Under the pieces are notes generated by a model, which saw nothing but the letters and a program-made list of their open reading frames with translations, was not told where the DNA came from and did not search any database. Below are positions 1 to 64,000 of a stretch of DNA of 64,000 bases, one piece after another. Every line of letters begins with the position of its first letter. Within the stretch, counting starts at the first letter, position 1. The position numbers were made by a program, and so were the translations under genes. This stretch comes from an uncultured Pelagibacteraceae bacterium (lineage in GTDB: Bacteria; Pseudomonadota; Alphaproteobacteria; Pelagibacterales; Pelagibacteraceae): NCBI GenBank assembly GCA_902578525.1, contig CACHDJ010000003.1, positions 1 to 64,000 of the forward strand. The letters run 5' to 3'.

Positions 1-428
1 ATAATTACTCCAAAACTATTTTTAAAATTTTTATCAAAAAAATTTACTGGAAATGGTTTTTTTATGTCAAAAAATCTAAAAAGCACAAAACAAATAGAAT
101 AAAAAATAATTGCTTCTTCAGAAGATTTTTCAGTTCCATGAGAAATTTCATACAAATAAATAGGAATTGATTGTCCAATAAATTCATCAATTATAATTTC
201 TTTAGGATCTTTATTTTCATTATATTTTATATAACTTGTGACAGCTGGAAAAGAATAGATGAAAATTAAAACTAATCCTAATAATATTATATTTGATGAA
301 ATATTAAAAATATGAAATAAAACATATAATATAATAACTGTAGTTAAGGATCCAATAGTTCCAGGTATCTTCTTTATATTTCCCAAACCAAACATTGTTA
401 CAAATAATGAATTAAATTTATTAGTCAT
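1..428 (-). CDS. pgpA: Phosphatidylglycerophosphatase A, partial (runs off the left edge)
   Basis: Own minus-strand translation from ATG at 428: MTNKFNSLFVTMFGLGNIKKIPGTIGSLTTV...IIIDEFIGQSIPIYLYEISHG, with PgpA motifs FGLG..PGTxGS and DEFIGQ; start overlaps the ispDF stop. Confidence 0.85.
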   Translation of the reverse strand, partial: MTNKFNSLFVTMFGLGNIKKIPGTIGSLTTVIILYVLFHIFNISSNIILLGLVLIFIYSFPAVTSYIKYNENKDPKEIIIDEFIGQSIPIYLYEISHGTEKSSEEAIIFYSICFVLFRFFDIKKPFPVNFFDKNFKNSFGVI

Positions 429-1524
429 ACTTGGTTACAGAAGTTATTACTTCACATGCAATAGCCTTTTCTTTTCCAATTAAACCTAACTTTTCAACTG
501 TTTTCCCTTTCAAATTAATTTTATTTTTATCTAAATTCATTAGATTTGATATTGAATTAATTATTTTGTCTCGATATTTTGAAACCTTAGGCTGTTCACA
601 TATTAAATTAATATCTAAATTATTTATAAAAAAATTTGATTTATTTAGATTATGTAAAATAGGTTTTAATATTTTTGTTGATCTTATATTTTTAAACTTT
701 TTTGTGTTAGGAAAATAAGTACCTATATCTTTTTTTGATGTTGCACCTAATAAAGCATCAATAATTGAATGTAATATTACATCACCATCAGAATGACCTT
801 TTAAACCAGAATGAAACGGAATTTTTATACCACCTAAATATAGTTTTTTATTTTTGACTAGTCTATGAATATCGAATCCGATACCGTAATAATTTTTAGA
901 TGAATCAATATCTTCTTTAAAGGTTATTTTTAAATTTTTATTCTCACCTTTAATAAATTTAATTTTTTTATCAAAATTGATAAACAAACTTGACTCGTCA
1001 GAAAATTTATCTTTTTCTTTAATAGCTAAATTATATAATTCATAAAATTTAAATCCTTGTGGTGTTTGAGTTAAATAAGAATTTTCTCTTTTTAAATTAA
1101 ATACTTGCTTATTAATTTTATACTTTAAAGAGTCTTTAGGTTGAAATATTGGAACAGCTGAACTATTATTTTTTAAATTTTTTAATATTCTTTTTAATAG
1201 ATTGATAGAAAAATTTGGTCTAGCTGCATCATGTATTAAAACATTATTTGGCCTGTACTTTTTAATTTTTTTAAGAGCGATTAGCGATGAGTCAGATCTT
1301 TCCCTTCCACCTTTAATTATAAATATATTTTTTGAATATTTTTTTTTAATTTTTTTTGGATTATCTACAACTAAAATAATTCTTTTGAATAATTTGGATT
1401 GAATAGCCTTTTCAATTGAATGTTCAAATAATTCTTTATTTTTGTATAAAAAGTACTGCTTGGGTTTTTTATTATCAAATCTTTTACCAGATCCAGCAGC
1501 TAATATTATAAAATAGTTGTTCAT
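421..1524 (-). CDS. ispDF: Bifunctional IspD/IspF (MEP isoprenoid pathway)
   Basis: N-terminal IspD (LAAGSGKRF, HDAARP) fused to IspF (GIGFDIHRL, GHSDGDVILHSIIDALLGA). Confidence 0.95.
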   Translation of the reverse strand: MNNYFIILAAGSGKRFDNKKPKQYFLYKNKELFEHSIEKAIQSKLFKRIILVVDNPKKIKKKYSKNIFIIKGGRERSDSSLIALKKIKKYRPNNVLIHDAARPNFSINLLKRILKNLKNNSSAVPIFQPKDSLKYKINKQVFNLKRENSYLTQTPQGFKFYELYNLAIKEKDKFSDESSLFINFDKKIKFIKGENKNLKITFKEDIDSSKNYYGIGFDIHRLVKNKKLYLGGIKIPFHSGLKGHSDGDVILHSIIDALLGATSKKDIGTYFPNTKKFKNIRSTKILKPILHNLNKSNFFINNLDINLICEQPKVSKYRDKIINSISNLMNLDKNKINLKGKTVEKLGLIGKEKAIACEVITSVTKYD

Positions 1525-1551
1525 TTTTTATAACTATAATATCTCTAAATA

Positions 1552-3333
1552 ATGCGAGAGTTTTTAAAAAAAAATTTATTCATTATTATAATATCCTTAA
1601 TTACTCTTTTTATAGGTTTTTTTACTTTTTTAACTTTTATCGATAAAAGTTTTATAGAGCTAAATCAACTAAATCTTCAATATTTATTAATTTTAAATAT
1701 TATTTTACTAGTATTATTATTTAGTTTCATTTTTTTTGAGATTAAAAAATCGATTAGAACTGATATTGATCAAGATGGGCTTAAATCAAATAAAAAATAT
1801 ATAACTTATTTTTCATTATTTACTTTAATACCTTCAATTTTGATTTCAATTTTCTCTCTCTTTTTATTTTCATTTGCACTTGAAAAATATTTTGACAAAA
1901 AAGTTACAACGGTAGTAAATAATTCGTATGCACTTGCTAAAAGTTATGTCCGTGAAGTTAGAAACAAGGTTGAGGCCGATATTGTTTTAACAGCTTTCGA
2001 TACTAATAAAAGTGCAAAATTTCTCAATGATAATCCTAATGAATATTTTAGATTTTTAAAAACACAAAAAATAATTAGAGATATTGATGAAATTCATATT
2101 ATTGACCAAAATAAAAATTTACTTTTTTCAAGCTTAGATAATAGATCTCTTTATCAACCACCTTTAGAAGAGGCATTAAAACTTGTACTTGATGACGATC
2201 GACCTTTAAAAATAATTAATGCACCTGAAAATATTTCTGCAGCTATTATGAGATTACAAAATTTTGATAATCGATTTTTGTATGTAGTAAAATATTTAGA
2301 TAAAAATATTTCAAATTATCTCACAGAATCTCAGGAAGCTATAAACTTTTATTATACAGTTGAAGAGAAAAGTACTGGTATTAAAATTTCATTTGCTATT
2401 ATCTATTTAATTATAGTCACTTTGTTAATGTTCATTTCTATAAGTATTGCTATAAGGTTTTCATCTAGATTTTTCAGATCAATAAATAATTTAATTTTTG
2501 CCTCTTCTGCTATTGGTAATGGAGATTTAGATATAAAAGTTCCAGAATTAAAAACAGATAAAGATTTAGAAACATTAAATAAAAATTTTAATTCTATGAT
2601 CAATAGACTTAAGATCCAACAAGAAAAACTAATTATTAATGAAAGACATGAAGCTTGGGGCAGCCTAGCTAGAAAATTAGCACACGAAATTAAAAATCCT
2701 TTAACACCAATTCAATTAACAATAGACAGAATTAAAAATAATTATGCGAATCAGATTGATAATAAAGATAAATCAAATTTTGAAGAAAATCTTCAAATAA
2801 TAAATAATCAAATTAAGCAAATAGGTAATCTAGTTAACGAATTTTCTGATTTTGCAAGAATGCCAAAACCAGTTTTTAAAAATAATGATTTAATAAAAGA
2901 ATTAAATGATAATATAAAATTATTATCTAAGATAGATGATGATATTAAAATAGATTTAAAAACTAACAGAAATAAAGTAATTTTTAAAAGTGATAAAGAA
3001 CAGCTTAGTAGAGTTTTTTTAAATTTGATTAAGAATTCAATTGAAAGTATTCAGCAAAAATCAGAAAACATAAGTAATTATGATAAAAAGATATCTATTG
3101 AAATTGATGATAATAGTGATCATATAAACATTATAATGACCGATAACGGTATTGGGTTTAGAAATTTTAAGAAAAATATTAGGGATATATTGCATCCATA
3201 TTTTACAACAAAAAAAAATGGTACAGGATTAGGGCTTTCAATAGTCAATAAGATTGTAAATGATCACAATGGAAAAATTGATTTTGTTTCTATAGATAAT
3301 GGAGCAAAAGTTAAAATAATTTTCAATAAATAA
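1552..3333 (+). CDS. ntrY: Nitrogen regulation sensor histidine kinase NtrY
   Basis: N-terminal TM segments, HAMP, HisKA (LAHEIKNPLTPIQL), HATPase (DNGIGF, GTGLGLSIV); adjacent to ntrX. Confidence 0.93.
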   Translation: MREFLKKNLFIIIISLITLFIGFFTFLTFIDKSFIELNQLNLQYLLILNIILLVLLFSFIFFEIKKSIRTDIDQDGLKSNKKYITYFSLFTLIPSILISIFSLFLFSFALEKYFDKKVTTVVNNSYALAKSYVREVRNKVEADIVLTAFDTNKSAKFLNDNPNEYFRFLKTQKIIRDIDEIHIIDQNKNLLFSSLDNRSLYQPPLEEALKLVLDDDRPLKIINAPENISAAIMRLQNFDNRFLYVVKYLDKNISNYLTESQEAINFYYTVEEKSTGIKISFAIIYLIIVTLLMFISISIAIRFSSRFFRSINNLIFASSAIGNGDLDIKVPELKTDKDLETLNKNFNSMINRLKIQQEKLIINERHEAWGSLARKLAHEIKNPLTPIQLTIDRIKNNYANQIDNKDKSNFEENLQIINNQIKQIGNLVNEFSDFARMPKPVFKNNDLIKELNDNIKLLSKIDDDIKIDLKTNRNKVIFKSDKEQLSRVFLNLIKNSIESIQQKSENISNYDKKISIEIDDNSDHINIIMTDNGIGFRNFKKNIRDILHPYFTTKKNGTGLGLSIVNKIVNDHNGKIDFVSIDNGAKVKIIFNK

Positions 3334-4688
3334 TGAAAGCTGAAATATTAATAGTTGATGATAACTCAGATATAAGAAATATCCTGAATGAACTAATTGT
3401 TGATGCAGGCTATAAGACAAGGGTTGCTGCTAATTACAATCAAGCACTTAATGAAATCGATAAAAAAATACCTGATGTTGCGATTCTTGATGTTAAATTA
3501 GATAAAGGAGATCATGATGGGATTCAGTTATTGTCACATATAAAATCCAAGAGTAAAGATGTTCCAGTTATTATGATATCTGGACATGCAAATATTGAAA
3601 TGGCAATAAGTTCTTTAAAACATGGTGCTTTTGAATTTGTAGAAAAACCTTTTGATCAAGCAAGACTATTAAATTTTATTACCAGAGCTGTTGAAAATTT
3701 GAATTTAAAGATTCAAAATAAAGAATATGAAAATAAACTTTTCTCTTCTTTTGATTTAATTGGGAATAGTAAAAATATAGCAACAATAAGAGATCAAATT
3801 GAAAAAATTTCTGTGACTGATAGTAGAATTATTATTAACGGTCCTTCAGGCTCTGGAAAAGAATTAATTGCAAGAAAAATTCATAAGAAATCTAAAAGAA
3901 ATAATAAACCATTTATAATTTTAAATGGAGCATTATTAGATAATAATAAATATGAACTAGAATTATTTGGTGAAGAAAAAATTGATGGTTCAATTTCATA
4001 TGGAGCACTAGAAAAAGCAAATAAAGGCACTTTATTAATCGATCAAATATCTGATATTCCATTAGACATTCAATCTAAAATTTTAAGAGTATTGATTGAT
4101 CAGAAGTTTAAAAGAGTTAATGGATCAAGTGATATTAAAGTTGACGTCAGATTAATTTGTTCTTCAAGCAAAGACTTAAAAAGTGAAATTGAAATGGGAA
4201 ATTTTAGAGAAGATCTTTTTCATAGAATAAATGTATTTGAAATTAATATTGATCCTTTAAGTGATAGAATTTCAGATATACCTTTATTGATTAAGTATTT
4301 TTCAAAAAAAATTACGGAAAATTATAATATTAAAGATCTAGAAATTGATGAAAATGATAATTATATTTTAAATCACAAATGGAAAGGCAATGTAAGGGAA
4401 TTAAGAAATTTAATAGAGAGAATAGCTATTTTACAACCTGATAGTAAAGATAAGATATCGAATATTATTAAAGAATCTCTTAAAAGTGATCATTTTCAAG
4501 AAAAAGTCTCTGAAAATAGCCTATCTATACCGTTAAAAGAAGCTAGAGAAAAATTTGAAAAAGAGTATTTAACTATCCAATTAAAAAAATTTAATGGAAA
4601 TATATCTAAAACAGCCAATTTTGTTGGTATGGAAAGAAGCGCACTACATAGAAAACTTAAAGGCCTAGGAATAAAAGAATTTAATTAA
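3333..4688 (+). CDS. ntrX: Response regulator NtrX (AAA+ family)
   Basis: Receiver (ILIVDDNSDIR, AILDVKL, KPF) + AAA+ (GPSGSGKELIARKIH) + Fis HTH; no GAFTGA loop; TAATG coupling to ntrY. Confidence 0.93.
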   Translation: MKAEILIVDDNSDIRNILNELIVDAGYKTRVAANYNQALNEIDKKIPDVAILDVKLDKGDHDGIQLLSHIKSKSKDVPVIMISGHANIEMAISSLKHGAFEFVEKPFDQARLLNFITRAVENLNLKIQNKEYENKLFSSFDLIGNSKNIATIRDQIEKISVTDSRIIINGPSGSGKELIARKIHKKSKRNNKPFIILNGALLDNNKYELELFGEEKIDGSISYGALEKANKGTLLIDQISDIPLDIQSKILRVLIDQKFKRVNGSSDIKVDVRLICSSSKDLKSEIEMGNFREDLFHRINVFEINIDPLSDRISDIPLLIKYFSKKITENYNIKDLEIDENDNYILNHKWKGNVRELRNLIERIAILQPDSKDKISNIIKESLKSDHFQEKVSENSLSIPLKEAREKFEKEYLTIQLKKFNGNISKTANFVGMERSALHRKLKGLGIKEFN

Positions 4689-6074
4689 ATGAATATTATA
4701 ATTTGTGGTGCCGGAAGAGTAGGGTTTACTATTGCTAAACTATTAAGTGAACAAGGCCATTCAATAACTGTAATTGACCAATCTAGTGAAGATATTCAAA
4801 AAATTAACGAAAGTTTAGACGTAAAAGCAATTGTTGGTAAAGGCACATATCCATCTATTCTAGAAAAAGCAAATGCTTCTGAAACTGACATGATTATTGC
4901 TGTAACTAGAAATGATGAAATTAATATGTTAATTTGTCAAATAGCCTATTCAATTTTTAATGTTCAAAAAAAAATTGCTAGAATTCGTTCACAAGACTAT
5001 TTGAATCCTAAATTCACCAGAGTATACAATAAAGAAAATTTGCCGATAGATGTAATTATTTCTCCAGAAATTGAGATTGCAAAGTCGATTCAAAGAAAGT
5101 TAGAAGCCCCAGGTGCTTTAGATAGTGTACCTTTTGCTGAGAATAAGATTAGATTACTTGAAATTTTAATTAAAGATAATTGTAAACTAATTAATTTTAA
5201 ACTTAACGAATTAACTAAAAAATATCCTCAATTAGATGCAAATATTATAGCATTAATAAGGGGAGATAAGATTTTTATACCTAAAAAAACAGACCAAATA
5301 AAATGTAATGATAAGATATATGTTATTATAAATTCTTCACAAATGGCCGAAACTTTGCAAGCATTTGGACATGATGAAAAAATTTCTAAAAAGATTTTGA
5401 TTATTGGTGGTGGAAATATTGGATTCAATTTAGCAAAAAATTTAGAAGAAAGCTTAGATTCTGTTAGAATCAAAATTGTTGAAAAAAATAAAGAGAGAGC
5501 TGAATTTTTAGCTAACCAGCTTAATAATACTATTGTGATTAATGGTGATGGACTTGATGAGGAAGCATTAATAGAGGCAAATTTAGGTGAAGCCGAAACT
5601 GTTTTGGCACTAACAAATGATGACGAGGATAATTTAATGGTAAGTGTACTCGTTGAAAAATTTGCAAAAGATCAAAAAGATATTGATGACAAAAGAACAA
5701 TGGCTTTAATCAATAAACCAAACTATTCTTTACTCCAATCATCTTTAAAAATTGATGATTTGATTGATCCAAGAATGAATACTGTTTCAAGTATTTTAAA
5801 ACATGTTCATAAAGGCTCAATTGAAAACGCTTATACTATTTCAAACGGTGAATATGAAATAATAGAAGCAGAAATTATTGAAACTTCAGAATTAATTAAT
5901 AAAGAATTGAAAAATTCTAATCTTCCTGAAGAAATACGGATAGGAGCAATTTTAAGAGATAAAAAAGTTATAATACCAAGATCTGATTTTATTTTCAAAA
6001 AAGATGATCGAGTTGTTTTTTTAGCTAAAAAAGATTCAATTTCAATTGTAGAAAATATTTTTAGGTTAAGTTAA
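4689..6074 (+). CDS. trkA: Trk system potassium uptake protein TrkA
   Basis: Two Rossmann/TrkA-N repeats (IICGAGRVGFTIAKLL; ILIIGGGNIGFNLAKNL) and TrkA-C. Confidence 0.95.
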   Translation: MNIIICGAGRVGFTIAKLLSEQGHSITVIDQSSEDIQKINESLDVKAIVGKGTYPSILEKANASETDMIIAVTRNDEINMLICQIAYSIFNVQKKIARIRSQDYLNPKFTRVYNKENLPIDVIISPEIEIAKSIQRKLEAPGALDSVPFAENKIRLLEILIKDNCKLINFKLNELTKKYPQLDANIIALIRGDKIFIPKKTDQIKCNDKIYVIINSSQMAETLQAFGHDEKISKKILIIGGGNIGFNLAKNLEESLDSVRIKIVEKNKERAEFLANQLNNTIVINGDGLDEEALIEANLGEAETVLALTNDDEDNLMVSVLVEKFAKDQKDIDDKRTMALINKPNYSLLQSSLKIDDLIDPRMNTVSSILKHVHKGSIENAYTISNGEYEIIEAEIIETSELINKELKNSNLPEEIRIGAILRDKKVIIPRSDFIFKKDDRVVFLAKKDSISIVENIFRLS

Positions 6075-6084
6075 TAGCTATTTA

Positions 6085-7491
6085 ATGTTTGGTCTAAGAA
6101 TTAAATATTTAAGTTTTTTTTGTGGATTAATTTCGATATTATCATTTTTTAATGTTATTTACTCATATTATTTTAATTTATATTTAAATCTTAATACTTA
6201 CTACATAAGCTTTATATCATCTATTATAATAGCTATTTTATTTTATAATTTAGAAAGGGTTAAAGATAAAACAACGATTTTTGAAAAAATTTTAACAATT
6301 TGTTTTGGATATTTTTTATTACCCTTAATCTTAGCCCTTCCATTTTATTTTAGTATTTATAACTTAACTTTCTTAAATTCTTTTTTTGAGTCAATTTCTG
6401 GATTTACATCTACCGGATTCACTATTTTCGAAAACATTAAGCACGTTGATCAAAGTTTAATATTATGGAGGTCATCTATTCAATGGATTGGAGGCTTATA
6501 TTTTCTATTTTCTATAATCTATCTTATTGATATATACGATGAAAGTTTTAAAAAATCATTAACAAACTACTTATCTTTAAATAACGAAGAAATATTAAAA
6601 CAAACAATTAAGATATTTTTATTATATTCTGGTTTAACCATTTTTATTTTTCTAATTCTAAATTTTTTATCTATAAGAACATTTGACTCTTTAAACTTAG
6701 CTTTAACTATTATTTCATCTGGTGGTTTTTTACCGGTAAACGACCTTTCAAGTATTTTAAGAGGAAATACTCAAATTATTATATTTTCGTTACTTCTTTT
6801 ATTTTCTTATTTTAGTATTTTCTTTAGTTACAACTTATTTTTTATCAAAAAAAAAAATATAAATTTTTTTTATGAAGACTTTCATTTAATTTTTTATTTG
6901 CTTATAGTTGTTTCAATCTTTTTTTTATTCTTTTCGTATAATAACGATTTTTCGTACAATCTATTGTCTTTAATAAGTAGTATGTCTAATATTGGTTTTT
7001 CGATATCCTATGAACAATCAAACTTAAATTTTATTTATTTACTTTTAGTAATTATAGGAGGATCTTTTTTTTCTACTAGTTCAGGTTTGAGATTTATTAA
7101 GATTTATTCTCTTTTTAAATACTCAATAAATCAAATTTTATCTTACAGTAAACCCAAAAATATTTTTATGAATAAGTTATTTTTTACTGAAATAAATTTT
7201 GATTTTAAAGAGATTAATAAATATTTTTTAACAGTTTTAATATTTATTTTCTCTTTATTTATTCTTACGATTCTCCTGAGTTTAAGCCAACTTGATTTTG
7301 AAAGTGCATTTAAATTATCGATATTAACTCTCATGAATACTGTTAATTCATCTTCTTATGGGTTAACAGATTTTGAATTTTACAATCTACATTATTTTAC
7401 TAAGAATTGTTTGATTTTATTTATGATTATTGGAAGAATTGAACTGTTAACAGTTTTAATTATTATCAAAAAATTTCTTTTTAAAGATTAA
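6085..7491 (+). CDS. trkH: Trk potassium transporter membrane subunit TrkH
   Basis: Polytopic membrane protein with SGFTSTGFTIF and RSSIQWIGG motifs; follows trkA. Confidence 0.9.
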   Translation: MFGLRIKYLSFFCGLISILSFFNVIYSYYFNLYLNLNTYYISFISSIIIAILFYNLERVKDKTTIFEKILTICFGYFLLPLILALPFYFSIYNLTFLNSFFESISGFTSTGFTIFENIKHVDQSLILWRSSIQWIGGLYFLFSIIYLIDIYDESFKKSLTNYLSLNNEEILKQTIKIFLLYSGLTIFIFLILNFLSIRTFDSLNLALTIISSGGFLPVNDLSSILRGNTQIIIFSLLLLFSYFSIFFSYNLFFIKKKNINFFYEDFHLIFYLLIVVSIFFLFFSYNNDFSYNLLSLISSMSNIGFSISYEQSNLNFIYLLLVIIGGSFFSTSSGLRFIKIYSLFKYSINQILSYSKPKNIFMNKLFFTEINFDFKEINKYFLTVLIFIFSLFILTILLSLSQLDFESAFKLSILTLMNTVNSSSYGLTDFEFYNLHYFTKNCLILFMIIGRIELLTVLIIIKKFLFKD

Positions 7492-7520
7492 CTAAATATT
7501 GTATATGTATATCTCAATTT

Positions 7521-7597
7521 GCGCCCTTAGCTCAGCTGGATAGAGCATCGGTTTTCTAAACCGAGGGTCGGAGGTTCGAATCCTCCAGGGCGCGCCA
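7521..7597 (+). tRNA. tRNA-Arg (anticodon TCT)
   Basis: GCGCCCT acceptor pairs AGGGCGC; TTTCTAA anticodon loop; GGTTCGAATCC T-arm; encoded CCA. Confidence 0.95.
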
Positions 7598-7694
7598 TTT
7601 TAGACCAAAATGGGTTTCAGATGCGTTGTTATCTCTACTGTTTTGTAATAATTTTATCTTGAAGAGTTATTTCTTACATGCTTAAATTATAAAA

Positions 7695-7731
7695 ATTCAA
7701 AAGTTATTTTGAATTATTTGTTAACAAATAA
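7695..7731. promoter_or_regulatory. Two abutting inverted repeats upstream of aapJ
   Basis: ATTCAAAA-GTTA-TTTTGAAT (7695-7714) and 18-bp perfect palindrome TTATTTGTTAACAAATAA (7714-7731), just before AGGAAG and the aapJ ATG. Confidence 0.55.
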
Positions 7732-7750
7732 ATAAACAATAGGAAGAAAT

Positions 7751-8791
7751 ATGTTTAAATACTTAAAACAATTAACTTCTTTAGTTGCTATGGTTGCTGT
7801 GTTGTTCACTTTTACAACAGAGACTATGGCTGCTAAAAAATCTAAAACACTTAAAAACACTCAAAAAAAGGGTTTTGTTAGATGTGGAGTATCTCAAGGT
7901 CTTCCAGGATTTTCTAATGCTGACGCTGCAGGAAATTGGACTGGTGTTGACGTTGATGTATGTAGAGCGGTAGCTGCTGCAGTACTAGGTGATGCAAACA
8001 AAGTTAAGTTTACACCACTAAGTGCTAAAGAAAGATTTACAGCTTTAACTTCTGGTGAGATTGATATCTTATCAAGAAACACAACTTGGACTCTTTCAAG
8101 GGATGCTGATATCGGACTTACTTTCGTAGGTGTGAACTTTTACGATGGACAAGGTTTCATGGTAAGAAAAAGTTCAGGTATTACTTCGGTAGATCAATTT
8201 AAAAATGGTATCTCAGCTTGTACAAACATTGGTACAACAACTGAGTTAAACATGAGAGACTTCTTTAATTCTAGAGGAATTTCTTATGAACCAGTTGCTT
8301 TTGAAAAAGCTGACGAAGTTGTAGCTGCATATGATGCAGGTAGATGTGATACTTATACTACTGATAAATCTGGTTTAGCTGCTCAAAGAACTAAAATGAA
8401 AAACCCTGATGAACACATTGTTCTACCAGAAACTATTTCTAAAGAACCTTTAGGACCAGTTGTAAGACAAGGTGACTCAGTATGGGAAGATATCGTAAGA
8501 TGGTCTTTGAACACTATGATCGAAGCAGAGGAATATGGTATTACTTCAGCTAATGCAGACTCAATGAAAACTTCAGACAACCCACAAATTAAAAGACTTG
8601 TTGGTGCTGAAGGTGAAATGGGTGCAGCATTCGGTTTAGATAATGAGTGGAACTTAAGAATTATCAAACAAGTTGGAAATTATGGTGAAAGTTATAAAAG
8701 AAATATAGCTGACACTGGTATTTTACCAGACAGAGGTCCAAATGAATTATGGACTAAAGGTGGTATTTTATACGTTCCACCATCAAGATAA
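7751..8791 (+). CDS. aapJ: General L-amino acid ABC transporter substrate-binding protein
   Basis: Signal peptide; GFVRCGVSQGLPGFSNADAAGNWTGVDVDVCRAVAAAVLGD; followed by aapQMP. Confidence 0.95.
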   Translation: MFKYLKQLTSLVAMVAVLFTFTTETMAAKKSKTLKNTQKKGFVRCGVSQGLPGFSNADAAGNWTGVDVDVCRAVAAAVLGDANKVKFTPLSAKERFTALTSGEIDILSRNTTWTLSRDADIGLTFVGVNFYDGQGFMVRKSSGITSVDQFKNGISACTNIGTTTELNMRDFFNSRGISYEPVAFEKADEVVAAYDAGRCDTYTTDKSGLAAQRTKMKNPDEHIVLPETISKEPLGPVVRQGDSVWEDIVRWSLNTMIEAEEYGITSANADSMKTSDNPQIKRLVGAEGEMGAAFGLDNEWNLRIIKQVGNYGESYKRNIADTGILPDRGPNELWTKGGILYVPPSR

Positions 8792-8810
8792 TTTAAGTCA
8801 TTAATTACTT

Positions 8811-8842
8811 AAAAAGGGCTAGATTTTTCTAGCCCTTTTTTT
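8811..8842 (+). terminator. Intrinsic terminator between aapJ and aapQ
   Basis: AAAAAGGGCTAGA-TTTT-TCTAGCCCTTTTT, perfect 13-bp stem plus T tract. Confidence 0.9.
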
Positions 8843-8866
8843 ATAAACTCATATATTATCCCCATT

Positions 8867-10018
8867 GTGAATTTTAAACTTAAAGATCTTGGCCCACAAT
8901 TAATTACAGTTTTAGCTGTTGTTCTAGTTTTTGGTTTTTTTACATATAACGCTCAAGTTAATATGGAAAATAGAGGTATTGATTTTGGTTACGGATTTTT
9001 ATCTCAAGAGTCATCATTTGATGTACAGTTTTCTTTAATAGAATATGATGGATCTCATTCTTATTTTAGAGCGTATTTAGTTGGTTTATTAAATACTATA
9101 CTTGTTTCTGTAATTGGAATTATTCTTGCAACTATTCTTGGGGTAATAGTTGGAATAGCAAGATTATCTCCTAATTATTTAATAAATAAATTTGCAGCTT
9201 TTTATGTAGAATTTTTTAGAAATATACCATTACTTTTACAAATTTTTTTTTGGTATTTTGCTGCTTTAAGAGCTTTACCTCTCCCTCAAGATGCCGAACC
9301 TATGTTTGGAATTTCATTTTTAACAATTAAAGGCTTATTTGTTCCTGCTTTTATTTGGCAAAATTTTAATATTTTTTTTTACTCAATAGTCGCTGCAATT
9401 ATTGCAATAATTGTTATTCGTATTCATGCAAAAAAAGTACAAGAGACTCAAGGCAAACAAACACCAGTTTTATTAATATCAATAGGTTTATTATTAATCC
9501 TACCTCTTTTAAGTTTTTTAATTGGAGGAGTAAGATTAGAATTTGAAGTTCCTGTATTAAAACAACTTGCTACTACATCATTTATTTATGAAGGAGGAGT
9601 AAGCTTGCCGCCAGAATTAATTGCCTTAGCGTTATCATTGTCTTTATATACAGCAACTTTTATAGCAGAATGTGTTAGAGCAGGAATTCAAGGCGTTGGA
9701 AAAGGTCAAAAAGAGGCGGCAGCATCAATTGGTCTTACACCAAATCAAGTACTTAAACTTGTAATAATGCCCCAAGCTCTTAGAATAATAATTCCACCTA
9801 CAACTAATCAATATCTAAATCTTACTAAAAATTCCTCGTTAGCTGCAGCAATAGCTTATCCTGATTTAGTATTAGTTTTCGCAGGAACAGCTTTAATGCA
9901 AACTGGTAAGGCGATTGAAATTGTTTCCATAACAATGTTCACTTATTTATCATTAAGTATTTCAATTTCAATATTGATGAATTGGTATAACAAAAAAATA
10001 GCAATACAGGAAAAATAG
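8867..10018 (+). CDS. aapQ: General L-amino acid ABC transporter permease
   Basis: GTG start; His/Glu/Gln permease EAAASIGLTPNQVLKLVIMPQALRIIIPP. Confidence 0.92.
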   Translation: MNFKLKDLGPQLITVLAVVLVFGFFTYNAQVNMENRGIDFGYGFLSQESSFDVQFSLIEYDGSHSYFRAYLVGLLNTILVSVIGIILATILGVIVGIARLSPNYLINKFAAFYVEFFRNIPLLLQIFFWYFAALRALPLPQDAEPMFGISFLTIKGLFVPAFIWQNFNIFFYSIVAAIIAIIVIRIHAKKVQETQGKQTPVLLISIGLLLILPLLSFLIGGVRLEFEVPVLKQLATTSFIYEGGVSLPPELIALALSLSLYTATFIAECVRAGIQGVGKGQKEAAASIGLTPNQVLKLVIMPQALRIIIPPTTNQYLNLTKNSSLAAAIAYPDLVLVFAGTALMQTGKAIEIVSITMFTYLSLSISISILMNWYNKKIAIQEK

Positions 10019-11460
10019 TGTCAAAAATCAATTTTTTAAAACCTGATAAGTCTAATCTTTACACTTTTTTGTATTTAGGCACTTTTTTGTTTTTTGTTAG
10101 TGTTTTAGATGTTCTTTTAAATTCTTTTTTTAGTTTAAACATAACGGGTTTCTTGCCTGATTTCTTAAGTTTTTTATTACCATTAATAATTGGTTTTATT
10201 GGACTTTATTTCATTAGGATTGAGTTAAGTGGAATTAAACAATTAGATTTATTAAATAAGCATATTAATACTAATAATTTTAATGCTGTATTATCTTTAT
10301 TAATAATATTTATAATTCTTAAATCTATTCCACCTATATTAAACTGGTTTTTTGTTGAGGCTAGTTTTGCGGGTGATTCAAAAGATGTTTGCACAGGTTC
10401 AGGAGCTTGTTGGACTTATATAAAGGTTTGGATGAGGAGATTTATGTATGGGATGTATCCAAATGGAGAGCAATGGAGAATTAATTTATCTTTTATAGCT
10501 TTAGCTTTACTTGGATCAGTTGGATATTTCGCAACTGATAGATTTAAGAAATACTTAACACTTTATTATGTTGTAATATATCCATTTATAGCATTTTTAT
10601 TTATTTTTTTCTTTATTTCTGGTGGACCAGTATTTTTTGATTTTTCTTATGGAATAATTGCTGCAATTTTATCAATTATAATTGGATTTTTTATACCTAA
10701 TAAATTTAAGTTTTATTATTTTTTAATTGTCCCATTTGGTCTTTATATTTTATTAAAATATTTTATTTTTTATGAAGAGTTGATTGAACTTGGAAAATTA
10801 GATGGACTAAATTGGGTAGAAACTGGTGCTTGGGGCGGATTATCACTTACATTCATAATTTCTTTTTTCTGTTTAATTTTTTGTTTTCCAATCGGAATGG
10901 CCTTTGCACTTGGTAGAAGATCTGGATTCCCTTTAATTAGATATATATCAATAGGCTTTATTGAATTTTGGAGAGGCGTACCGCTAATTACAGTATTATT
11001 CATGTCAGCTGTAATGTTTCCCATGTTTTTACCAGCGGATTTTTTTATAGATAAATTAGTAAGATGTATAATAGCTATTTCTTTATTTGAAGCAGCCTAT
11101 GTTGCTGAAGTTATTAGAGGAGGTCTACAAGCTCTTCCTAGAGGTCAATACGAGGCAGCAAAGTCATTAGGAATGGGATACTGGAGAATGCATATATTTG
11201 TAATTTTACCTCAAGCTTTAAAACTAGTTATACCAGGAATAGCCAATACATTTTTAGCGTTAGTTAAAGATACTCCATTAATCTTTGTAGTTGGTTTATT
11301 GGAAATAGTAGGAATGCTTAATTTAGCCAAAACTAATCCAGAATGGTTAGGATTTGCTATGGAAGGCTACGTGTTTGCAGCAATAATTTTCTGGATTATT
11401 TGTTATGCAATGAGTAAATATAGTTATAATTTAGAAGAAAAATACAAAACAGATCGATAG
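10018..11460 (+). CDS. aapM: General L-amino acid ABC transporter permease
   Basis: EAAKSLGMGYWRMHIFVILPQALKLVIPG; TAGTG coupling to aapQ. Confidence 0.92.
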   Translation: MSKINFLKPDKSNLYTFLYLGTFLFFVSVLDVLLNSFFSLNITGFLPDFLSFLLPLIIGFIGLYFIRIELSGIKQLDLLNKHINTNNFNAVLSLLIIFIILKSIPPILNWFFVEASFAGDSKDVCTGSGACWTYIKVWMRRFMYGMYPNGEQWRINLSFIALALLGSVGYFATDRFKKYLTLYYVVIYPFIAFLFIFFFISGGPVFFDFSYGIIAAILSIIIGFFIPNKFKFYYFLIVPFGLYILLKYFIFYEELIELGKLDGLNWVETGAWGGLSLTFIISFFCLIFCFPIGMAFALGRRSGFPLIRYISIGFIEFWRGVPLITVLFMSAVMFPMFLPADFFIDKLVRCIIAISLFEAAYVAEVIRGGLQALPRGQYEAAKSLGMGYWRMHIFVILPQALKLVIPGIANTFLALVKDTPLIFVVGLLEIVGMLNLAKTNPEWLGFAMEGYVFAAIIFWIICYAMSKYSYNLEEKYKTDR

Positions 11461-11466
11461 TTAACT

Positions 11467-12201
11467 ATGTCAGATAATATAATTCAAATAAACAATGTTA
11501 ATAAATGGTTTGGTGATTTCCAAGTTTTAAAAGAAATAAATTTAGAAGTTAAACCAAAACAAAAAATTGTTGTTTGTGGTCCATCTGGTTCAGGTAAGTC
11601 TACTTTAATAAGATGTATAAATAGATTAGAAGAACATCAAGAAGGAGATATAATTGTTGATGGCAATACTCTTACTGAAGATACGAAAAATATAGAACAA
11701 ATAAGATCTGAGGTAGGAATGGTATTTCAACAATTTAATTTATTTCCTCATTTATCAGTCTTAGATAATTGCACACTAGCACCAATATGGGTTAAAAAAT
11801 TACCTAAAAAAGAAGCAGAACAATTAGCCCTAGAACATTTAGAAAGAGTTCAAATTTTAGATCAAGCACAAAAATATCCAGGTCAACTATCAGGAGGTCA
11901 ACAACAAAGAGTAGCAATTGCTAGAGCTTTGTGTATGAAGCCAAAAATAATGTTATTTGACGAACCTACATCTGCTTTAGATCCCGAAATGATTAAAGAA
12001 GTGCTTGATGTTATGGTTAATTTAGCAAAAGAGGGAATGACAATGATTGTAGTTACTCATGAAATGGGGTTTGCTAAGGAAGTAGCAGATCAAATGATAT
12101 TTATGGATGAGGGAATGATAGTAGAAAAAGCTGATACTAAGGAATTTTTTGCTAACCCAAAGAGCGATAGGACCAAACTTTTTCTAAGCCAGATACTATA
12201 G
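11467..12201 (+). CDS. aapP: General L-amino acid ABC transporter ATPase
   Basis: [37 protein letters not shown]. Confidence 0.95.
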
Positions 12202-12361
12202 TCAATATAAAATTCAAGGAATTTTTCTCAAATTAGGCCTTAAGTATTGCTTGACATATTTTCTGTATAACAGCCTTTTCCTAAAAAAATAAATAAAAAT
12301 ATAGTTGCAGTAGGTATTAAAAACTAGTTGAATAGCATTTAAAAATTTAAGAGGGGTCTTA

Positions 12362-12733
12362 ATGGAAGATAATTTTAACAAGCATCTAGGCAATAAGCTT
12401 AAGCTTAGAAGGTTAGCTTTAGGGTTAACACAAACAAAAGTTGCAAAAGCAATCAACGTTACTTTCCAACAAATTCAAAAATACGAAAAAGGAACTAATG
12501 GAGTAAGTTCAATAAGATTATTGCAACTCTCAAATTACTTAAAGGTACCAATTAATTATTTTTTTGAAGATTTTTCAGAATACCTTGTTAACTTGGAAAA
12601 ATCTCAAGAAGGTCATATGAATGTGAATTATAATTTTTTAACAAAGGTTTATTCAGAATTAAATGCTGATCAAAAATTAAAGTTTAATAAATCTTTACAA
12701 CTTATAAATAATTCAAATTTAAAAGTAGGATAA
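12362..12733 (+). CDS. XRE-family HTH transcriptional regulator
   Basis: HTH: LGNKLKLRRLALGLTQTKVAKAINVTFQQIQKYEKGTNGVSSIRLLQLSNYLKV. Confidence 0.88.
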   Translation: MEDNFNKHLGNKLKLRRLALGLTQTKVAKAINVTFQQIQKYEKGTNGVSSIRLLQLSNYLKVPINYFFEDFSEYLVNLEKSQEGHMNVNYNFLTKVYSELNADQKLKFNKSLQLINNSNLKVG

Positions 12734-12740
12734 ATAATTT

Positions 12741-12816
12741 TGGCTCCTCGGGCAGGACTCGAACCTGCGACCAATTGATTAACAGTCAACTGCTCTACCA
12801 ACTGAGCTACCGAGGA
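12741..12816 (-). tRNA. tRNA-Asn (anticodon GTT)
   Basis: Minus strand TCCTCGGTAGCTCAGTTGGTAGAGCAGTTGACTGTTAATCAA...GGTTCGAGTCC...CGAGGAGCCA. Confidence 0.95.
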
Positions 12817-12865
12817 ATATAAAAAACTCAACTTACTTTTTTTTTTAACTAAAACAAGATTTTTT

Positions 12866-12939
12866 TGGAGGCAACGCCCGGAATCGAACCGGGATACAAG
12901 GATTTGCAATCCTCTGCGTAACCATTCCGCCACGTTGCC
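12866..12939 (-). tRNA. tRNA-Cys (anticodon GCA)
   Basis: Minus strand GGCAACGTGGCGGAATGGTTACGCAGAGGATTGCAAATCC...GGTTCGATTCCGGGCGTTGCCTCCA. Confidence 0.95.
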
Positions 12940-13060
12940 ATGAGTTTTAGTAGATAGCTACAATGAGTTTTATATTAAATTTTTGTAATTAGTCTATTAA
13001 ATAACGTTCTAATTTGATTATTGTTAATTTAGATTATTAAATTATAAACTACTTACACCA

Positions 13061-15688
13061 ATGAATAGTGATAAATATATACATTCTGAAGTAGAAGATA
13101 ATATTTATTCTTATTGGGAAAAAAATAGATTATTCAAACCTAAAAAAAACTCCAAGAAATTCTCGATTGTAATTCCTCCTCCTAATGTAACTGGAAGTTT
13201 ACATATGGGACACGCACTAAATAATTCAATTCAAGATCTTTTAGTTCGTTATTATCGAATGAATAATTATGAAACTCTGTGGCAACCCGGAACAGATCAT
13301 GCTGGAATAGCCACTCAAGCACTTGTTGAAAAAAAACTTGAAGAAGAGAATTTAAATAAAAATGATTTAGGTAGAGAAAAATTTATAGAAAAAGTGTGGG
13401 AATGGAAAAATCAATATGGGGATATTATAATTAATCAGCTTAAAAAACTTGGGTGCTCTTGTGATTGGTCTAGAAACGCTTTTACAATGGATGAAAATCT
13501 CTCAAAGTCAGTAGTTAAAGTTTTTGTTGAATTACATAAAAAAAAATTAATTTATAAAGCAGAAAAACTAGTTAATTGGGACACAGTTTTAAAAACAGCA
13601 ATATCTGATCTAGAGGTTGATCAAAGGGAGATGAATTCAAAAATTTACTATATTAGATACCCAATAGATAATTCTTCTGATTTTATAACTATTGCAACTA
13701 CAAGACCTGAGACAATGCTTGGAGATACGGCTATTGCGGTTAATCCAAAGGATAAAAGATTTAAAAAGTATGTGGGTAAAACTGTCACTATCCCGATAGT
13801 AGGTAGAAAGATAAAAATCATTAAAGATAATTATGCAGATCCTGAACAAGGAACTGGTGCATTAAAAATTACACCTGCACATGATTTTAATGATTATGAT
13901 GTTGGACAAAGAAATAAGCTAGATATAATAAATGTGTTTACTGAAGATGGTAAAATAAATAATAACGCTCCAGCTGATTATGTCGGATTAGATAGATTTG
14001 AAGCACGTAAAAAAATTTTAAACGAGTTAAAAGTAAAAAATTTTTTTGTTAAAGAAGAAAATATTAAAAATAAAGTACCATACGGAGATAGATCAAATTC
14101 AGTTATTGAACCTTTTTTAACAGAGCAATGGTTCGTGAATGCAAAAAAATTATCTATTAAAGCTAAACAAATAGTTAAATCAAAAAAAACAAATTTCTTT
14201 CCTGAAAATTGGTCAAAGACTTATTTTCAATGGATGAATAATATTGAGCCTTGGTGTATTTCTAGGCAACTTTGGTGGGGTCATCAAATACCAGCTTGGT
14301 ATGGGCCTAACAAAAAAATATTCGTTGCAACAAATGAATTAGATGCAAAAAAACAAGCTAAAAAATTTTATAAAAAAGATGTAAAAATTGTCAGGGATCC
14401 TGATGTTTTGGATACATGGTTTTCATCTGGATTATGGCCATTTGCAACATTAGGTTGGCCTGATAAAAAAGATTTTGTTAAAAAATTTTATCCGACAACG
14501 GTTTTAGTTACAGGTTTTGATATTATTTTCTTTTGGGTAGCGAGAATGATGATGTTTGGAATGGAATTTTTAAACAAAGAACCTTTTAAAGATATTTATG
14601 TTCATGCTTTAGTTAGAGATGAAAAAGGACAAAAAATGTCAAAGTCAAAAGGAAACGTAATTGATCCATTAGATTTAATCGAAAAGTACAGCGCGGATGC
14701 TTTAAGATTTACTCTTCTTTCAATGGCCTCACCTGGAACAGATGTTAAACTTTCAGAAGATAGAGTTAAAGGATATAGAAATTTTTTAAATAAACTATGG
14801 AATGCCAATAATTTCTTAATTACCAATAAATGTGATTTTAATAAAACAGATAAAATTCCTAAAACTTCACTAAATATTAATAAATGGATTTATTCAGAAC
14901 TAATTCAAACAAAAGATAAAATTGAAAAAAATCTTAAAGATTATCGATTTGATGAAGCAGCTAAAAATGCCTATCAGTTTGCTTGGCACTCTTATTGTGA
15001 CTGGTACATTGAGCTTTCAAAAACTATTCTGTTTTCAGACGATGAAAGATCTAAAAATGAGGTAAAAGAAGTATCAGCTTATATATTTAAACAAATACTT
15101 GTTATTCTTCATCCATTTATTCCATTTGTTACAGAGAAAATCTGGTTAAAAAATAAATTTGATAAATCAGATAAGAATTTTCTCATGTATGCTAATTGGC
15201 CATCAGGAAAATCTAAGAAAGATCAATCTATGAAAGACGTAGAAAGTATCATCAATGTTATTTCTGAGCTTAGATCCTTTAAAAATGAACTAAATGTGAG
15301 CCCAGGTTCATTTATTGATATTTCAATTAATAAAATCACTAAAAAAAATAAAACTCTAATGACCAATAATGAAATCATTCTCAAAAAGCTTGGTCGTATC
15401 AATAATTTCTATGATAAAGACCAAGAAAAGCCATCCGCTACATTGGTTATATCTGGCGACATATTTAAGATATATTTTGATGAGAATGTAGATTTAAATC
15501 TAATAAAAGAAAACTTAGTTAAAAGACAGAATAAATATCAAGAAGAAATGGATAAAATATCTCAACGATTATCTAATAAAGGTTTTACTGATAGAGCTCC
15601 AAAAAATATTGTTGAACAAGAAAAAACTAACTATAGTAATTTAAAAAATGATATCAAAAAAATATCGTTAACAATTGAAAGTTTATAA
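13061..15688 (+). CDS. valS: Valyl-tRNA synthetase
   Basis: [24 protein letters not shown], editing domain [12 protein letters not shown]. Confidence 0.97.
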
Positions 15689-17406
15689 TGCGGAAGTTTA
15701 ATAAGAAGAAATTACCCAGCAGACATACATCTTTAGGAGCTGATAGAGCTCCTCATCGTTCTTTTTATTATGCAATGGGTGAGACGGAAAAGGATGTATC
15801 AAAACCATTTATAGGAGTTGTATCGACATGGAATGAAGCAGCGCCATGTAATATTGCTTTAATGAGACAAGCTCAGTCAGTTAAGAAGGGTGTTCGAGCA
15901 TCAGGAGGAACTCCAAGAGAATTTTGTACAATTACTGTAACAGATGGTATTGCAATGGGCCATGAAGGAATGAAATCCTCATTAATTTCAAGAGAGGTAA
16001 TAGCAGATAGTGCTGAATTAACTGTAAGAGGACATTGTTATGACGCATTAGTAGGTATTGCAGGTTGTGATAAATCTTTACCTGGATTAATGATGTCGAT
16101 GGTACGTTTAAACGTACCAAGTGTATTTATTTATGGAGGATCAATACTTCCAGGAAAATATAAAGGTAAAGATGTAACCGTAGTAGATGTTTTTGAAGCA
16201 GTTGGAAAACATTCATCAGGACAGATGACAGCAAAAGAATTAAGAAAATTAGAATTAGTTGCATGTCCGAGTGCGGGTGCATGTGGTGGTCAATTTACTG
16301 CAAATACAATGGCCTGTGTATCAGAAGCTATTGGTTTAGCTTTACCTTATTCAGCAGGAACACCAGCTCCTTATGAAGAAAGAGATAAGTATGCAAAATT
16401 AAGTGGTAAAATGGTAATGGAATTATTAGCTAAAAGAATTAAACCAAGAGATATCGTTACAAAAAAAGCATTAGAAAATGCTGCAACAATAGTTGCTGCA
16501 ACTGGTGGTTCAACAAACGCAGCATTACATTTACCAGCAATTGCAAATGAAGCTGGAATTAAATTTGATTTAATGGATGTTGCAAAAATATTTAAAAGAA
16601 CACCTTATCTTGCTGATTTAAAACCAGGTGGAAAATATGTTGCAAAAGATATGTGGTTAGCAGGTGGTGTACCAATGTTATTAAAAACTCTTTACGACGG
16701 TGGTTATATTCACGGTGATTGTATGACAGTGACTGGCAAAACCATGAAAGAAAATTTAAAAGGAATTAAGTTTAATCCAAAACAAAAAGTTTTAAGAGCT
16801 TATAATAGACCGTTGTCACCTGATGGAGGTGTTGTTGGATTAAAAGGTAATTTAGCTCCAGAAGGTGGAATTGTTAAAATTGCGGGACTAAAAAAATTAC
16901 AATTTACTGGAAGAGCAAGATGTTTTGATAATGAAGAAAGCGCAATGAAAGCAGTTCAAAGTAGAAAATATAAAGATGGTGATGTGATTATTATTAGATA
17001 TGAAGGTCCAGTAGGGGGACCAGGTATGAGAGAGATGCTTTCAACAACGGGTGCAATTTATGGACAAGGTAAAGGAGAGAAGGTTGCTTTAATTACAGAT
17101 GGAAGATTTTCAGGAGCAACTAGAGGCTTTTGTGTAGGTCATGTAGGTCCAGAAGCTGCATTAGGTGGACCTATTGCACTTTTACGTAACGGAGATGTAA
17201 TTGATATTGATGCTAAAAAAGGAACTATTAATGTTCGATTAACCAGAGCTCAATTAGCTTCAAGAAAAAGAAAATGGAAGGCAAGAAAATCTGATTTTGG
17301 ATCAGGTACACTTTGGAAATACGCTCAAACAGTTGGACCTGCTTATTTAGGAGCACCAACTCATCCAGGTAAGAAAAAAGAAGTTAAGGATTATTCTAAA
17401 ATTTAA
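15688..17406 (+). CDS. ilvD: Dihydroxy-acid dehydratase
   Basis: [45 protein letters not shown]. Confidence 0.93.
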
Positions 17407-18596
17407 TGAAAATTTGCCCAGTCATTTTATGTGGTGGAGCAGGAACTAGACTTTGGAAAAAAACTAAAAAGCATCAAGCAAAACAGTTTATCGATTTTGG
17501 TAATTGGACTTTATTAGGTAAAACTCTTGAGAGAGTTAAAGCCTCTATATTTGATGCACCAATTATAAGCACTAATGCAAAATATTTAGGACAAGTAAAA
17601 CAACACCTCAAAAAACACAAAATAAGAAAATTTAAGATAGTTTTAGAACCAGCTAAAAGAAACACAGCACCAGCCATATTAAGTACAGCATTAATAAAGG
17701 ATATTCCAGACGAACAACCTTTAATGTTCTTAGCTGCTGATCATTTGATAGAGAAGGTTGGTTTATTCAATAAAGCTATTAAAAAAAATCAAAAGAAACT
17801 CACTCAAAATAATATCTTTATATTTGGGATTAAACCCACAATGCCTTCCAGTGAATTTGGTTATTTTTTAACAAAAAATATCAAAGTAACTAAATTTATA
17901 GAAAAACCCAAAGAAGTAAAAGCAAGACAAATAATTAGCAAAAAAGGTTATTGGAATTCAGGAATGTTTTATTTGAGAAAAGACTCAATCATCAATAATT
18001 TTAAAAAATATCAACCGAATATTTATCGAAATTGTAGTAAAGCCGTTTCAAAAGCAAAATATAAAAGTAATGTTTATTATTTAAACAAACAAGCATTCAC
18101 CAAAGCAACAGCTAAGTCTTTTGACTATGCAATATTAGAAAAAACTAAAGATATAAATGCGATCAAATTAGATATTCCTTGGTCTGACTTAGGTTCCTGG
18201 AAAGAAATCTGTAAAATGTACGGACGAAATAAAAGACATTATTATAAAAAGAAGAATGTATTTCATAGACCTTGGGGTAGTTATGTAAATTTATTTAATG
18301 GTAAGGAATTCTTAATTAAAGAATTATATGTAAAACCAAAAGGTATATTAAGTCTTCAAAAACATCATCATAGAGCTGAACACTGGGTAGTAACCCAAGG
18401 TAAACCTAAAATTACGTTAGATAAAAAATATTTTACCATGAAACCTGATGAAACTATTTTTATACCATTAGGTGCAATCCATAGAATAGAAAACCCATAT
18501 AAAAAACCAGTAAAAATAATTGAAGCACAAGTAGGCTCAATTTTAAAAGAAACTGATATAGTTAGATACCAAGATATTTATGGAAGAATAAAATAA
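17406..18596 (+). CDS. manC: Mannose-1-phosphate guanylyltransferase / mannose-6-phosphate isomerase
   Basis: PVILCGGAGTRLW, FIEKP, C-terminal cupin RPWGSYVNL...KPKGILSLQKHHHRAEHWVVTQG. Confidence 0.9.
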   Translation: MKICPVILCGGAGTRLWKKTKKHQAKQFIDFGNWTLLGKTLERVKASIFDAPIISTNAKYLGQVKQHLKKHKIRKFKIVLEPAKRNTAPAILSTALIKDIPDEQPLMFLAADHLIEKVGLFNKAIKKNQKKLTQNNIFIFGIKPTMPSSEFGYFLTKNIKVTKFIEKPKEVKARQIISKKGYWNSGMFYLRKDSIINNFKKYQPNIYRNCSKAVSKAKYKSNVYYLNKQAFTKATAKSFDYAILEKTKDINAIKLDIPWSDLGSWKEICKMYGRNKRHYYKKKNVFHRPWGSYVNLFNGKEFLIKELYVKPKGILSLQKHHHRAEHWVVTQGKPKITLDKKYFTMKPDETIFIPLGAIHRIENPYKKPVKIIEAQVGSILKETDIVRYQDIYGRIK

Positions 18597-19481
18597 TTAT
18601 TTTACAAGAAAATTCACTTTTTTATTTGATAGATTTAAATGAATTTTTTTATATGAACCAAAATTATCTCCATCAATTTGAACAGGTATCAAATCATTTC
18701 CATCAATTGTAATGTTTTGTGCATAAGTAGTAATAACATTTTTATTTTTACTTAAATCACCATTAAGAATTATTAAAAAAATTGAATATAATAAACTAAT
18801 CCTAGTCAAATCTTTAAATATATAGGTGACTAATTTCTCTTCAAAAATATTTGTTTTATTTATTTTATGATGTCCAGCGTAATATTTGGTATTTGAAGAT
18901 AATATCCAGTCTGCTTGATAAAATTGACCATCAAAAGTGACATTTAACTTTTTATTATTCATAAACAAGAAATATTGAAAACCTTTGATACCAAATATAA
19001 TTTTACCTAGAATCTTTTTAATTTTTGAATTAATTGAATGAACAATTTTTGCATCCCATCCTATACCAGCCATTAAAAAGAAATAATTATCGTTAATTTT
19101 TACAAGATTAGAGGATTTATAATTATTAGAAACCAACACATTTACTATATCATCAACTTTTTTATTCATTGATAATTCAGCTTGAAGCAAATTTGCAGTG
19201 CCAGCAGGAATATAACCTATGGCAAAATCGTCTTTAAAATCAAAATTATTTTTAATTAATTCATTAATTGCAAAAGAAACTGAACCATCACCACCAGCTA
19301 CTATTAGTCGATCATAATTTTTTTGATTAAAATTTTTGAAAATTTTCTTAGCTTGATTTATTGTTTTTGTTTCAAAGTAGTCTACAGAAATATTCTCTTT
19401 TAACTTAGATAAAATCCTATTTATGAATATAGATTTTCTTCCAGAGGAAGAATTCAAATTATAAATCAAACAACATAACAT
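18597..19481 (-). CDS. Diacylglycerol/lipid kinase family protein
   Basis: NLNSSSGRKS, VAGGDGSVSFAINEL, GYIPAGTANLLQAEL - DAGK catalytic fold. Confidence 0.85.
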   Translation of the reverse strand: MLCCLIYNLNSSSGRKSIFINRILSKLKENISVDYFETKTINQAKKIFKNFNQKNYDRLIVAGGDGSVSFAINELIKNNFDFKDDFAIGYIPAGTANLLQAELSMNKKVDDIVNVLVSNNYKSSNLVKINDNYFFLMAGIGWDAKIVHSINSKIKKILGKIIFGIKGFQYFLFMNNKKLNVTFDGQFYQADWILSSNTKYYAGHHKINKTNIFEEKLVTYIFKDLTRISLLYSIFLIILNGDLSKNKNVITTYAQNITIDGNDLIPVQIDGDNFGSYKKIHLNLSNKKVNFLVK

Positions 19482-19502
19482 AATTAATCCTTAAAAAATT
19501 TT

Positions 19503-19518
19503 TAACAAATTTGTAACA
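19503..19518. promoter_or_regulatory. Putative Pho box upstream of plcP-like gene
   Basis: TTTAACAAATTTGTAACA: TAACA at 19503 and 19514, 11-bp period direct repeat. Confidence 0.6.
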
Positions 19519-19579
19519 TTCAAATGAAATAAAAAGTACATGATTCGTGTTACAGTTGTATTAAAATATAGGTCTTTAA

Positions 19580-20392
19580 ATGCCTAATTTACTTAAATAT
19601 AAAAGTATATTTATTTCTGATGTTCATTTAGGTACCAAGGGTTGTCAGGCAAAAAAACTTTTAGAGTTTTTTAAAAACTCAAGATCCGAAAATCTTTATC
19701 TTGTAGGGGACATTATAGATATCTGGGAAATGCAAAAAAGTTTTTTTTGGCCTCAAGAACATAATGATGTAATCCAAAAAATTTTAAGAAAAGCTAGACA
19801 TGGTACCAAAGTTTTCTACATAATGGGTAATCATGACGAAATGTTAAGAAAATTTATTCCAATGCATTTTGGTGATATCCATATGGTTAATAGAGTTATT
19901 CATGAAACAAATGCAGGAAAAAAATATGTTGTTGTTCATGGTGATGCTTGGGATGGTGTTATGAAACATGCTAAATGGTTATCTAAACTTGGATCAATAG
20001 CCTATAATTTACTATTAAAATTAAATGTAATAATTAACTTTTTTAGAAGATTGAGAGGAAAAGAATATTGGTCTCTTGCAAAATTTTTAAAGTATAAAGT
20101 CAAAAATGCAGTTAAATATATTGGTGAATATGAAAAAACACTTTCAGATTATGCAAAAAGAAAAAAATTTGATGGAATTATTTGTGGCCACATCCATCAT
20201 GCTGAGGATAGAGACTTTAATGGGGTCAATTATTTAAATTGTGGAGACTGGGTTGAATCTTGTACCGCATTAGCCGAAAATTATGATGGTAGTTTTGAAA
20301 TATTATATTGGGACAAAATAAGAGAACAATATTTAGACGATAAAGAAATAATTAAACCAATTAAAACTGAAGAATTAAAAAAAGCTTCATAA
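19580..20392 (+). CDS. plcP: Calcineurin-like metallophosphoesterase, PlcP-like (UDP-2,3-diacylglucosamine diphosphatase-like)
   Basis: SDVHLGTKG, GDIIDIWE, MGNHDE, VHGDAWD, CGHIHHAE; paired with GT4 and pho/pst genes. Confidence 0.8.
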   Translation: MPNLLKYKSIFISDVHLGTKGCQAKKLLEFFKNSRSENLYLVGDIIDIWEMQKSFFWPQEHNDVIQKILRKARHGTKVFYIMGNHDEMLRKFIPMHFGDIHMVNRVIHETNAGKKYVVVHGDAWDGVMKHAKWLSKLGSIAYNLLLKLNVIINFFRRLRGKEYWSLAKFLKYKVKNAVKYIGEYEKTLSDYAKRKKFDGIICGHIHHAEDRDFNGVNYLNCGDWVESCTALAENYDGSFEILYWDKIREQYLDDKEIIKPIKTEELKKAS

Positions 20393-20395
20393 TTA

Positions 20396-21403
20396 ATGAA
20401 AATTTTAATTGCTACAGATGCATATTTTCCACAAGTAAATGGTGTCGTAAGAACCTTACATGAAACAGGTAATGTATTAAAAGAACAAGGTCATAGAATA
20501 GAATATATTACACCTGACTTATTTTTTACTTTTCCGATGCCGAAATATAATGAAATTAAGTTGTCTATAAATGTATGGCCAAGAGTTGGTAATTTAATAA
20601 AGAAAATCAATCCAGATGCAATTCATATCGCTACCGAAGGCCCGATAGGCACTATGGCAAGAAGATATTGTTTAAAAAATAATCTAAAGTTTACTACGAG
20701 TTTCCATACAAGATTTGATAAATATCTAAAACTTTACTTTCCTATTATACCAGCAAAATGGGCTGAAAAATTCTTAGCAAATTTTCATAATAAGGCTGAG
20801 AGAATTTTAGTAACTACAGAGTCTATGAGAAAAGAATTAATCGATATAGGTATAGATGACAATAAAATGATTACTTGGACTAGAGGAGGAAATCATGGAG
20901 CTTTTAAGAACCCTAAAAAAATTGATTTACCTCATAAAAGACCTATTTGGATTTATGTTGGAAGAGTTGCAGTTGAAAAAAACATAAGAGCTTTTTTAGA
21001 ATGTGATTTAGAAGGTACAAAAATAATTATAGGAAAAGGACCTGATTTAAAAAAATTGAAAAAAGAATTCCCTAAAGATATTTTTTTAGGAGAAAAAACA
21101 AATGGTGAATTAGCATCACATTTTGCATCTTCTGATGTTTTTGTATTTCCAAGCAAAACAGATACATTTGGAATTGTAGTTACAGAGGCTTTAAATTGTG
21201 GAACTCCTGTAGCTGCTTATCCTGTTCCAGGTCCTAAAGATATATTTGAGGGCTCTAAAATAGATTGTTTAGATAATGATCTTAAAGTTTCAGCACATAA
21301 AGCTTTAAAAGTTGATCGAAATGATTGTCTTGAATTTGCAAAAAAATTCACTTGGGAAGAAACAGCAAAAATATTTTTTAATAATATTTCACCAAATCAT
21401 TAG
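20396..21403 (+). CDS. GT4 glycosyltransferase, candidate DAG glycosyltransferase
   Basis: TDAYFPQVNGVVRTLHETG, HIATEGPIGTMAR, FTTSFHTRFDKYL, FVFPSKTDTFGIVVTEALNCGTPVAAYPVPGP. Confidence 0.85.
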   Translation: MKILIATDAYFPQVNGVVRTLHETGNVLKEQGHRIEYITPDLFFTFPMPKYNEIKLSINVWPRVGNLIKKINPDAIHIATEGPIGTMARRYCLKNNLKFTTSFHTRFDKYLKLYFPIIPAKWAEKFLANFHNKAERILVTTESMRKELIDIGIDDNKMITWTRGGNHGAFKNPKKIDLPHKRPIWIYVGRVAVEKNIRAFLECDLEGTKIIIGKGPDLKKLKKEFPKDIFLGEKTNGELASHFASSDVFVFPSKTDTFGIVVTEALNCGTPVAAYPVPGPKDIFEGSKIDCLDNDLKVSAHKALKVDRNDCLEFAKKFTWEETAKIFFNNISPNH

Positions 21404-21467
21404 TTAATTTTTCTTAATTTATTTGCATTAAAAAGAGTAATGATGCAAAATTAACCTATCTAAATTT

Positions 21468-22613
21468 ATGGAATATTTCGTCATTCTACTTATAGTTGTT
21501 ATAATTTATCTCCTCTATTTACTTAATCAAAAAAAAAATAAATCAATAAATACCGCTACAATAATTAATAAAAGAGAAGAAAAAACTAAAAGAGTAATTA
21601 TTGATGAACTAGAGGATCAGTTTTTTGCATTAAATAAATTTAACATAATTAAATATGCCAATCCAAGTGCATTAAAAAGATTTGGAAGTAATTTAATTGA
21701 TAAAAACATATCTTCTATAATTCGAAAACCAGAATTAATAGAAAATATTGAAAAAGCTATCGTAGAAAATAAAACAAAAAATATCGATGTTGAAATAGAC
21801 CTCCCATCATATCAATTCTATAAAATTTATATTATTCCTGGCCCAACTCATTTGTTTACTGAACCAGACTCTGTTGTGTTATTTTTAAAAGATTTTACTG
21901 AAATTACAAAAGCACAAAAATTTAAAACTGATTTTGTAGCAAATGTAAGCCATGAATTAAGAACACCTTTAATGGCAATCAAAGGATCACTAGAAACAAT
22001 TGAGGGCCCAGCGTCTGATGATGAAAAGGCTAAAAAAAAATTTATGAAAATAATGACTGATCAATCAAATAGAATGGAAAATTTAATTAATGATCTTTTA
22101 ATACTCACAAGAATTGAATTAGAAGAACACATAAGGCCAAACTCTTTAGTTGATATAAATGATCTTTTCAAAACAATCATCAGTAATTTTGAGATTATTT
22201 TAAAAAGAAAGAAATTAAATATTAATTTATCTCTCGCCAATCCAACAGTCGTTATTGGAGATGAAAAAAAATTACAAACTGTTTTTTCTAATCTTTTAGA
22301 TAATGCAATTAAGTATTCAAAGGAAAATAAGTCTATTTTTATATCAAGCAAAATTAGCGATGGTAAATTGTTAGAAAAAAATTTTATGATCAGTATTAAA
22401 GACGAAGGTGTTGGCATTCCTCAAAGATATATTTCTAGAATTACAGAAAGATTTTTTAGGGTAGATCTTGAACAAAGTAACAAGGTTGGTGGAACCGGTT
22501 TAGGATTAGCTATAGTTAAACATATAGTTACTCAACATCGTGGACATTATGAGATTCTAAGTGAGGAAAACCAAGGAACTGAAATTCAAATTTATTTACC
22601 AGCGAAAACTTAA
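21468..22613 (+). CDS. phoR: Phosphate regulon sensor histidine kinase PhoR
   Basis: TM + PAS + HisKA (NVSHELRTPLMAIKG) + HATPase (GVGIPQRYISRITERFFRVD, GGTGLGLAIVKHIV); pst context. Confidence 0.92.
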   Translation: MEYFVILLIVVIIYLLYLLNQKKNKSINTATIINKREEKTKRVIIDELEDQFFALNKFNIIKYANPSALKRFGSNLIDKNISSIIRKPELIENIEKAIVENKTKNIDVEIDLPSYQFYKIYIIPGPTHLFTEPDSVVLFLKDFTEITKAQKFKTDFVANVSHELRTPLMAIKGSLETIEGPASDDEKAKKKFMKIMTDQSNRMENLINDLLILTRIELEEHIRPNSLVDINDLFKTIISNFEIILKRKKLNINLSLANPTVVIGDEKKLQTVFSNLLDNAIKYSKENKSIFISSKISDGKLLEKNFMISIKDEGVGIPQRYISRITERFFRVDLEQSNKVGGTGLGLAIVKHIVTQHRGHYEILSEENQGTEIQIYLPAKT

Positions 22614-22703
22614 ATTTAAAAAGTGTTATATTGTAATAGTTTTAGAAGATTTTTTTAACAATTCTTTACTTGATTAATGTTAATCTTTTAATTAATTTTT
22701 TAT

Positions 22704-23312
22704 ATGGTTAAAATATTCAAAAATATTTTGATTTTTGCTTTTTTATTAAGCTCTATAACAACAAGTGTTTTTTCTAAAGATATCACAACATTATTAAGAA
22801 ATCAGCAACTTACAGTTTTTGATATTGGAATTTTTAGATTAGAAGCAGATTTAAAAACTTCATATCCTTCTATAAAAGATCATTTAGAAGTTACTGAAGC
22901 TGAATTTTATACAGACGTAGTTACCTCGTATTCTAAAAATTCAATTGATTTAATTGTTTCTGTTCCTATGAATAAAAATCTCAAGAAGGAAAATTATTTT
23001 TCAGATTCTTTTAGATGTAGGAATATTTTTAATTCTGTAAGAGATTTTTTATTGAGGAATGAAAATTTGAGTAATTACAGATATACTATGGCTACAAGTT
23101 ATTTAACCTCTATATTTTCAACCCCAAGTTCATGGCCTAGCTGGAGATATGATGAAGAAATTAGAGAAGAATTAGTAAACTTAGTAAAACTAGAAATAAC
23201 TTTACGTCCAAGCAATGAACTCGCTATTAATGAACAGGTAAACCCTGTTTCATGTATTGGTGGCCTAGAAACTGATATTGATCAGATAATTATTTCAAAA
23301 AAATACAACTAA
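22704..23312 (+). CDS. Hypothetical secreted protein within the pho cluster
   Basis: Signal peptide MVKIFKNILIFAFLLSSITTSVFSKD; two mature-region Cys; no family recognised. Confidence 0.75.
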   Translation: MVKIFKNILIFAFLLSSITTSVFSKDITTLLRNQQLTVFDIGIFRLEADLKTSYPSIKDHLEVTEAEFYTDVVTSYSKNSIDLIVSVPMNKNLKKENYFSDSFRCRNIFNSVRDFLLRNENLSNYRYTMATSYLTSIFSTPSSWPSWRYDEEIREELVNLVKLEITLRPSNELAINEQVNPVSCIGGLETDIDQIIISKKYN

Positions 23313-23325
23313 AAAGTTACCTTTT

Positions 23326-23352
23326 TAACAAAAGTGTAACAATTCTGTAATA
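23326..23352. promoter_or_regulatory. Putative tripartite Pho box upstream of pstS
   Basis: TTTAACAAAAGTGTAACAATTCTGTAATA: TAACA/TAACA/TAATA at 23326, 23337, 23348, exact 11-bp period. Confidence 0.7.
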
Positions 23353-23421
23353 TTAAAGATTCAATAAATTTATACGAGTCAGTCATCTTTTAATTAATAA
23401 ATAACGAAAGGATTAAAGATA

Positions 23422-24453
23422 ATGAAAAAACTAACTATAGTAATTGCTTCTTTAGTTGCACTTTCAATTGCAACTGTTGCTCAAGCAAGAGATCAAATTA
23501 AGATAGTTGGTTCTTCTACGGTATTCCCTTATGCAACAGTTGTTGCTGAAAGATTTGGTGGTTCAGGATTTAAAACTCCTGTAATCGAGTCTACTGGTAC
23601 TGGTGGTGGAGCTAAACTATTCTGTGCTGGTGTAGGTGAACAACATCCAGATATTACAAACGCATCAAGAGCTATGAAAGATAAAGAAAAAGCTCTATGT
23701 AAGAAAAATGGTGTAAATGAAATCGTTGAGATCGTAATTGGTAACGATGGTATTACATTAGCTTACAGCAAAGATGCAAAACCAGTAAACTTTACTAAAG
23801 AACATTTGTATTTAGCACTAGCTGCTCATACAGTTGTTGATGGTAAATTAGTTCCAAATATTTATAAAACTTGGGACCAAATTGACTCTAGTTTACCAAA
23901 ACAAAAAATTTCAGTGATGATCCCACCAGGAACATCAGGAACTAGAGATGCTTGGAATTCTTTAGTAATGAAAAAAGGTATGACTAAAGAAGCTAAAGCT
24001 CTTTATAAAGCTGGTTTTGAAGCTGGAAATAAAAAATACAAAAAACCTCAAAAACTTTACAGAGAAGATGGTGCTGCTATTGAAGTAGGAGAAAACGATA
24101 GTTTAATCATCCAAAAGTTAACTCAAGATAAAGATATGTTTGGTTTCTTTGGTTTCAGTTATTTCTTAGCTGCAAAAGATAAATTGCAAGCAGCAAGTAT
24201 TGATGGTGGACAACCATCATTGAAGTCTATTCAAGACTACAGTTATGCTGTTGCTAGACCTTTATTCTTCTACGTGAAAAAAGCTCACGTTGGAGTAATT
24301 CCAGGCTTACATGAGTTTGTGAAAGAATTCACAACGAAGAAAGCTATTGGAAAAGGTGGTTACCTAGCAGACATTGGTTTAGTGCCATTAGACTCTAAGT
24401 TGTATAAAACAACTAGAACTAATGCTACCAAACTAGTTGCTATGGGTAATTAA
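23422..24453 (+). CDS. pstS: Phosphate ABC transporter substrate-binding protein PstS
   Basis: Signal peptide; IKIVGSSTVFPYATVVAERF; PPGTSGTRDAWNSLV; precedes pstCAB. Confidence 0.93.
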   Translation: MKKLTIVIASLVALSIATVAQARDQIKIVGSSTVFPYATVVAERFGGSGFKTPVIESTGTGGGAKLFCAGVGEQHPDITNASRAMKDKEKALCKKNGVNEIVEIVIGNDGITLAYSKDAKPVNFTKEHLYLALAAHTVVDGKLVPNIYKTWDQIDSSLPKQKISVMIPPGTSGTRDAWNSLVMKKGMTKEAKALYKAGFEAGNKKYKKPQKLYREDGAAIEVGENDSLIIQKLTQDKDMFGFFGFSYFLAAKDKLQAASIDGGQPSLKSIQDYSYAVARPLFFYVKKAHVGVIPGLHEFVKEFTTKKAIGKGGYLADIGLVPLDSKLYKTTRTNATKLVAMGN

Positions 24454-24476
24454 TTATTCCTCAGTTAACAAATGAT

Positions 24477-24508
24477 AAAAAAGGGGGTCTTTTTAGACCC
24501 CTTTTTTT
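24477..24508 (+). terminator. Intrinsic terminator between pstS and pstC
   Basis: AAAAAAGGGGGTCT-TTTT-AGACCCCTTTTTTT hairpin plus T tract. Confidence 0.9.
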
Positions 24509-24544
24509 TAAATTAAGAGTACAGTCCTCAATAAAGGAGATTCT

Positions 24545-25930
24545 TTGAACTTAATATTATTTACATTTATTGTTCTTCTAGGTTTCACAAGTTATTATTT
24601 TGGACGCAAAAAAGCATATACAATTCAATCTACAAAAAAAAGATTAACTGCATTACCACAATTTTATGGTTATTATCTTGCAATCTGGTGTGCAATACCA
24701 GCCTTTATAATTTTTTCTTTATGGGCAATTTTCGAGCCCACAATTGTAAAACTATTAATCTTAAGTGATTATTCAAATCAAGGTTATCTTGATGATGAAT
24801 TAAATTTAATATACGAAAAAACAAAAGCATTGTCTCGAGGTCAATTCACTGGAGAAATTACACCTTTTATTGAGGCTTCAGCTGAAAAATATTTAAGTCT
24901 TCGATCAATAGCTCAAAGTTCAAAAGTTGTTATAGTATTATCTGCAATTATTGCCTCTGTTGCTTACGCATATAAAAGAATTTCATCTAATTCTAGAACA
25001 AGAGAACCAGTTGAAAAATTTTTAAACGCAGTTTTATTTACAGCTTCTTTAGCTGCAATATTAACTACTGTTGGAATAGTTTTCTCACTTATATTTCAAA
25101 CTATAGATTTTTTTAAAGTAATTCCATTATTTGATTTTGTCTTTGGAACTCACTGGTATCCAGCAAAAGCTTTTGTTAGAGATTCTTCTGAGGCTTTAGA
25201 TCCGACAATGTATTCCGATACTTTTGGAGCAGTCCCTATTTTTGCAGGTACTTTTTTTATTGCATTTATTGCTATGTGCGTTGCTATCCCAATTGGATTA
25301 ATGAGTGGAATTTATTTAGCTGAATATGCATCAACTAAAGTTAGACAATATGCAAAACCATTAATTGAAATTTTAGCTGGTATACCAACAGTTGTTTATG
25401 GTTTTTTTGCTGCCCTAACTGTTGGACCATTTTTGAAAGAATTAGGAACTTCAATGGGTCTTGAAGTTTCAGCTGAAAGTGCTTTAGCAGCAGGAGGGGT
25501 AATGGGTATTATGATTATACCATTTATTTCAAGTTTAAGTGACGATGTCATTACAAGTGTGCCTCAAAGTTTAAGAGATGGAAGTTACGCTATGGGAGCA
25601 ACTAAATCAGAAACAATTAAGAGAGTTATTTTTCCCGCGGCATTGCCGGGGATAGTTGGATCTATTTTACTTGGTGTTTCAAGAGCTATTGGAGAAACAA
25701 TGATAGTTGTTATGGCCTCTGGTTTAGCTGCTAATTTAACTTTAAATCCTTTAGAGTCTACTTCAACGATTACAGCTCAAATTGTAGTTATTCTAATTGG
25801 TGACCAAGCTTTTGGCGACCCAAAAACGCAAGCTGCTTTTGCTTTAGGTATGTCATTATTTTTAGTAACACTTTGTTTAAATATTGTGGCCTTGAGAGTA
25901 GTTAAAAAATATAGAGAAAAATATGAATAA
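24545..25930 (+). CDS. pstC: Phosphate ABC transporter permease PstC
   Basis: TTG start; AGIPTVVYGFFAALTVGPFL; SYAMGATKSETIKRVIFPAALPGI. Confidence 0.92.
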   Translation: MNLILFTFIVLLGFTSYYFGRKKAYTIQSTKKRLTALPQFYGYYLAIWCAIPAFIIFSLWAIFEPTIVKLLILSDYSNQGYLDDELNLIYEKTKALSRGQFTGEITPFIEASAEKYLSLRSIAQSSKVVIVLSAIIASVAYAYKRISSNSRTREPVEKFLNAVLFTASLAAILTTVGIVFSLIFQTIDFFKVIPLFDFVFGTHWYPAKAFVRDSSEALDPTMYSDTFGAVPIFAGTFFIAFIAMCVAIPIGLMSGIYLAEYASTKVRQYAKPLIEILAGIPTVVYGFFAALTVGPFLKELGTSMGLEVSAESALAAGGVMGIMIIPFISSLSDDVITSVPQSLRDGSYAMGATKSETIKRVIFPAALPGIVGSILLGVSRAIGETMIVVMASGLAANLTLNPLESTSTITAQIVVILIGDQAFGDPKTQAAFALGMSLFLVTLCLNIVALRVVKKYREKYE

Positions 25931-27191
25931 AAATAAAGAACAATTATTAAATAAAAGATATAAAGCTGAACAGCGATTTCGCTTATACGGTCTGAGTGCA
26001 ATTTTTATGGCACTTTTATTTTTAACAATCTTTATTTTTAAAATTTTTTCAACTGGCTATTCAGCTTTTCAAAAAACATGGCTTATTGTTCCAGTAACTT
26101 TCGATGCTGAATTAATGATGTTAGACCGAAATCCTTCTAAAGAAGATTTACAGGACGCTGATTATTACGATATAGCATTAAAATCAATGGCTGATTTAGA
26201 TCCAAACGCCAATGAAGATCAAGAAAATGAATTGAAGAGAATGGTTTCTTATTTCTTTGAAAAAGAAATTAAAAATGAACTTTTAAATGACCCTAGTTTA
26301 ATAGGAAAAACAAAAGAGGTTTATTTAACTGCTTCAGATGATCTAGATCAAGTTTTTAAAGGAAATTATCCAAGAGATTTACCTGAAGATCAAAGAAGAG
26401 TAAGCGATTATCAATTAAAAATTTTTGATCAACTTGTTGCAAATGGTAAGGTTGAAAGTAAATTTAATATTAGCTTTTTTACAAATGCTGACTCAAGAGA
26501 AGCAGAACTAGCTGGAATAGCAAGTTCATTTATGGGCTCAATTTTTTCTATACTTGTTTGTTTAATGATAGCTTTTCCTGTAGCGGTTCTAGCAGCAATC
26601 TATCTTGAAGAATTTGCCCCTAAAAATAGATTTACTGATTTTATTGAAGTAAATATAAATAACTTAGCAGCAGTTCCATCTATAGTTTTTGGTCTATTAG
26701 GGTTAGGAGTTTTATTGGCTATATTTCAACTACCAAGGTCTACCCCATTAGTTGGAGGTATTACTTTGTCCTTAATGACCTTACCAACAATAATCATAGC
26801 TGCCAGAGCATCTTTAAAAGCAGTTCCGCCAAGTATAAGAGAGGCAGCACTTGCTATGGGAGCAAGTCGAATGCAAACCACAATGCATCATACTGTTCCT
26901 CTTTCAATGCCTGGCACGTTATCAGGAACAATAATTGGTTTAGCTCAAGCTTTAGGAGAAACTGCACCCCTCATTTTAATTGGAATGGTTGCTTTTGTTA
27001 ACACGATACCTGGATCACCTATGGATCCTGCTGCAAGTTTACCAGTTCAAATTTATATTTGGGCTGAAAGTGCTGAAAGAGGATTTGTAGAAAAAGTTTC
27101 GGCATGTATAATGGTCCTTCTTGGCTTTTTAATAACAATGAACTTATTTGCCCAAATAATAAGACATAAGTTTGAGAAAAAATGGAGTTAA
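25923..27191 (+). CDS. pstA: Phosphate ABC transporter permease PstA
   Basis: [43 protein letters not shown]. Confidence 0.92.
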
Positions 27192-27192
27192 A

Positions 27193-27948
27193 ATGATAAA
27201 GATTAAAGCAAAAGATGTTGATGTTTTTTATGGAAAAAAACAAGCGCTCTTTAATATAAGTTTAGATATTGAGGAAAATCAAGTAACAGCATTAATTGGT
27301 CCATCTGGTTGTGGTAAATCAACTTTCCTAAGATGTCTTAATAGGATGAATGATGTAATTGATATCTGCAGTGTTAAAGGAGAAATTTTAATTAATGACT
27401 TTAATATCAATGATAAAAGTTGTGATGTTGTAAGACTAAGAGAAAAAATTGGTATGGTTTTTCAAAAACCTAATCCTTTCCCAAAAACTTTATATGAAAA
27501 TGTATCTTACGGTCCAACAATTCATGGTATGGCTCAATCAAAACAAGAAATGGATGAAATTGTTGAAACTAGCTTAAAAAAAGCTGCACTATGGGAAGAA
27601 GTAAAAGATAGATTGCATGAACCTGGAACTGGATTATCTGGAGGACAACAGCAAAGACTTTGTATTGCTAGAGCGATTTCTGTAAGACCAGAAGTTATAT
27701 TAATGGATGAGCCTTGTTCAGCATTAGATCCAATAGCAACAGCACAAATTGAAGAATTGATTGATGAGTTAAAAAAAGAGCACACAATAATAATTGTAAC
27801 TCATTCTATGGCTCAAGCGGCACGTGTATCTCAAAATACAGGTTTTTTTCACTTAGGACAATTGATAGAACATGGATCTACTGATAAAATATTTAAGAAT
27901 CCTGATAATACAAAAACCCAGGACTATATAACCGGGAGGTTTGGATAA
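27193..27948 (+). CDS. pstB: Phosphate ABC transporter ATPase PstB
   Basis: [44 protein letters not shown]; start moved to the ATG after GGAG rather than the ORF start at 27172. Confidence 0.95.
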
Positions 27949-28655
27949 TGTCTGAAGCACCACATACAGTTAAATCTTACGAAGAAGAACTAAAAAACCT
28001 GAATGCTAATATAATTAAAATGGGAAGTGCATGTGAGGATGCTTTAGGTAAAGCAATTCAAGCCATCACAACAAGAAATAGCGATATTGCAGAAAATGTA
28101 ATTCAAGATGATGAAAAAATAGATAAATATGAAGCCTTGATTGAACAACAAGTTGTAAATTTAATTGCTTTAAGACAACCTATGGCAATTGATTTAAGAG
28201 AGACAGTAACGGCTTTGAAAATGTCTTCAGATTTAGAAAGAATAGGTGATTTAGCAAAAAATATATCCAAGAGAACACTTTTGCTAAATGAAAATCTTCC
28301 AAAGAATTTGGTAGATTCACTAAATAGAGTATCTACCAATGTTCAAAAACAATTAAAATCAACATTAGACGCTTATTTAGAAAGATCTGCGCCAATGGCA
28401 GTAAATGTTTGGGAAGGTGATGAGCAAATAGATGATCTAACAAATCTTTGTATGCAAGAAGTTATAAAATATCTTAAAGAAAATGAAAAAAATTTAGACG
28501 ATGGAACTCACTTGTTGTTTGTGACCAAAAATGTTGAGCGTATTGGTGATCATACTACAAATGTTGCAGAACAAATTTATTATTTAGTTAAAGGTGAATA
28601 TTTAGAAGGTGACAGACCTAAGGGTACTGAGCCAATTGTAACTGGAGAAAAATGA
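27948..28655 (+). CDS. phoU: Phosphate signalling protein PhoU
   Basis: RQPMAIDLRETVTALKMSSDLERIGDLAKNISKR and second repeat NVERIGDHTTNVAEQIYYLV. Confidence 0.95.
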   Translation: MSEAPHTVKSYEEELKNLNANIIKMGSACEDALGKAIQAITTRNSDIAENVIQDDEKIDKYEALIEQQVVNLIALRQPMAIDLRETVTALKMSSDLERIGDLAKNISKRTLLLNENLPKNLVDSLNRVSTNVQKQLKSTLDAYLERSAPMAVNVWEGDEQIDDLTNLCMQEVIKYLKENEKNLDDGTHLLFVTKNVERIGDHTTNVAEQIYYLVKGEYLEGDRPKGTEPIVTGEK

Positions 28656-28658
28656 TTT

Positions 28659-29342
28659 ATGTCAGCTCATGTTTTCATAGCTGAAGATGAAGCATCAATT
28701 GTTAGTTTGTTAAAGTATAATCTTGAAAAAGAAGGTTATAAAGTCAGTCATTCAGAAAATGGAGAAGATGCTCTTAAACAAATAAAATCAAAACAGCCAG
28801 ATTTGATATTAATGGATTGGATGTTACCTGAATTATCTGGTGTTGAAATTTGTAAAAACTTAAAAAAAGATAATAAGTTTAATGATATTCCTGTCATTAT
28901 GTTAACTGCAAAAGGGGAGGAAGAAGACAAATTAAAAGCATTTGATACAGGTGCAGATGATTATGTAACTAAACCTTTTAGTCAAAAAGAATTAAATGCT
29001 AGAATTAAATCTTTATTGAGAAGATCTAAGCCTCAATCATCATCAGACATTGTAGAATTTACTGATTTAAAAATAGATCGGATTACAAAAAGAGTTTATA
29101 GAAAAGATAAGGAAATTACTTTAGGTCCAACTGAATTTAAACTATTAGATTTTTTTATCAAAAATCCAAAAAGAGTTTATTCAAGAGAACAACTTCTAAA
29201 TAATGTTTGGGGGGAAGATATATATGTTGAGTCTAGAACAGTAGATGTTCATATTAGAAGATTAAGACAAGCAATTAATATACAAAATACAAAACCTTTA
29301 ATTAGAACAGTGAGATCAGCTGGTTATTCTTTAGAATCTTGA
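28659..29342 (+). CDS. phoB: Phosphate regulon response regulator PhoB
   Basis: Receiver + OmpR-type winged helix (LGPTEFKLLDFFIKNPKRVYSREQLLNNVWG...VDVHIRRLRQAI). Confidence 0.95.
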   Translation: MSAHVFIAEDEASIVSLLKYNLEKEGYKVSHSENGEDALKQIKSKQPDLILMDWMLPELSGVEICKNLKKDNKFNDIPVIMLTAKGEEEDKLKAFDTGADDYVTKPFSQKELNARIKSLLRRSKPQSSSDIVEFTDLKIDRITKRVYRKDKEITLGPTEFKLLDFFIKNPKRVYSREQLLNNVWGEDIYVESRTVDVHIRRLRQAINIQNTKPLIRTVRSAGYSLES

Positions 29343-29848
29343 AGATCTTTGGGCCTTATAAATTCTTTTAATACTCCTTTTTTCTCAACTTCATTCCAGG
29401 ATTTAATATCAAACTCAATTTTTGCAAATGCTGCTGTTGGGAATTTATAATTCATTAGTTTAAAATTATTCGTATTATGATTTTTTGTAAGATTTCGTAC
29501 TAAATTTTTCACTGATGGTTCATGGTTTATAATCAAAATTGATTTATATTCACTGGATATTTCTTTAATTTTTTTTATAATTGCATTCTCATCAACTAAA
29601 TATAAATCTTTTGAAAAATTAACTTTTTTTGGTTTATTAATTTTCTTGGACAAAATTTGAAAAGTTTTTTTTGTTCTTTTTGATGATGAAATTAATGCAT
29701 AATCAAATTTAAATTTTTTTTTAACAAAAAATTCACAAATCATTTTTGCATTTCTCTTGCCTCTTTTACTAAGTGGTCTATCAAAATCATTAATACTTAA
29801 ATCATCCCAACTAGATTTTGCGTGTCTCATGACGTATAATTGATACAT
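29324..29848 (-). CDS. sixA: Phosphohistidine phosphatase SixA-like (histidine phosphatase family)
   Basis: MYQLYVMRHAKSSWDDLSINDFDRPLSKRGKRNA; start trimmed to the ATG at 29848 so it does not overlap ppk. Confidence 0.85.
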   Translation of the reverse strand: MYQLYVMRHAKSSWDDLSINDFDRPLSKRGKRNAKMICEFFVKKKFKFDYALISSSKRTKKTFQILSKKINKPKKVNFSKDLYLVDENAIIKKIKEISSEYKSILIINHEPSVKNLVRNLTKNHNTNNFKLMNYKFPTAAFAKIEFDIKSWNEVEKKGVLKEFIRPKDLQDSKE

Positions 29849-29861
29849 AAAATTTAAATAT

Positions 29862-32018
29862 ATGACTGCTTTAAAAAAACAACATAAAGAAGAGCTGAAA
29901 TCTAGATATATAAATAGAGAGCTTTCTTGGTTAAAATTCAACGACAGAGTACTTTTAGAGGCACAAAATATCGAAAATCCTCTTTATGAAAGAGTAAAGT
30001 TTTTATCAATTGCTGGGTCTAATCTAGATGAATTTTTTATGGTCCGAGTTGCTGGATTATATAGTCAAATAAAACAAGAAGTTGACTCATTAAGTTCTGA
30101 TGGTTTGACACCTGAAGAGCAAATGGATGAGGTAGTGCTTGAAACTAAGAATCTATTAAAAAAACAGAACAAAATTTTTATTCAACTGATTATGGAATTA
30201 AAAAAAAATAATATCAGTTTAGTTAAACCAGTTAATTTAAATACTAAGGATAAAAAAAAACTTCTAGAAATATTTAAAGAAGAGATTTACCCTTTACTAA
30301 CACCATCAGCAATTGATCCTGCACACCCATTTCCTTTTATAATCAATCAAGGAAGAGCAATTGTAATGAAGTTAAGAAAAAAAAATAAAAAAAGGATTTT
30401 AAACTCAATAATTGTAATACCAAAAGCATTATCTAGATTTATTGAAATAGAGTCTTCTAAAAATCATAAGAAGTTTGTTATTCTAGATGACATAATAAGT
30501 TTTTTTGCTAATGAAATTTTTCCAGATCATGATTTAGAAAAAAAAATGATTTTTAGAGTAATAAGAGACAGCGATGTAGAGATTCAAGAGGAAGCAGAAG
30601 ATTTAGTTAGATCTTTTGAATTGGCTTTAAAAAGTCGTAGAACGGGTGATATTGTTCGTTTAGAGGTTCTTGAAAATAGTGATAATGAATTGGTAAGATT
30701 TATAACTAATAAATTAGACATAAATCCTGACTATATTTATGATGTTGCTGGCCTTGTTGGAATTCAAGATATAGATCAAATATGTAAAGTAAAAAATCCA
30801 AAATTAAGATTTAAACATTTTACACCTAGAGAAGTTGAAAGATTAAAAGAATATAATGATAATTTTTTTGAAACTATTAAAAAGAAAGATTTAGTTGTTC
30901 ATCATCCTTTTGAAACATTTGACTCAGTAATTGAATTTTTAAACCAAGCAGCAAATGATAAAAAAGTTATAGCTATAAAACAAACTCTATATAGAACAAC
31001 TCTAGACTCACCAATTGTTAAAGCTTTAATAACAGCAGCAGAAAACGGAAAAACAGTTACCGCTTTAATTGAAATTAAAGCTAGATTTGATGAGGAAGCT
31101 AATATTCAACTATCAAGAAGTTTAGAAAAAGCAGGTGTCCAAATTGTTTATGGTTTTGCTAAATATAAAACCCATGCAAAATCATCATTAGTTTTAAGAA
31201 GAGAACAAGGAAAAATACAAACTTATTTTCATTTAGGAACCGGCAATTATCATCCTGTAAATGCTAAAATTTATACTGATTTATCTTTATTTAGTTGTGA
31301 TAAGAAAATGGCGTCAGATGTTGAAAAGTTTTTTAATTATGTAACAGGATACGCAAAACCAAAAAATCTTAATAAAATTTCTATTTCGCCAGTAAATATG
31401 AGGCAAACTTTAAATGAAAATATTGATGCTGAAATTAGAAATTCTAAAAATGGAAAATTTGCAGTTATTTGGGCAAAAATGAACTCTTTAGTAGATCCAG
31501 AAATTATTGATAAATTTTATGAAGCTTCAAATGCTGGTGTAAAAATTCATTTATTTGTGAGAGGTGTTTGTTGTTTAAGACCAGGAGTTAAAGATAGATC
31601 AGAAAACATAGTTGTAAAAAGTATCATAGGAAGATTTTTAGAGCATTCTAGAATTTATTGTTTTAGTAACGGCACTAAAAACATGCCTAATAGAAATGCA
31701 AAAGTATATATTTCTTCAGCTGATTTAATGCCGAGAAATTTAAATAGAAGAGTAGAACTTCTAGTTCCAATTGAAAATGAAACTGTTCATGAACAGATTT
31801 TAGATCAAATAATGTTAGCAAATTATCTTGATACTAATCAGAGCTGGGAGCTCAATGCTGATGGTAATTATAAAAAAATTAAATATAGTAAGAACGATTC
31901 TTTTTCAGCTCATGAATATTTTATGAATAATCCGAGCTTATCTGGAAGAGGTAAGGCTAAATTAAAAATGCAGCCTAAACAACTGCACTTAAGATTGATT
32001 AAAAGTGGAAGTAATTAA
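29862..32018 (+). CDS. ppk1: Polyphosphate kinase 1
   Basis: YINRELSWLKFNDRVLLEAQN, KQTLYRTTLDSPIVKALI, HLGTGNYHPVNAKIYTDLS. Confidence 0.96.
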   Translation: MTALKKQHKEELKSRYINRELSWLKFNDRVLLEAQNIENPLYERVKFLSIAGSNLDEFFMVRVAGLYSQIKQEVDSLSSDGLTPEEQMDEVVLETKNLLKKQNKIFIQLIMELKKNNISLVKPVNLNTKDKKKLLEIFKEEIYPLLTPSAIDPAHPFPFIINQGRAIVMKLRKKNKKRILNSIIVIPKALSRFIEIESSKNHKKFVILDDIISFFANEIFPDHDLEKKMIFRVIRDSDVEIQEEAEDLVRSFELALKSRRTGDIVRLEVLENSDNELVRFITNKLDINPDYIYDVAGLVGIQDIDQICKVKNPKLRFKHFTPREVERLKEYNDNFFETIKKKDLVVHHPFETFDSVIEFLNQAANDKKVIAIKQTLYRTTLDSPIVKALITAAENGKTVTALIEIKARFDEEANIQLSRSLEKAGVQIVYGFAKYKTHAKSSLVLRREQGKIQTYFHLGTGNYHPVNAKIYTDLSLFSCDKKMASDVEKFFNYVTGYAKPKNLNKISISPVNMRQTLNENIDAEIRNSKNGKFAVIWAKMNSLVDPEIIDKFYEASNAGVKIHLFVRGVCCLRPGVKDRSENIVVKSIIGRFLEHSRIYCFSNGTKNMPNRNAKVYISSADLMPRNLNRRVELLVPIENETVHEQILDQIMLANYLDTNQSWELNADGNYKKIKYSKNDSFSAHEYFMNNPSLSGRGKAKLKMQPKQLHLRLIKSGSN

Positions 32019-33516
32019 AAGTAAAAATAGTTTAAAATTTAAACAGACAAAATTAGCTATAATAGACATTGGATCAAACTCTATAAGAATGCTAATTTAT
32101 GAAGATTTCAGTTCTTCTCGTGTGCCTTTTTTTAATGAAAAAGCTGTTTGTGAACTTGGAAAAAATTTAGATAAATCGAAAAAACTTCACAGATCTGGTA
32201 CTGAATATGCTTTAAAAGTTTTAAAAAGATTTTCTGAAATTTTAAATGTTTCAAAAATCACAAATCTAAAGATTATTGCAACAGCAGTTATAAGAGAAGC
32301 AACTGATACAAAACCTTTTATTGATGAAGTTGAAAAACTTTTTAAAACTAAGATTAATATATTATCAGGCGAAGAAGAAGCTACATACTCAGCTGAGGGA
32401 GTAAAAATAGGTTTTGAAAATGTTGATGGATTAGTTGCTGATCTAGGTGGGGGTAGTTTGGAGTTAGCCCGAGTTGAAAACAATATAGTAACAAATAAGA
32501 CCTCTTTACCCGTTGGTGTCTTAAGATTAATGAATAATCCTATTGTTAAAAAAAGAAATTTAGCAAAATATATTAAAAAATTATTAAGAGATGAAAAATG
32601 GATCTCAAAAAAGAAGTTTAATAATTTATATTTAGTTGGAGGTACTTGGCGTGCATTATTTAAGTTACATCTTTTTCAAAATAATCATCCAGTACATATA
32701 ATCCATCAATATAGTATTGATAATAACGTTTTATCTAAGTTTGTTGAAAAAATTTCTTCTTTTAATAAATCCAAACTTAAAACAGTTGAGTATATTTCAA
32801 AATCTAGAACACCGTATTTACCTTATAGCTGTATTATACTTGATGAAATTATGAAAGTTTCAAATCCAAAAAATATAATTTGTTCTATCAGTGGTTTGCG
32901 AGAAGGATCTTTATCAATTGATTATTTTAAAGATGTAAAAGAATCTGAAATCTTTTATAAAGCACTTGAGAAGGTTGCGCAAAAAAGAGGTGATCTAGGA
33001 TCAAATTATAAAAAATATTATGAATTTATTCAGCCAGTTTTTGAGGGTAATGAGCACTTTAATAAGAAATTATTATATCTGGCATGTGTATTAAGTCATA
33101 TGGACTGGGGATTAGGAGCATTTCAAAAAGCTGAATTGGTATTTCAAGAAACGATAAATACTCCGTTACTCAGATTGACTCATAAAGAAAGAATACAATT
33201 AGCTTTGTCATGCTATTGGCGGTACTGTAGTATCAAGTATAATCCAAAGATGGAGTATCTAACTTTTTTGAATAATAATGAAATTTTTTCAAGCAAACAA
33301 GTTGGAGCAGCATTGAGATTTTCACAATCATTGACCTCGATATCTACGATATTTCTTGAAGAGTTTAAATTGTATAAAAGAGGTAATGCTGTATTTTTAA
33401 AAATTCCATCACAACATCAAGAAATAATCTCAAAACAAGTTACCAAAAGATTTAAAGCTCTTGCTAGAGAATTATTTTTAGAACCAAGAGTAATTTATTC
33501 TAATAATTCAAAATAA
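32005..33516 (+). CDS. ppx: Exopolyphosphatase (Ppx/GppA family)
   Basis: GTG start; AIIDIGSNSIRMLIYE, ATAVIREATDTKPFIDEV, LSGEEEATYSAEGVKIGF, ADLGGGSLELARV. Confidence 0.92.
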   Translation: MEVIKSKNSLKFKQTKLAIIDIGSNSIRMLIYEDFSSSRVPFFNEKAVCELGKNLDKSKKLHRSGTEYALKVLKRFSEILNVSKITNLKIIATAVIREATDTKPFIDEVEKLFKTKINILSGEEEATYSAEGVKIGFENVDGLVADLGGGSLELARVENNIVTNKTSLPVGVLRLMNNPIVKKRNLAKYIKKLLRDEKWISKKKFNNLYLVGGTWRALFKLHLFQNNHPVHIIHQYSIDNNVLSKFVEKISSFNKSKLKTVEYISKSRTPYLPYSCIILDEIMKVSNPKNIICSISGLREGSLSIDYFKDVKESEIFYKALEKVAQKRGDLGSNYKKYYEFIQPVFEGNEHFNKKLLYLACVLSHMDWGLGAFQKAELVFQETINTPLLRLTHKERIQLALSCYWRYCSIKYNPKMEYLTFLNNNEIFSSKQVGAALRFSQSLTSISTIFLEEFKLYKRGNAVFLKIPSQHQEIISKQVTKRFKALARELFLEPRVIYSNNSK

Positions 33517-33607
33517 ACTTAAGTTAATTAAACTTTAACAATAAGTAAATAATTTTGTAACTTAGTTAATCTATAAAGACTTAACAAAATTTGAAATAAA
33601 ATCATTA

Positions 33608-33680
33608 TTTTTCCCCCTTAAATTTTGTTAATTAACTACTTTCTCCCTTCTCTTAAACTAAGAAGGGGGAAAGACGATTT
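33608..33680. terminator. Hairpin cluster: terminator-like stem with a competing alternative arm
   Basis: CTTTCTCCCTTCT (33639-33651)/AGAAGGGGGAAAG (33661-33673), 13-bp stem with one G-U, then ACGATTTTTTT; alternative arm TTCCCCCTT (33611-33619) pairs with the same AAGGGGGAA. Confidence 0.65.
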
Positions 33681-33688
33681 TTTTGATA

Positions 33689-33898
33689 TTAATTATTTAT
33701 AGATGCAGGAGACTGCTTTGCATTTTTCTTAGCAAGCTTTTTTGCTTTTTTTTCTGCAACCTTTTTTTCTAAACCAGCAATTTTAATATTAACTTTTGAC
33801 AATTTTTTTTCTTTAGCCGTAATTTTGTTTTTCAGTCTATCAATTGCTTTTAAAATTTTTGTTTTTTTCTTCTCATTTTTTTTTAATTTTTTTCCCAT
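33689..33898 (-). CDS. Small Lys-rich coiled-coil-like protein
   Basis: MGKKLKKNEKKKTKILKAIDRLKNKITAKEKKLSKVNIKIAGLEKKVAEKKAKKLAKKNAKQSPASINN; GGAGG a few nt before the ATG. Confidence 0.7.
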   Translation of the reverse strand: MGKKLKKNEKKKTKILKAIDRLKNKITAKEKKLSKVNIKIAGLEKKVAEKKAKKLAKKNAKQSPASINN

Positions 33899-33977
33899 CT
33901 CTACCTCCAAATTTTTAGATGATTAATTTAATCACATAATTTATAAATCTGAAAGTTAATATAATACAACCTGTAGT

Positions 33978-34469
33978 TTATTGATTTTTAAGATTTGTTA
34001 TTAGATATAAAAACATTGCTATATGAGAACTATTATTAAATTTTTGATTTAATATTAATTTAAATATGTCTCTTTGATTAAAAAGATGAATTCTAATACC
34101 TTGTTCTGGTTTCGAAATTTTAATTAAGTCTTTCGTAAAATAACCAGTAATTTTAGTAGTTAGTCGTCCAGGCTCAGTATAAAAAGTTATAATTTTACTC
34201 AATTTTGATCTTGATTTATACCCTGTTTCTTCTTTTAATTCCTTATAAGCTGATTGCAGAGTTGTTTCTTTTATTTCTACTATGCCAGAAGGAAACTCAT
34301 AATTAATTTTATTAATTGGAACTCTTTTTTGAGAAACTACTATATATTTGTCTTTAATCTTAGGTATTACTAATGAAAGATTAGAAGTTTTAAGATAATG
34401 ATAAAACTCTTTTTTCTTAAATTTTTTGTTAATCAAACTTATTTGATTGGTAAGTTTTATATTTTTCAA
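33978..34469 (-). CDS. NUDIX hydrolase
   Basis: Nudix box-like segment VEIKETTLQSAYKELKEETGY. Confidence 0.85.
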   Translation of the reverse strand: MKNIKLTNQISLINKKFKKKEFYHYLKTSNLSLVIPKIKDKYIVVSQKRVPINKINYEFPSGIVEIKETTLQSAYKELKEETGYKSRSKLSKIITFYTEPGRLTTKITGYFTKDLIKISKPEQGIRIHLFNQRDIFKLILNQKFNNSSHIAMFLYLITNLKNQ

Positions 34470-35125
34470 TTTTTCTCTAAAAATAACTTTTTAACAATAA
34501 ATACAGCAATTAACATTCCGATAAGCTCAGCTAATATATAATAAGGAGTATTTAAATAACTAATACCAGTAAATGACTCTGTAAATGTTCTAGCAATTGC
34601 AACAGCTGGATTTGCAAAAGAAGTTGAAGAAGTAAACCAATAACCAGCAGTAATATAAAGACCAACACTAGCAGCAACAGTAATTTTACCTGACTTCATT
34701 GAACCAAAAATTATCACTATAAGTCCTAATGTTGCTATTACCTCAGATGTAAATATATAAATTCCATCTCTTGATTTAGTAGATAATTCATAAATTTCAT
34801 GTTCAAAAAAGAAATTGGCTAAACCAACACCAATCAAGCAACCAACCAATTGAGCAATAATATAGTAGGGTAGTAGTTTCTTTTTTAATTTTCCTGTTAT
34901 TGTCATTGCGATACTTACAAATGGATTAAAGTGAGCTCCTGATACATCAGCAAATACTGTAATAAGGACAAATAAACCTGCTCCTGTTGCTATTGTGTTT
35001 GCAATTAACATTACAGCAACGTCATTAGTTAAGTTTTCAGCCATTAAACCTGAGCCAACAATAATCATTACCAAAAAACAACTGCCTAATAATTCAGCAA
35101 GAAAATAACGACTTTTATTTTTCAT
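34466..35125 (-). CDS. MIP/aquaporin family channel, candidate AqpS-like arsenite channel
   Basis: Polytopic, AELLGSCFLVMIIVGSGLMAE, SGAHFNPFVSIAMT and FANPAVAIARTFT half-helices; next to arsC. Confidence 0.85.
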   Translation of the reverse strand: MKNKSRYFLAELLGSCFLVMIIVGSGLMAENLTNDVAVMLIANTIATGAGLFVLITVFADVSGAHFNPFVSIAMTITGKLKKKLLPYYIIAQLVGCLIGVGLANFFFEHEIYELSTKSRDGIYIFTSEVIATLGLIVIIFGSMKSGKITVAASVGLYITAGYWFTSSTSFANPAVAIARTFTESFTGISYLNTPYYILAELIGMLIAVFIVKKLFLEKN

Positions 35126-35546
35126 TAAGTAGTTCCTTTATATTTTTATTAATATGGTTAAAAACTTTTTCAATTATTTCGTCTTTTTTATTTAAGTCAT
35201 TTGTTTCATTAAGTAGTTTAACAGGATCCTCTATATCCCAATGAATTATCTGATCTTTATTTGGCCAAATAGGGCAGACTTCATTATTGGCATTATTACA
35301 AACTGTAATAACATAATCCATTTTAATTTGACCATTAATAAACTCATTAAAATTTTTAGATTTATAATTTGAAAGATCATAATGTTTTGATAATAAATAA
35401 TTCTTCACATCCTCATTTACTTTTCCTGTTGGATTACTTCCAGCACTAAAACCTTTATACAAATCGTCATACTCGTTGTTTATTATACTTTCAGCAATAA
35501 TACTTCTTGCTGAATTACCTGTGCATACGAACAATATATTCTTCAT
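35115..35546 (-). CDS. arsC: Arsenate reductase, LMW-PTP/thioredoxin type
   Basis: LFVCTGNSARSIIAESI (CX5R) and VITVCNNANNEVCPIWP redox-Cys segment. Confidence 0.88.
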   Translation of the reverse strand: MKNILFVCTGNSARSIIAESIINNEYDDLYKGFSAGSNPTGKVNEDVKNYLLSKHYDLSNYKSKNFNEFINGQIKMDYVITVCNNANNEVCPIWPNKDQIIHWDIEDPVKLLNETNDLNKKDEIIEKVFNHINKNIKELLNEK

Positions 35547-35768
35547 TTAAAAAATAACTTTATAAATACCAATTACAAACAATGGAATTTGTAATCCAAA
35601 GTTTGTTAAGATTGCTTTATCTTTGCTCATAAATCCTGCAATAGTCCATCCAACAACTCCTAATCCATGAAAATATATATTTAATGGATATATATTTAAA
35701 TTTGTAAGAAGTATTCCCACTAAAACTAGAAACGTACTGATCCATTTTAGATATTTTTTTATAAACAT
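35547..35768 (-). CDS. Small membrane protein of unknown function
   Basis: 73 aa with predicted TM segments; first gene upstream of arsC on the same strand, abutting it. Confidence 0.7.
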   Translation of the reverse strand: MFIKKYLKWISTFLVLVGILLTNLNIYPLNIYFHGLGVVGWTIAGFMSKDKAILTNFGLQIPLFVIGIYKVIF

Positions 35769-35838
35769 AAAATTTCCCTTTAGTTGTTATTATTTCAGTT
35801 ATGTTAAGAATTTATTACAGTTTATATGAAAAATAATC

Positions 35839-36567
35839 TTATTTTTTGTCTTCCCAATCAAATCTTGGAAAAGAATCAAAAATTTTAAAGATACCGTCCG
35901 ACCACTGATCACAGACCTTAGAATATTCAGTATCGGTAATATTTAAGCATTTTTGTGAGGCAATTTTATATTCATCTTTTTTATAGACAGCAAAATCAAT
36001 AGGAGGGCCTACGGTTAAATCACTTTTTAATGTTGAGTCCATTGAAATCAAAGCACATCTTGATGCATCACCAATAGATACGCTTGGTTTTATAACTCTA
36101 TCTAAAATAGGTTTACCGTATTTTACTTCACCAATAACTAGATAAGGTTTGCTATCAGCTGGTTTAATATAATTTCCCTGAGAGTACACTAAGTACAATT
36201 CTAATGGTTGATCTTTAATTTGACCACCAACTAAAAATGACGAACCTAATAAAACTGTATCTGTGTTTATTCCTTTTGGTGCTGAATGTTTAATATTTAA
36301 TGAACCAATGTAAGATGCAATTTGGTCGAAATCTTTGCATGTGTTTAAATTTATACCATTGTCACCTTTAAGATCATTTTCAATAGATTTATATACTGCT
36401 TGGGATGTACCTAAGTTTCCAGAAGTAACTATAATAACACTTCTATCCCCAACGTCATGAACAAACATTTTTGAGTAAATATTGACATTATCTAATCCAG
36501 CATTTGTTCTAGAGTCTGAGGCAAAAACAATTCCGTCATGGGCTTTAATACCAACACAATAAGTCAT
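35839..36567 (-). CDS. Proteasome-type peptidase, Anbu/BPH family (COG3484-like)
   Basis: MTYCVGIKAHDGIVFASDSRTNAGLDNVNIYSKMFVHD - Ntn-hydrolase with Thr at position 2. Confidence 0.88.
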   Translation of the reverse strand: MTYCVGIKAHDGIVFASDSRTNAGLDNVNIYSKMFVHDVGDRSVIIVTSGNLGTSQAVYKSIENDLKGDNGINLNTCKDFDQIASYIGSLNIKHSAPKGINTDTVLLGSSFLVGGQIKDQPLELYLVYSQGNYIKPADSKPYLVIGEVKYGKPILDRVIKPSVSIGDASRCALISMDSTLKSDLTVGPPIDFAVYKKDEYKIASQKCLNITDTEYSKVCDQWSDGIFKIFDSFPRFDWEDKK

Positions 36568-36640
36568 AATACTATTAATAATTATTAATTAATTAACATA
36601 TAATTAAATTCAAGCATAGCTGATATAACTATATCGCAAT

Positions 36641-36670
36641 TGATTGTTTACCCTAATTATTAAACAATCA
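36641..36670 (+). promoter_or_regulatory. Perfect inverted repeat 4 nt before the ATP-grasp start codon
   Basis: TGATTGTTTA-CCCTAATTAT-TAAACAATCA, 10-bp perfect stem, followed by TTCT and ATG. Confidence 0.7.
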
Positions 36671-36674
36671 TTCT

Positions 36675-38117
36675 ATGAGCGGGAAACTCTGGGATAATTA
36701 CAATGCTACTAAAGCATATGATGGTTATTTTACCAATGAAAATAAATTAAGAAAACATGCCGTTATAATTTCAAATATTTTAGAGAGATATGGTAAAGAA
36801 AAACTTCAAGAAATAGAAAAAAATTGTCAAAGTACAATAAGTGCTAGAGGAATTAACTTTAGAGTTTATGCTGCTAATAACAGGGCAGAGGAAAAGAAAT
36901 GGCCATTAGATATTATTCCAAGAATAATTCCTAAATCACAATGGAATAAAGTAACCAAAGGTTTAAAGCAAAGAGTTAAAGCCTTAAATTTATTTATAGA
37001 TGACGTTTATAATCAAAAGAAAATCTTTAAAGACAATATTGTTCCAAAAGATATCATTTTTAATTCACCTTACTATGTAAAAGAATGTGAAGGATTTTCG
37101 CCTAAATATAAATCATGGGCAAATATATCTGGAGTGGACTTAATCAGAAATAAAAATGGTGACTATTTGGTGCTCGAAGATAATCTAAGAGTACCTTCAG
37201 GAGTTTCTTATATGCTCGAGAATAGAATGGTTATGAGAGATGTATTTCCTGAACTTTTTACAAGATATAAAGTTGCATCAATACATCAATACACCAACAA
37301 ACTTTTCAACTGTATGAACGAATGCATCCCCAAAAAAACAGCTCATCCCCACATGGTAGTACTTACACCAGGGATTTATAATTCTGCTTATTTTGAACAT
37401 TCTTTTTTAGCTGAACAAATGGGTATTGCATTAGTAGAAGGAAAAGATCTTTTTGTTGAAAATGATAATGTTTATATGAAGACTGTAAAAGGTCCTTTGA
37501 AAGTTGATTGTATATATAGAAGACTAGACGATAATTTCTTAGACCCAAAAGCCTTCAATAAAGATTCTGTTATTGGTGTTCCAGGATTATTTAAATGTTG
37601 GTTAAAAAAAAATGTAGGTATAATAAATGCAGTAGGAACAGGTGTTGCTGATGATAAGGTTGTTTATTCTTACGTAAATAAGATGATTGTTTACTATTTG
37701 GGAGAGCAACCTATCTTAAATCAAGTCGAGACTTATTTGTGTCATGAGGAAAGTCAAAAAAAATATGTGTTAGACAATTTATCGAAATTAGTCGTTAAAC
37801 CAGCTAATGCCTCTGGTGGATATGGAATAATGATAGGTCCGAAGGCTTCATCAAAAGAAAGAGAAGAGGTGGCAGGGAAAATTAAAAAAAATCCAAGAGA
37901 ATATATTGCACAACCATTGGAAACATTATCAACAGCACCAACGATTACTGAAAAAAACATTGAACCTAGACATCTAGATTTAAGACCATTTGTGTTAAGT
38001 GGTAAAACTAATTATGTAACAACAGGTGGACTTACTAGAGTTGCTCTTAGAGAAGGAAGCACAATTGTAAATAGTTCTCAGGGAGGTGGATCAAAAGATA
38101 CTTTAATAGTTGAATAA
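36675..38117 (+). CDS. Circularly permuted ATP-grasp family protein (COG2308/DUF407-like)
   Basis: DDVYNQKKIFKDNIVPKDIIFNSPYYVKECEGFSPKYKSWANISGVDLIRNKNGDYLVLEDNLRVPSGVSYMLENR; KPANASGGYGIMIGP. Confidence 0.9.
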   Translation: MSGKLWDNYNATKAYDGYFTNENKLRKHAVIISNILERYGKEKLQEIEKNCQSTISARGINFRVYAANNRAEEKKWPLDIIPRIIPKSQWNKVTKGLKQRVKALNLFIDDVYNQKKIFKDNIVPKDIIFNSPYYVKECEGFSPKYKSWANISGVDLIRNKNGDYLVLEDNLRVPSGVSYMLENRMVMRDVFPELFTRYKVASIHQYTNKLFNCMNECIPKKTAHPHMVVLTPGIYNSAYFEHSFLAEQMGIALVEGKDLFVENDNVYMKTVKGPLKVDCIYRRLDDNFLDPKAFNKDSVIGVPGLFKCWLKKNVGIINAVGTGVADDKVVYSYVNKMIVYYLGEQPILNQVETYLCHEESQKKYVLDNLSKLVVKPANASGGYGIMIGPKASSKEREEVAGKIKKNPREYIAQPLETLSTAPTITEKNIEPRHLDLRPFVLSGKTNYVTTGGLTRVALREGSTIVNSSQGGGSKDTLIVE

Positions 38118-38121
38118 CTTT

Positions 38122-38529
38122 TTATCTAGTATTACACTTTTTACATAATCCAAAAAACTCAAGATTGTATTTACTATATTTCATACCATCTTTGTCTTTG
38201 AAATTAGCTAAGTATTTAGAAAGACTTGCGCTACTTATTTCTGTAACTTTTTCACAAATCTCGCAGATTGAAAATGCAGTAGCTTTAGCTACCTGACAGC
38301 TCGAATTATGGCAGGCAATAAAGGCATTTCGACTTTCGATTTTATGAATTTTTCCCATTTCAACTAATTTGTCTAATGCTCGATAAACCTGTGGTGGGGC
38401 TTTGATACCTTTTTTTTGAACATTAAAAAGTATTGAATAAGCTTTTAAAGGCTCAGGAGATTTATCAATTAAATCAAAAATAATTCGCTGATTTTTTGTG
38501 AGAGTATGTTCTTTATGCATTGTTTTCAT
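38122..38529 (-). CDS. zur: Fur-family regulator, probable Zur
   Basis: HTH + metal sites (HNSSCQ, FSICEICEKV, LCKKC); adjacent to znuBC. Confidence 0.88.
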   Translation of the reverse strand: MKTMHKEHTLTKNQRIIFDLIDKSPEPLKAYSILFNVQKKGIKAPPQVYRALDKLVEMGKIHKIESRNAFIACHNSSCQVAKATAFSICEICEKVTEISSASLSKYLANFKDKDGMKYSKYNLEFFGLCKKCNTR

Positions 38530-38544
38530 TTTACCGATTCTTCA

Positions 38545-39348
38545 TTAATTTTTCAATTTAATTGATTGTTTTATTTTGAATAATGAAAGTATAAATAATA
38601 ATAAGGCAGCTGTTATGATTGATGGACCTGAAGATGTATTAAATTCTAAAGATGTGAACAATCCTATAATTACAGATAATAAGCCTCCTATAACTGAATA
38701 CATAACCATACTTTGTGGACTAGTTGATAAATTTCTAGCCATTGCTGCAGGTATAATTAACATCCCAGTAATTAATAACAATCCGACCATTTTAATTGAA
38801 ATAGCAATGATCGCAGCCATCAAGATAGTGAATATTGCTTTAGCTCTGTCAGGATTTAAACCTTCAGCTTCCGCTAACTCATAATTTACTGTTGAGGCAA
38901 ATAAAGGTTTCCAAATAAATTTTAGAGTTAATAGGATCAATGCTCCTCCTATCCATATGATTAACAAATCATCAACTGAAACTGCTAAAATATCTCCAAA
39001 TAATAATCCCATAATATCAAACCTGATAAATGTTAAAAAACCAATAACAACAAGTCCAACAGCAAGAGATGAATGAGCTAGAAGACCCAACAATGCATCA
39101 CCAGGCAAATTAGTTTTTTTTTGAAGTTGAATTAAAATAAGTGCTATTAGCGATGAAATAATGAATACTGATAATGCAATATTAAATTCCATGGTAAAAG
39201 CCAATGTAACACCTAACAATGCTGAGTGGGCCAGTGTATCACCAAAATAAGATAATCTTCTCCATATTACAAAACAACCAAGAGGTCCTGTTACAAGAGC
39301 AACTCCAATTCCAGCTACCAAAGCTCTTATAAAAAAATCATCAAACAT
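38545..39348 (-). CDS. znuB: Zinc ABC transporter permease ZnuB
   Basis: ABC-3 permease: GPLGCFVIWRRLSYFGDTLAHSALLGVTLAF; next to znuC. Confidence 0.93.
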   Translation of the reverse strand: MFDDFFIRALVAGIGVALVTGPLGCFVIWRRLSYFGDTLAHSALLGVTLAFTMEFNIALSVFIISSLIALILIQLQKKTNLPGDALLGLLAHSSLAVGLVVIGFLTFIRFDIMGLLFGDILAVSVDDLLIIWIGGALILLTLKFIWKPLFASTVNYELAEAEGLNPDRAKAIFTILMAAIIAISIKMVGLLLITGMLIIPAAMARNLSTSPQSMVMYSVIGGLLSVIIGLFTSLEFNTSSGPSIITAALLLFILSLFKIKQSIKLKN

Positions 39349-40095
39349 TTAATTTTTTTTTATTTTACCTTCATCTGTATGTATATGATCATGTCTATGT
39401 TCGTACCTTGATAATATTTGTGAAGCTTGCTCACCAAATAAAGCTTTATACTCATTATTTTTTGCAACATCTATTGGAGATCCTGAACAACATACATGAC
39501 CGTTTAAACAAACCACATGATCTGTAGCACTCATTACAGTATGTAAGTCGTGAGAAATTAATAAGATACCACAGTTTAATTCATCAGAAATTTTCTTAAT
39601 TAGTTCGTATAGAGCGATTTCACCAGTAAAATCTACTCCTTGGACTGGTTCATCAAGTACTAATAGATCTGGTTTTTTTGATATGGCTCTTGCAAGCAAT
39701 ACTCTTTGAAATTCACCACCGGATAAATCTCCTAAATTTTTATTTTTAAGATGAATAACCCCAGTCAATGATAAAGCTTCATCTATTGTTTCATTATCAA
39801 GACTTTCAGTTAACACCATGAAATCATTTACTCTTAATGGCAATGTCCAATCAATTGAAATTTTTTGTGGTACGTAGCCAACTTTAGTGGTGTATTTTTC
39901 AACTGAACCATCAATCTGTTTATAAATACCTAAAGCAATTTTAGCTGTAGTACTTTTTCCTGATCCATTTGGACCTATGAGAGTAACTATTTTACCTTTT
40001 TCAACCTGTAGTGAGACTCCTTTTACTAACCACTTATCATCAATACGTAAGCCAGCTTGATTTAATTTTACTAGTATATTTTGATCTGAGCTCAT
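39349..40095 (-). CDS. znuC: Zinc ABC transporter ATPase ZnuC
   Basis: GPNGSGKST, LSGGEFQRVLLARAI, VLDEPVQGVDFTGE; C-terminal His-rich EHRHDHIHTDEG. Confidence 0.93.
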   Translation of the reverse strand: MSSDQNILVKLNQAGLRIDDKWLVKGVSLQVEKGKIVTLIGPNGSGKSTTAKIALGIYKQIDGSVEKYTTKVGYVPQKISIDWTLPLRVNDFMVLTESLDNETIDEALSLTGVIHLKNKNLGDLSGGEFQRVLLARAISKKPDLLVLDEPVQGVDFTGEIALYELIKKISDELNCGILLISHDLHTVMSATDHVVCLNGHVCCSGSPIDVAKNNEYKALFGEQASQILSRYEHRHDHIHTDEGKIKKN

Positions 40096-40115
40096 TTTAT
40101 TCCTTGACTAGAATA

Positions 40116-40130
40116 TGTTATATTATTACA
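40116..40130. promoter_or_regulatory. Putative Zur box (imperfect, znuC-proximal)
   Basis: TGTTATA-T-TATTACA. Confidence 0.6.
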
Positions 40131-40133
40131 TAG

Positions 40134-40148
40134 TGTTATATTATAACA
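40134..40148. promoter_or_regulatory. Putative Zur box (perfect)
   Basis: TGTTATA-T-TATAACA, 7-1-7 palindrome matching the known Zur core TGTTATAnTATAACA, in the znuC/znuA divergent promoter. Confidence 0.82.
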
Positions 40149-40165
40149 ATTTAAAAACATAACAT

Positions 40166-41221
40166 ATGAAAAATATTAAAAAACTACCATTAATTTTATC
40201 AATTCTATCATTCTTAATTACTTTTGTACCAGCAAATGCTGAAATTAAAGTAGTGGCAACAATAAAACCAATTCATTCACTTGCAAGTTATCTAATGGAT
40301 GGCATTGGTAAGCCAGATTTAATCGTTGATGGTTACGCCTCACCTCATGGATTTGCGCTCAAGCCATCCCATGCAAAAATGATTCAAAACGCTGATATTA
40401 TATTTTGGGTAGGTGAGGACATAGAAAATTTCTTAGAAAAACCATTAAAAACTATTGCAAAAAAAGCGGAAAAAATTGAATTAATGGAAATTAAAGGTTT
40501 AACTAAACTTAAATTTAGAGAAAGAAATATTTTTGAAGGTCATGACGATCATGGTCATAAAGAGGACGATCATGATGATCATGCTAAAAAAGAAGATGAT
40601 CACGATGACCACGGACATGACGATGAGCATAAAGAAGATGGTCACGATGACCACGGACATGACGATAAGCATAAAGAAGATGATCACGATGATCACGGTC
40701 ATGAAGGACACGCTCATGGTGAGTATGATCCACATATTTGGTTGGATCCAATGAATGCAAAAGTGATTTTAAGTGAAATGGCAGAACATTTGATAGAGAA
40801 TGATCAAAAGAATGAGGCTAAATATAAAGAAAACTTAAATAAAGCACATAAAGATTTAGATAAACTTACTAAGAAAGTTAAATCTGAATTAAATAAAGAT
40901 TTCAAATCAATAGTTTTTCATGATGCGTATCAATATTTTGAAGAAAGATTTGGTATTAACATTCTTGGTGCATTTACTGTAAATACAGATGTATTACCTG
41001 GTGCTGAACAATTAGCTGAAATCAGAGAAGTAATTGAGCATGATAAAGTAAGTTGCATATTTTCAGAGCCTCAATTTAATCCTGATATTATAAAAGCTGT
41101 AGCGAAAGATACTAATGTTGCAACAGGAGTCATAGATCCATTAGGAGCAACTCTTAACCCTGGTAAAGATTTATATTTTGATTTAATCAATAACATGTCA
41201 AAATCTTTCAAAGGTTGTTAA
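40166..41221 (+). CDS. znuA: Zinc ABC transporter substrate-binding protein ZnuA
   Basis: Signal peptide; KVVATIKPIHSLASYLMDGIG; His/Asp-rich loop; GHAHGEYDPHIWLDPMNAK. Confidence 0.94.
   Translation: MKNIKKLPLILSILSFLITFVPANAEIKVVATIKPIHSLASYLMDGIGKPDLIVDGYASPHGFALKPSHAKMIQNADIIFWVGEDIENFLEKPLKTIAKKAEKIELMEIKGLTKLKFRERNIFEGHDDHGHKEDDHDDHAKKEDDHDDHGHDDEHKEDGHDDHGHDDKHKEDDHDDHGHEGHAHGEYDPHIWLDPMNAKVILSEMAEHLIENDQKNEAKYKENLNKAHKDLDKLTKKVKSELNKDFKSIVFHDAYQYFEERFGINILGAFTVNTDVLPGAEQLAEIREVIEHDKVSCIFSEPQFNPDIIKAVAKDTNVATGVIDPLGATLNPGKDLYFDLINNMSKSFKGC
40592..40717 (+). repeat. In-frame 42-bp (14-aa) tandem repeat encoding the ZnuA His/Asp-rich loop
   Basis: Units EDDHDDHGHDDEHK / EDGHDDHGHDDKHK / EDDHDDHGHEGHAH at 40592, 40634, 40676; first two nearly identical at DNA level. 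Confidence 0.85.
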
Positions 41222-41263
41222 TTAGAAATTGATCTTTATTCATAAATAATATCTAATAATGGG

Positions 41264-42262
41264 ATGAGTACGGTTTCCCTTACATTAGATGAAATTTTTG
41301 ATTTAGCTAAAAAGACTTTATTAGTTAATGGATGTGATGATGAAACAGCATCTATTCTATCAGATTTAATCAGAAATGCTGAAAGAGATGGATCTTTATC
41401 TCATGGTTTGTTTAGATTACCTGCGTATGTGAGTGGTTTAAAAAGTGGAAAAATTAATGGTAAAGGAAAACCAGAAGTTAAAAAGATTTCAGCATCAGTA
41501 ATTAAAGTTCAAGGTAATAATTGTTTAGCACCTGTAGTTTTAGATAAAGGCTTACCTGAATTAGCAAAAGCTGCAAAAGAAAATGGTGTAGCAGTGCTAG
41601 CAATTAATAATTCACATCATATGGCTGCTATGTGGCCTGAAACAGAAAAATTAGCAGAAGAAGGTTTAGTTGCTTTTGCTTGTACATCATATAAGCCAGC
41701 TGTTGCCCCAACAGGTTCAATCAAACCTTTGTTTGGAACAAATCCAATTTCATTTGCTTGGCCAAGACCTGGCAAAACTCCAGTTGTTTATGATATGGCA
41801 ACTGCATCAATGGCAATGGGGGAGGTTCAAGTTGCTAAAAGAGAAGGTCACAAAGTTCCCCTTGGAACTGGATTAACAAAAGAAGGAAAGGAAACAACCG
41901 ATCCTGCCGCAATAGCTGACGGCGGGGTGTTATTACCATTTGGAGGTTATAAAGGTTCAGCAATAGCAATGATGGTAGAATTAATGGCTGGCGCGTTAGT
42001 TGGTGATAATTTTAGCTTTGAGACAGCTGCAAAAGATAATAATGATGGTGGACCTCCTAGTGGAGGTGAATTTATTCTTGCTATCTCTCCTGAAAAAACT
42101 TCTGGAACTAATTGGCAAAAACATGCAGATGAATTTTTTGAAAAAATGAAATCAATGGGTGAAGTAAGATTACCTGGGGAAAGACGACACAAAAATAGAC
42201 TTGATAAAGGTCCTCGTAATATAAACGAGGAATTAGTTAATAAAATAAAATCGTTAAGCTAA
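41264..42262 (+). CDS. Ldh-family (MDH/LDH2) oxidoreductase
   Basis: RDGSLSHGLFRLPAYVSGL, NNSHHMAAMWPETEKLAEEGLVAFACTS, FGTNPISFAWP, FGGYKGSAIAMMVELMAGAL. Confidence 0.85.
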   Translation: MSTVSLTLDEIFDLAKKTLLVNGCDDETASILSDLIRNAERDGSLSHGLFRLPAYVSGLKSGKINGKGKPEVKKISASVIKVQGNNCLAPVVLDKGLPELAKAAKENGVAVLAINNSHHMAAMWPETEKLAEEGLVAFACTSYKPAVAPTGSIKPLFGTNPISFAWPRPGKTPVVYDMATASMAMGEVQVAKREGHKVPLGTGLTKEGKETTDPAAIADGGVLLPFGGYKGSAIAMMVELMAGALVGDNFSFETAAKDNNDGGPPSGGEFILAISPEKTSGTNWQKHADEFFEKMKSMGEVRLPGERRHKNRLDKGPRNINEELVNKIKSLS

Positions 42263-43030
42263 TTTAATTTCAATTGGAGTATGGTCAGAGGGTTTTTCTT
42301 TTCCTCTAGGATCTTTATTAATATTTATAGACTTAATTTGGTCAATTAAAGAGTTTGAAGCTAGGAAATGATCTATTCTCATTCCATTATTCTTTTGCCA
42401 AGCTCCTCTCATATAATCCCAATAGGTATAACCTTCTTTTGTTTCATTAAAATGTCTGTAAACATCACTTAATCCTAAATTTAACATTTCTCTAAATTTT
42501 TTTCTTATCTCTAGTCTATATAGAGCATCATCTTCAAAACTTTTAACATTATAAACATCTTCAGCAGATGGAATTACATTAAAATCTCCAGCAAGAATTA
42601 TATTTAAATTTTTTTTTGATAATAACTTTAATTGTTTAATTAATTGATCCATCCAACTTTTTTTATAATCATATTTTTCTGTATCAACTGGATTACCATT
42701 AGGTGTATAGATATTTATTAATTGGATAATTTTTTTTTTATACTCAACCTCTGCAGAAATAACTCTTGATTGTTTTAATTTATCTTTAATTAAATCAGTT
42801 CTAACTTTTTTTAATTTTAATTTTGAAATAATAGCAACACCATTATAACTTTTTTGACCAAATACATAGCTTTCATAATCCATTGAAGAAAAATCATCAT
42901 AAGGAAAATTTATATCCTCAGTTTTGATCTCCTGCATCATTAAAATGTCTGGTTTATATTTTAAAAGATAACTTTTGATATTTTCAATACGTGCTCTTAC
43001 GGAATTCACATTCCAAGATGAAATGAGCAT
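42254..43030 (-). CDS. xthA: Exodeoxyribonuclease III
   Basis: ISSWNVNSVRARIENI, MMQEIKTED, AGDFNVIPSAEDVYN, RIDHFLAS, PSDHTPIEI; start trimmed to ATG at 43030. Confidence 0.92.
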   Translation of the reverse strand: MLISSWNVNSVRARIENIKSYLLKYKPDILMMQEIKTEDINFPYDDFSSMDYESYVFGQKSYNGVAIISKLKLKKVRTDLIKDKLKQSRVISAEVEYKKKIIQLINIYTPNGNPVDTEKYDYKKSWMDQLIKQLKLLSKKNLNIILAGDFNVIPSAEDVYNVKSFEDDALYRLEIRKKFREMLNLGLSDVYRHFNETKEGYTYWDYMRGAWQKNNGMRIDHFLASNSLIDQIKSININKDPRGKEKPSDHTPIEIKLA

Positions 43031-43347
43031 TAAAGAGAAAAGGAAACACCACAACCACAAGAGGATTTGGTTTGAGGATTAGTTATTTTAAATTGTTCAC
43101 CTATTAATTCTGAAACATAATCAACTTCGGAACCTTTTAAAAGACCTGCCGAAGTTTTGTCAATTAGAATATTTTCAAATTTTAAATCATCTTCAGTTTT
43201 TGATTTATCAAATGTAAATTCATATTGAAAACCTGAACAACCACCACCTTTGATAGCGATTCTAAAAAAAGACCCCTTATCTTTTTTAGATAACAAAGTA
43301 TTGATCTGTTTTAGAGCTTTATCAGTAAATTTAATTTCTTTTATCAT
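43030..43347 (-). CDS. erpA: Fe-S cluster insertion protein (HesB/IscA family)
   Basis: KGGGCSGFQYEFTFD and C-terminal SSCGCGVSF. Confidence 0.88.
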   Translation of the reverse strand: MIKEIKFTDKALKQINTLLSKKDKGSFFRIAIKGGGCSGFQYEFTFDKSKTEDDLKFENILIDKTSAGLLKGSEVDYVSELIGEQFKITNPQTKSSCGCGVSFSL

Positions 43348-43397
43348 TATTGATCACTGGTATTACTAATATAATACTTAATATTAGATTTTAAAGG

Positions 43398-44513
43398 ATG
43401 AAAAAATACTCAAAGATTGGCTTATTTAAAAGTAAAGGTAGAATCTTTAAAGAATCTTTATCTAAATATAGAACTCCGTTTCAAAGAGATAGAGATCGAA
43501 TTATTCACAGCGCTTCATTCCGAAGACTTAAACATAAAACTCAAGTATTCGTTAATACTGAAGGAGATCATTATCGAACAAGAATAACTCATTCTATGGA
43601 AGTAGCTCAAATAGCTAGGTCTATTGCAAGATATCTTAATCTCAACGAGGATTTAGCTGAGACCTTAAGTTTAGCTCATGATTTAGGTCACACTCCATTT
43701 GGTCATGCTGGTGAAGACTCTTTAAATGAATGTATGGAAAATTTTGGAGGATTTGATCACAACTTGCAAACTTTAAGAATCATTATGTTTTTAGAGAATA
43801 AGTATTTAAAATTTACTGGCTTAAATCTTTCTATTGAAACTTTAGAAGGACTATTAAAGCATAATGGTCCAGTAGAGGATCTAGATTTAGTTAATGATTT
43901 AATAGGTATTAAGAATTTTAAAAGTATGATAAATTTTAATACATATCCATCGATAGAAGCACAAATTTCCGCAATTTCTGATGACATAGCTTATAACAAT
44001 CATGATATCCAAGATGGAATAAATGCAAATTTATTTAGATTAGAGGAATTAGTTGAAATTGATTTTTTTAGAGATATTTACAAAAAATATAAAAAAAAAA
44101 TTAATAAACAAAATTATAAAGTGGCTACTTATCAGATTATAAGAGACTCTATAGATAGAATGATAAAAGATTTAATAAAAAATACAAAAAACAATCTTAA
44201 GTCAAATAATATCAAATCATTTAAAGATATTGATAAAACAAATTTTTTAATGGTTAACTTTTCTGACAAAATTAAAGACTCTGAAAGTGAAATAAAATAT
44301 TTTTTAAAATCTAAAATGTATAATAATAAGAAGGTGCTAGAGAAAAATAATAAAGGTAAATTAATTATAAAAAGATTATTTAATAAGATTAAACAAAATC
44401 CAAAAAAATTTATCTCAAATCAACTACTCTCTAAGGATAAATATAGAGCTATTTCTGATTTTATATCAGGTATGACAGATAGATATGCAATTAATCTTTA
44501 TAATAATAAATGA
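43398..44513 (+). CDS. dgt: Deoxyguanosinetriphosphate triphosphohydrolase (HD domain)
   Basis: PFQRDRDRIIHSASFRRLKHKTQVFVNTEGDHYRTRITHSMEVAQIARSIAR, LAHDLGHTPFGHAGE. Confidence 0.93.
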   Translation: MKKYSKIGLFKSKGRIFKESLSKYRTPFQRDRDRIIHSASFRRLKHKTQVFVNTEGDHYRTRITHSMEVAQIARSIARYLNLNEDLAETLSLAHDLGHTPFGHAGEDSLNECMENFGGFDHNLQTLRIIMFLENKYLKFTGLNLSIETLEGLLKHNGPVEDLDLVNDLIGIKNFKSMINFNTYPSIEAQISAISDDIAYNNHDIQDGINANLFRLEELVEIDFFRDIYKKYKKKINKQNYKVATYQIIRDSIDRMIKDLIKNTKNNLKSNNIKSFKDIDKTNFLMVNFSDKIKDSESEIKYFLKSKMYNNKKVLEKNNKGKLIIKRLFNKIKQNPKKFISNQLLSKDKYRAISDFISGMTDRYAINLYNNK

Positions 44514-46243
44514 ACATTTTTGATAAATATTTAGATAATATAAAAAAAATTTTATTAGATCTGTCAAAAAATGGTGATTTAATTTTACCTGAAAAATTAG
44601 ATCGAATTACTACTGAGATACCTCCTTCAAAATTTGATAGCGATATTTCAACAAATGTTGCGATGATTTTATCAAAAGTAAATAATAAATTGCCAACCGA
44701 GCTCGCAGTTACTTTAGCAGAAGCAATTAAAAAAAGTGATAATTTAATTGATGATATATCTATAATTAAACCAGGTTTTATAAATATTAAATTTAAACCA
44801 ATTTTCTGGACAAATTTTGCAGAAGAAATAATTAGAAATTCTAAAACTTTTGGAATTAATACAAAAGAAGGAAAGAAGAATTACTTGGTTGAATTTGTTT
44901 CAGCTAATCCAACAGGACCTTTACATGTAGGACACTGTAGAGGAGCAATTTTAGGCGATGTTATTTCTAATGTTTTGTTATTTAATAAACATAAAGTTAC
45001 AAAAGAATATTATGTTAATGATTACGGTAATCAAATTATAAATTTTACAAAATCAGTTTATTTTAGAATTAGAGAGATTATTTATAATGAGCCTTTCCCC
45101 AAAGATAATGATGATTTGTATCCTGGGGATTATTTAATAGATTTTGCTCAAAATATAATAGATACAAATCAAAAAATTGATTTCAAAAATTTTGAAAATA
45201 TATCAGATGTACTAACAGATCTATCTATTGATGAGGCATTAAAATTAATAAAAAATAACCTTAGTATCCTTGGAGTTAATCATGATAATTTTGTAAGTGA
45301 AAAAAAATTAGTTAAAAATGATGAAGTTAAAAAAGTTATTGATTTTCTAAGAAAAAATGAATTTGTTTATAAAGGTAAAATTAAAGCACCAGTAAGTGAG
45401 AATAATGACAAATGGGTAGAACGTGAACAATTACTTTTTAGATCTACAGATTTTGGAGATGATAAAGATAGAGCTTTACAAAAATCTGATGGTGCTTGGA
45501 CTTATTTTGCAAGTGATGTTGCATATCATAAGAATAAATTAGATAGAAAATTCGATTATTTGATTAATATTTTGGGTGCTGATCATGCAGGATATATCAA
45601 AAGAATTACTTCATCTGTAGATGCATTATCAGGAAAAAAAGATAAATTAATTTGCAAAATTAGTCAGCTTGTAAAACTTATCAAAGACAACAAACCTTTT
45701 AAAATGTCAAAGAGAAAGGGAGATTACATAACTGTTGATGATTTGATTGAAGAAGTTGGTAAAGATGCCACTAGATTTATAATGCTTAACAGAAGCAGTG
45801 ATGTTGAATTGGATTTCGATTTTGATGCAGTTAAAGAAACTTCAAAAGATAATCCACTTTATTACGTTCAATATTGTTATGCGAGAATTGCATCTGTATT
45901 TAGACATATCAACAAGGATTTGAAATTAGATATTGAAATAAAAAGCTATAAATTTGAATATACCAATGACGAAATAAAAATTTTAAAAAAAGTTTCTGAA
46001 TGGCCTAAATGTATTGATACAGCTAGTAGTAAATTTGAACCTCACCGCATCCCAGTATTTTTATATGAACTAGCATCAGAATTTCATTCATATTGGAACT
46101 TAGGAAAGCAAAACCCAAAGAAAAGATTCATAAATGATAATAAAGATATTTCTGAAGATAAATTAGTTTTTTTAAAAGTAATCTCTAATGTTATTAAGTC
46201 CGGTATGGATATAGTGGGAGTCAGTACACCAGAAAAAATGTAA
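44510..46243 (+). CDS. argS: Arginyl-tRNA synthetase
   Basis: VEFVSANPTGPLHVGHCRGAILGDVISN; KMSKRKGDYITVDDL. Confidence 0.96.
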   Translation: MNIFDKYLDNIKKILLDLSKNGDLILPEKLDRITTEIPPSKFDSDISTNVAMILSKVNNKLPTELAVTLAEAIKKSDNLIDDISIIKPGFINIKFKPIFWTNFAEEIIRNSKTFGINTKEGKKNYLVEFVSANPTGPLHVGHCRGAILGDVISNVLLFNKHKVTKEYYVNDYGNQIINFTKSVYFRIREIIYNEPFPKDNDDLYPGDYLIDFAQNIIDTNQKIDFKNFENISDVLTDLSIDEALKLIKNNLSILGVNHDNFVSEKKLVKNDEVKKVIDFLRKNEFVYKGKIKAPVSENNDKWVEREQLLFRSTDFGDDKDRALQKSDGAWTYFASDVAYHKNKLDRKFDYLINILGADHAGYIKRITSSVDALSGKKDKLICKISQLVKLIKDNKPFKMSKRKGDYITVDDLIEEVGKDATRFIMLNRSSDVELDFDFDAVKETSKDNPLYYVQYCYARIASVFRHINKDLKLDIEIKSYKFEYTNDEIKILKKVSEWPKCIDTASSKFEPHRIPVFLYELASEFHSYWNLGKQNPKKRFINDNKDISEDKLVFLKVISNVIKSGMDIVGVSTPEKM

Positions 46244-46503
46244 TGCTTAAAGAAATTAAATATTTATTATTTGTGCTGATTATTGGGATGTTTCTTTTTT
46301 TTACAGGCAGATATTATTTTTCAGATCAAAATATAAAAAATTCATACAGATCATTTAATCAAATTAATGAGAAAATTGATATTTATTCAAGAAATTTGCC
46401 TACTTTAGAAAATGATACACAAGATATAATTGAATATGTAAAACAAAGTAAAAATAAAAAAAAGAAAAAGTTTAATTTTTGGAAACTTTTAGAGAATGAT
46501 TAA
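46243..46503 (+). CDS. Small single-TM hypothetical protein
   Basis: 86 aa with N-terminal TM, TAATG-coupled to argS and overlapping nagZ. Confidence 0.7.
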   Translation: MLKEIKYLLFVLIIGMFLFFTGRYYFSDQNIKNSYRSFNQINEKIDIYSRNLPTLENDTQDIIEYVKQSKNKKKKKFNFWKLLEND

Positions 46504-47446
46504 CAAAAGAAAAGCGTTTATAGTAGGTTTAAAATCATACAAATTATCTAATAAAGAAAAAATTTTTTTAAAGAAATATAAACCTTGGGGTGTTATTTTG
46601 TTTTCAAGAAATATTAAAACAATTAAGCAAACTAAAACTCTTACAGATAATATAAAAAAAATTTTTAAAGATAAAAAATATCCAATATTAATTGATCAAG
46701 AAGGGGGTAGAATAAATAGACTAAATAAAATAATTAGTTTTGATAATTTAACTTCTGAATATTTTGGAAATTTGTTTGAAAAAGATTTAAATCAACTAAA
46801 TATTTTTTATAAATTATTTGTAGATAAAACCTCTTATTTATTGAAGATGATTGGAGTAAATATTAATACAGTTCCCGTTTTAGATCTTAGAGTAAAAGGT
46901 GCTAGTAACATTATTGGTGATCGATCTTTCTCTAAAAACAAAAATATTGTATCAAAAATGGGTGATTATTGTATTGAATTATATCATGAAAACTCAGTAG
47001 GAACCGTTATAAAGCATATGCCTGGACATGGATTAGCTAAAGTAGACAGCCATAAATTCACTCCTGTTATTAAGAAGTCATTAAAATATCTTTCTAAAAA
47101 TGACTTTTATACTTTTAAAAATAAAAAAAGTTATTTTGCTATGACTGCTCATATTATTTACGAAAAATTAGATAAATTAAATACTGCAACACATTCAAAA
47201 AAAATTATTAAACTCATAAGAAATAAGATTGGATTTAAAAATATTCTAATTTCTGATGATTTATCAATGAAAAGTCTTAAAGGAGATATTAAAATTAATA
47301 CAATTAAATCTTTTAAAGCCGGTTGTAACATAGTCCTACATTGCAATGGTAATCTTAATGAAATGCAGATAGTTGCTAATAATTCCCCTTTAATTAACAA
47401 CTTTGTAATAAAAAAAACATCACAATTTCGTAAAATTTTAAGTTAA
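46496..47446 (+). CDS. nagZ: Beta-N-acetylhexosaminidase (GH3)
   Basis: WGVILFSRNI, ILIDQEGGRINRL, VIKHMPGHGLAKVDSH, ISDDLSMKSL. Confidence 0.9.
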   Translation: MINKRKAFIVGLKSYKLSNKEKIFLKKYKPWGVILFSRNIKTIKQTKTLTDNIKKIFKDKKYPILIDQEGGRINRLNKIISFDNLTSEYFGNLFEKDLNQLNIFYKLFVDKTSYLLKMIGVNINTVPVLDLRVKGASNIIGDRSFSKNKNIVSKMGDYCIELYHENSVGTVIKHMPGHGLAKVDSHKFTPVIKKSLKYLSKNDFYTFKNKKSYFAMTAHIIYEKLDKLNTATHSKKIIKLIRNKIGFKNILISDDLSMKSLKGDIKINTIKSFKAGCNIVLHCNGNLNEMQIVANNSPLINNFVIKKTSQFRKILS

Positions 47447-47455
47447 TATCTTCAC

Positions 47456-48196
47456 ATGTCTGAAACTGATTCTGTACTGTTTAAAGTAAATGTAAATAAT
47501 TATAATGGACCTTTAGATGCTCTTTTAGATCTTGCTAAAGCACAAAAAGTTGATTTAGAACAAATTTCTATAACCAAATTAGCAGATCAGTTTCATGATT
47601 ATATAACTAAAAAAAAAGATTTGAATTTGGAAGTTGCTTCAGAATATTTGTTGATGGCAACCTGGTTAGCATATCTTAAATCTAAATTATTATTACCAGG
47701 TACTCCAGAAGAGGAATTTAAAGTTCAAGAGGTTGCTGAAAAATTAAAACTCCAATTAAAAAAATTAGAGTTAATTCGTTTGCTTTCTGATCAAATGTTA
47801 AAAAGAAAAAGGCTTGGTAGAGAAATTCGATCAAGAGGAATGAAAGGAAATATAAGATCAATGTATAGTTCAGAATATAAATTAAGTTTATTTGAACTTT
47901 TGAAATCTTATTCAACAATTATTATGACTAAAGATTTTCAAAAAATGAATATCCCCAAGTTACCTGTTTTCACAACTGAAGATGGAATTAAAACAATAAA
48001 AGAATTTTTTGGTAAACTAATTGATTGGCAAAATTTAGATGATTTAATACCAAAAAACTTTAAATCTGGGAAAGGTTATAAAACAACTGGTAAAGCAGGA
48101 ATTTTTTCTGGCTCTTTAGAACTAGTTAAAGAAGGTAATTTGAAAATTAAACAAGACGAATTATTTAAAGATATTTATATTAAAGAAAATTCATGA
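47456..48196 (+). CDS. scpA: Segregation and condensation protein A
   Basis: YNGPLDALLDLAKAQKVDLEQISITKLADQF...EYLLMATWLAYLKSKLLLP. Confidence 0.93.
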   Translation: MSETDSVLFKVNVNNYNGPLDALLDLAKAQKVDLEQISITKLADQFHDYITKKKDLNLEVASEYLLMATWLAYLKSKLLLPGTPEEEFKVQEVAEKLKLQLKKLELIRLLSDQMLKRKRLGREIRSRGMKGNIRSMYSSEYKLSLFELLKSYSTIIMTKDFQKMNIPKLPVFTTEDGIKTIKEFFGKLIDWQNLDDLIPKNFKSGKGYKTTGKAGIFSGSLELVKEGNLKIKQDELFKDIYIKENS

Positions 48197-48894
48197 ATAA
48201 AAAAAAAATATTAAAAAAAGATAATATCGTGAACTTTCCATCTAAATTATCATCTATTGAAAAAGAAATTGAAGCTATAATCTTTGCAGCAGCCGAACCA
48301 TTAGATATTGAAACAATAGAAAGTAAACTTTCGAAAAAGGTAGATATAAATAAGTCATTAGAAAAATTAAAAACTGAATATTCTATGAGAGGAATTAATT
48401 TAGTTTGTATTTCAAAAAAATGGTCTTTTCGAACATCTCCTCATTTATCAAATTTGATGATTAAAGAAAAAATGGTTGAAAAAAAATTATCAAGAGCTGC
48501 TATAGAAACTTTGGCTATAATTGTTTATCATCAACCTGTAACTAGAGCTGAAATTGAGGAAATAAGAGGTGTTGCGTTTGGAACTAATACTATAGAAATT
48601 TTAATGGAACTCAACTGGGTTAAACCTGGTGGTCGTAAAGATTTACCCGGTAAACCAATTCAGTATGTCACTACTGAAGAATTTTTAAGCCATTTCAATT
48701 TACAAAAATTGTCAGATTTACCCACAGTTGATGAATTAGGAGCTGCTGGTTTGATAGATACTACTAGTGTAGATAATGAAATTTTTGGTACTGGGAAGTT
48801 TTATAAAGAGAAGCAAGAAGAAAAAAAAGAAGACATTTACTCAAATATCGATGAAATGTTGAGTGGCACTCTTGATGAAGAGGATAATAAATAA
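48193..48894 (+). CDS. scpB: Segregation and condensation protein B
   Basis: IEAIIFAAAEPLDIETIE; LSRAAIETLAIIVYHQPVTRAEIEEIRGV. Confidence 0.93.
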   Translation: MNKKKILKKDNIVNFPSKLSSIEKEIEAIIFAAAEPLDIETIESKLSKKVDINKSLEKLKTEYSMRGINLVCISKKWSFRTSPHLSNLMIKEKMVEKKLSRAAIETLAIIVYHQPVTRAEIEEIRGVAFGTNTIEILMELNWVKPGGRKDLPGKPIQYVTTEEFLSHFNLQKLSDLPTVDELGAAGLIDTTSVDNEIFGTGKFYKEKQEEKKEDIYSNIDEMLSGTLDEEDNK

Positions 48895-48937
48895 AAAGTC
48901 ACTTTTAAAATTTTTATAAACAGGATATAAAGTTTTT

Positions 48938-49144
48938 ATGAGTATAGGTATTTGGCAAATTGCTATCGTAGTTATTTTAGTAGTTTTACTATTTGGTAGA
49001 GGTAAGATCTCTAGTTTAATGGGTGATGTTGCTAAAGGAATAAAAAGTTTTAAAAAAGGTATGGCTTCAGATGTTTCAGATGAGTCAGAACCAAAAAATA
49101 TTTCTGAAGATAATCAAGATTCAAATAATAAAGATAAAGACTAA
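48938..49144 (+). CDS. tatA: Twin-arginine translocase subunit TatA
   Basis: [42 protein letters not shown]. Confidence 0.93.
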
Positions 49145-49149
49145 GTCAC

Positions 49150-49368
49150 ATGCCTACTATTGGTTGGTTTGAGATTTTAATTGTAGTTGCAATAGCTATA
49201 GTTGTTTTAGGACCAAAAGATTTTCCTTTAATGTTAAAAAAAGTTGGATCATGGATAGGAACAACTAAAAGATATATTAATAATATTCAAAATGAAGTTT
49301 CTAATATTGATATAGAAGAAAATAATATTCAAAAAAAAGAAAATAAAGAAAATAAGAAAGATGCTTAA
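49150..49368 (+). CDS. tatB: Twin-arginine translocase subunit TatB (short)
   Basis: MPTIGWFEILIVVAIAIVVLGPKDFPLMLKKVG; between tatA and tatC. Confidence 0.88.
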   Translation: MPTIGWFEILIVVAIAIVVLGPKDFPLMLKKVGSWIGTTKRYINNIQNEVSNIDIEENNIQKKENKENKKDA

Positions 49369-50128
49369 GGAAGACAAAGAGAGTGGGTTTATCAGTCATC
49401 TATCTGAACTAAGAAAAAGACTAATTCATAGTTTTATTTTTCTTATAATCTTTTTTGTCTTTTGTTATATATTTGCTGAACATCTTTATGGTTTTTTAGT
49501 TGAACCGTATGCTACTGCAGTAAAAGATGATGAAATTGATAGGAGGTTAATATTTACTGCTCTTCAAGAAACTTTTTTAACTTATTTAAAGGTTTCATTT
49601 TTTACTGCTTTCTTTATTACATTTCCGTTTATATTAATTCAAATTTGGAAATTTATCGCGCCTGGTTTATATAAACATGAAAAGGTAGCTATTTTACCTT
49701 ACTTGATATTAACACCCATCTTATTTTTTTTAGGTGGTATGCTTGTCTATTATTTAATTATGCCTCTAGCTATAAAGTTTTTTTTATCTTTTGAGAGCAG
49801 TGGTATTTCAACAAATCTTCCAATACAATTAGAAGCAAAAGTTAATGAATATCTTTCATTAGTAATGAAATTGATATTTGCTTTTGGTATAAGCTTTCAA
49901 TTACCAGTAGTTTTAAGTTTGTTAGCCAGAGTAGGGATAGTAGATTCAGAATTTTTGAAAACAAGAAGAAAATATGTTGTTGTAATGATTTTTGCTGCTG
50001 CAGCATTATTAACACCACCTGATCCTATTACTCAAATTGGATTAGCAATACCATTGTTAATTCTATATGAATTATCTATTTTTTCAGTAAAGTTTATTGA
50101 AAATAAAAAATTTAAAAACGATGTATAA
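49361..50128 (+). CDS. tatC: Twin-arginine translocase subunit TatC
   Basis: FISHLSELRKRLIHSFIFL; AALLTPPDPITQIGLAIPLLILYELSI. Confidence 0.95.
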   Translation: MLKEDKESGFISHLSELRKRLIHSFIFLIIFFVFCYIFAEHLYGFLVEPYATAVKDDEIDRRLIFTALQETFLTYLKVSFFTAFFITFPFILIQIWKFIAPGLYKHEKVAILPYLILTPILFFLGGMLVYYLIMPLAIKFFLSFESSGISTNLPIQLEAKVNEYLSLVMKLIFAFGISFQLPVVLSLLARVGIVDSEFLKTRRKYVVVMIFAAAALLTPPDPITQIGLAIPLLILYELSIFSVKFIENKKFKNDV

Positions 50129-51380
50129 TTTTAAAGAAATACGTAAAGATTTTGATAATTTCAAAAAATTGTTAGAAAAGCGCAATGTTGATATTGATTT
50201 TGATCATCTTAAGCATTTAGATGAAAAAAATAGAAATCTTATTCAAAAAAAGGAAAGTTTTGAAAATGAAAAAAAAGCTATATCAAAGTCAAAAGATCAA
50301 TCTTTATTTAAAAAATCAAAAGAGATTTCCAATCAAATAGAAATCATTTCTGAAGAGCAAAAAAAGATTAAAAACGAGCTTGATTTATTATTATCAAATA
50401 TTCCAAATTTACCACATTCAGATGTTCCAATTGGTAAAGATGAAAATGATAATGTAGAAATATCAAAAAATGGTAAAATTCCAAAATTTGATTTTAAAAT
50501 TAGATCACACTACGAATTAGGTGAAAATCTTAATATGCTTGATTTTGATTTAGCTACCAAAACAACTGGATCAAGATTTGTTTTTGTAAAAAATCAATTA
50601 GCTCTATTAGAAAGGGCACTATCTAATTTTATGTTAGATAAGCATATTTCTAAAAACGGATATCAAGAAATATCTCCACCATTAATTGCTTCAGAAAATA
50701 CGATGTATGGAACTGGCCAATTACCAAAGTTTGAAAATGATCAATTTGAAATTAAATTTGATAAAGGATCTGATAGAAAGTTTTTGATTCCAACAGCTGA
50801 AGTCATTTTAACCAATATAGTAAAAGATAAAATTGTAGATTTAAAGGATCTTCCAATGAGATTTGTTGCTTCTACTCCTTGTTTCAGAAAGGAGGCAGGA
50901 AGTTACGGTAAAGATACTAAAGGCATGATCCGACAACATCAGTTTTATAAAGTTGAAATGGTCAGTATAGTTGAAAAAGATAAATGTCTTAATGAACTTG
51001 AACGCATGACTGATTGTGCTACGGGTATATTAGATGATCTTAATCTTCCATATAGAAAAATGATTTTATGCAGTGGAGATATGGGATTTAGTGCTGAAAA
51101 AACATATGATATTGAAGTTTGGATTCCGTCAGAAAATAGATATAGAGAAATTTCCTCTTGCTCATCTTGTTCTACTTTTCAAGCTGTAAGAATGAAAACA
51201 AGATATAAAAATCAAGCTAACGAAACCGTAAATGTTGGTACACTTAACGGAAGTGGTTTAGCTATTGGAAGAACTTTAATTGCTGTAATGGAAAATTATC
51301 AATTGAAGGATGGCAGCATTATTGTCCCTGAAAAATTGCGACCTTATATGAATAATTTACAAATAATTTCTTTGAATTAA
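50121..51380 (+). CDS. serS: Seryl-tRNA synthetase
   Basis: MYNFKEIRKDFDNF; FRKEAGSYGKDTKGMIRQHQFYKVEM; class II motifs; start trimmed from 50097. Confidence 0.95.
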   Translation: MYNFKEIRKDFDNFKKLLEKRNVDIDFDHLKHLDEKNRNLIQKKESFENEKKAISKSKDQSLFKKSKEISNQIEIISEEQKKIKNELDLLLSNIPNLPHSDVPIGKDENDNVEISKNGKIPKFDFKIRSHYELGENLNMLDFDLATKTTGSRFVFVKNQLALLERALSNFMLDKHISKNGYQEISPPLIASENTMYGTGQLPKFENDQFEIKFDKGSDRKFLIPTAEVILTNIVKDKIVDLKDLPMRFVASTPCFRKEAGSYGKDTKGMIRQHQFYKVEMVSIVEKDKCLNELERMTDCATGILDDLNLPYRKMILCSGDMGFSAEKTYDIEVWIPSENRYREISSCSSCSTFQAVRMKTRYKNQANETVNVGTLNGSGLAIGRTLIAVMENYQLKDGSIIVPEKLRPYMNNLQIISLN

Positions 51381-51434
51381 AGTTGTTTTAGTTGAGTAGA
51401 TGGTATAAATAATCATCTTTAATAAAGGAGTTTT

Positions 51435-51722
51435 ATGGAAGGTTCAGGAATAGGTCAATTTATACCACTAATTTTAATTTTTGTTATTTTTTATTTTTTC
51501 TTAATTAGACCCCAACAAAAAAAGGTTAAAGAGCATAAGGCTATGGTTGAAGGTTTAAAAAAAGGAGATAAGGTTGTAACTTCAGGTGGCATTACAGGGA
51601 CTATCACAAGAGTTGTTGATAATGATAAAGTTGAGGTAGAAATTGCCGACAATGTTACAGTTGAAGTTATAAGAGGCACAGGCATTCAAAGCCTTTTAAA
51701 TACACTAGAAGTTAAAAAATAA
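51435..51722 (+). CDS. yajC: Preprotein translocase subunit YajC
   Basis: FYFFLIRPQQKKVKEHKAMVEGLKKGDKVVTSGGITGTI; upstream of secDF. Confidence 0.95.
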   Translation: MEGSGIGQFIPLILIFVIFYFFLIRPQQKKVKEHKAMVEGLKKGDKVVTSGGITGTITRVVDNDKVEVEIADNVTVEVIRGTGIQSLLNTLEVKK

Positions 51723-51739
51723 TCAAATTTTTTTGAGAA

Positions 51740-53293
51740 ATGTTATATTTTTCTAAATTAAGAATTATATTTGTTTCTTTAATAACTTTATGCTGCATAT
51801 TGATTGCATCAAATAATATATTAAATCCAGATCAAAGATTTTTCGGTAAAAAAATAAATCTTGGATTGGATTTACAGGGCGGATCATATTTATTATTGGA
51901 AATTGACAATACACCAGTAATTGATCAAAAACTTCAAAATACAACCACTTTAATAAGAACTTATTTTAAAGATAAGAATATAAGAATTGGTAATTTAAGT
52001 TTAGATAATCAGAAAATCAAATTTGAAGTTGATGAAAAATCTAAACAGTTAGTACTAGAAACTTTCAGTGATGAAAACAGTGAAATTAATCCTTATTATC
52101 CAAGATTTAAATCACATCAATTTGATGTAGAAGATTTAGGGAATTTTATTGAATTAAGTTTTTCAAGACAGGGATTGGTTAAATTAAAAACATCCTCTCA
52201 AGATCAAGCTTTAGAAATTGTAAGAAGAAGAATTGATGAAGTAGGCACTAATGAACCTAATATTCTGAAACGAGGAAATGATAGGGTACTTGTTGAACTT
52301 CCAGGATTAGATGATCCTATGAGAATCAAATCATTACTAGGAAAAACTGCAAATTTATCTTTTAGATTTGTATCTAATAATAATCAGGATTCCTTTGGTG
52401 TTGAATTATTAAAATATGAAAATGATATAGATGAAGATTATGTTAGTAAAAGAATAATTTTAAGTGGTGATAACTTATTAGATGCTCAACCTAGAATGAA
52501 TAATCAAACTAACGAAACTGTAGTATCTTTCACATTAGATAGAGTTGGTGCAAAACGTTTTGGAAAAGCCACATCAACAGGTATAGGAAAGCAATTAGCT
52601 ATTGTTTTAGATGGAAAAATTATAAGCGCGCCAATTATTCAAGATACTATTGCAAGTGGCAATGGTCAAATCAGTGGAGGTTTTACATTTCAATCAGCGA
52701 CAGATCTTGCTCTTTTATTAAGATCTGGTGCGTTACCAGCTCCATTAAATATTATAGAGGAAAGAACTGTTGGACCTGATTTGGGGCAAGATTCTATAAA
52801 TGCTGGAATGTTTGCCCTAATTATAGGTTTTTTATTGGTAATCGTATTTATGTTTGTGAAATACAAAATCTTTGGATTAATAACTAATATTACTCTTATT
52901 GTTAATCTAATATTACTATTGGGGATATTAACTTTATTTGAAGCAACACTTACTCTTCCAGGAATAGCAGGCATAATTTTAACTGTAGGTATGGCTGTAG
53001 ATGCAAATGTATTAATATTTGAGAGAATTAAAGAAGAGTCTAAAAATGAAAAAAATAATATTATTGCTTTTGATAGTGGTTATTCAAAATCTAGGACAGC
53101 GATACTAGATGCAAATATAACTACTTTATTGGCAGCTATAATATTATTTTTTATGGGATCTGGTCCTATAAAAGGATTTTCAGTGACTTTAGGTGTAGGA
53201 ATTTTTACTACCTTATTTTCTGTATATTTTATTGCTAGACTATTTACATCGCTTTACGTTTCTAAGAATAAAGATAAAGAAAGGCTAATATAA
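51740..53293 (+). CDS. secD: Protein translocase subunit SecD
   Basis: LGLDLQGGSYLLLEID; TVGPDLGQDSI; VGMAVDANVLIFERIKEE. Confidence 0.96.
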   Translation: MLYFSKLRIIFVSLITLCCILIASNNILNPDQRFFGKKINLGLDLQGGSYLLLEIDNTPVIDQKLQNTTTLIRTYFKDKNIRIGNLSLDNQKIKFEVDEKSKQLVLETFSDENSEINPYYPRFKSHQFDVEDLGNFIELSFSRQGLVKLKTSSQDQALEIVRRRIDEVGTNEPNILKRGNDRVLVELPGLDDPMRIKSLLGKTANLSFRFVSNNNQDSFGVELLKYENDIDEDYVSKRIILSGDNLLDAQPRMNNQTNETVVSFTLDRVGAKRFGKATSTGIGKQLAIVLDGKIISAPIIQDTIASGNGQISGGFTFQSATDLALLLRSGALPAPLNIIEERTVGPDLGQDSINAGMFALIIGFLLVIVFMFVKYKIFGLITNITLIVNLILLLGILTLFEATLTLPGIAGIILTVGMAVDANVLIFERIKEESKNEKNNIIAFDSGYSKSRTAILDANITTLLAAIILFFMGSGPIKGFSVTLGVGIFTTLFSVYFIARLFTSLYVSKNKDKERLI

Positions 53294-54183
53294 TGATTAG
53301 ATTTAATAGATTTTATAAGCAATTTAATATCATATCTACGTTATTAATAGTCTGTTCATTGATATTATTAATTTTTAAGGGTTTGAATTTTGGAATTGAT
53401 TTCAAAGGAGGAACATTAATTGAGTTAAGATCAAGTGATAATAAAGTTAATGTTTCAAGTTTAAGAGATAATTTAAACCAAATGAATTTAGGAGATGTTT
53501 CAGTTAAGAAATTCGGTAGTGACCAGGATTATCTTATTAAATTCGAGAAAAAAGATAATAAAAATATGATTATCGAAAAGGTTAAATCAAATTTAGATAA
53601 ATCATTTGGCAATAATATAGATTTTAGAAGAGTTGAAAATGTTGGGCCTAAGGTGAGTTCTGAATTGTTAAGATCTGGAATTATTGCGATTAGTATTTCT
53701 TTAGCAGCTATGTTAATTTATATTTGGATTAGATTTGAATGGCAATTTAGTCTAGGAGCTATTATGGCTTTATTCCATGATGTAATAGTAACTCTAGGTT
53801 TGTTTTCTCTTTTGAATTTAGAAATTAATTTATCAATTATTGCAGCAGTTTTGACAATAGTTGGTTACTCCATGAATGATACAGTTGTTATTTTTGATAG
53901 AGTTAGAGAAAATTTAAGAAAATATTCTGATATTAAAATATTCGATTTAACTAATATTTCAATTAATGAAACTTTATCAAGAACGTTAATTACTTCTATA
54001 ACCACTTTGTTGGCATTGCTATCCATTTTCTTTTTTGGAGGAGAAGTATTAAAAGGATTTTCTTTAGCAATGATTTTTGGCGTAATATTTGGTACTTACT
54101 CCTCAATATATATAGCTAATACAGTATTAGTTAGATTAAATGTTTCTCAAAAAACAATATTAAAGGAAGATGAAAAAGTTTAA
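53293..54183 (+). CDS. secF: Protein translocase subunit SecF
   Basis: GIDFKGGTLIELR; VENVGPKVSSELL; GYSMNDTVVIFDRVRENLR. Confidence 0.96.
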   Translation: MIRFNRFYKQFNIISTLLIVCSLILLIFKGLNFGIDFKGGTLIELRSSDNKVNVSSLRDNLNQMNLGDVSVKKFGSDQDYLIKFEKKDNKNMIIEKVKSNLDKSFGNNIDFRRVENVGPKVSSELLRSGIIAISISLAAMLIYIWIRFEWQFSLGAIMALFHDVIVTLGLFSLLNLEINLSIIAAVLTIVGYSMNDTVVIFDRVRENLRKYSDIKIFDLTNISINETLSRTLITSITTLLALLSIFFFGGEVLKGFSLAMIFGVIFGTYSSIYIANTVLVRLNVSQKTILKEDEKV

Positions 54184-54782
54184 TAAAGATTTTGTGCCAT
54201 TACCATCGCTAAAAGCATTGGTAAAGAAAGTAAAGTATTTGTTCTAGAGAACAACATTGCAGTTTTAGCTGACTTAGCTTTTATATCGGGCTCACATTCA
54301 ACTATTCCTAAAGCTCTTTTTTGGTTTGGCCAAATTACGAACCAAACATTAAAAGCCATTATAACACCAAGCCACATACCAATACCAATTGCTGTATGTT
54401 TTGGAATACCTGAACCAACACTTAAAGTCATTGCATCATGCAAATAACCGTTTAATAAAGCTAAAATTAATCCCGACAAAACTGTTAGTGCTGCTGCCCA
54501 TCTAAAATAAAACAATGCAGCAGGAGCTATTACTTTACCTATTGCTGGTTTTTGTTCATCAGGAATTTTGCTCATATTTGGTATTTGAACAAAATTAAAA
54601 TACCAAAGTAATCCTATCCACATTATTGCTACAAGTACATGAACATATCTAAACAACCAGCTCCAAAAAATTGTATCAAAAGCAAAACCATCATTTTGAT
54701 AAAATAAACCAACAAATAAAAGGACAGCAATTATTAAAGAAACGTGAATTGTTTTAGATAAAGAAGATAGCAAGTTAATCAT
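54180..54782 (-). CDS. Membrane protein resembling the PuuD urate hydroxylase membrane domain
   Basis: FRYVHVLVAIMWIGLLWYFNFVQIPNM, polytopic; no cytochrome c CXXCH motif present. Confidence 0.7.
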   Translation of the reverse strand: MINLLSSLSKTIHVSLIIAVLLFVGLFYQNDGFAFDTIFWSWLFRYVHVLVAIMWIGLLWYFNFVQIPNMSKIPDEQKPAIGKVIAPAALFYFRWAAALTVLSGLILALLNGYLHDAMTLSVGSGIPKHTAIGIGMWLGVIMAFNVWFVIWPNQKRALGIVECEPDIKAKSAKTAMLFSRTNTLLSLPMLLAMVMAQNLY

Positions 54783-54836
54783 AATTTACTTGATTATATA
54801 CTAATTTGTGATGAATTTTAATATTTTTTTTAATCA

Positions 54837-57689
54837 TTATTTTAATAATGGTTTCAAAAATTGCCCAGTATAACTATCTGCGACTTTACATACATCCTCA
54901 GGTTTGCCTTCAGCTATAATATTTCCACCTTTTACTCCACCTTCAGGGCCCATATCTACAATATAATCTGCAGTTTTAATTACATCTAAATTGTGCTCTA
55001 TTACAACAACAGTATTTCCAAGTTTTACAAAAGTATGTAAAATTTCTAATAATTTTTTTATATCATGCTGATGAAGACCTGTTGTGGGTTCATCTAAGAT
55101 ATACATTGTTCTACCAGTAGATCTTTTAGATAATTCTTTAGCTAGTTTTATTCTTTGCGCTTCACCACCAGAAAGTGTTGTAGCTTGCTGACCTATTTTA
55201 ATATAACCTAACCCTACTTTTTTAAGAGTAAGAAGTTTTGTTTTTATATTTGTTATATTTTCGAAATATTCGCAACCTTCATCCACTGACATATCTAAAA
55301 CATCAGCAATACTTTTACCTTTGAATTTTATTTCTAGGGTTTCTCTATTGTATCTTGTTCCTTTACATTCATCACATTGTATATAAACATCTGGTAAAAA
55401 ATGCATTTCATAAGTAATTACACCATCCCCCTCACATGCCTCACACCTTCCACCTTTAACGTTAAATGAAAATCTCCCAGGTTTATAACCTCTGGCTTTA
55501 GACTCAGGTAAACTTGTAAACCAATCTCTTATAGGTCCAAAAGCACCTGTATATGTAGCGGGATTTGATCTTGGCGTTCTTCCAATTGGTGATTGATCTA
55601 TATCAATAATTTTATCAATTAATTCAACACCTTTATAATTTTTAAATGCTTTAGGAGCTTTTCTTGCTTTATTGTTTAGAGTAAGATTTAAAGCATGATA
55701 CAAGGTTTGTAAAATTAATGTAGACTTTCCACTTCCTGATACTCCGGTAACACATGTAAAACTTCCTGTGGGAATTTTAAGATTTACATTGTTAAGATTG
55801 TTCCCACTTGCGCCATTGATTTCAACAAATCGACCATTTTTTGCTAATCTACGAGTTATCGGAATTTCAATTTTTTTTTTATTTGATAGATATTGACCAG
55901 TGATACTAGTTTTATTCATTTTAATTTCATCGTAAGTTCCTTGTGCAGTTACTTCACCACCATTATTTCCAGCCTCAGGTCCTAAGTCAATTATATGGTC
56001 TGCATTTTCCATTGTTTCAGTATCATGCTCCACGACTATAACCGTATTTCCTAAATCTCTAAGTCGTTTTAGTGCGTTAATAAGTTTTACATTATCTTTT
56101 TGGTGTAATCCTATAGAAGGTTCATCAAGAACATAAAGAACTCCGGTCAAGCCTGATCCAATTTGTGAGGCAAGCCTTATTCTCTGTGCTTCACCTCCAG
56201 AAAGTGTTCCTGATTCTCTGGATAAAGTGAGATAGTCTAAGCCTACATTCAATAAAAAATTTAATCGTTCGTTTATTTCTTTTAGTACATGTTCAGCAAT
56301 CTTAAACTGGCGTTTATCAAGTTTTTTTTCTAGATCTCTAAACCATTTTGAGGCATCTAAAATTGATTTTTTAGTTACTTCACTAATATTAAGATTATCA
56401 ATTTTAATACATAAAGCTTCTTCTTTTAATCTATTCCCATTACAAGCTTCACAAAAAGTATCAGATTGATACTCTGCGATAGCTTCTCTTTTCCATTCAC
56501 TATCTGATTCTAAAAATCTTCTTTCAAGATTATTAATCACACCTTCAAAAGATTTTTTATGTGAATATTTTTCATAACCATCATCATAGACAAACTTTAT
56601 TTCCTCATCATTTGATCCAAATAAAATAATATCTTTAATTTTTTTTGGTAATTTTTTCCATTTTTCATCTAGAGAAAAACCATAATGTTTTGCCAATGAA
56701 GCAAGTGTTTGAGCATAATAAAGTGTCGTAGATTTTGACCAAGGCTCAATAGCACCATCAGCAATACTTTTTCTATCGTCAGGAATTACTAAATTTGGAT
56801 CAACATTTAATTTCATGCCTATACCTTCACATTCTTCGCAGGCACCATACGGACTATTAAAGGAAAACAATCTTGGCTCTATTTCTTCAATTGTAAACCC
56901 ACTTTCTGGACATGCAAATTTAGTGGAGTAAATCAACTTTTCCATTTTTCTAAATTTTTGAGGCAATGTCTCATCTTCATGTTCGACAAACACTAAACCG
57001 TTTGATAAATTTACAGATGTTTCTATACTTTCAGCCAATCTGTTACCAATTTTTGAATTTAAAACTATTCTATCAACAAGAACTGAAATATCATGTTTAA
57101 GTTTTTTGTCTAAATTTGGAGTTTTCTCAATATCATATAAAACATCATCAATTTTTATTTTTCTAAAGCCTCTTCTTTTGTAACTTAAAATATCTTTTTT
57201 ATATTCACCCTTACGACCTCTAACAACAGGGGCATAGATATATAATGTTGATTTTTTTGGTAAATTTTTAATCATATCAACTATTTGAGTAATTGTTTGA
57301 GATGTAATTGGTTTTCCAGTAAATGGAGAATACGGAATTCCCGCTCTAGCATATAGAACTCTCATATAATCATAAATTTCAGTTACTGTTGCAACTGTAG
57401 ACCTAGGATTTTTTGACGTGTTTTTTTGTTCTATAGCGATTGCTGGACTTAAACCTTCTATAAGATCTACGTTAGGTTTTTTCATTTTATCTAAAAACTG
57501 TCTTGCATATGCCGATAAACTTTCAACATATCTTCTTTGACCTTCTGCATATATTGTATCAAAAGCTAAGGACGATTTTCCTGAACCAGATAGGCCTGTT
57601 ATTACCACAAATTGATCTTTAGGGATTTCGACAGAAACGTTCTTTAAATTGTGTTCTTTAGCGCCCTTAATAACTATCTTTTTAATCAT
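54837..57689 (-). CDS. uvrA: Excinuclease ABC subunit A
   Basis: [58 protein letters not shown]; zinc-finger CXXC sets; two ABC signatures. Confidence 0.97.
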
Positions 57690-57778
57690 ATTTTTTGTTG
57701 CTTTGAATTAATAAAATTAATATTCAGAGGAATTATGGTATAAATCTAATTAATTTAATTAACAAATAATAAAATATT

Positions 57779-58237
57779 ATGGCTGGAAGTTTAAATAAAG
57801 TATTATTAATTGGTCGTTTGGGCGCAGACCCTGAGATTAAACAGATGGTGAATGGAAAAAGTGTAGCGAGAATTAGTTTAGCTACAAGTCAATCATGGAA
57901 GGATAAAAACACTGGTGAGAAAAAAGAAAAAACAGAATGGCACCGTATAGTTGTATTTAACGAGGGCCTAGTAAACGTCATTCAACAATATCTAAAAAAA
58001 GGTGCTCAAATTTATGTTGAAGGTCAATTGTCAACAAGAAAGTGGAAAGATGAACAGTCTGGTCAAGATAAGTACTCTACTGAAATTGTTCTTCAAGGAT
58101 ACAATTCTAGCTTAACAATGCTTGGTGGAGGAAATACTAGTAGTGGAATTCAGAATGATAATAACCAATCATCATCCAGTATTTCAGAAGATACTTCACA
58201 AGTGTCTAATGATATGGACGATGAAATTCCATTTTAA
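57779..58237 (+). CDS. ssb: Single-stranded DNA-binding protein
   Basis: [18 protein letters not shown]; acidic C-terminal tip MDDEIPF. Confidence 0.96.
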
Positions 58238-58242
58238 ATTCT

Positions 58243-60822
58243 ATGGAAAAAAACGAAGTCTCAAAAGATAAAAATATAAAACTCATTTCGATGCATGATG
58301 AGATGAGCTCATCATACTTATCCTATGCAATGAGTGTTATAGTTAGTCGAGCACTTCCAGATGTTCGTGATGGTTTAAAACCTGTTCATAGAAGAATATT
58401 GTACGCAATGTATAAAGGGGGTTATGATTGGTCTAAACAGTTTAGAAAATCAGCAAGAATAGTTGGAGATGTAATTGGTAAATATCATCCTCATGGTGAC
58501 CAATCTGTTTATGATGCGTTAGTTAGAATGGTTCAGGATTTTTCAATGAGTTTACCTTTAGTTGAAGGGCAAGGTAATTTTGGTTCAATAGACGGAGATC
58601 CAGCAGCTGCTATGAGATATACTGAAACAAGACTATCTAAAGTTTCTCAATTTTTAATTGATGATATAGAAAAAAATACAATTGAATTTAAAAGTAATTA
58701 CGATGAAACTGAAAAAGAACCAACAGTATTGCCTGCCCAATATCCCAATTTATTAGTTAACGGAGCTGGTGGTATAGCGGTAGGGATGGCTACCAGTATT
58801 CCCCCACATAACTTAGGAGAAATTATTGATGGCACATTAGCTTTAATTGACAATAAAGATATTAAAATTAAAGATTTAATGAAACATATTCCAGGACCAG
58901 ATTTTCCGACAGGTGGAGTAATTATTGGTAAAGATATTATTAAACAAGGTTATAACAAAGGTAGGGGTTCTTTTAAAATTAGAGGTGAAATTTCTAATGA
59001 AACTCAAAAAAACGGTAGAGATAGACTTGTAATAAATTCAATTCCTTATCAAGTAAACAAATCTGTTTTAAATGAGAGAATAGCTCAGTTAGTCAGAGAG
59101 AAAAAAATTGAAGGTATAAGAGATATTAGAGATGAGTCTAATAGAGAGGGAATAAGAGTATCCATAGATTTACGAAGTGGAGTTGAAGCTGAAACAGTAA
59201 AGAGACAACTCTATAAAAATACACAGATTGAAAGTTCATTTGGTTTTAACACATTAGCAATAGCTAATGGAAAACCAATGATGTGTAATTTAAAAGATTT
59301 TCTAGAAAATTTTTTAACTTTTAGAGAAGATGTTGTTATAAAAAAGACTAAGTTTGATTTATTAAAAGCCGAAGAACGAGCTCATATATTAATTGGCCTG
59401 TCTGTCTCAGTGGAAAATTTAGATAAAGTTATTAAGATTATTAGATCATCAAAAACACCCAATGATGCCAAAAAATCTATTTTAAATACAAAATGGAAAA
59501 TAAATAAATCTTTAAAAATGATATCTTTAGTTGAAGGAAAAAAAATAAAGAATGTTTATAACTTGAGTGAACCACAAACTGAAGCAATTTTAGAATTAAG
59601 ATTGCAAAAATTAACTGCTCTAGGAATTAATGAAATTGAAGTAGAAATTAAAAAACTTGCTGAATTGATATCTAAATATAAAAAAATTATTTCATCTAAA
59701 AAAGAATTGTTAAAGGTTATAAGTGAGGATCTTAAAAAAATTAAAGAAAGATTTGCTGTACCAAGAAGAACAAAGATAATTGATGCTGTTTTAAATTATG
59801 ATATAGAAGAGACAATTCAAAAACAGTCTGTTTTAATTACAGTTACTCTTCAGGGTTACATTAAAAGAGGCTCATTAAATAACGTAAAAACACAAAAAAG
59901 AGGCGGTAAAGGTAAAACAGGCATTACCACAAGAAATGAAGACTCTGTGGTCCAAACACTTTCTGTAGATACACATACTTCAGTTTTATTCTTTTCTACT
60001 GAAGGATTAGTTTATAGAGTAAAAGCTTGGAAAATTCCTGAAGGTTCAGCTTCATCAAAAGGGAAATCCCTTTTTAATATTTTACCTTTAAAAAATCATC
60101 AATCTATTAGTTCTATTATGCCATTTCCAGAAAGTGATGAAAAATTAAAAGATTATCAAATTATTTTTGCTACAGCTAAAGGCAAGGTTAGAAAAAATAG
60201 TTTAGAAGATTTTGAGTCTATTAATACTTCTGGGAAAATAGCTATGAAACTTGATAATAATGACAAAATTGTCGGGGTTAAAATCTGTAAGGATGATCAA
60301 GACGTGATTTTAAGTACAAAATTAGGAAAATGTATAAGATTTGAATCAAAAAAACTTAGAATTTTTAAAGGAAGATCTTCAAAAGGAATAAAAGGTATAG
60401 AACTTTCTCAAAACGACGAAATTGTATCATTATCAATAATCAATAATGATAAATTTAAAAAGAATGGGAAAAAATCTAAAGATGAAAAATCTGAATTTAA
60501 AGCTGGGGAAAAATTTATTCTTTCAATAACTGAAAATGGTTTTGGTAAAAAAACATCACATTATGATTATCGAGTGACGAATAGAGGCGGTAAAGGTATA
60601 ATAGGTATTGTAAATTCTCCCAGAAATGGGAATATTTCCTCATCATTTCCCGTTGTTGAAGGTGATGAAATTATGATATCTACAAATAAAGGAAGAGTAA
60701 TTAGAGTAGCTGTTAAAGAAATTAGAACGGGCGGAAGAAATACTCAGGGAGTAAGAATTATAAAACTTTCCGGAGATGAAAAAGTAGTTTCAGCAATTAA
60801 AATAGAAGATAATTTAATTTAA
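58243..60822 (+). CDS. gyrA: DNA gyrase subunit A
   Basis: [41 protein letters not shown]-terminal beta-pinwheel [10 protein letters not shown]. Confidence 0.96.
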
Positions 60823-61316
60823 TGTCTAAAGTAGCAGTATATCCCGGCACATTTGATCCAATTACTTTTGGTCACATTGATGTAATAAAAAAATCTTTAA
60901 AATTATTTGAAAAAATAATCGTTGCAGTATCTGATGGAGAAAACAAAAATTATTTATTCAATATTGATGAAAGAATTGAAATAGTTAACAAGGCTCTTTT
61001 TTTAGATTTAAAATTAGATAAAAAAAAAATTAGAGTTATTTCTTTTACCTCTTTAACCACAGATATATGTAAAAAATATAAATCTAATATTATTCTACGT
61101 GGCTTAAGAGCAGTATCTGACTTTGAATATGAGTTTCAGCTAGCTGGAATGAATAGAAAATTAAATAAGAATATTGAGACAATTTTTCTAATGTCTGACG
61201 TTGAAAATCAGATTATATCTTCAAAGTTTGTAAAAGAAATAGTGAAATTAAATGGTGATATTAAAAAATTTACTACAAAAAGTACAATTAAGTCTTTAAA
61301 GGAAAAATATGAATAA
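60822..61316 (+). CDS. coaD: Phosphopantetheine adenylyltransferase
   Basis: AVYPGTFDPITFGHIDVI; LRGLRAVSDFEYEFQLAGMN; ISSKFVKEI. Confidence 0.95.
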   Translation: MSKVAVYPGTFDPITFGHIDVIKKSLKLFEKIIVAVSDGENKNYLFNIDERIEIVNKALFLDLKLDKKKIRVISFTSLTTDICKKYKSNIILRGLRAVSDFEYEFQLAGMNRKLNKNIETIFLMSDVENQIISSKFVKEIVKLNGDIKKFTTKSTIKSLKEKYE

Positions 61317-61869
61317 AATTTTATTTTCAATAGTATTTTTTTTTTTACTAATAACCAATAAATCAATGTCAGAGGAGAATATAATGATTTTAAAATTAAA
61401 AGATGGTGATGTTAAGATAGAACTGTTTCCAGATGTTGCACCAAATCATGTTAAAAGAATTAAAGAATTAGCAGATTCTGGTAAATATGATAATGTCGTA
61501 TTTCATAGAGTAATAGATGGATTTATGGCTCAAACAGGTGATGTTAAATTTGGAAATTCTAGTTCAAATGATTTTAATTTAAACAGAGCTGGTATGGGGG
61601 GATCTGATCTGCCAGATCTAAAACAAGAATTCAATAATTTACCACATGACAGAGGAACTTTATCAATGGCAAGATCATCAGATCCAAATAGTGCAAATAG
61701 TCAATTTTTTATATGTTTCAAACCAGCACCATTTTTAGATAAACAATATACTGTTTTTGGAAAAGTTATTGAAGGAATGGACTTTGTAGATAAAATTAAA
61801 AGAGGAGATGAAAATAATAATGGTTCTGTTTCTAATCCTGATAAGATTGTAAGCTTCAAATCTTTATAA
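61309..61869 (+). CDS. Peptidyl-prolyl cis-trans isomerase, cyclophilin type
   Basis: FHRVIDGFMAQTGD; SMARSSDPNSANSQFFICF; YTVFGKVIEGMD; signal-like N-terminus. Confidence 0.92.
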   Translation: MNKILFSIVFFFLLITNKSMSEENIMILKLKDGDVKIELFPDVAPNHVKRIKELADSGKYDNVVFHRVIDGFMAQTGDVKFGNSSSNDFNLNRAGMGGSDLPDLKQEFNNLPHDRGTLSMARSSDPNSANSQFFICFKPAPFLDKQYTVFGKVIEGMDFVDKIKRGDENNNGSVSNPDKIVSFKSL

Positions 61870-61877
61870 TTTTTTAA

Positions 61878-62990
61878 ATGGCATTAAAAGAATTTACTTT
61901 TAATGTTTTGAAGAATGATAAGTTTGCAAGATGTGGAATAATTAAAACCCATAGAGGTAATATTCATACCCCAGCTTTCATGCCAGTAGGCACTCAGGCT
62001 ACTGTTAAAGCTTGTACTGTAGATGATATAAAAAAAACAGGTTCAGAAATTATACTATCTAATACATACCATTTAATGATACGACCAGGTGTTGAAAGAA
62101 TCTCAAGTGTGGGTGGATTACATCAATTTATGAATTGTGATCTACCTATTTTAACTGACTCTGGTGGTTTCCAAGTAATGTCATTATCAAAATTAAATAA
62201 AATTGATAAAGAAAAAGGCGCAATCTTTAATTCTCATGTAGATGGTAAAAAATTTTATTTAAGTCCTGAGGAAAGTATAAGAATTCAATTAGGATTAAAT
62301 TCAGACATTTTAATGATAATGGATGAATGTCCAAAAAAAACTAATAATTATGATTTAATTGAAAAATCTATGAACCTTTCTTTATACTGGGCAAAAAGAT
62401 CAAAAAAAGCATTTGGTAAAAATCCTCATAAGGCTTTATTTGGAATAATACAGGGAGGTTTATTTAGTGATTTAAGACAACAATCTTTAGAAGGTTTAAT
62501 GAAAATCGGTTTTGATGGTTATGCTTTAGGTGGTTTGGCGGTAGGGGAGAGTCAAAAAGAAATGTTTGAAGTCTTAGATAATATAAAATCAAGTTTACCT
62601 CATGATAAGCCCCATTATTTGATGGGCGTAGGAACTCCATCAGATATTTTAGGTTCTGTAAAAAGAGGCATTGATATGTTTGATTGTGTTTTACCAACAA
62701 GATCTGGAAGAACTGGTCTAGCATTTACCTGGAAAGGAAGAGTAAATATTAAAAATAATAAATATCAAAATGACGATACTCCTCTTGATCCAAAGTGTAA
62801 AAATTTAAATTTAAATAAATATTCTAAAAATTATTTAAACCACTTATTTAATACCAATGAAATACTTGGTTCTATGCTTCTAACACTTCATAATATCAAT
62901 TTTTATCAAGAATTAATGAGTGCTATTCGAATAAATATTAAGAATGGCACGTTTGACGAATTTCATGATAAATTCATTAATAAGTTGTAA
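61878..62990 (+). CDS. tgt: Queuine tRNA-ribosyltransferase
   Basis: TPAFMPVGTQATVKA; LSNTYHLMIRPG; DSGGFQVMSL; FGIIQGG; YALGGLAVGE; DCVLPTRSGR. Confidence 0.96.
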   Translation: MALKEFTFNVLKNDKFARCGIIKTHRGNIHTPAFMPVGTQATVKACTVDDIKKTGSEIILSNTYHLMIRPGVERISSVGGLHQFMNCDLPILTDSGGFQVMSLSKLNKIDKEKGAIFNSHVDGKKFYLSPEESIRIQLGLNSDILMIMDECPKKTNNYDLIEKSMNLSLYWAKRSKKAFGKNPHKALFGIIQGGLFSDLRQQSLEGLMKIGFDGYALGGLAVGESQKEMFEVLDNIKSSLPHDKPHYLMGVGTPSDILGSVKRGIDMFDCVLPTRSGRTGLAFTWKGRVNIKNNKYQNDDTPLDPKCKNLNLNKYSKNYLNHLFNTNEILGSMLLTLHNINFYQELMSAIRINIKNGTFDEFHDKFINKL

Positions 62991-63071
62991 AACTGAACTT
63001 TTTTTTTAAAATTCATAATTGAAATATTAAAATAATTCTATATATACAAATTTCATTCAGTTGAATAATGT

Positions 63072-63147
<76 letters not shown>

Positions 63148-63155
63148 CTAATTAT

Positions 63156-63980
63156 TTAAAATTTGATTGGTGGATAGTCTAATATTATTTCGTTCGTCCA
63201 CTTGTTAATATTTCTTATTCTGTTTTCTGCAGATGGGTGAGTGCTCATAAATTCTGGAGGAGCTTTCCCCTTATTAAGTTCTTTCATTCTTTCCCAGATT
63301 TTAACTGTTTCTCTGATATCATATCCTGAAAGAGAAGAAAAAATCATTCCTAAATAATCAGCTTCACTTTCTTGTTTTCTATTAAAGGGATTCATTAATC
63401 CAAGTTGAGATAACATGCCAACAGTATTCATTCCTGTAGTTCTATTTACTTGAGATAATTTACCTCCACTTGCTATGTCAACTATTTTTGTACTTATATT
63501 AAGTAAAGTGCCTCGACTAGCTCTTTCAATTGAGTGTTTGGCAACAGCATGTGCTATTTCATGACCCATTACGGCAGCGAGTCCGTCTGTATTTTTGGTA
63601 ACATCAAGTATTCCTGTATATACAGCTATCTTTCCACCAGGCATACACCAGGCATTTCTTATTTTTTTATTATCAATTAATATATACTCCCAATCAAAAT
63701 TTACTGTTGGATCTTCTAGCTGCTCCCTATTAAAATATTCTGTAATTGAATTTTCAATTTTTTTACCAATTTCTTTAATTTCATTTAATTTTTTTACATC
63801 TTTGCTAAGTTTTTCCCTTTGTTTAACTTTCTCATATATTTGAGCTGCCTGAGCATTTAATTTAGCCTCTGGGATGATTTTGAGTTGTCGTCTCTCAGTT
63901 ATCGGGGCTGTTGAACAAGAATTTAAAAGAATCCCACAGCAACTACAACCAGCATATGTTAAGAATTTTCTTCTATCCAT
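63156..63980 (-). CDS. M48-family metalloprotease, predicted lipoprotein
   Basis: MGHEIAHAVAKHSIERAS (HEXXH), ESEADYLGMIFSS, THPSAENRI; N-terminus MDRRKFLTYAGCSCCGILLNSCST. Confidence 0.9.
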   Translation of the reverse strand: MDRRKFLTYAGCSCCGILLNSCSTAPITERRQLKIIPEAKLNAQAAQIYEKVKQREKLSKDVKKLNEIKEIGKKIENSITEYFNREQLEDPTVNFDWEYILIDNKKIRNAWCMPGGKIAVYTGILDVTKNTDGLAAVMGHEIAHAVAKHSIERASRGTLLNISTKIVDIASGGKLSQVNRTTGMNTVGMLSQLGLMNPFNRKQESEADYLGMIFSSLSGYDIRETVKIWERMKELNKGKAPPEFMSTHPSAENRIRNINKWTNEIILDYPPIKF

Positions 63981-64000
63981 TTTTTATAACATTGATAATA

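Follow-up and report, generated by a model that had tools for sequence, protein, structure and literature searches.

Anbu (ancestral beta subunit) is a proteasome-like Ntn hydrolase with no established function or substrate. According to the passages of PMC6376114 and PMC5666114 that cite Iyer et al. (2009), the Anbu operon comprises genes for Anbu, a CP-ATP-grasp protein, an Alpha-E protein and a transglutaminase-like protein, and these two structural papers describe Anbu as induced under nitrogen starvation. When P. putida is on nitrate instead of ammonium, expression of Anbu and CP-ATP-grasp is higher by 4.44 and 3.99 log2, respectively (PMC8050072), and the same gene pair are putative targets of NtrC/sigma-54. 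As for SAR11, its only sigma factors are sigma-70 and sigma-32 and NtrX has been named as its nitrogen-limitation regulator (PMC13198564), while the synthesis of glucosylglycerate is a mark of SAR11 offshore and of nitrogen limitation (PMC12636525).

A two-gene Anbu cassette in SAR11

The 64-kb stretch of DNA analysed here (the window) belongs to a SAR11 genome; among its named relatives, the nearest are single-cell genomes of uncultured Pelagibacteraceae. Two divergent genes in the window encode clear members of the Anbu and CP-ATP-grasp families:

35839-36567, minus strand: Anbu, 242 aa, matching PDB Anbu chains (best E 1.1e-60)
36675-38117, plus strand: circularly permuted (CP) ATP-grasp type 2 protein, 480 aa, PF14403 (E 1.2e-156), a relative of PDB 3n6x

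Both families co-occur in SAR11, as evidenced by the presence of the ATP-grasp gene in all 36 Anbu-positive genomes common to both searches. Unlike the four-gene operon, however, the SAR11 arrangement consists of two divergent genes with a common spacer, in which a conserved block is located. Alpha-E was absent from the 13 genus genomes tested but turned up in all three order relatives, and no transglutaminase-like gene was seen on reading the flanking ORFs of 16 loci. Because the neighbours of the pair differ from clade to clade, the two genes and their spacer behave as a cassette, with which no linked regulator gene travels; the divergent pair is a mobile form of the Anbu operon that consists of two genes and lacks Alpha-E. 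Occurring in bacteria that are among the most abundant in the ocean, this minimal form offers a place to look for the function of Anbu.

The neighbourhoods of the pair across SAR11 clades (L032-L111) include zur/znu, a carB-like gene, a sugar ABC transporter and gpgP-gpgS, and their variety resembles that of a hypervariable region. In several genomes (L081, G004, G078, G308 and others) the glucosylglycerate genes gpgP and gpgS lie directly downstream of the ATP-grasp gene, an order which suggests an operon joining Anbu-type functions to glucosylglycerate synthesis, and links the genes to a nitrogen-free osmolyte pathway. Two order-level relatives (L020 and L221) carry the genes for ATP-grasp, Alpha-E and transglutaminase-like proteins in a row with no Anbu beside them, the reverse of the genus, where Anbu and ATP-grasp occur without Alpha-E.

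A conserved promoter-like block between the divergent genes

The spacer contains the following elements, of which the palindrome was the subject of the original prediction:

36614-36637, no strand: conserved operator-like dyad, GCATAGCTGATATAACTATATCGC in the window (degenerate)
36640-36645, plus strand: candidate -35 element TTGATT, overlapping the left hairpin arm
36641-36670, plus strand: reported palindrome TGATTGTTTA-CCCTAATTAT-TAAACAATCA, with 10-bp arms and a 10-nt loop
36655-36668, plus strand: candidate -10 region AATTATTAAACAAT (consensus AAnTATTAAACAnT), overlapping the loop and the right hairpin arm
36669-36674, plus strand: unconserved variable stretch before the ATG, 3-8 nt in orthologues

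The dyad, the TTG and AAnTATTAAACAnT are conserved genus-wide, across 80 sequences. All aligned orthologues have the TTG at 36640-36642 unchanged, and even the most diverged of them retain CATA..(A/T)G.TAT together with this TTG. Spacing is fixed as well, the sole gap between 36614 and 36668 being at position 36668, in three sequences. Among 2591 diverged pairs, identity was 0.79 in the dyad, 0.78 at 36638-36648 and 0.82 at 36655-36668, compared to 0.45 at fourfold sites in the same pairs, so that the dyad is constrained relative to neutral sites; it was low at 36649-36654 (0.45) and at 36669-36671 (0.30). Such a pattern fits a putative binding site next to a -35/-10 promoter whose start region is unconstrained. 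The ATG itself is aligned in 77 of the 80 sequences, and the ATP-grasp start at 36675 is well supported by this alignment. A consensus promoter scan called no sigma-70 promoter for the ATP-grasp gene.

Judging from these sequence comparisons, it is likely that 36614-36674 is an activator-driven promoter/operator common to the divergent Anbu and CP-ATP-grasp genes, with the hairpin being promoter DNA. In this reading the dyad, which has its centre near 36625, would be bound by a dimeric transcription factor whose gene lies at another place in the genome. The bound factor would most likely act as an activator of RNA polymerase at a weak sigma-70 promoter, and the -35 and -10 bases of this promoter would run through both arms of the reported hairpin. 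Activator-dependent divergent bacterial promoters provide the general class for comparison, and the locus resembles them in having one dyad between divergent genes, a poor -35 element adjoining it and a fixed spacing to the -10 region. The claim that the ATP-grasp gene is under dedicated control thus stands in part: the conserved dyad and promoter elements support it, but the site is common to Anbu and does not serve ATP-grasp alone.

In many relatives the dyad takes the form GCATA-N3-GATATATC-N3-TATGC, from which we infer two-fold (dimer) binding. Its symmetry is perfect in 8 of the 80 orthologues, and 47 of them hold 5-6 of 9 pairs. The dyad may nevertheless not bind a dimer, given that the window copy is degenerate and about half of the alignment is asymmetric.

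The register of the -10 element is ambiguous. With TATTAA (36658-36663) transcription would start near 36670, and with AACAAT (36663-36668), at a distance of 17 nt from the invariant TTG, the first transcribed base would be the A of the ATG. Since either register puts the start at or after about 36670, the hairpin would lie outside the mRNA, as promoter DNA and not as an RNA structure. Transcription is thus predicted to begin within about 5 nt of the ATG, giving an ATP-grasp mRNA that is leaderless or nearly so. Short or absent leaders look common in the window, because other genes carry TATAAT-like hexamers at positions of about -17 to -13 relative to their start codons. The lack of a Shine-Dalgarno sequence before the ATP-grasp ATG, as originally pointed out, is borne out by the sequence. 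It is, however, the norm in this genome and not special to the ATP-grasp gene: 44 of the 55 window genes have no motif of this type in the right place, and GGAG, GAGG or AGGA occurs at -18 to -4 in the other 11, versus a background of about 5%.

Recurrence of the dyad

Searching with the perfect-dyad pattern (at most one mismatch) gave matches in 21 of 201 genus genomes and none with the reversed control. Nineteen of these 21 sites precede the ATP-grasp gene and two precede gpgP(-gpgS) elsewhere in the genome. A looser pattern, again without control matches, gave 31 sites in 79 genomes, and the Anbu/ATP-grasp spacer accounts for 28. The usual number of strong sites per genome is one. Allowing three mismatches in 11 genomes added only sites inside coding sequence, so that no broad dyad regulon was found. 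The gpgP copies count against the activator-driven promoter/operator, because their distance from the dyad to AACAC is 4 nt shorter and the -10 region is therefore misaligned there. Both may go back to one rearrangement of an ATP-grasp-gpgP-gpgS operon that left the promoter before gpgP, and not to independent recruitment. In the genome of the window, gpgP-gpgS follows an ABC ATPase gene on contig 6, and no dyad-type module was found upstream of it.

The conserved block could alternatively be a divergent promoter that is constitutive and has no regulator of its own, in which the dyad symmetry is incidental; the degenerate window dyad, the single strong site in most genomes and the lack of a regulator gene linked to the cassette all agree with this. 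We regard it as unlikely, given that conservation reaches well upstream of the -35 element over a 24-bp block, and that the dyad is met again in its perfect form in many species and before gpgP in two genomes.

The palindrome next to the ATP-grasp start codon

The hairpin at 36641-36670 is exactly as originally described, a perfect stem whose right end is 4 nt from the ATG. The window is AT-rich, and contains eight perfect inverted repeats (arms of at least 10, loops of 3-20) compared to a mean of 7.0 (range 3-11) in 15 dinucleotide-preserving shuffles of the window; with at least two G/C per arm, five were found versus 0-5 in the shuffles. Palindromes of this size class are within chance expectation for the window, and one of them before a start codon is unremarkable because shuffled sequence holds similar numbers. 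The reported stem is present in the minimum-energy fold of a 141-nt region, which is just mildly more stable than its shuffles (z = -2.06; 6 of 200 equally stable). No intrinsic terminator was called at the locus.

Expected to be conserved, the perfect stem was found in the window and in only one of 79 orthologues (L048). Nine of the ten pairs are kept in 13 further orthologues, all close relatives of the window sequence, and at most seven pairs in 51 of the 79. Change at the outermost stem pairs and on one side of the apex is as fast as at fourfold sites or faster, and identity at the non-promoter bases of the hairpin is 30-45% among diverged orthologues. In the most diverged orthologues the hairpin is gone and the promoter-like block is still recognisable.

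It was considered whether the palindrome might be a lineage-specific second operator, a repressor site over the promoter that was gained in the clade of the window. A repressor over the -35 and -10 elements would occupy a natural place, and most close relatives retain the inner 8-10 pairs (at least nine pairs are held by 15 of the 80 sequences). These relatives, however, have almost the same sequence throughout the promoter, so that retention of the pairs is no sign of selection on symmetry, and the terminal pairs vary even among them. Together with the equal frequency of such palindromes in shuffled sequence and the single occurrence of the TGATTGTTTA/TAAACAATCA arm pair in its own genome (up to three mismatches allowed), this makes a second operator quite improbable. 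No second copy of the palindrome was detected in the window or, at the same tolerance, in its own genome, on which grounds a repeated operator was rejected, and the suggestion that the palindrome itself is a DNA operator did not hold. Lack of conservation had been named in the original prediction as grounds for refutation, and on that basis the hairpin itself does not count as a control element. The hairpin is a true observation, and its symmetry almost certainly a lineage-specific coincidence.

Similar to translation-blocking leader hairpins, the stem adjoins a start codon, and at least eight of its ten pairs are retained in 26 of the 80 sequences, all near relatives. In contrast to such leaders, it displays neither covariation nor conservation and is probably not transcribed. 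In a 35-sequence alignment, 70.9% of the cells at the stem are paired, compared to 70.1% with shuffled partners; only a single double-sided change was observed, and no covariation that would maintain the stem was seen. RNAalifold consensus folding predicted zero pairs, and an Rfam search of the region returned no match at E <= 1. Slid stem registers pair at 28-55%, worse than the actual register, although this comparison is biased toward the actual stem, as the structure was derived from one of the aligned sequences. The constraint on T36668 does not come from pairing, because this T is invariant while its partner 36643 varies. Promoter-like bases also overlap the stem. A structured RNA leader was rejected because covariation, a consensus fold, an Rfam match and conservation were all lacking. 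Despite the perfect 10-bp stem in the minimum-energy fold, a translation-regulating RNA hairpin that would mask the initiation region from within the 5' leader, be it a thermometer, a repressor site or a leader switch, is hardly tenable given these results, the drifting outer pairs, the predicted start at or after about 36670 and the missing Shine-Dalgarno sequence that is normal in this genome. A false lead, the translation-control hairpin, is thereby replaced by a testable cis-element.

A putative nitrogen-responsive activator

Because Anbu, CP-ATP-grasp and glucosylglycerate are all linked to nitrogen limitation elsewhere, nitrogen-responsive activation appears the likeliest role of the conserved promoter/operator, by analogy with distant species on which nitrogen control rests. 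One control region probably switches on Anbu and ATP-grasp together, most likely under nitrogen scarcity, and a conserved promoter common to both genes gives a concrete condition, nitrogen limitation, under which Anbu might be studied. The case of P. putida is similar in the gene pair concerned and possibly in the nitrogen signal. Unlike P. putida, SAR11 has only sigma-70 and sigma-32, so a factor other than NtrC/sigma-54 is needed; NtrX is a candidate regulator from the literature (PMC13198564). It is possible, though we offer this tentatively, that a SAR11 regulator acting without NtrC/sigma-54 uses the dyad to turn on, from leaderless transcripts, both the stripped-down Anbu/ATP-grasp pair and the synthesis of glucosylglycerate, in the course of adapting to the nitrogen-poor open ocean.

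Other features of the window

Two further perfect, G/C-containing inverted repeats lie between genes, at 8811-8840 (AAAAAGGGCTAGA arms) and at 24477-24507 (AAAAAAGGGG arms), and look like intrinsic terminators. The sequence TGTTATATTATAACA at 40134-40148 is located between the divergent genes znuC (minus strand) and znuA (plus strand), beside a Zur-like gene (38122-38529, minus strand), and resembles the Zur box.
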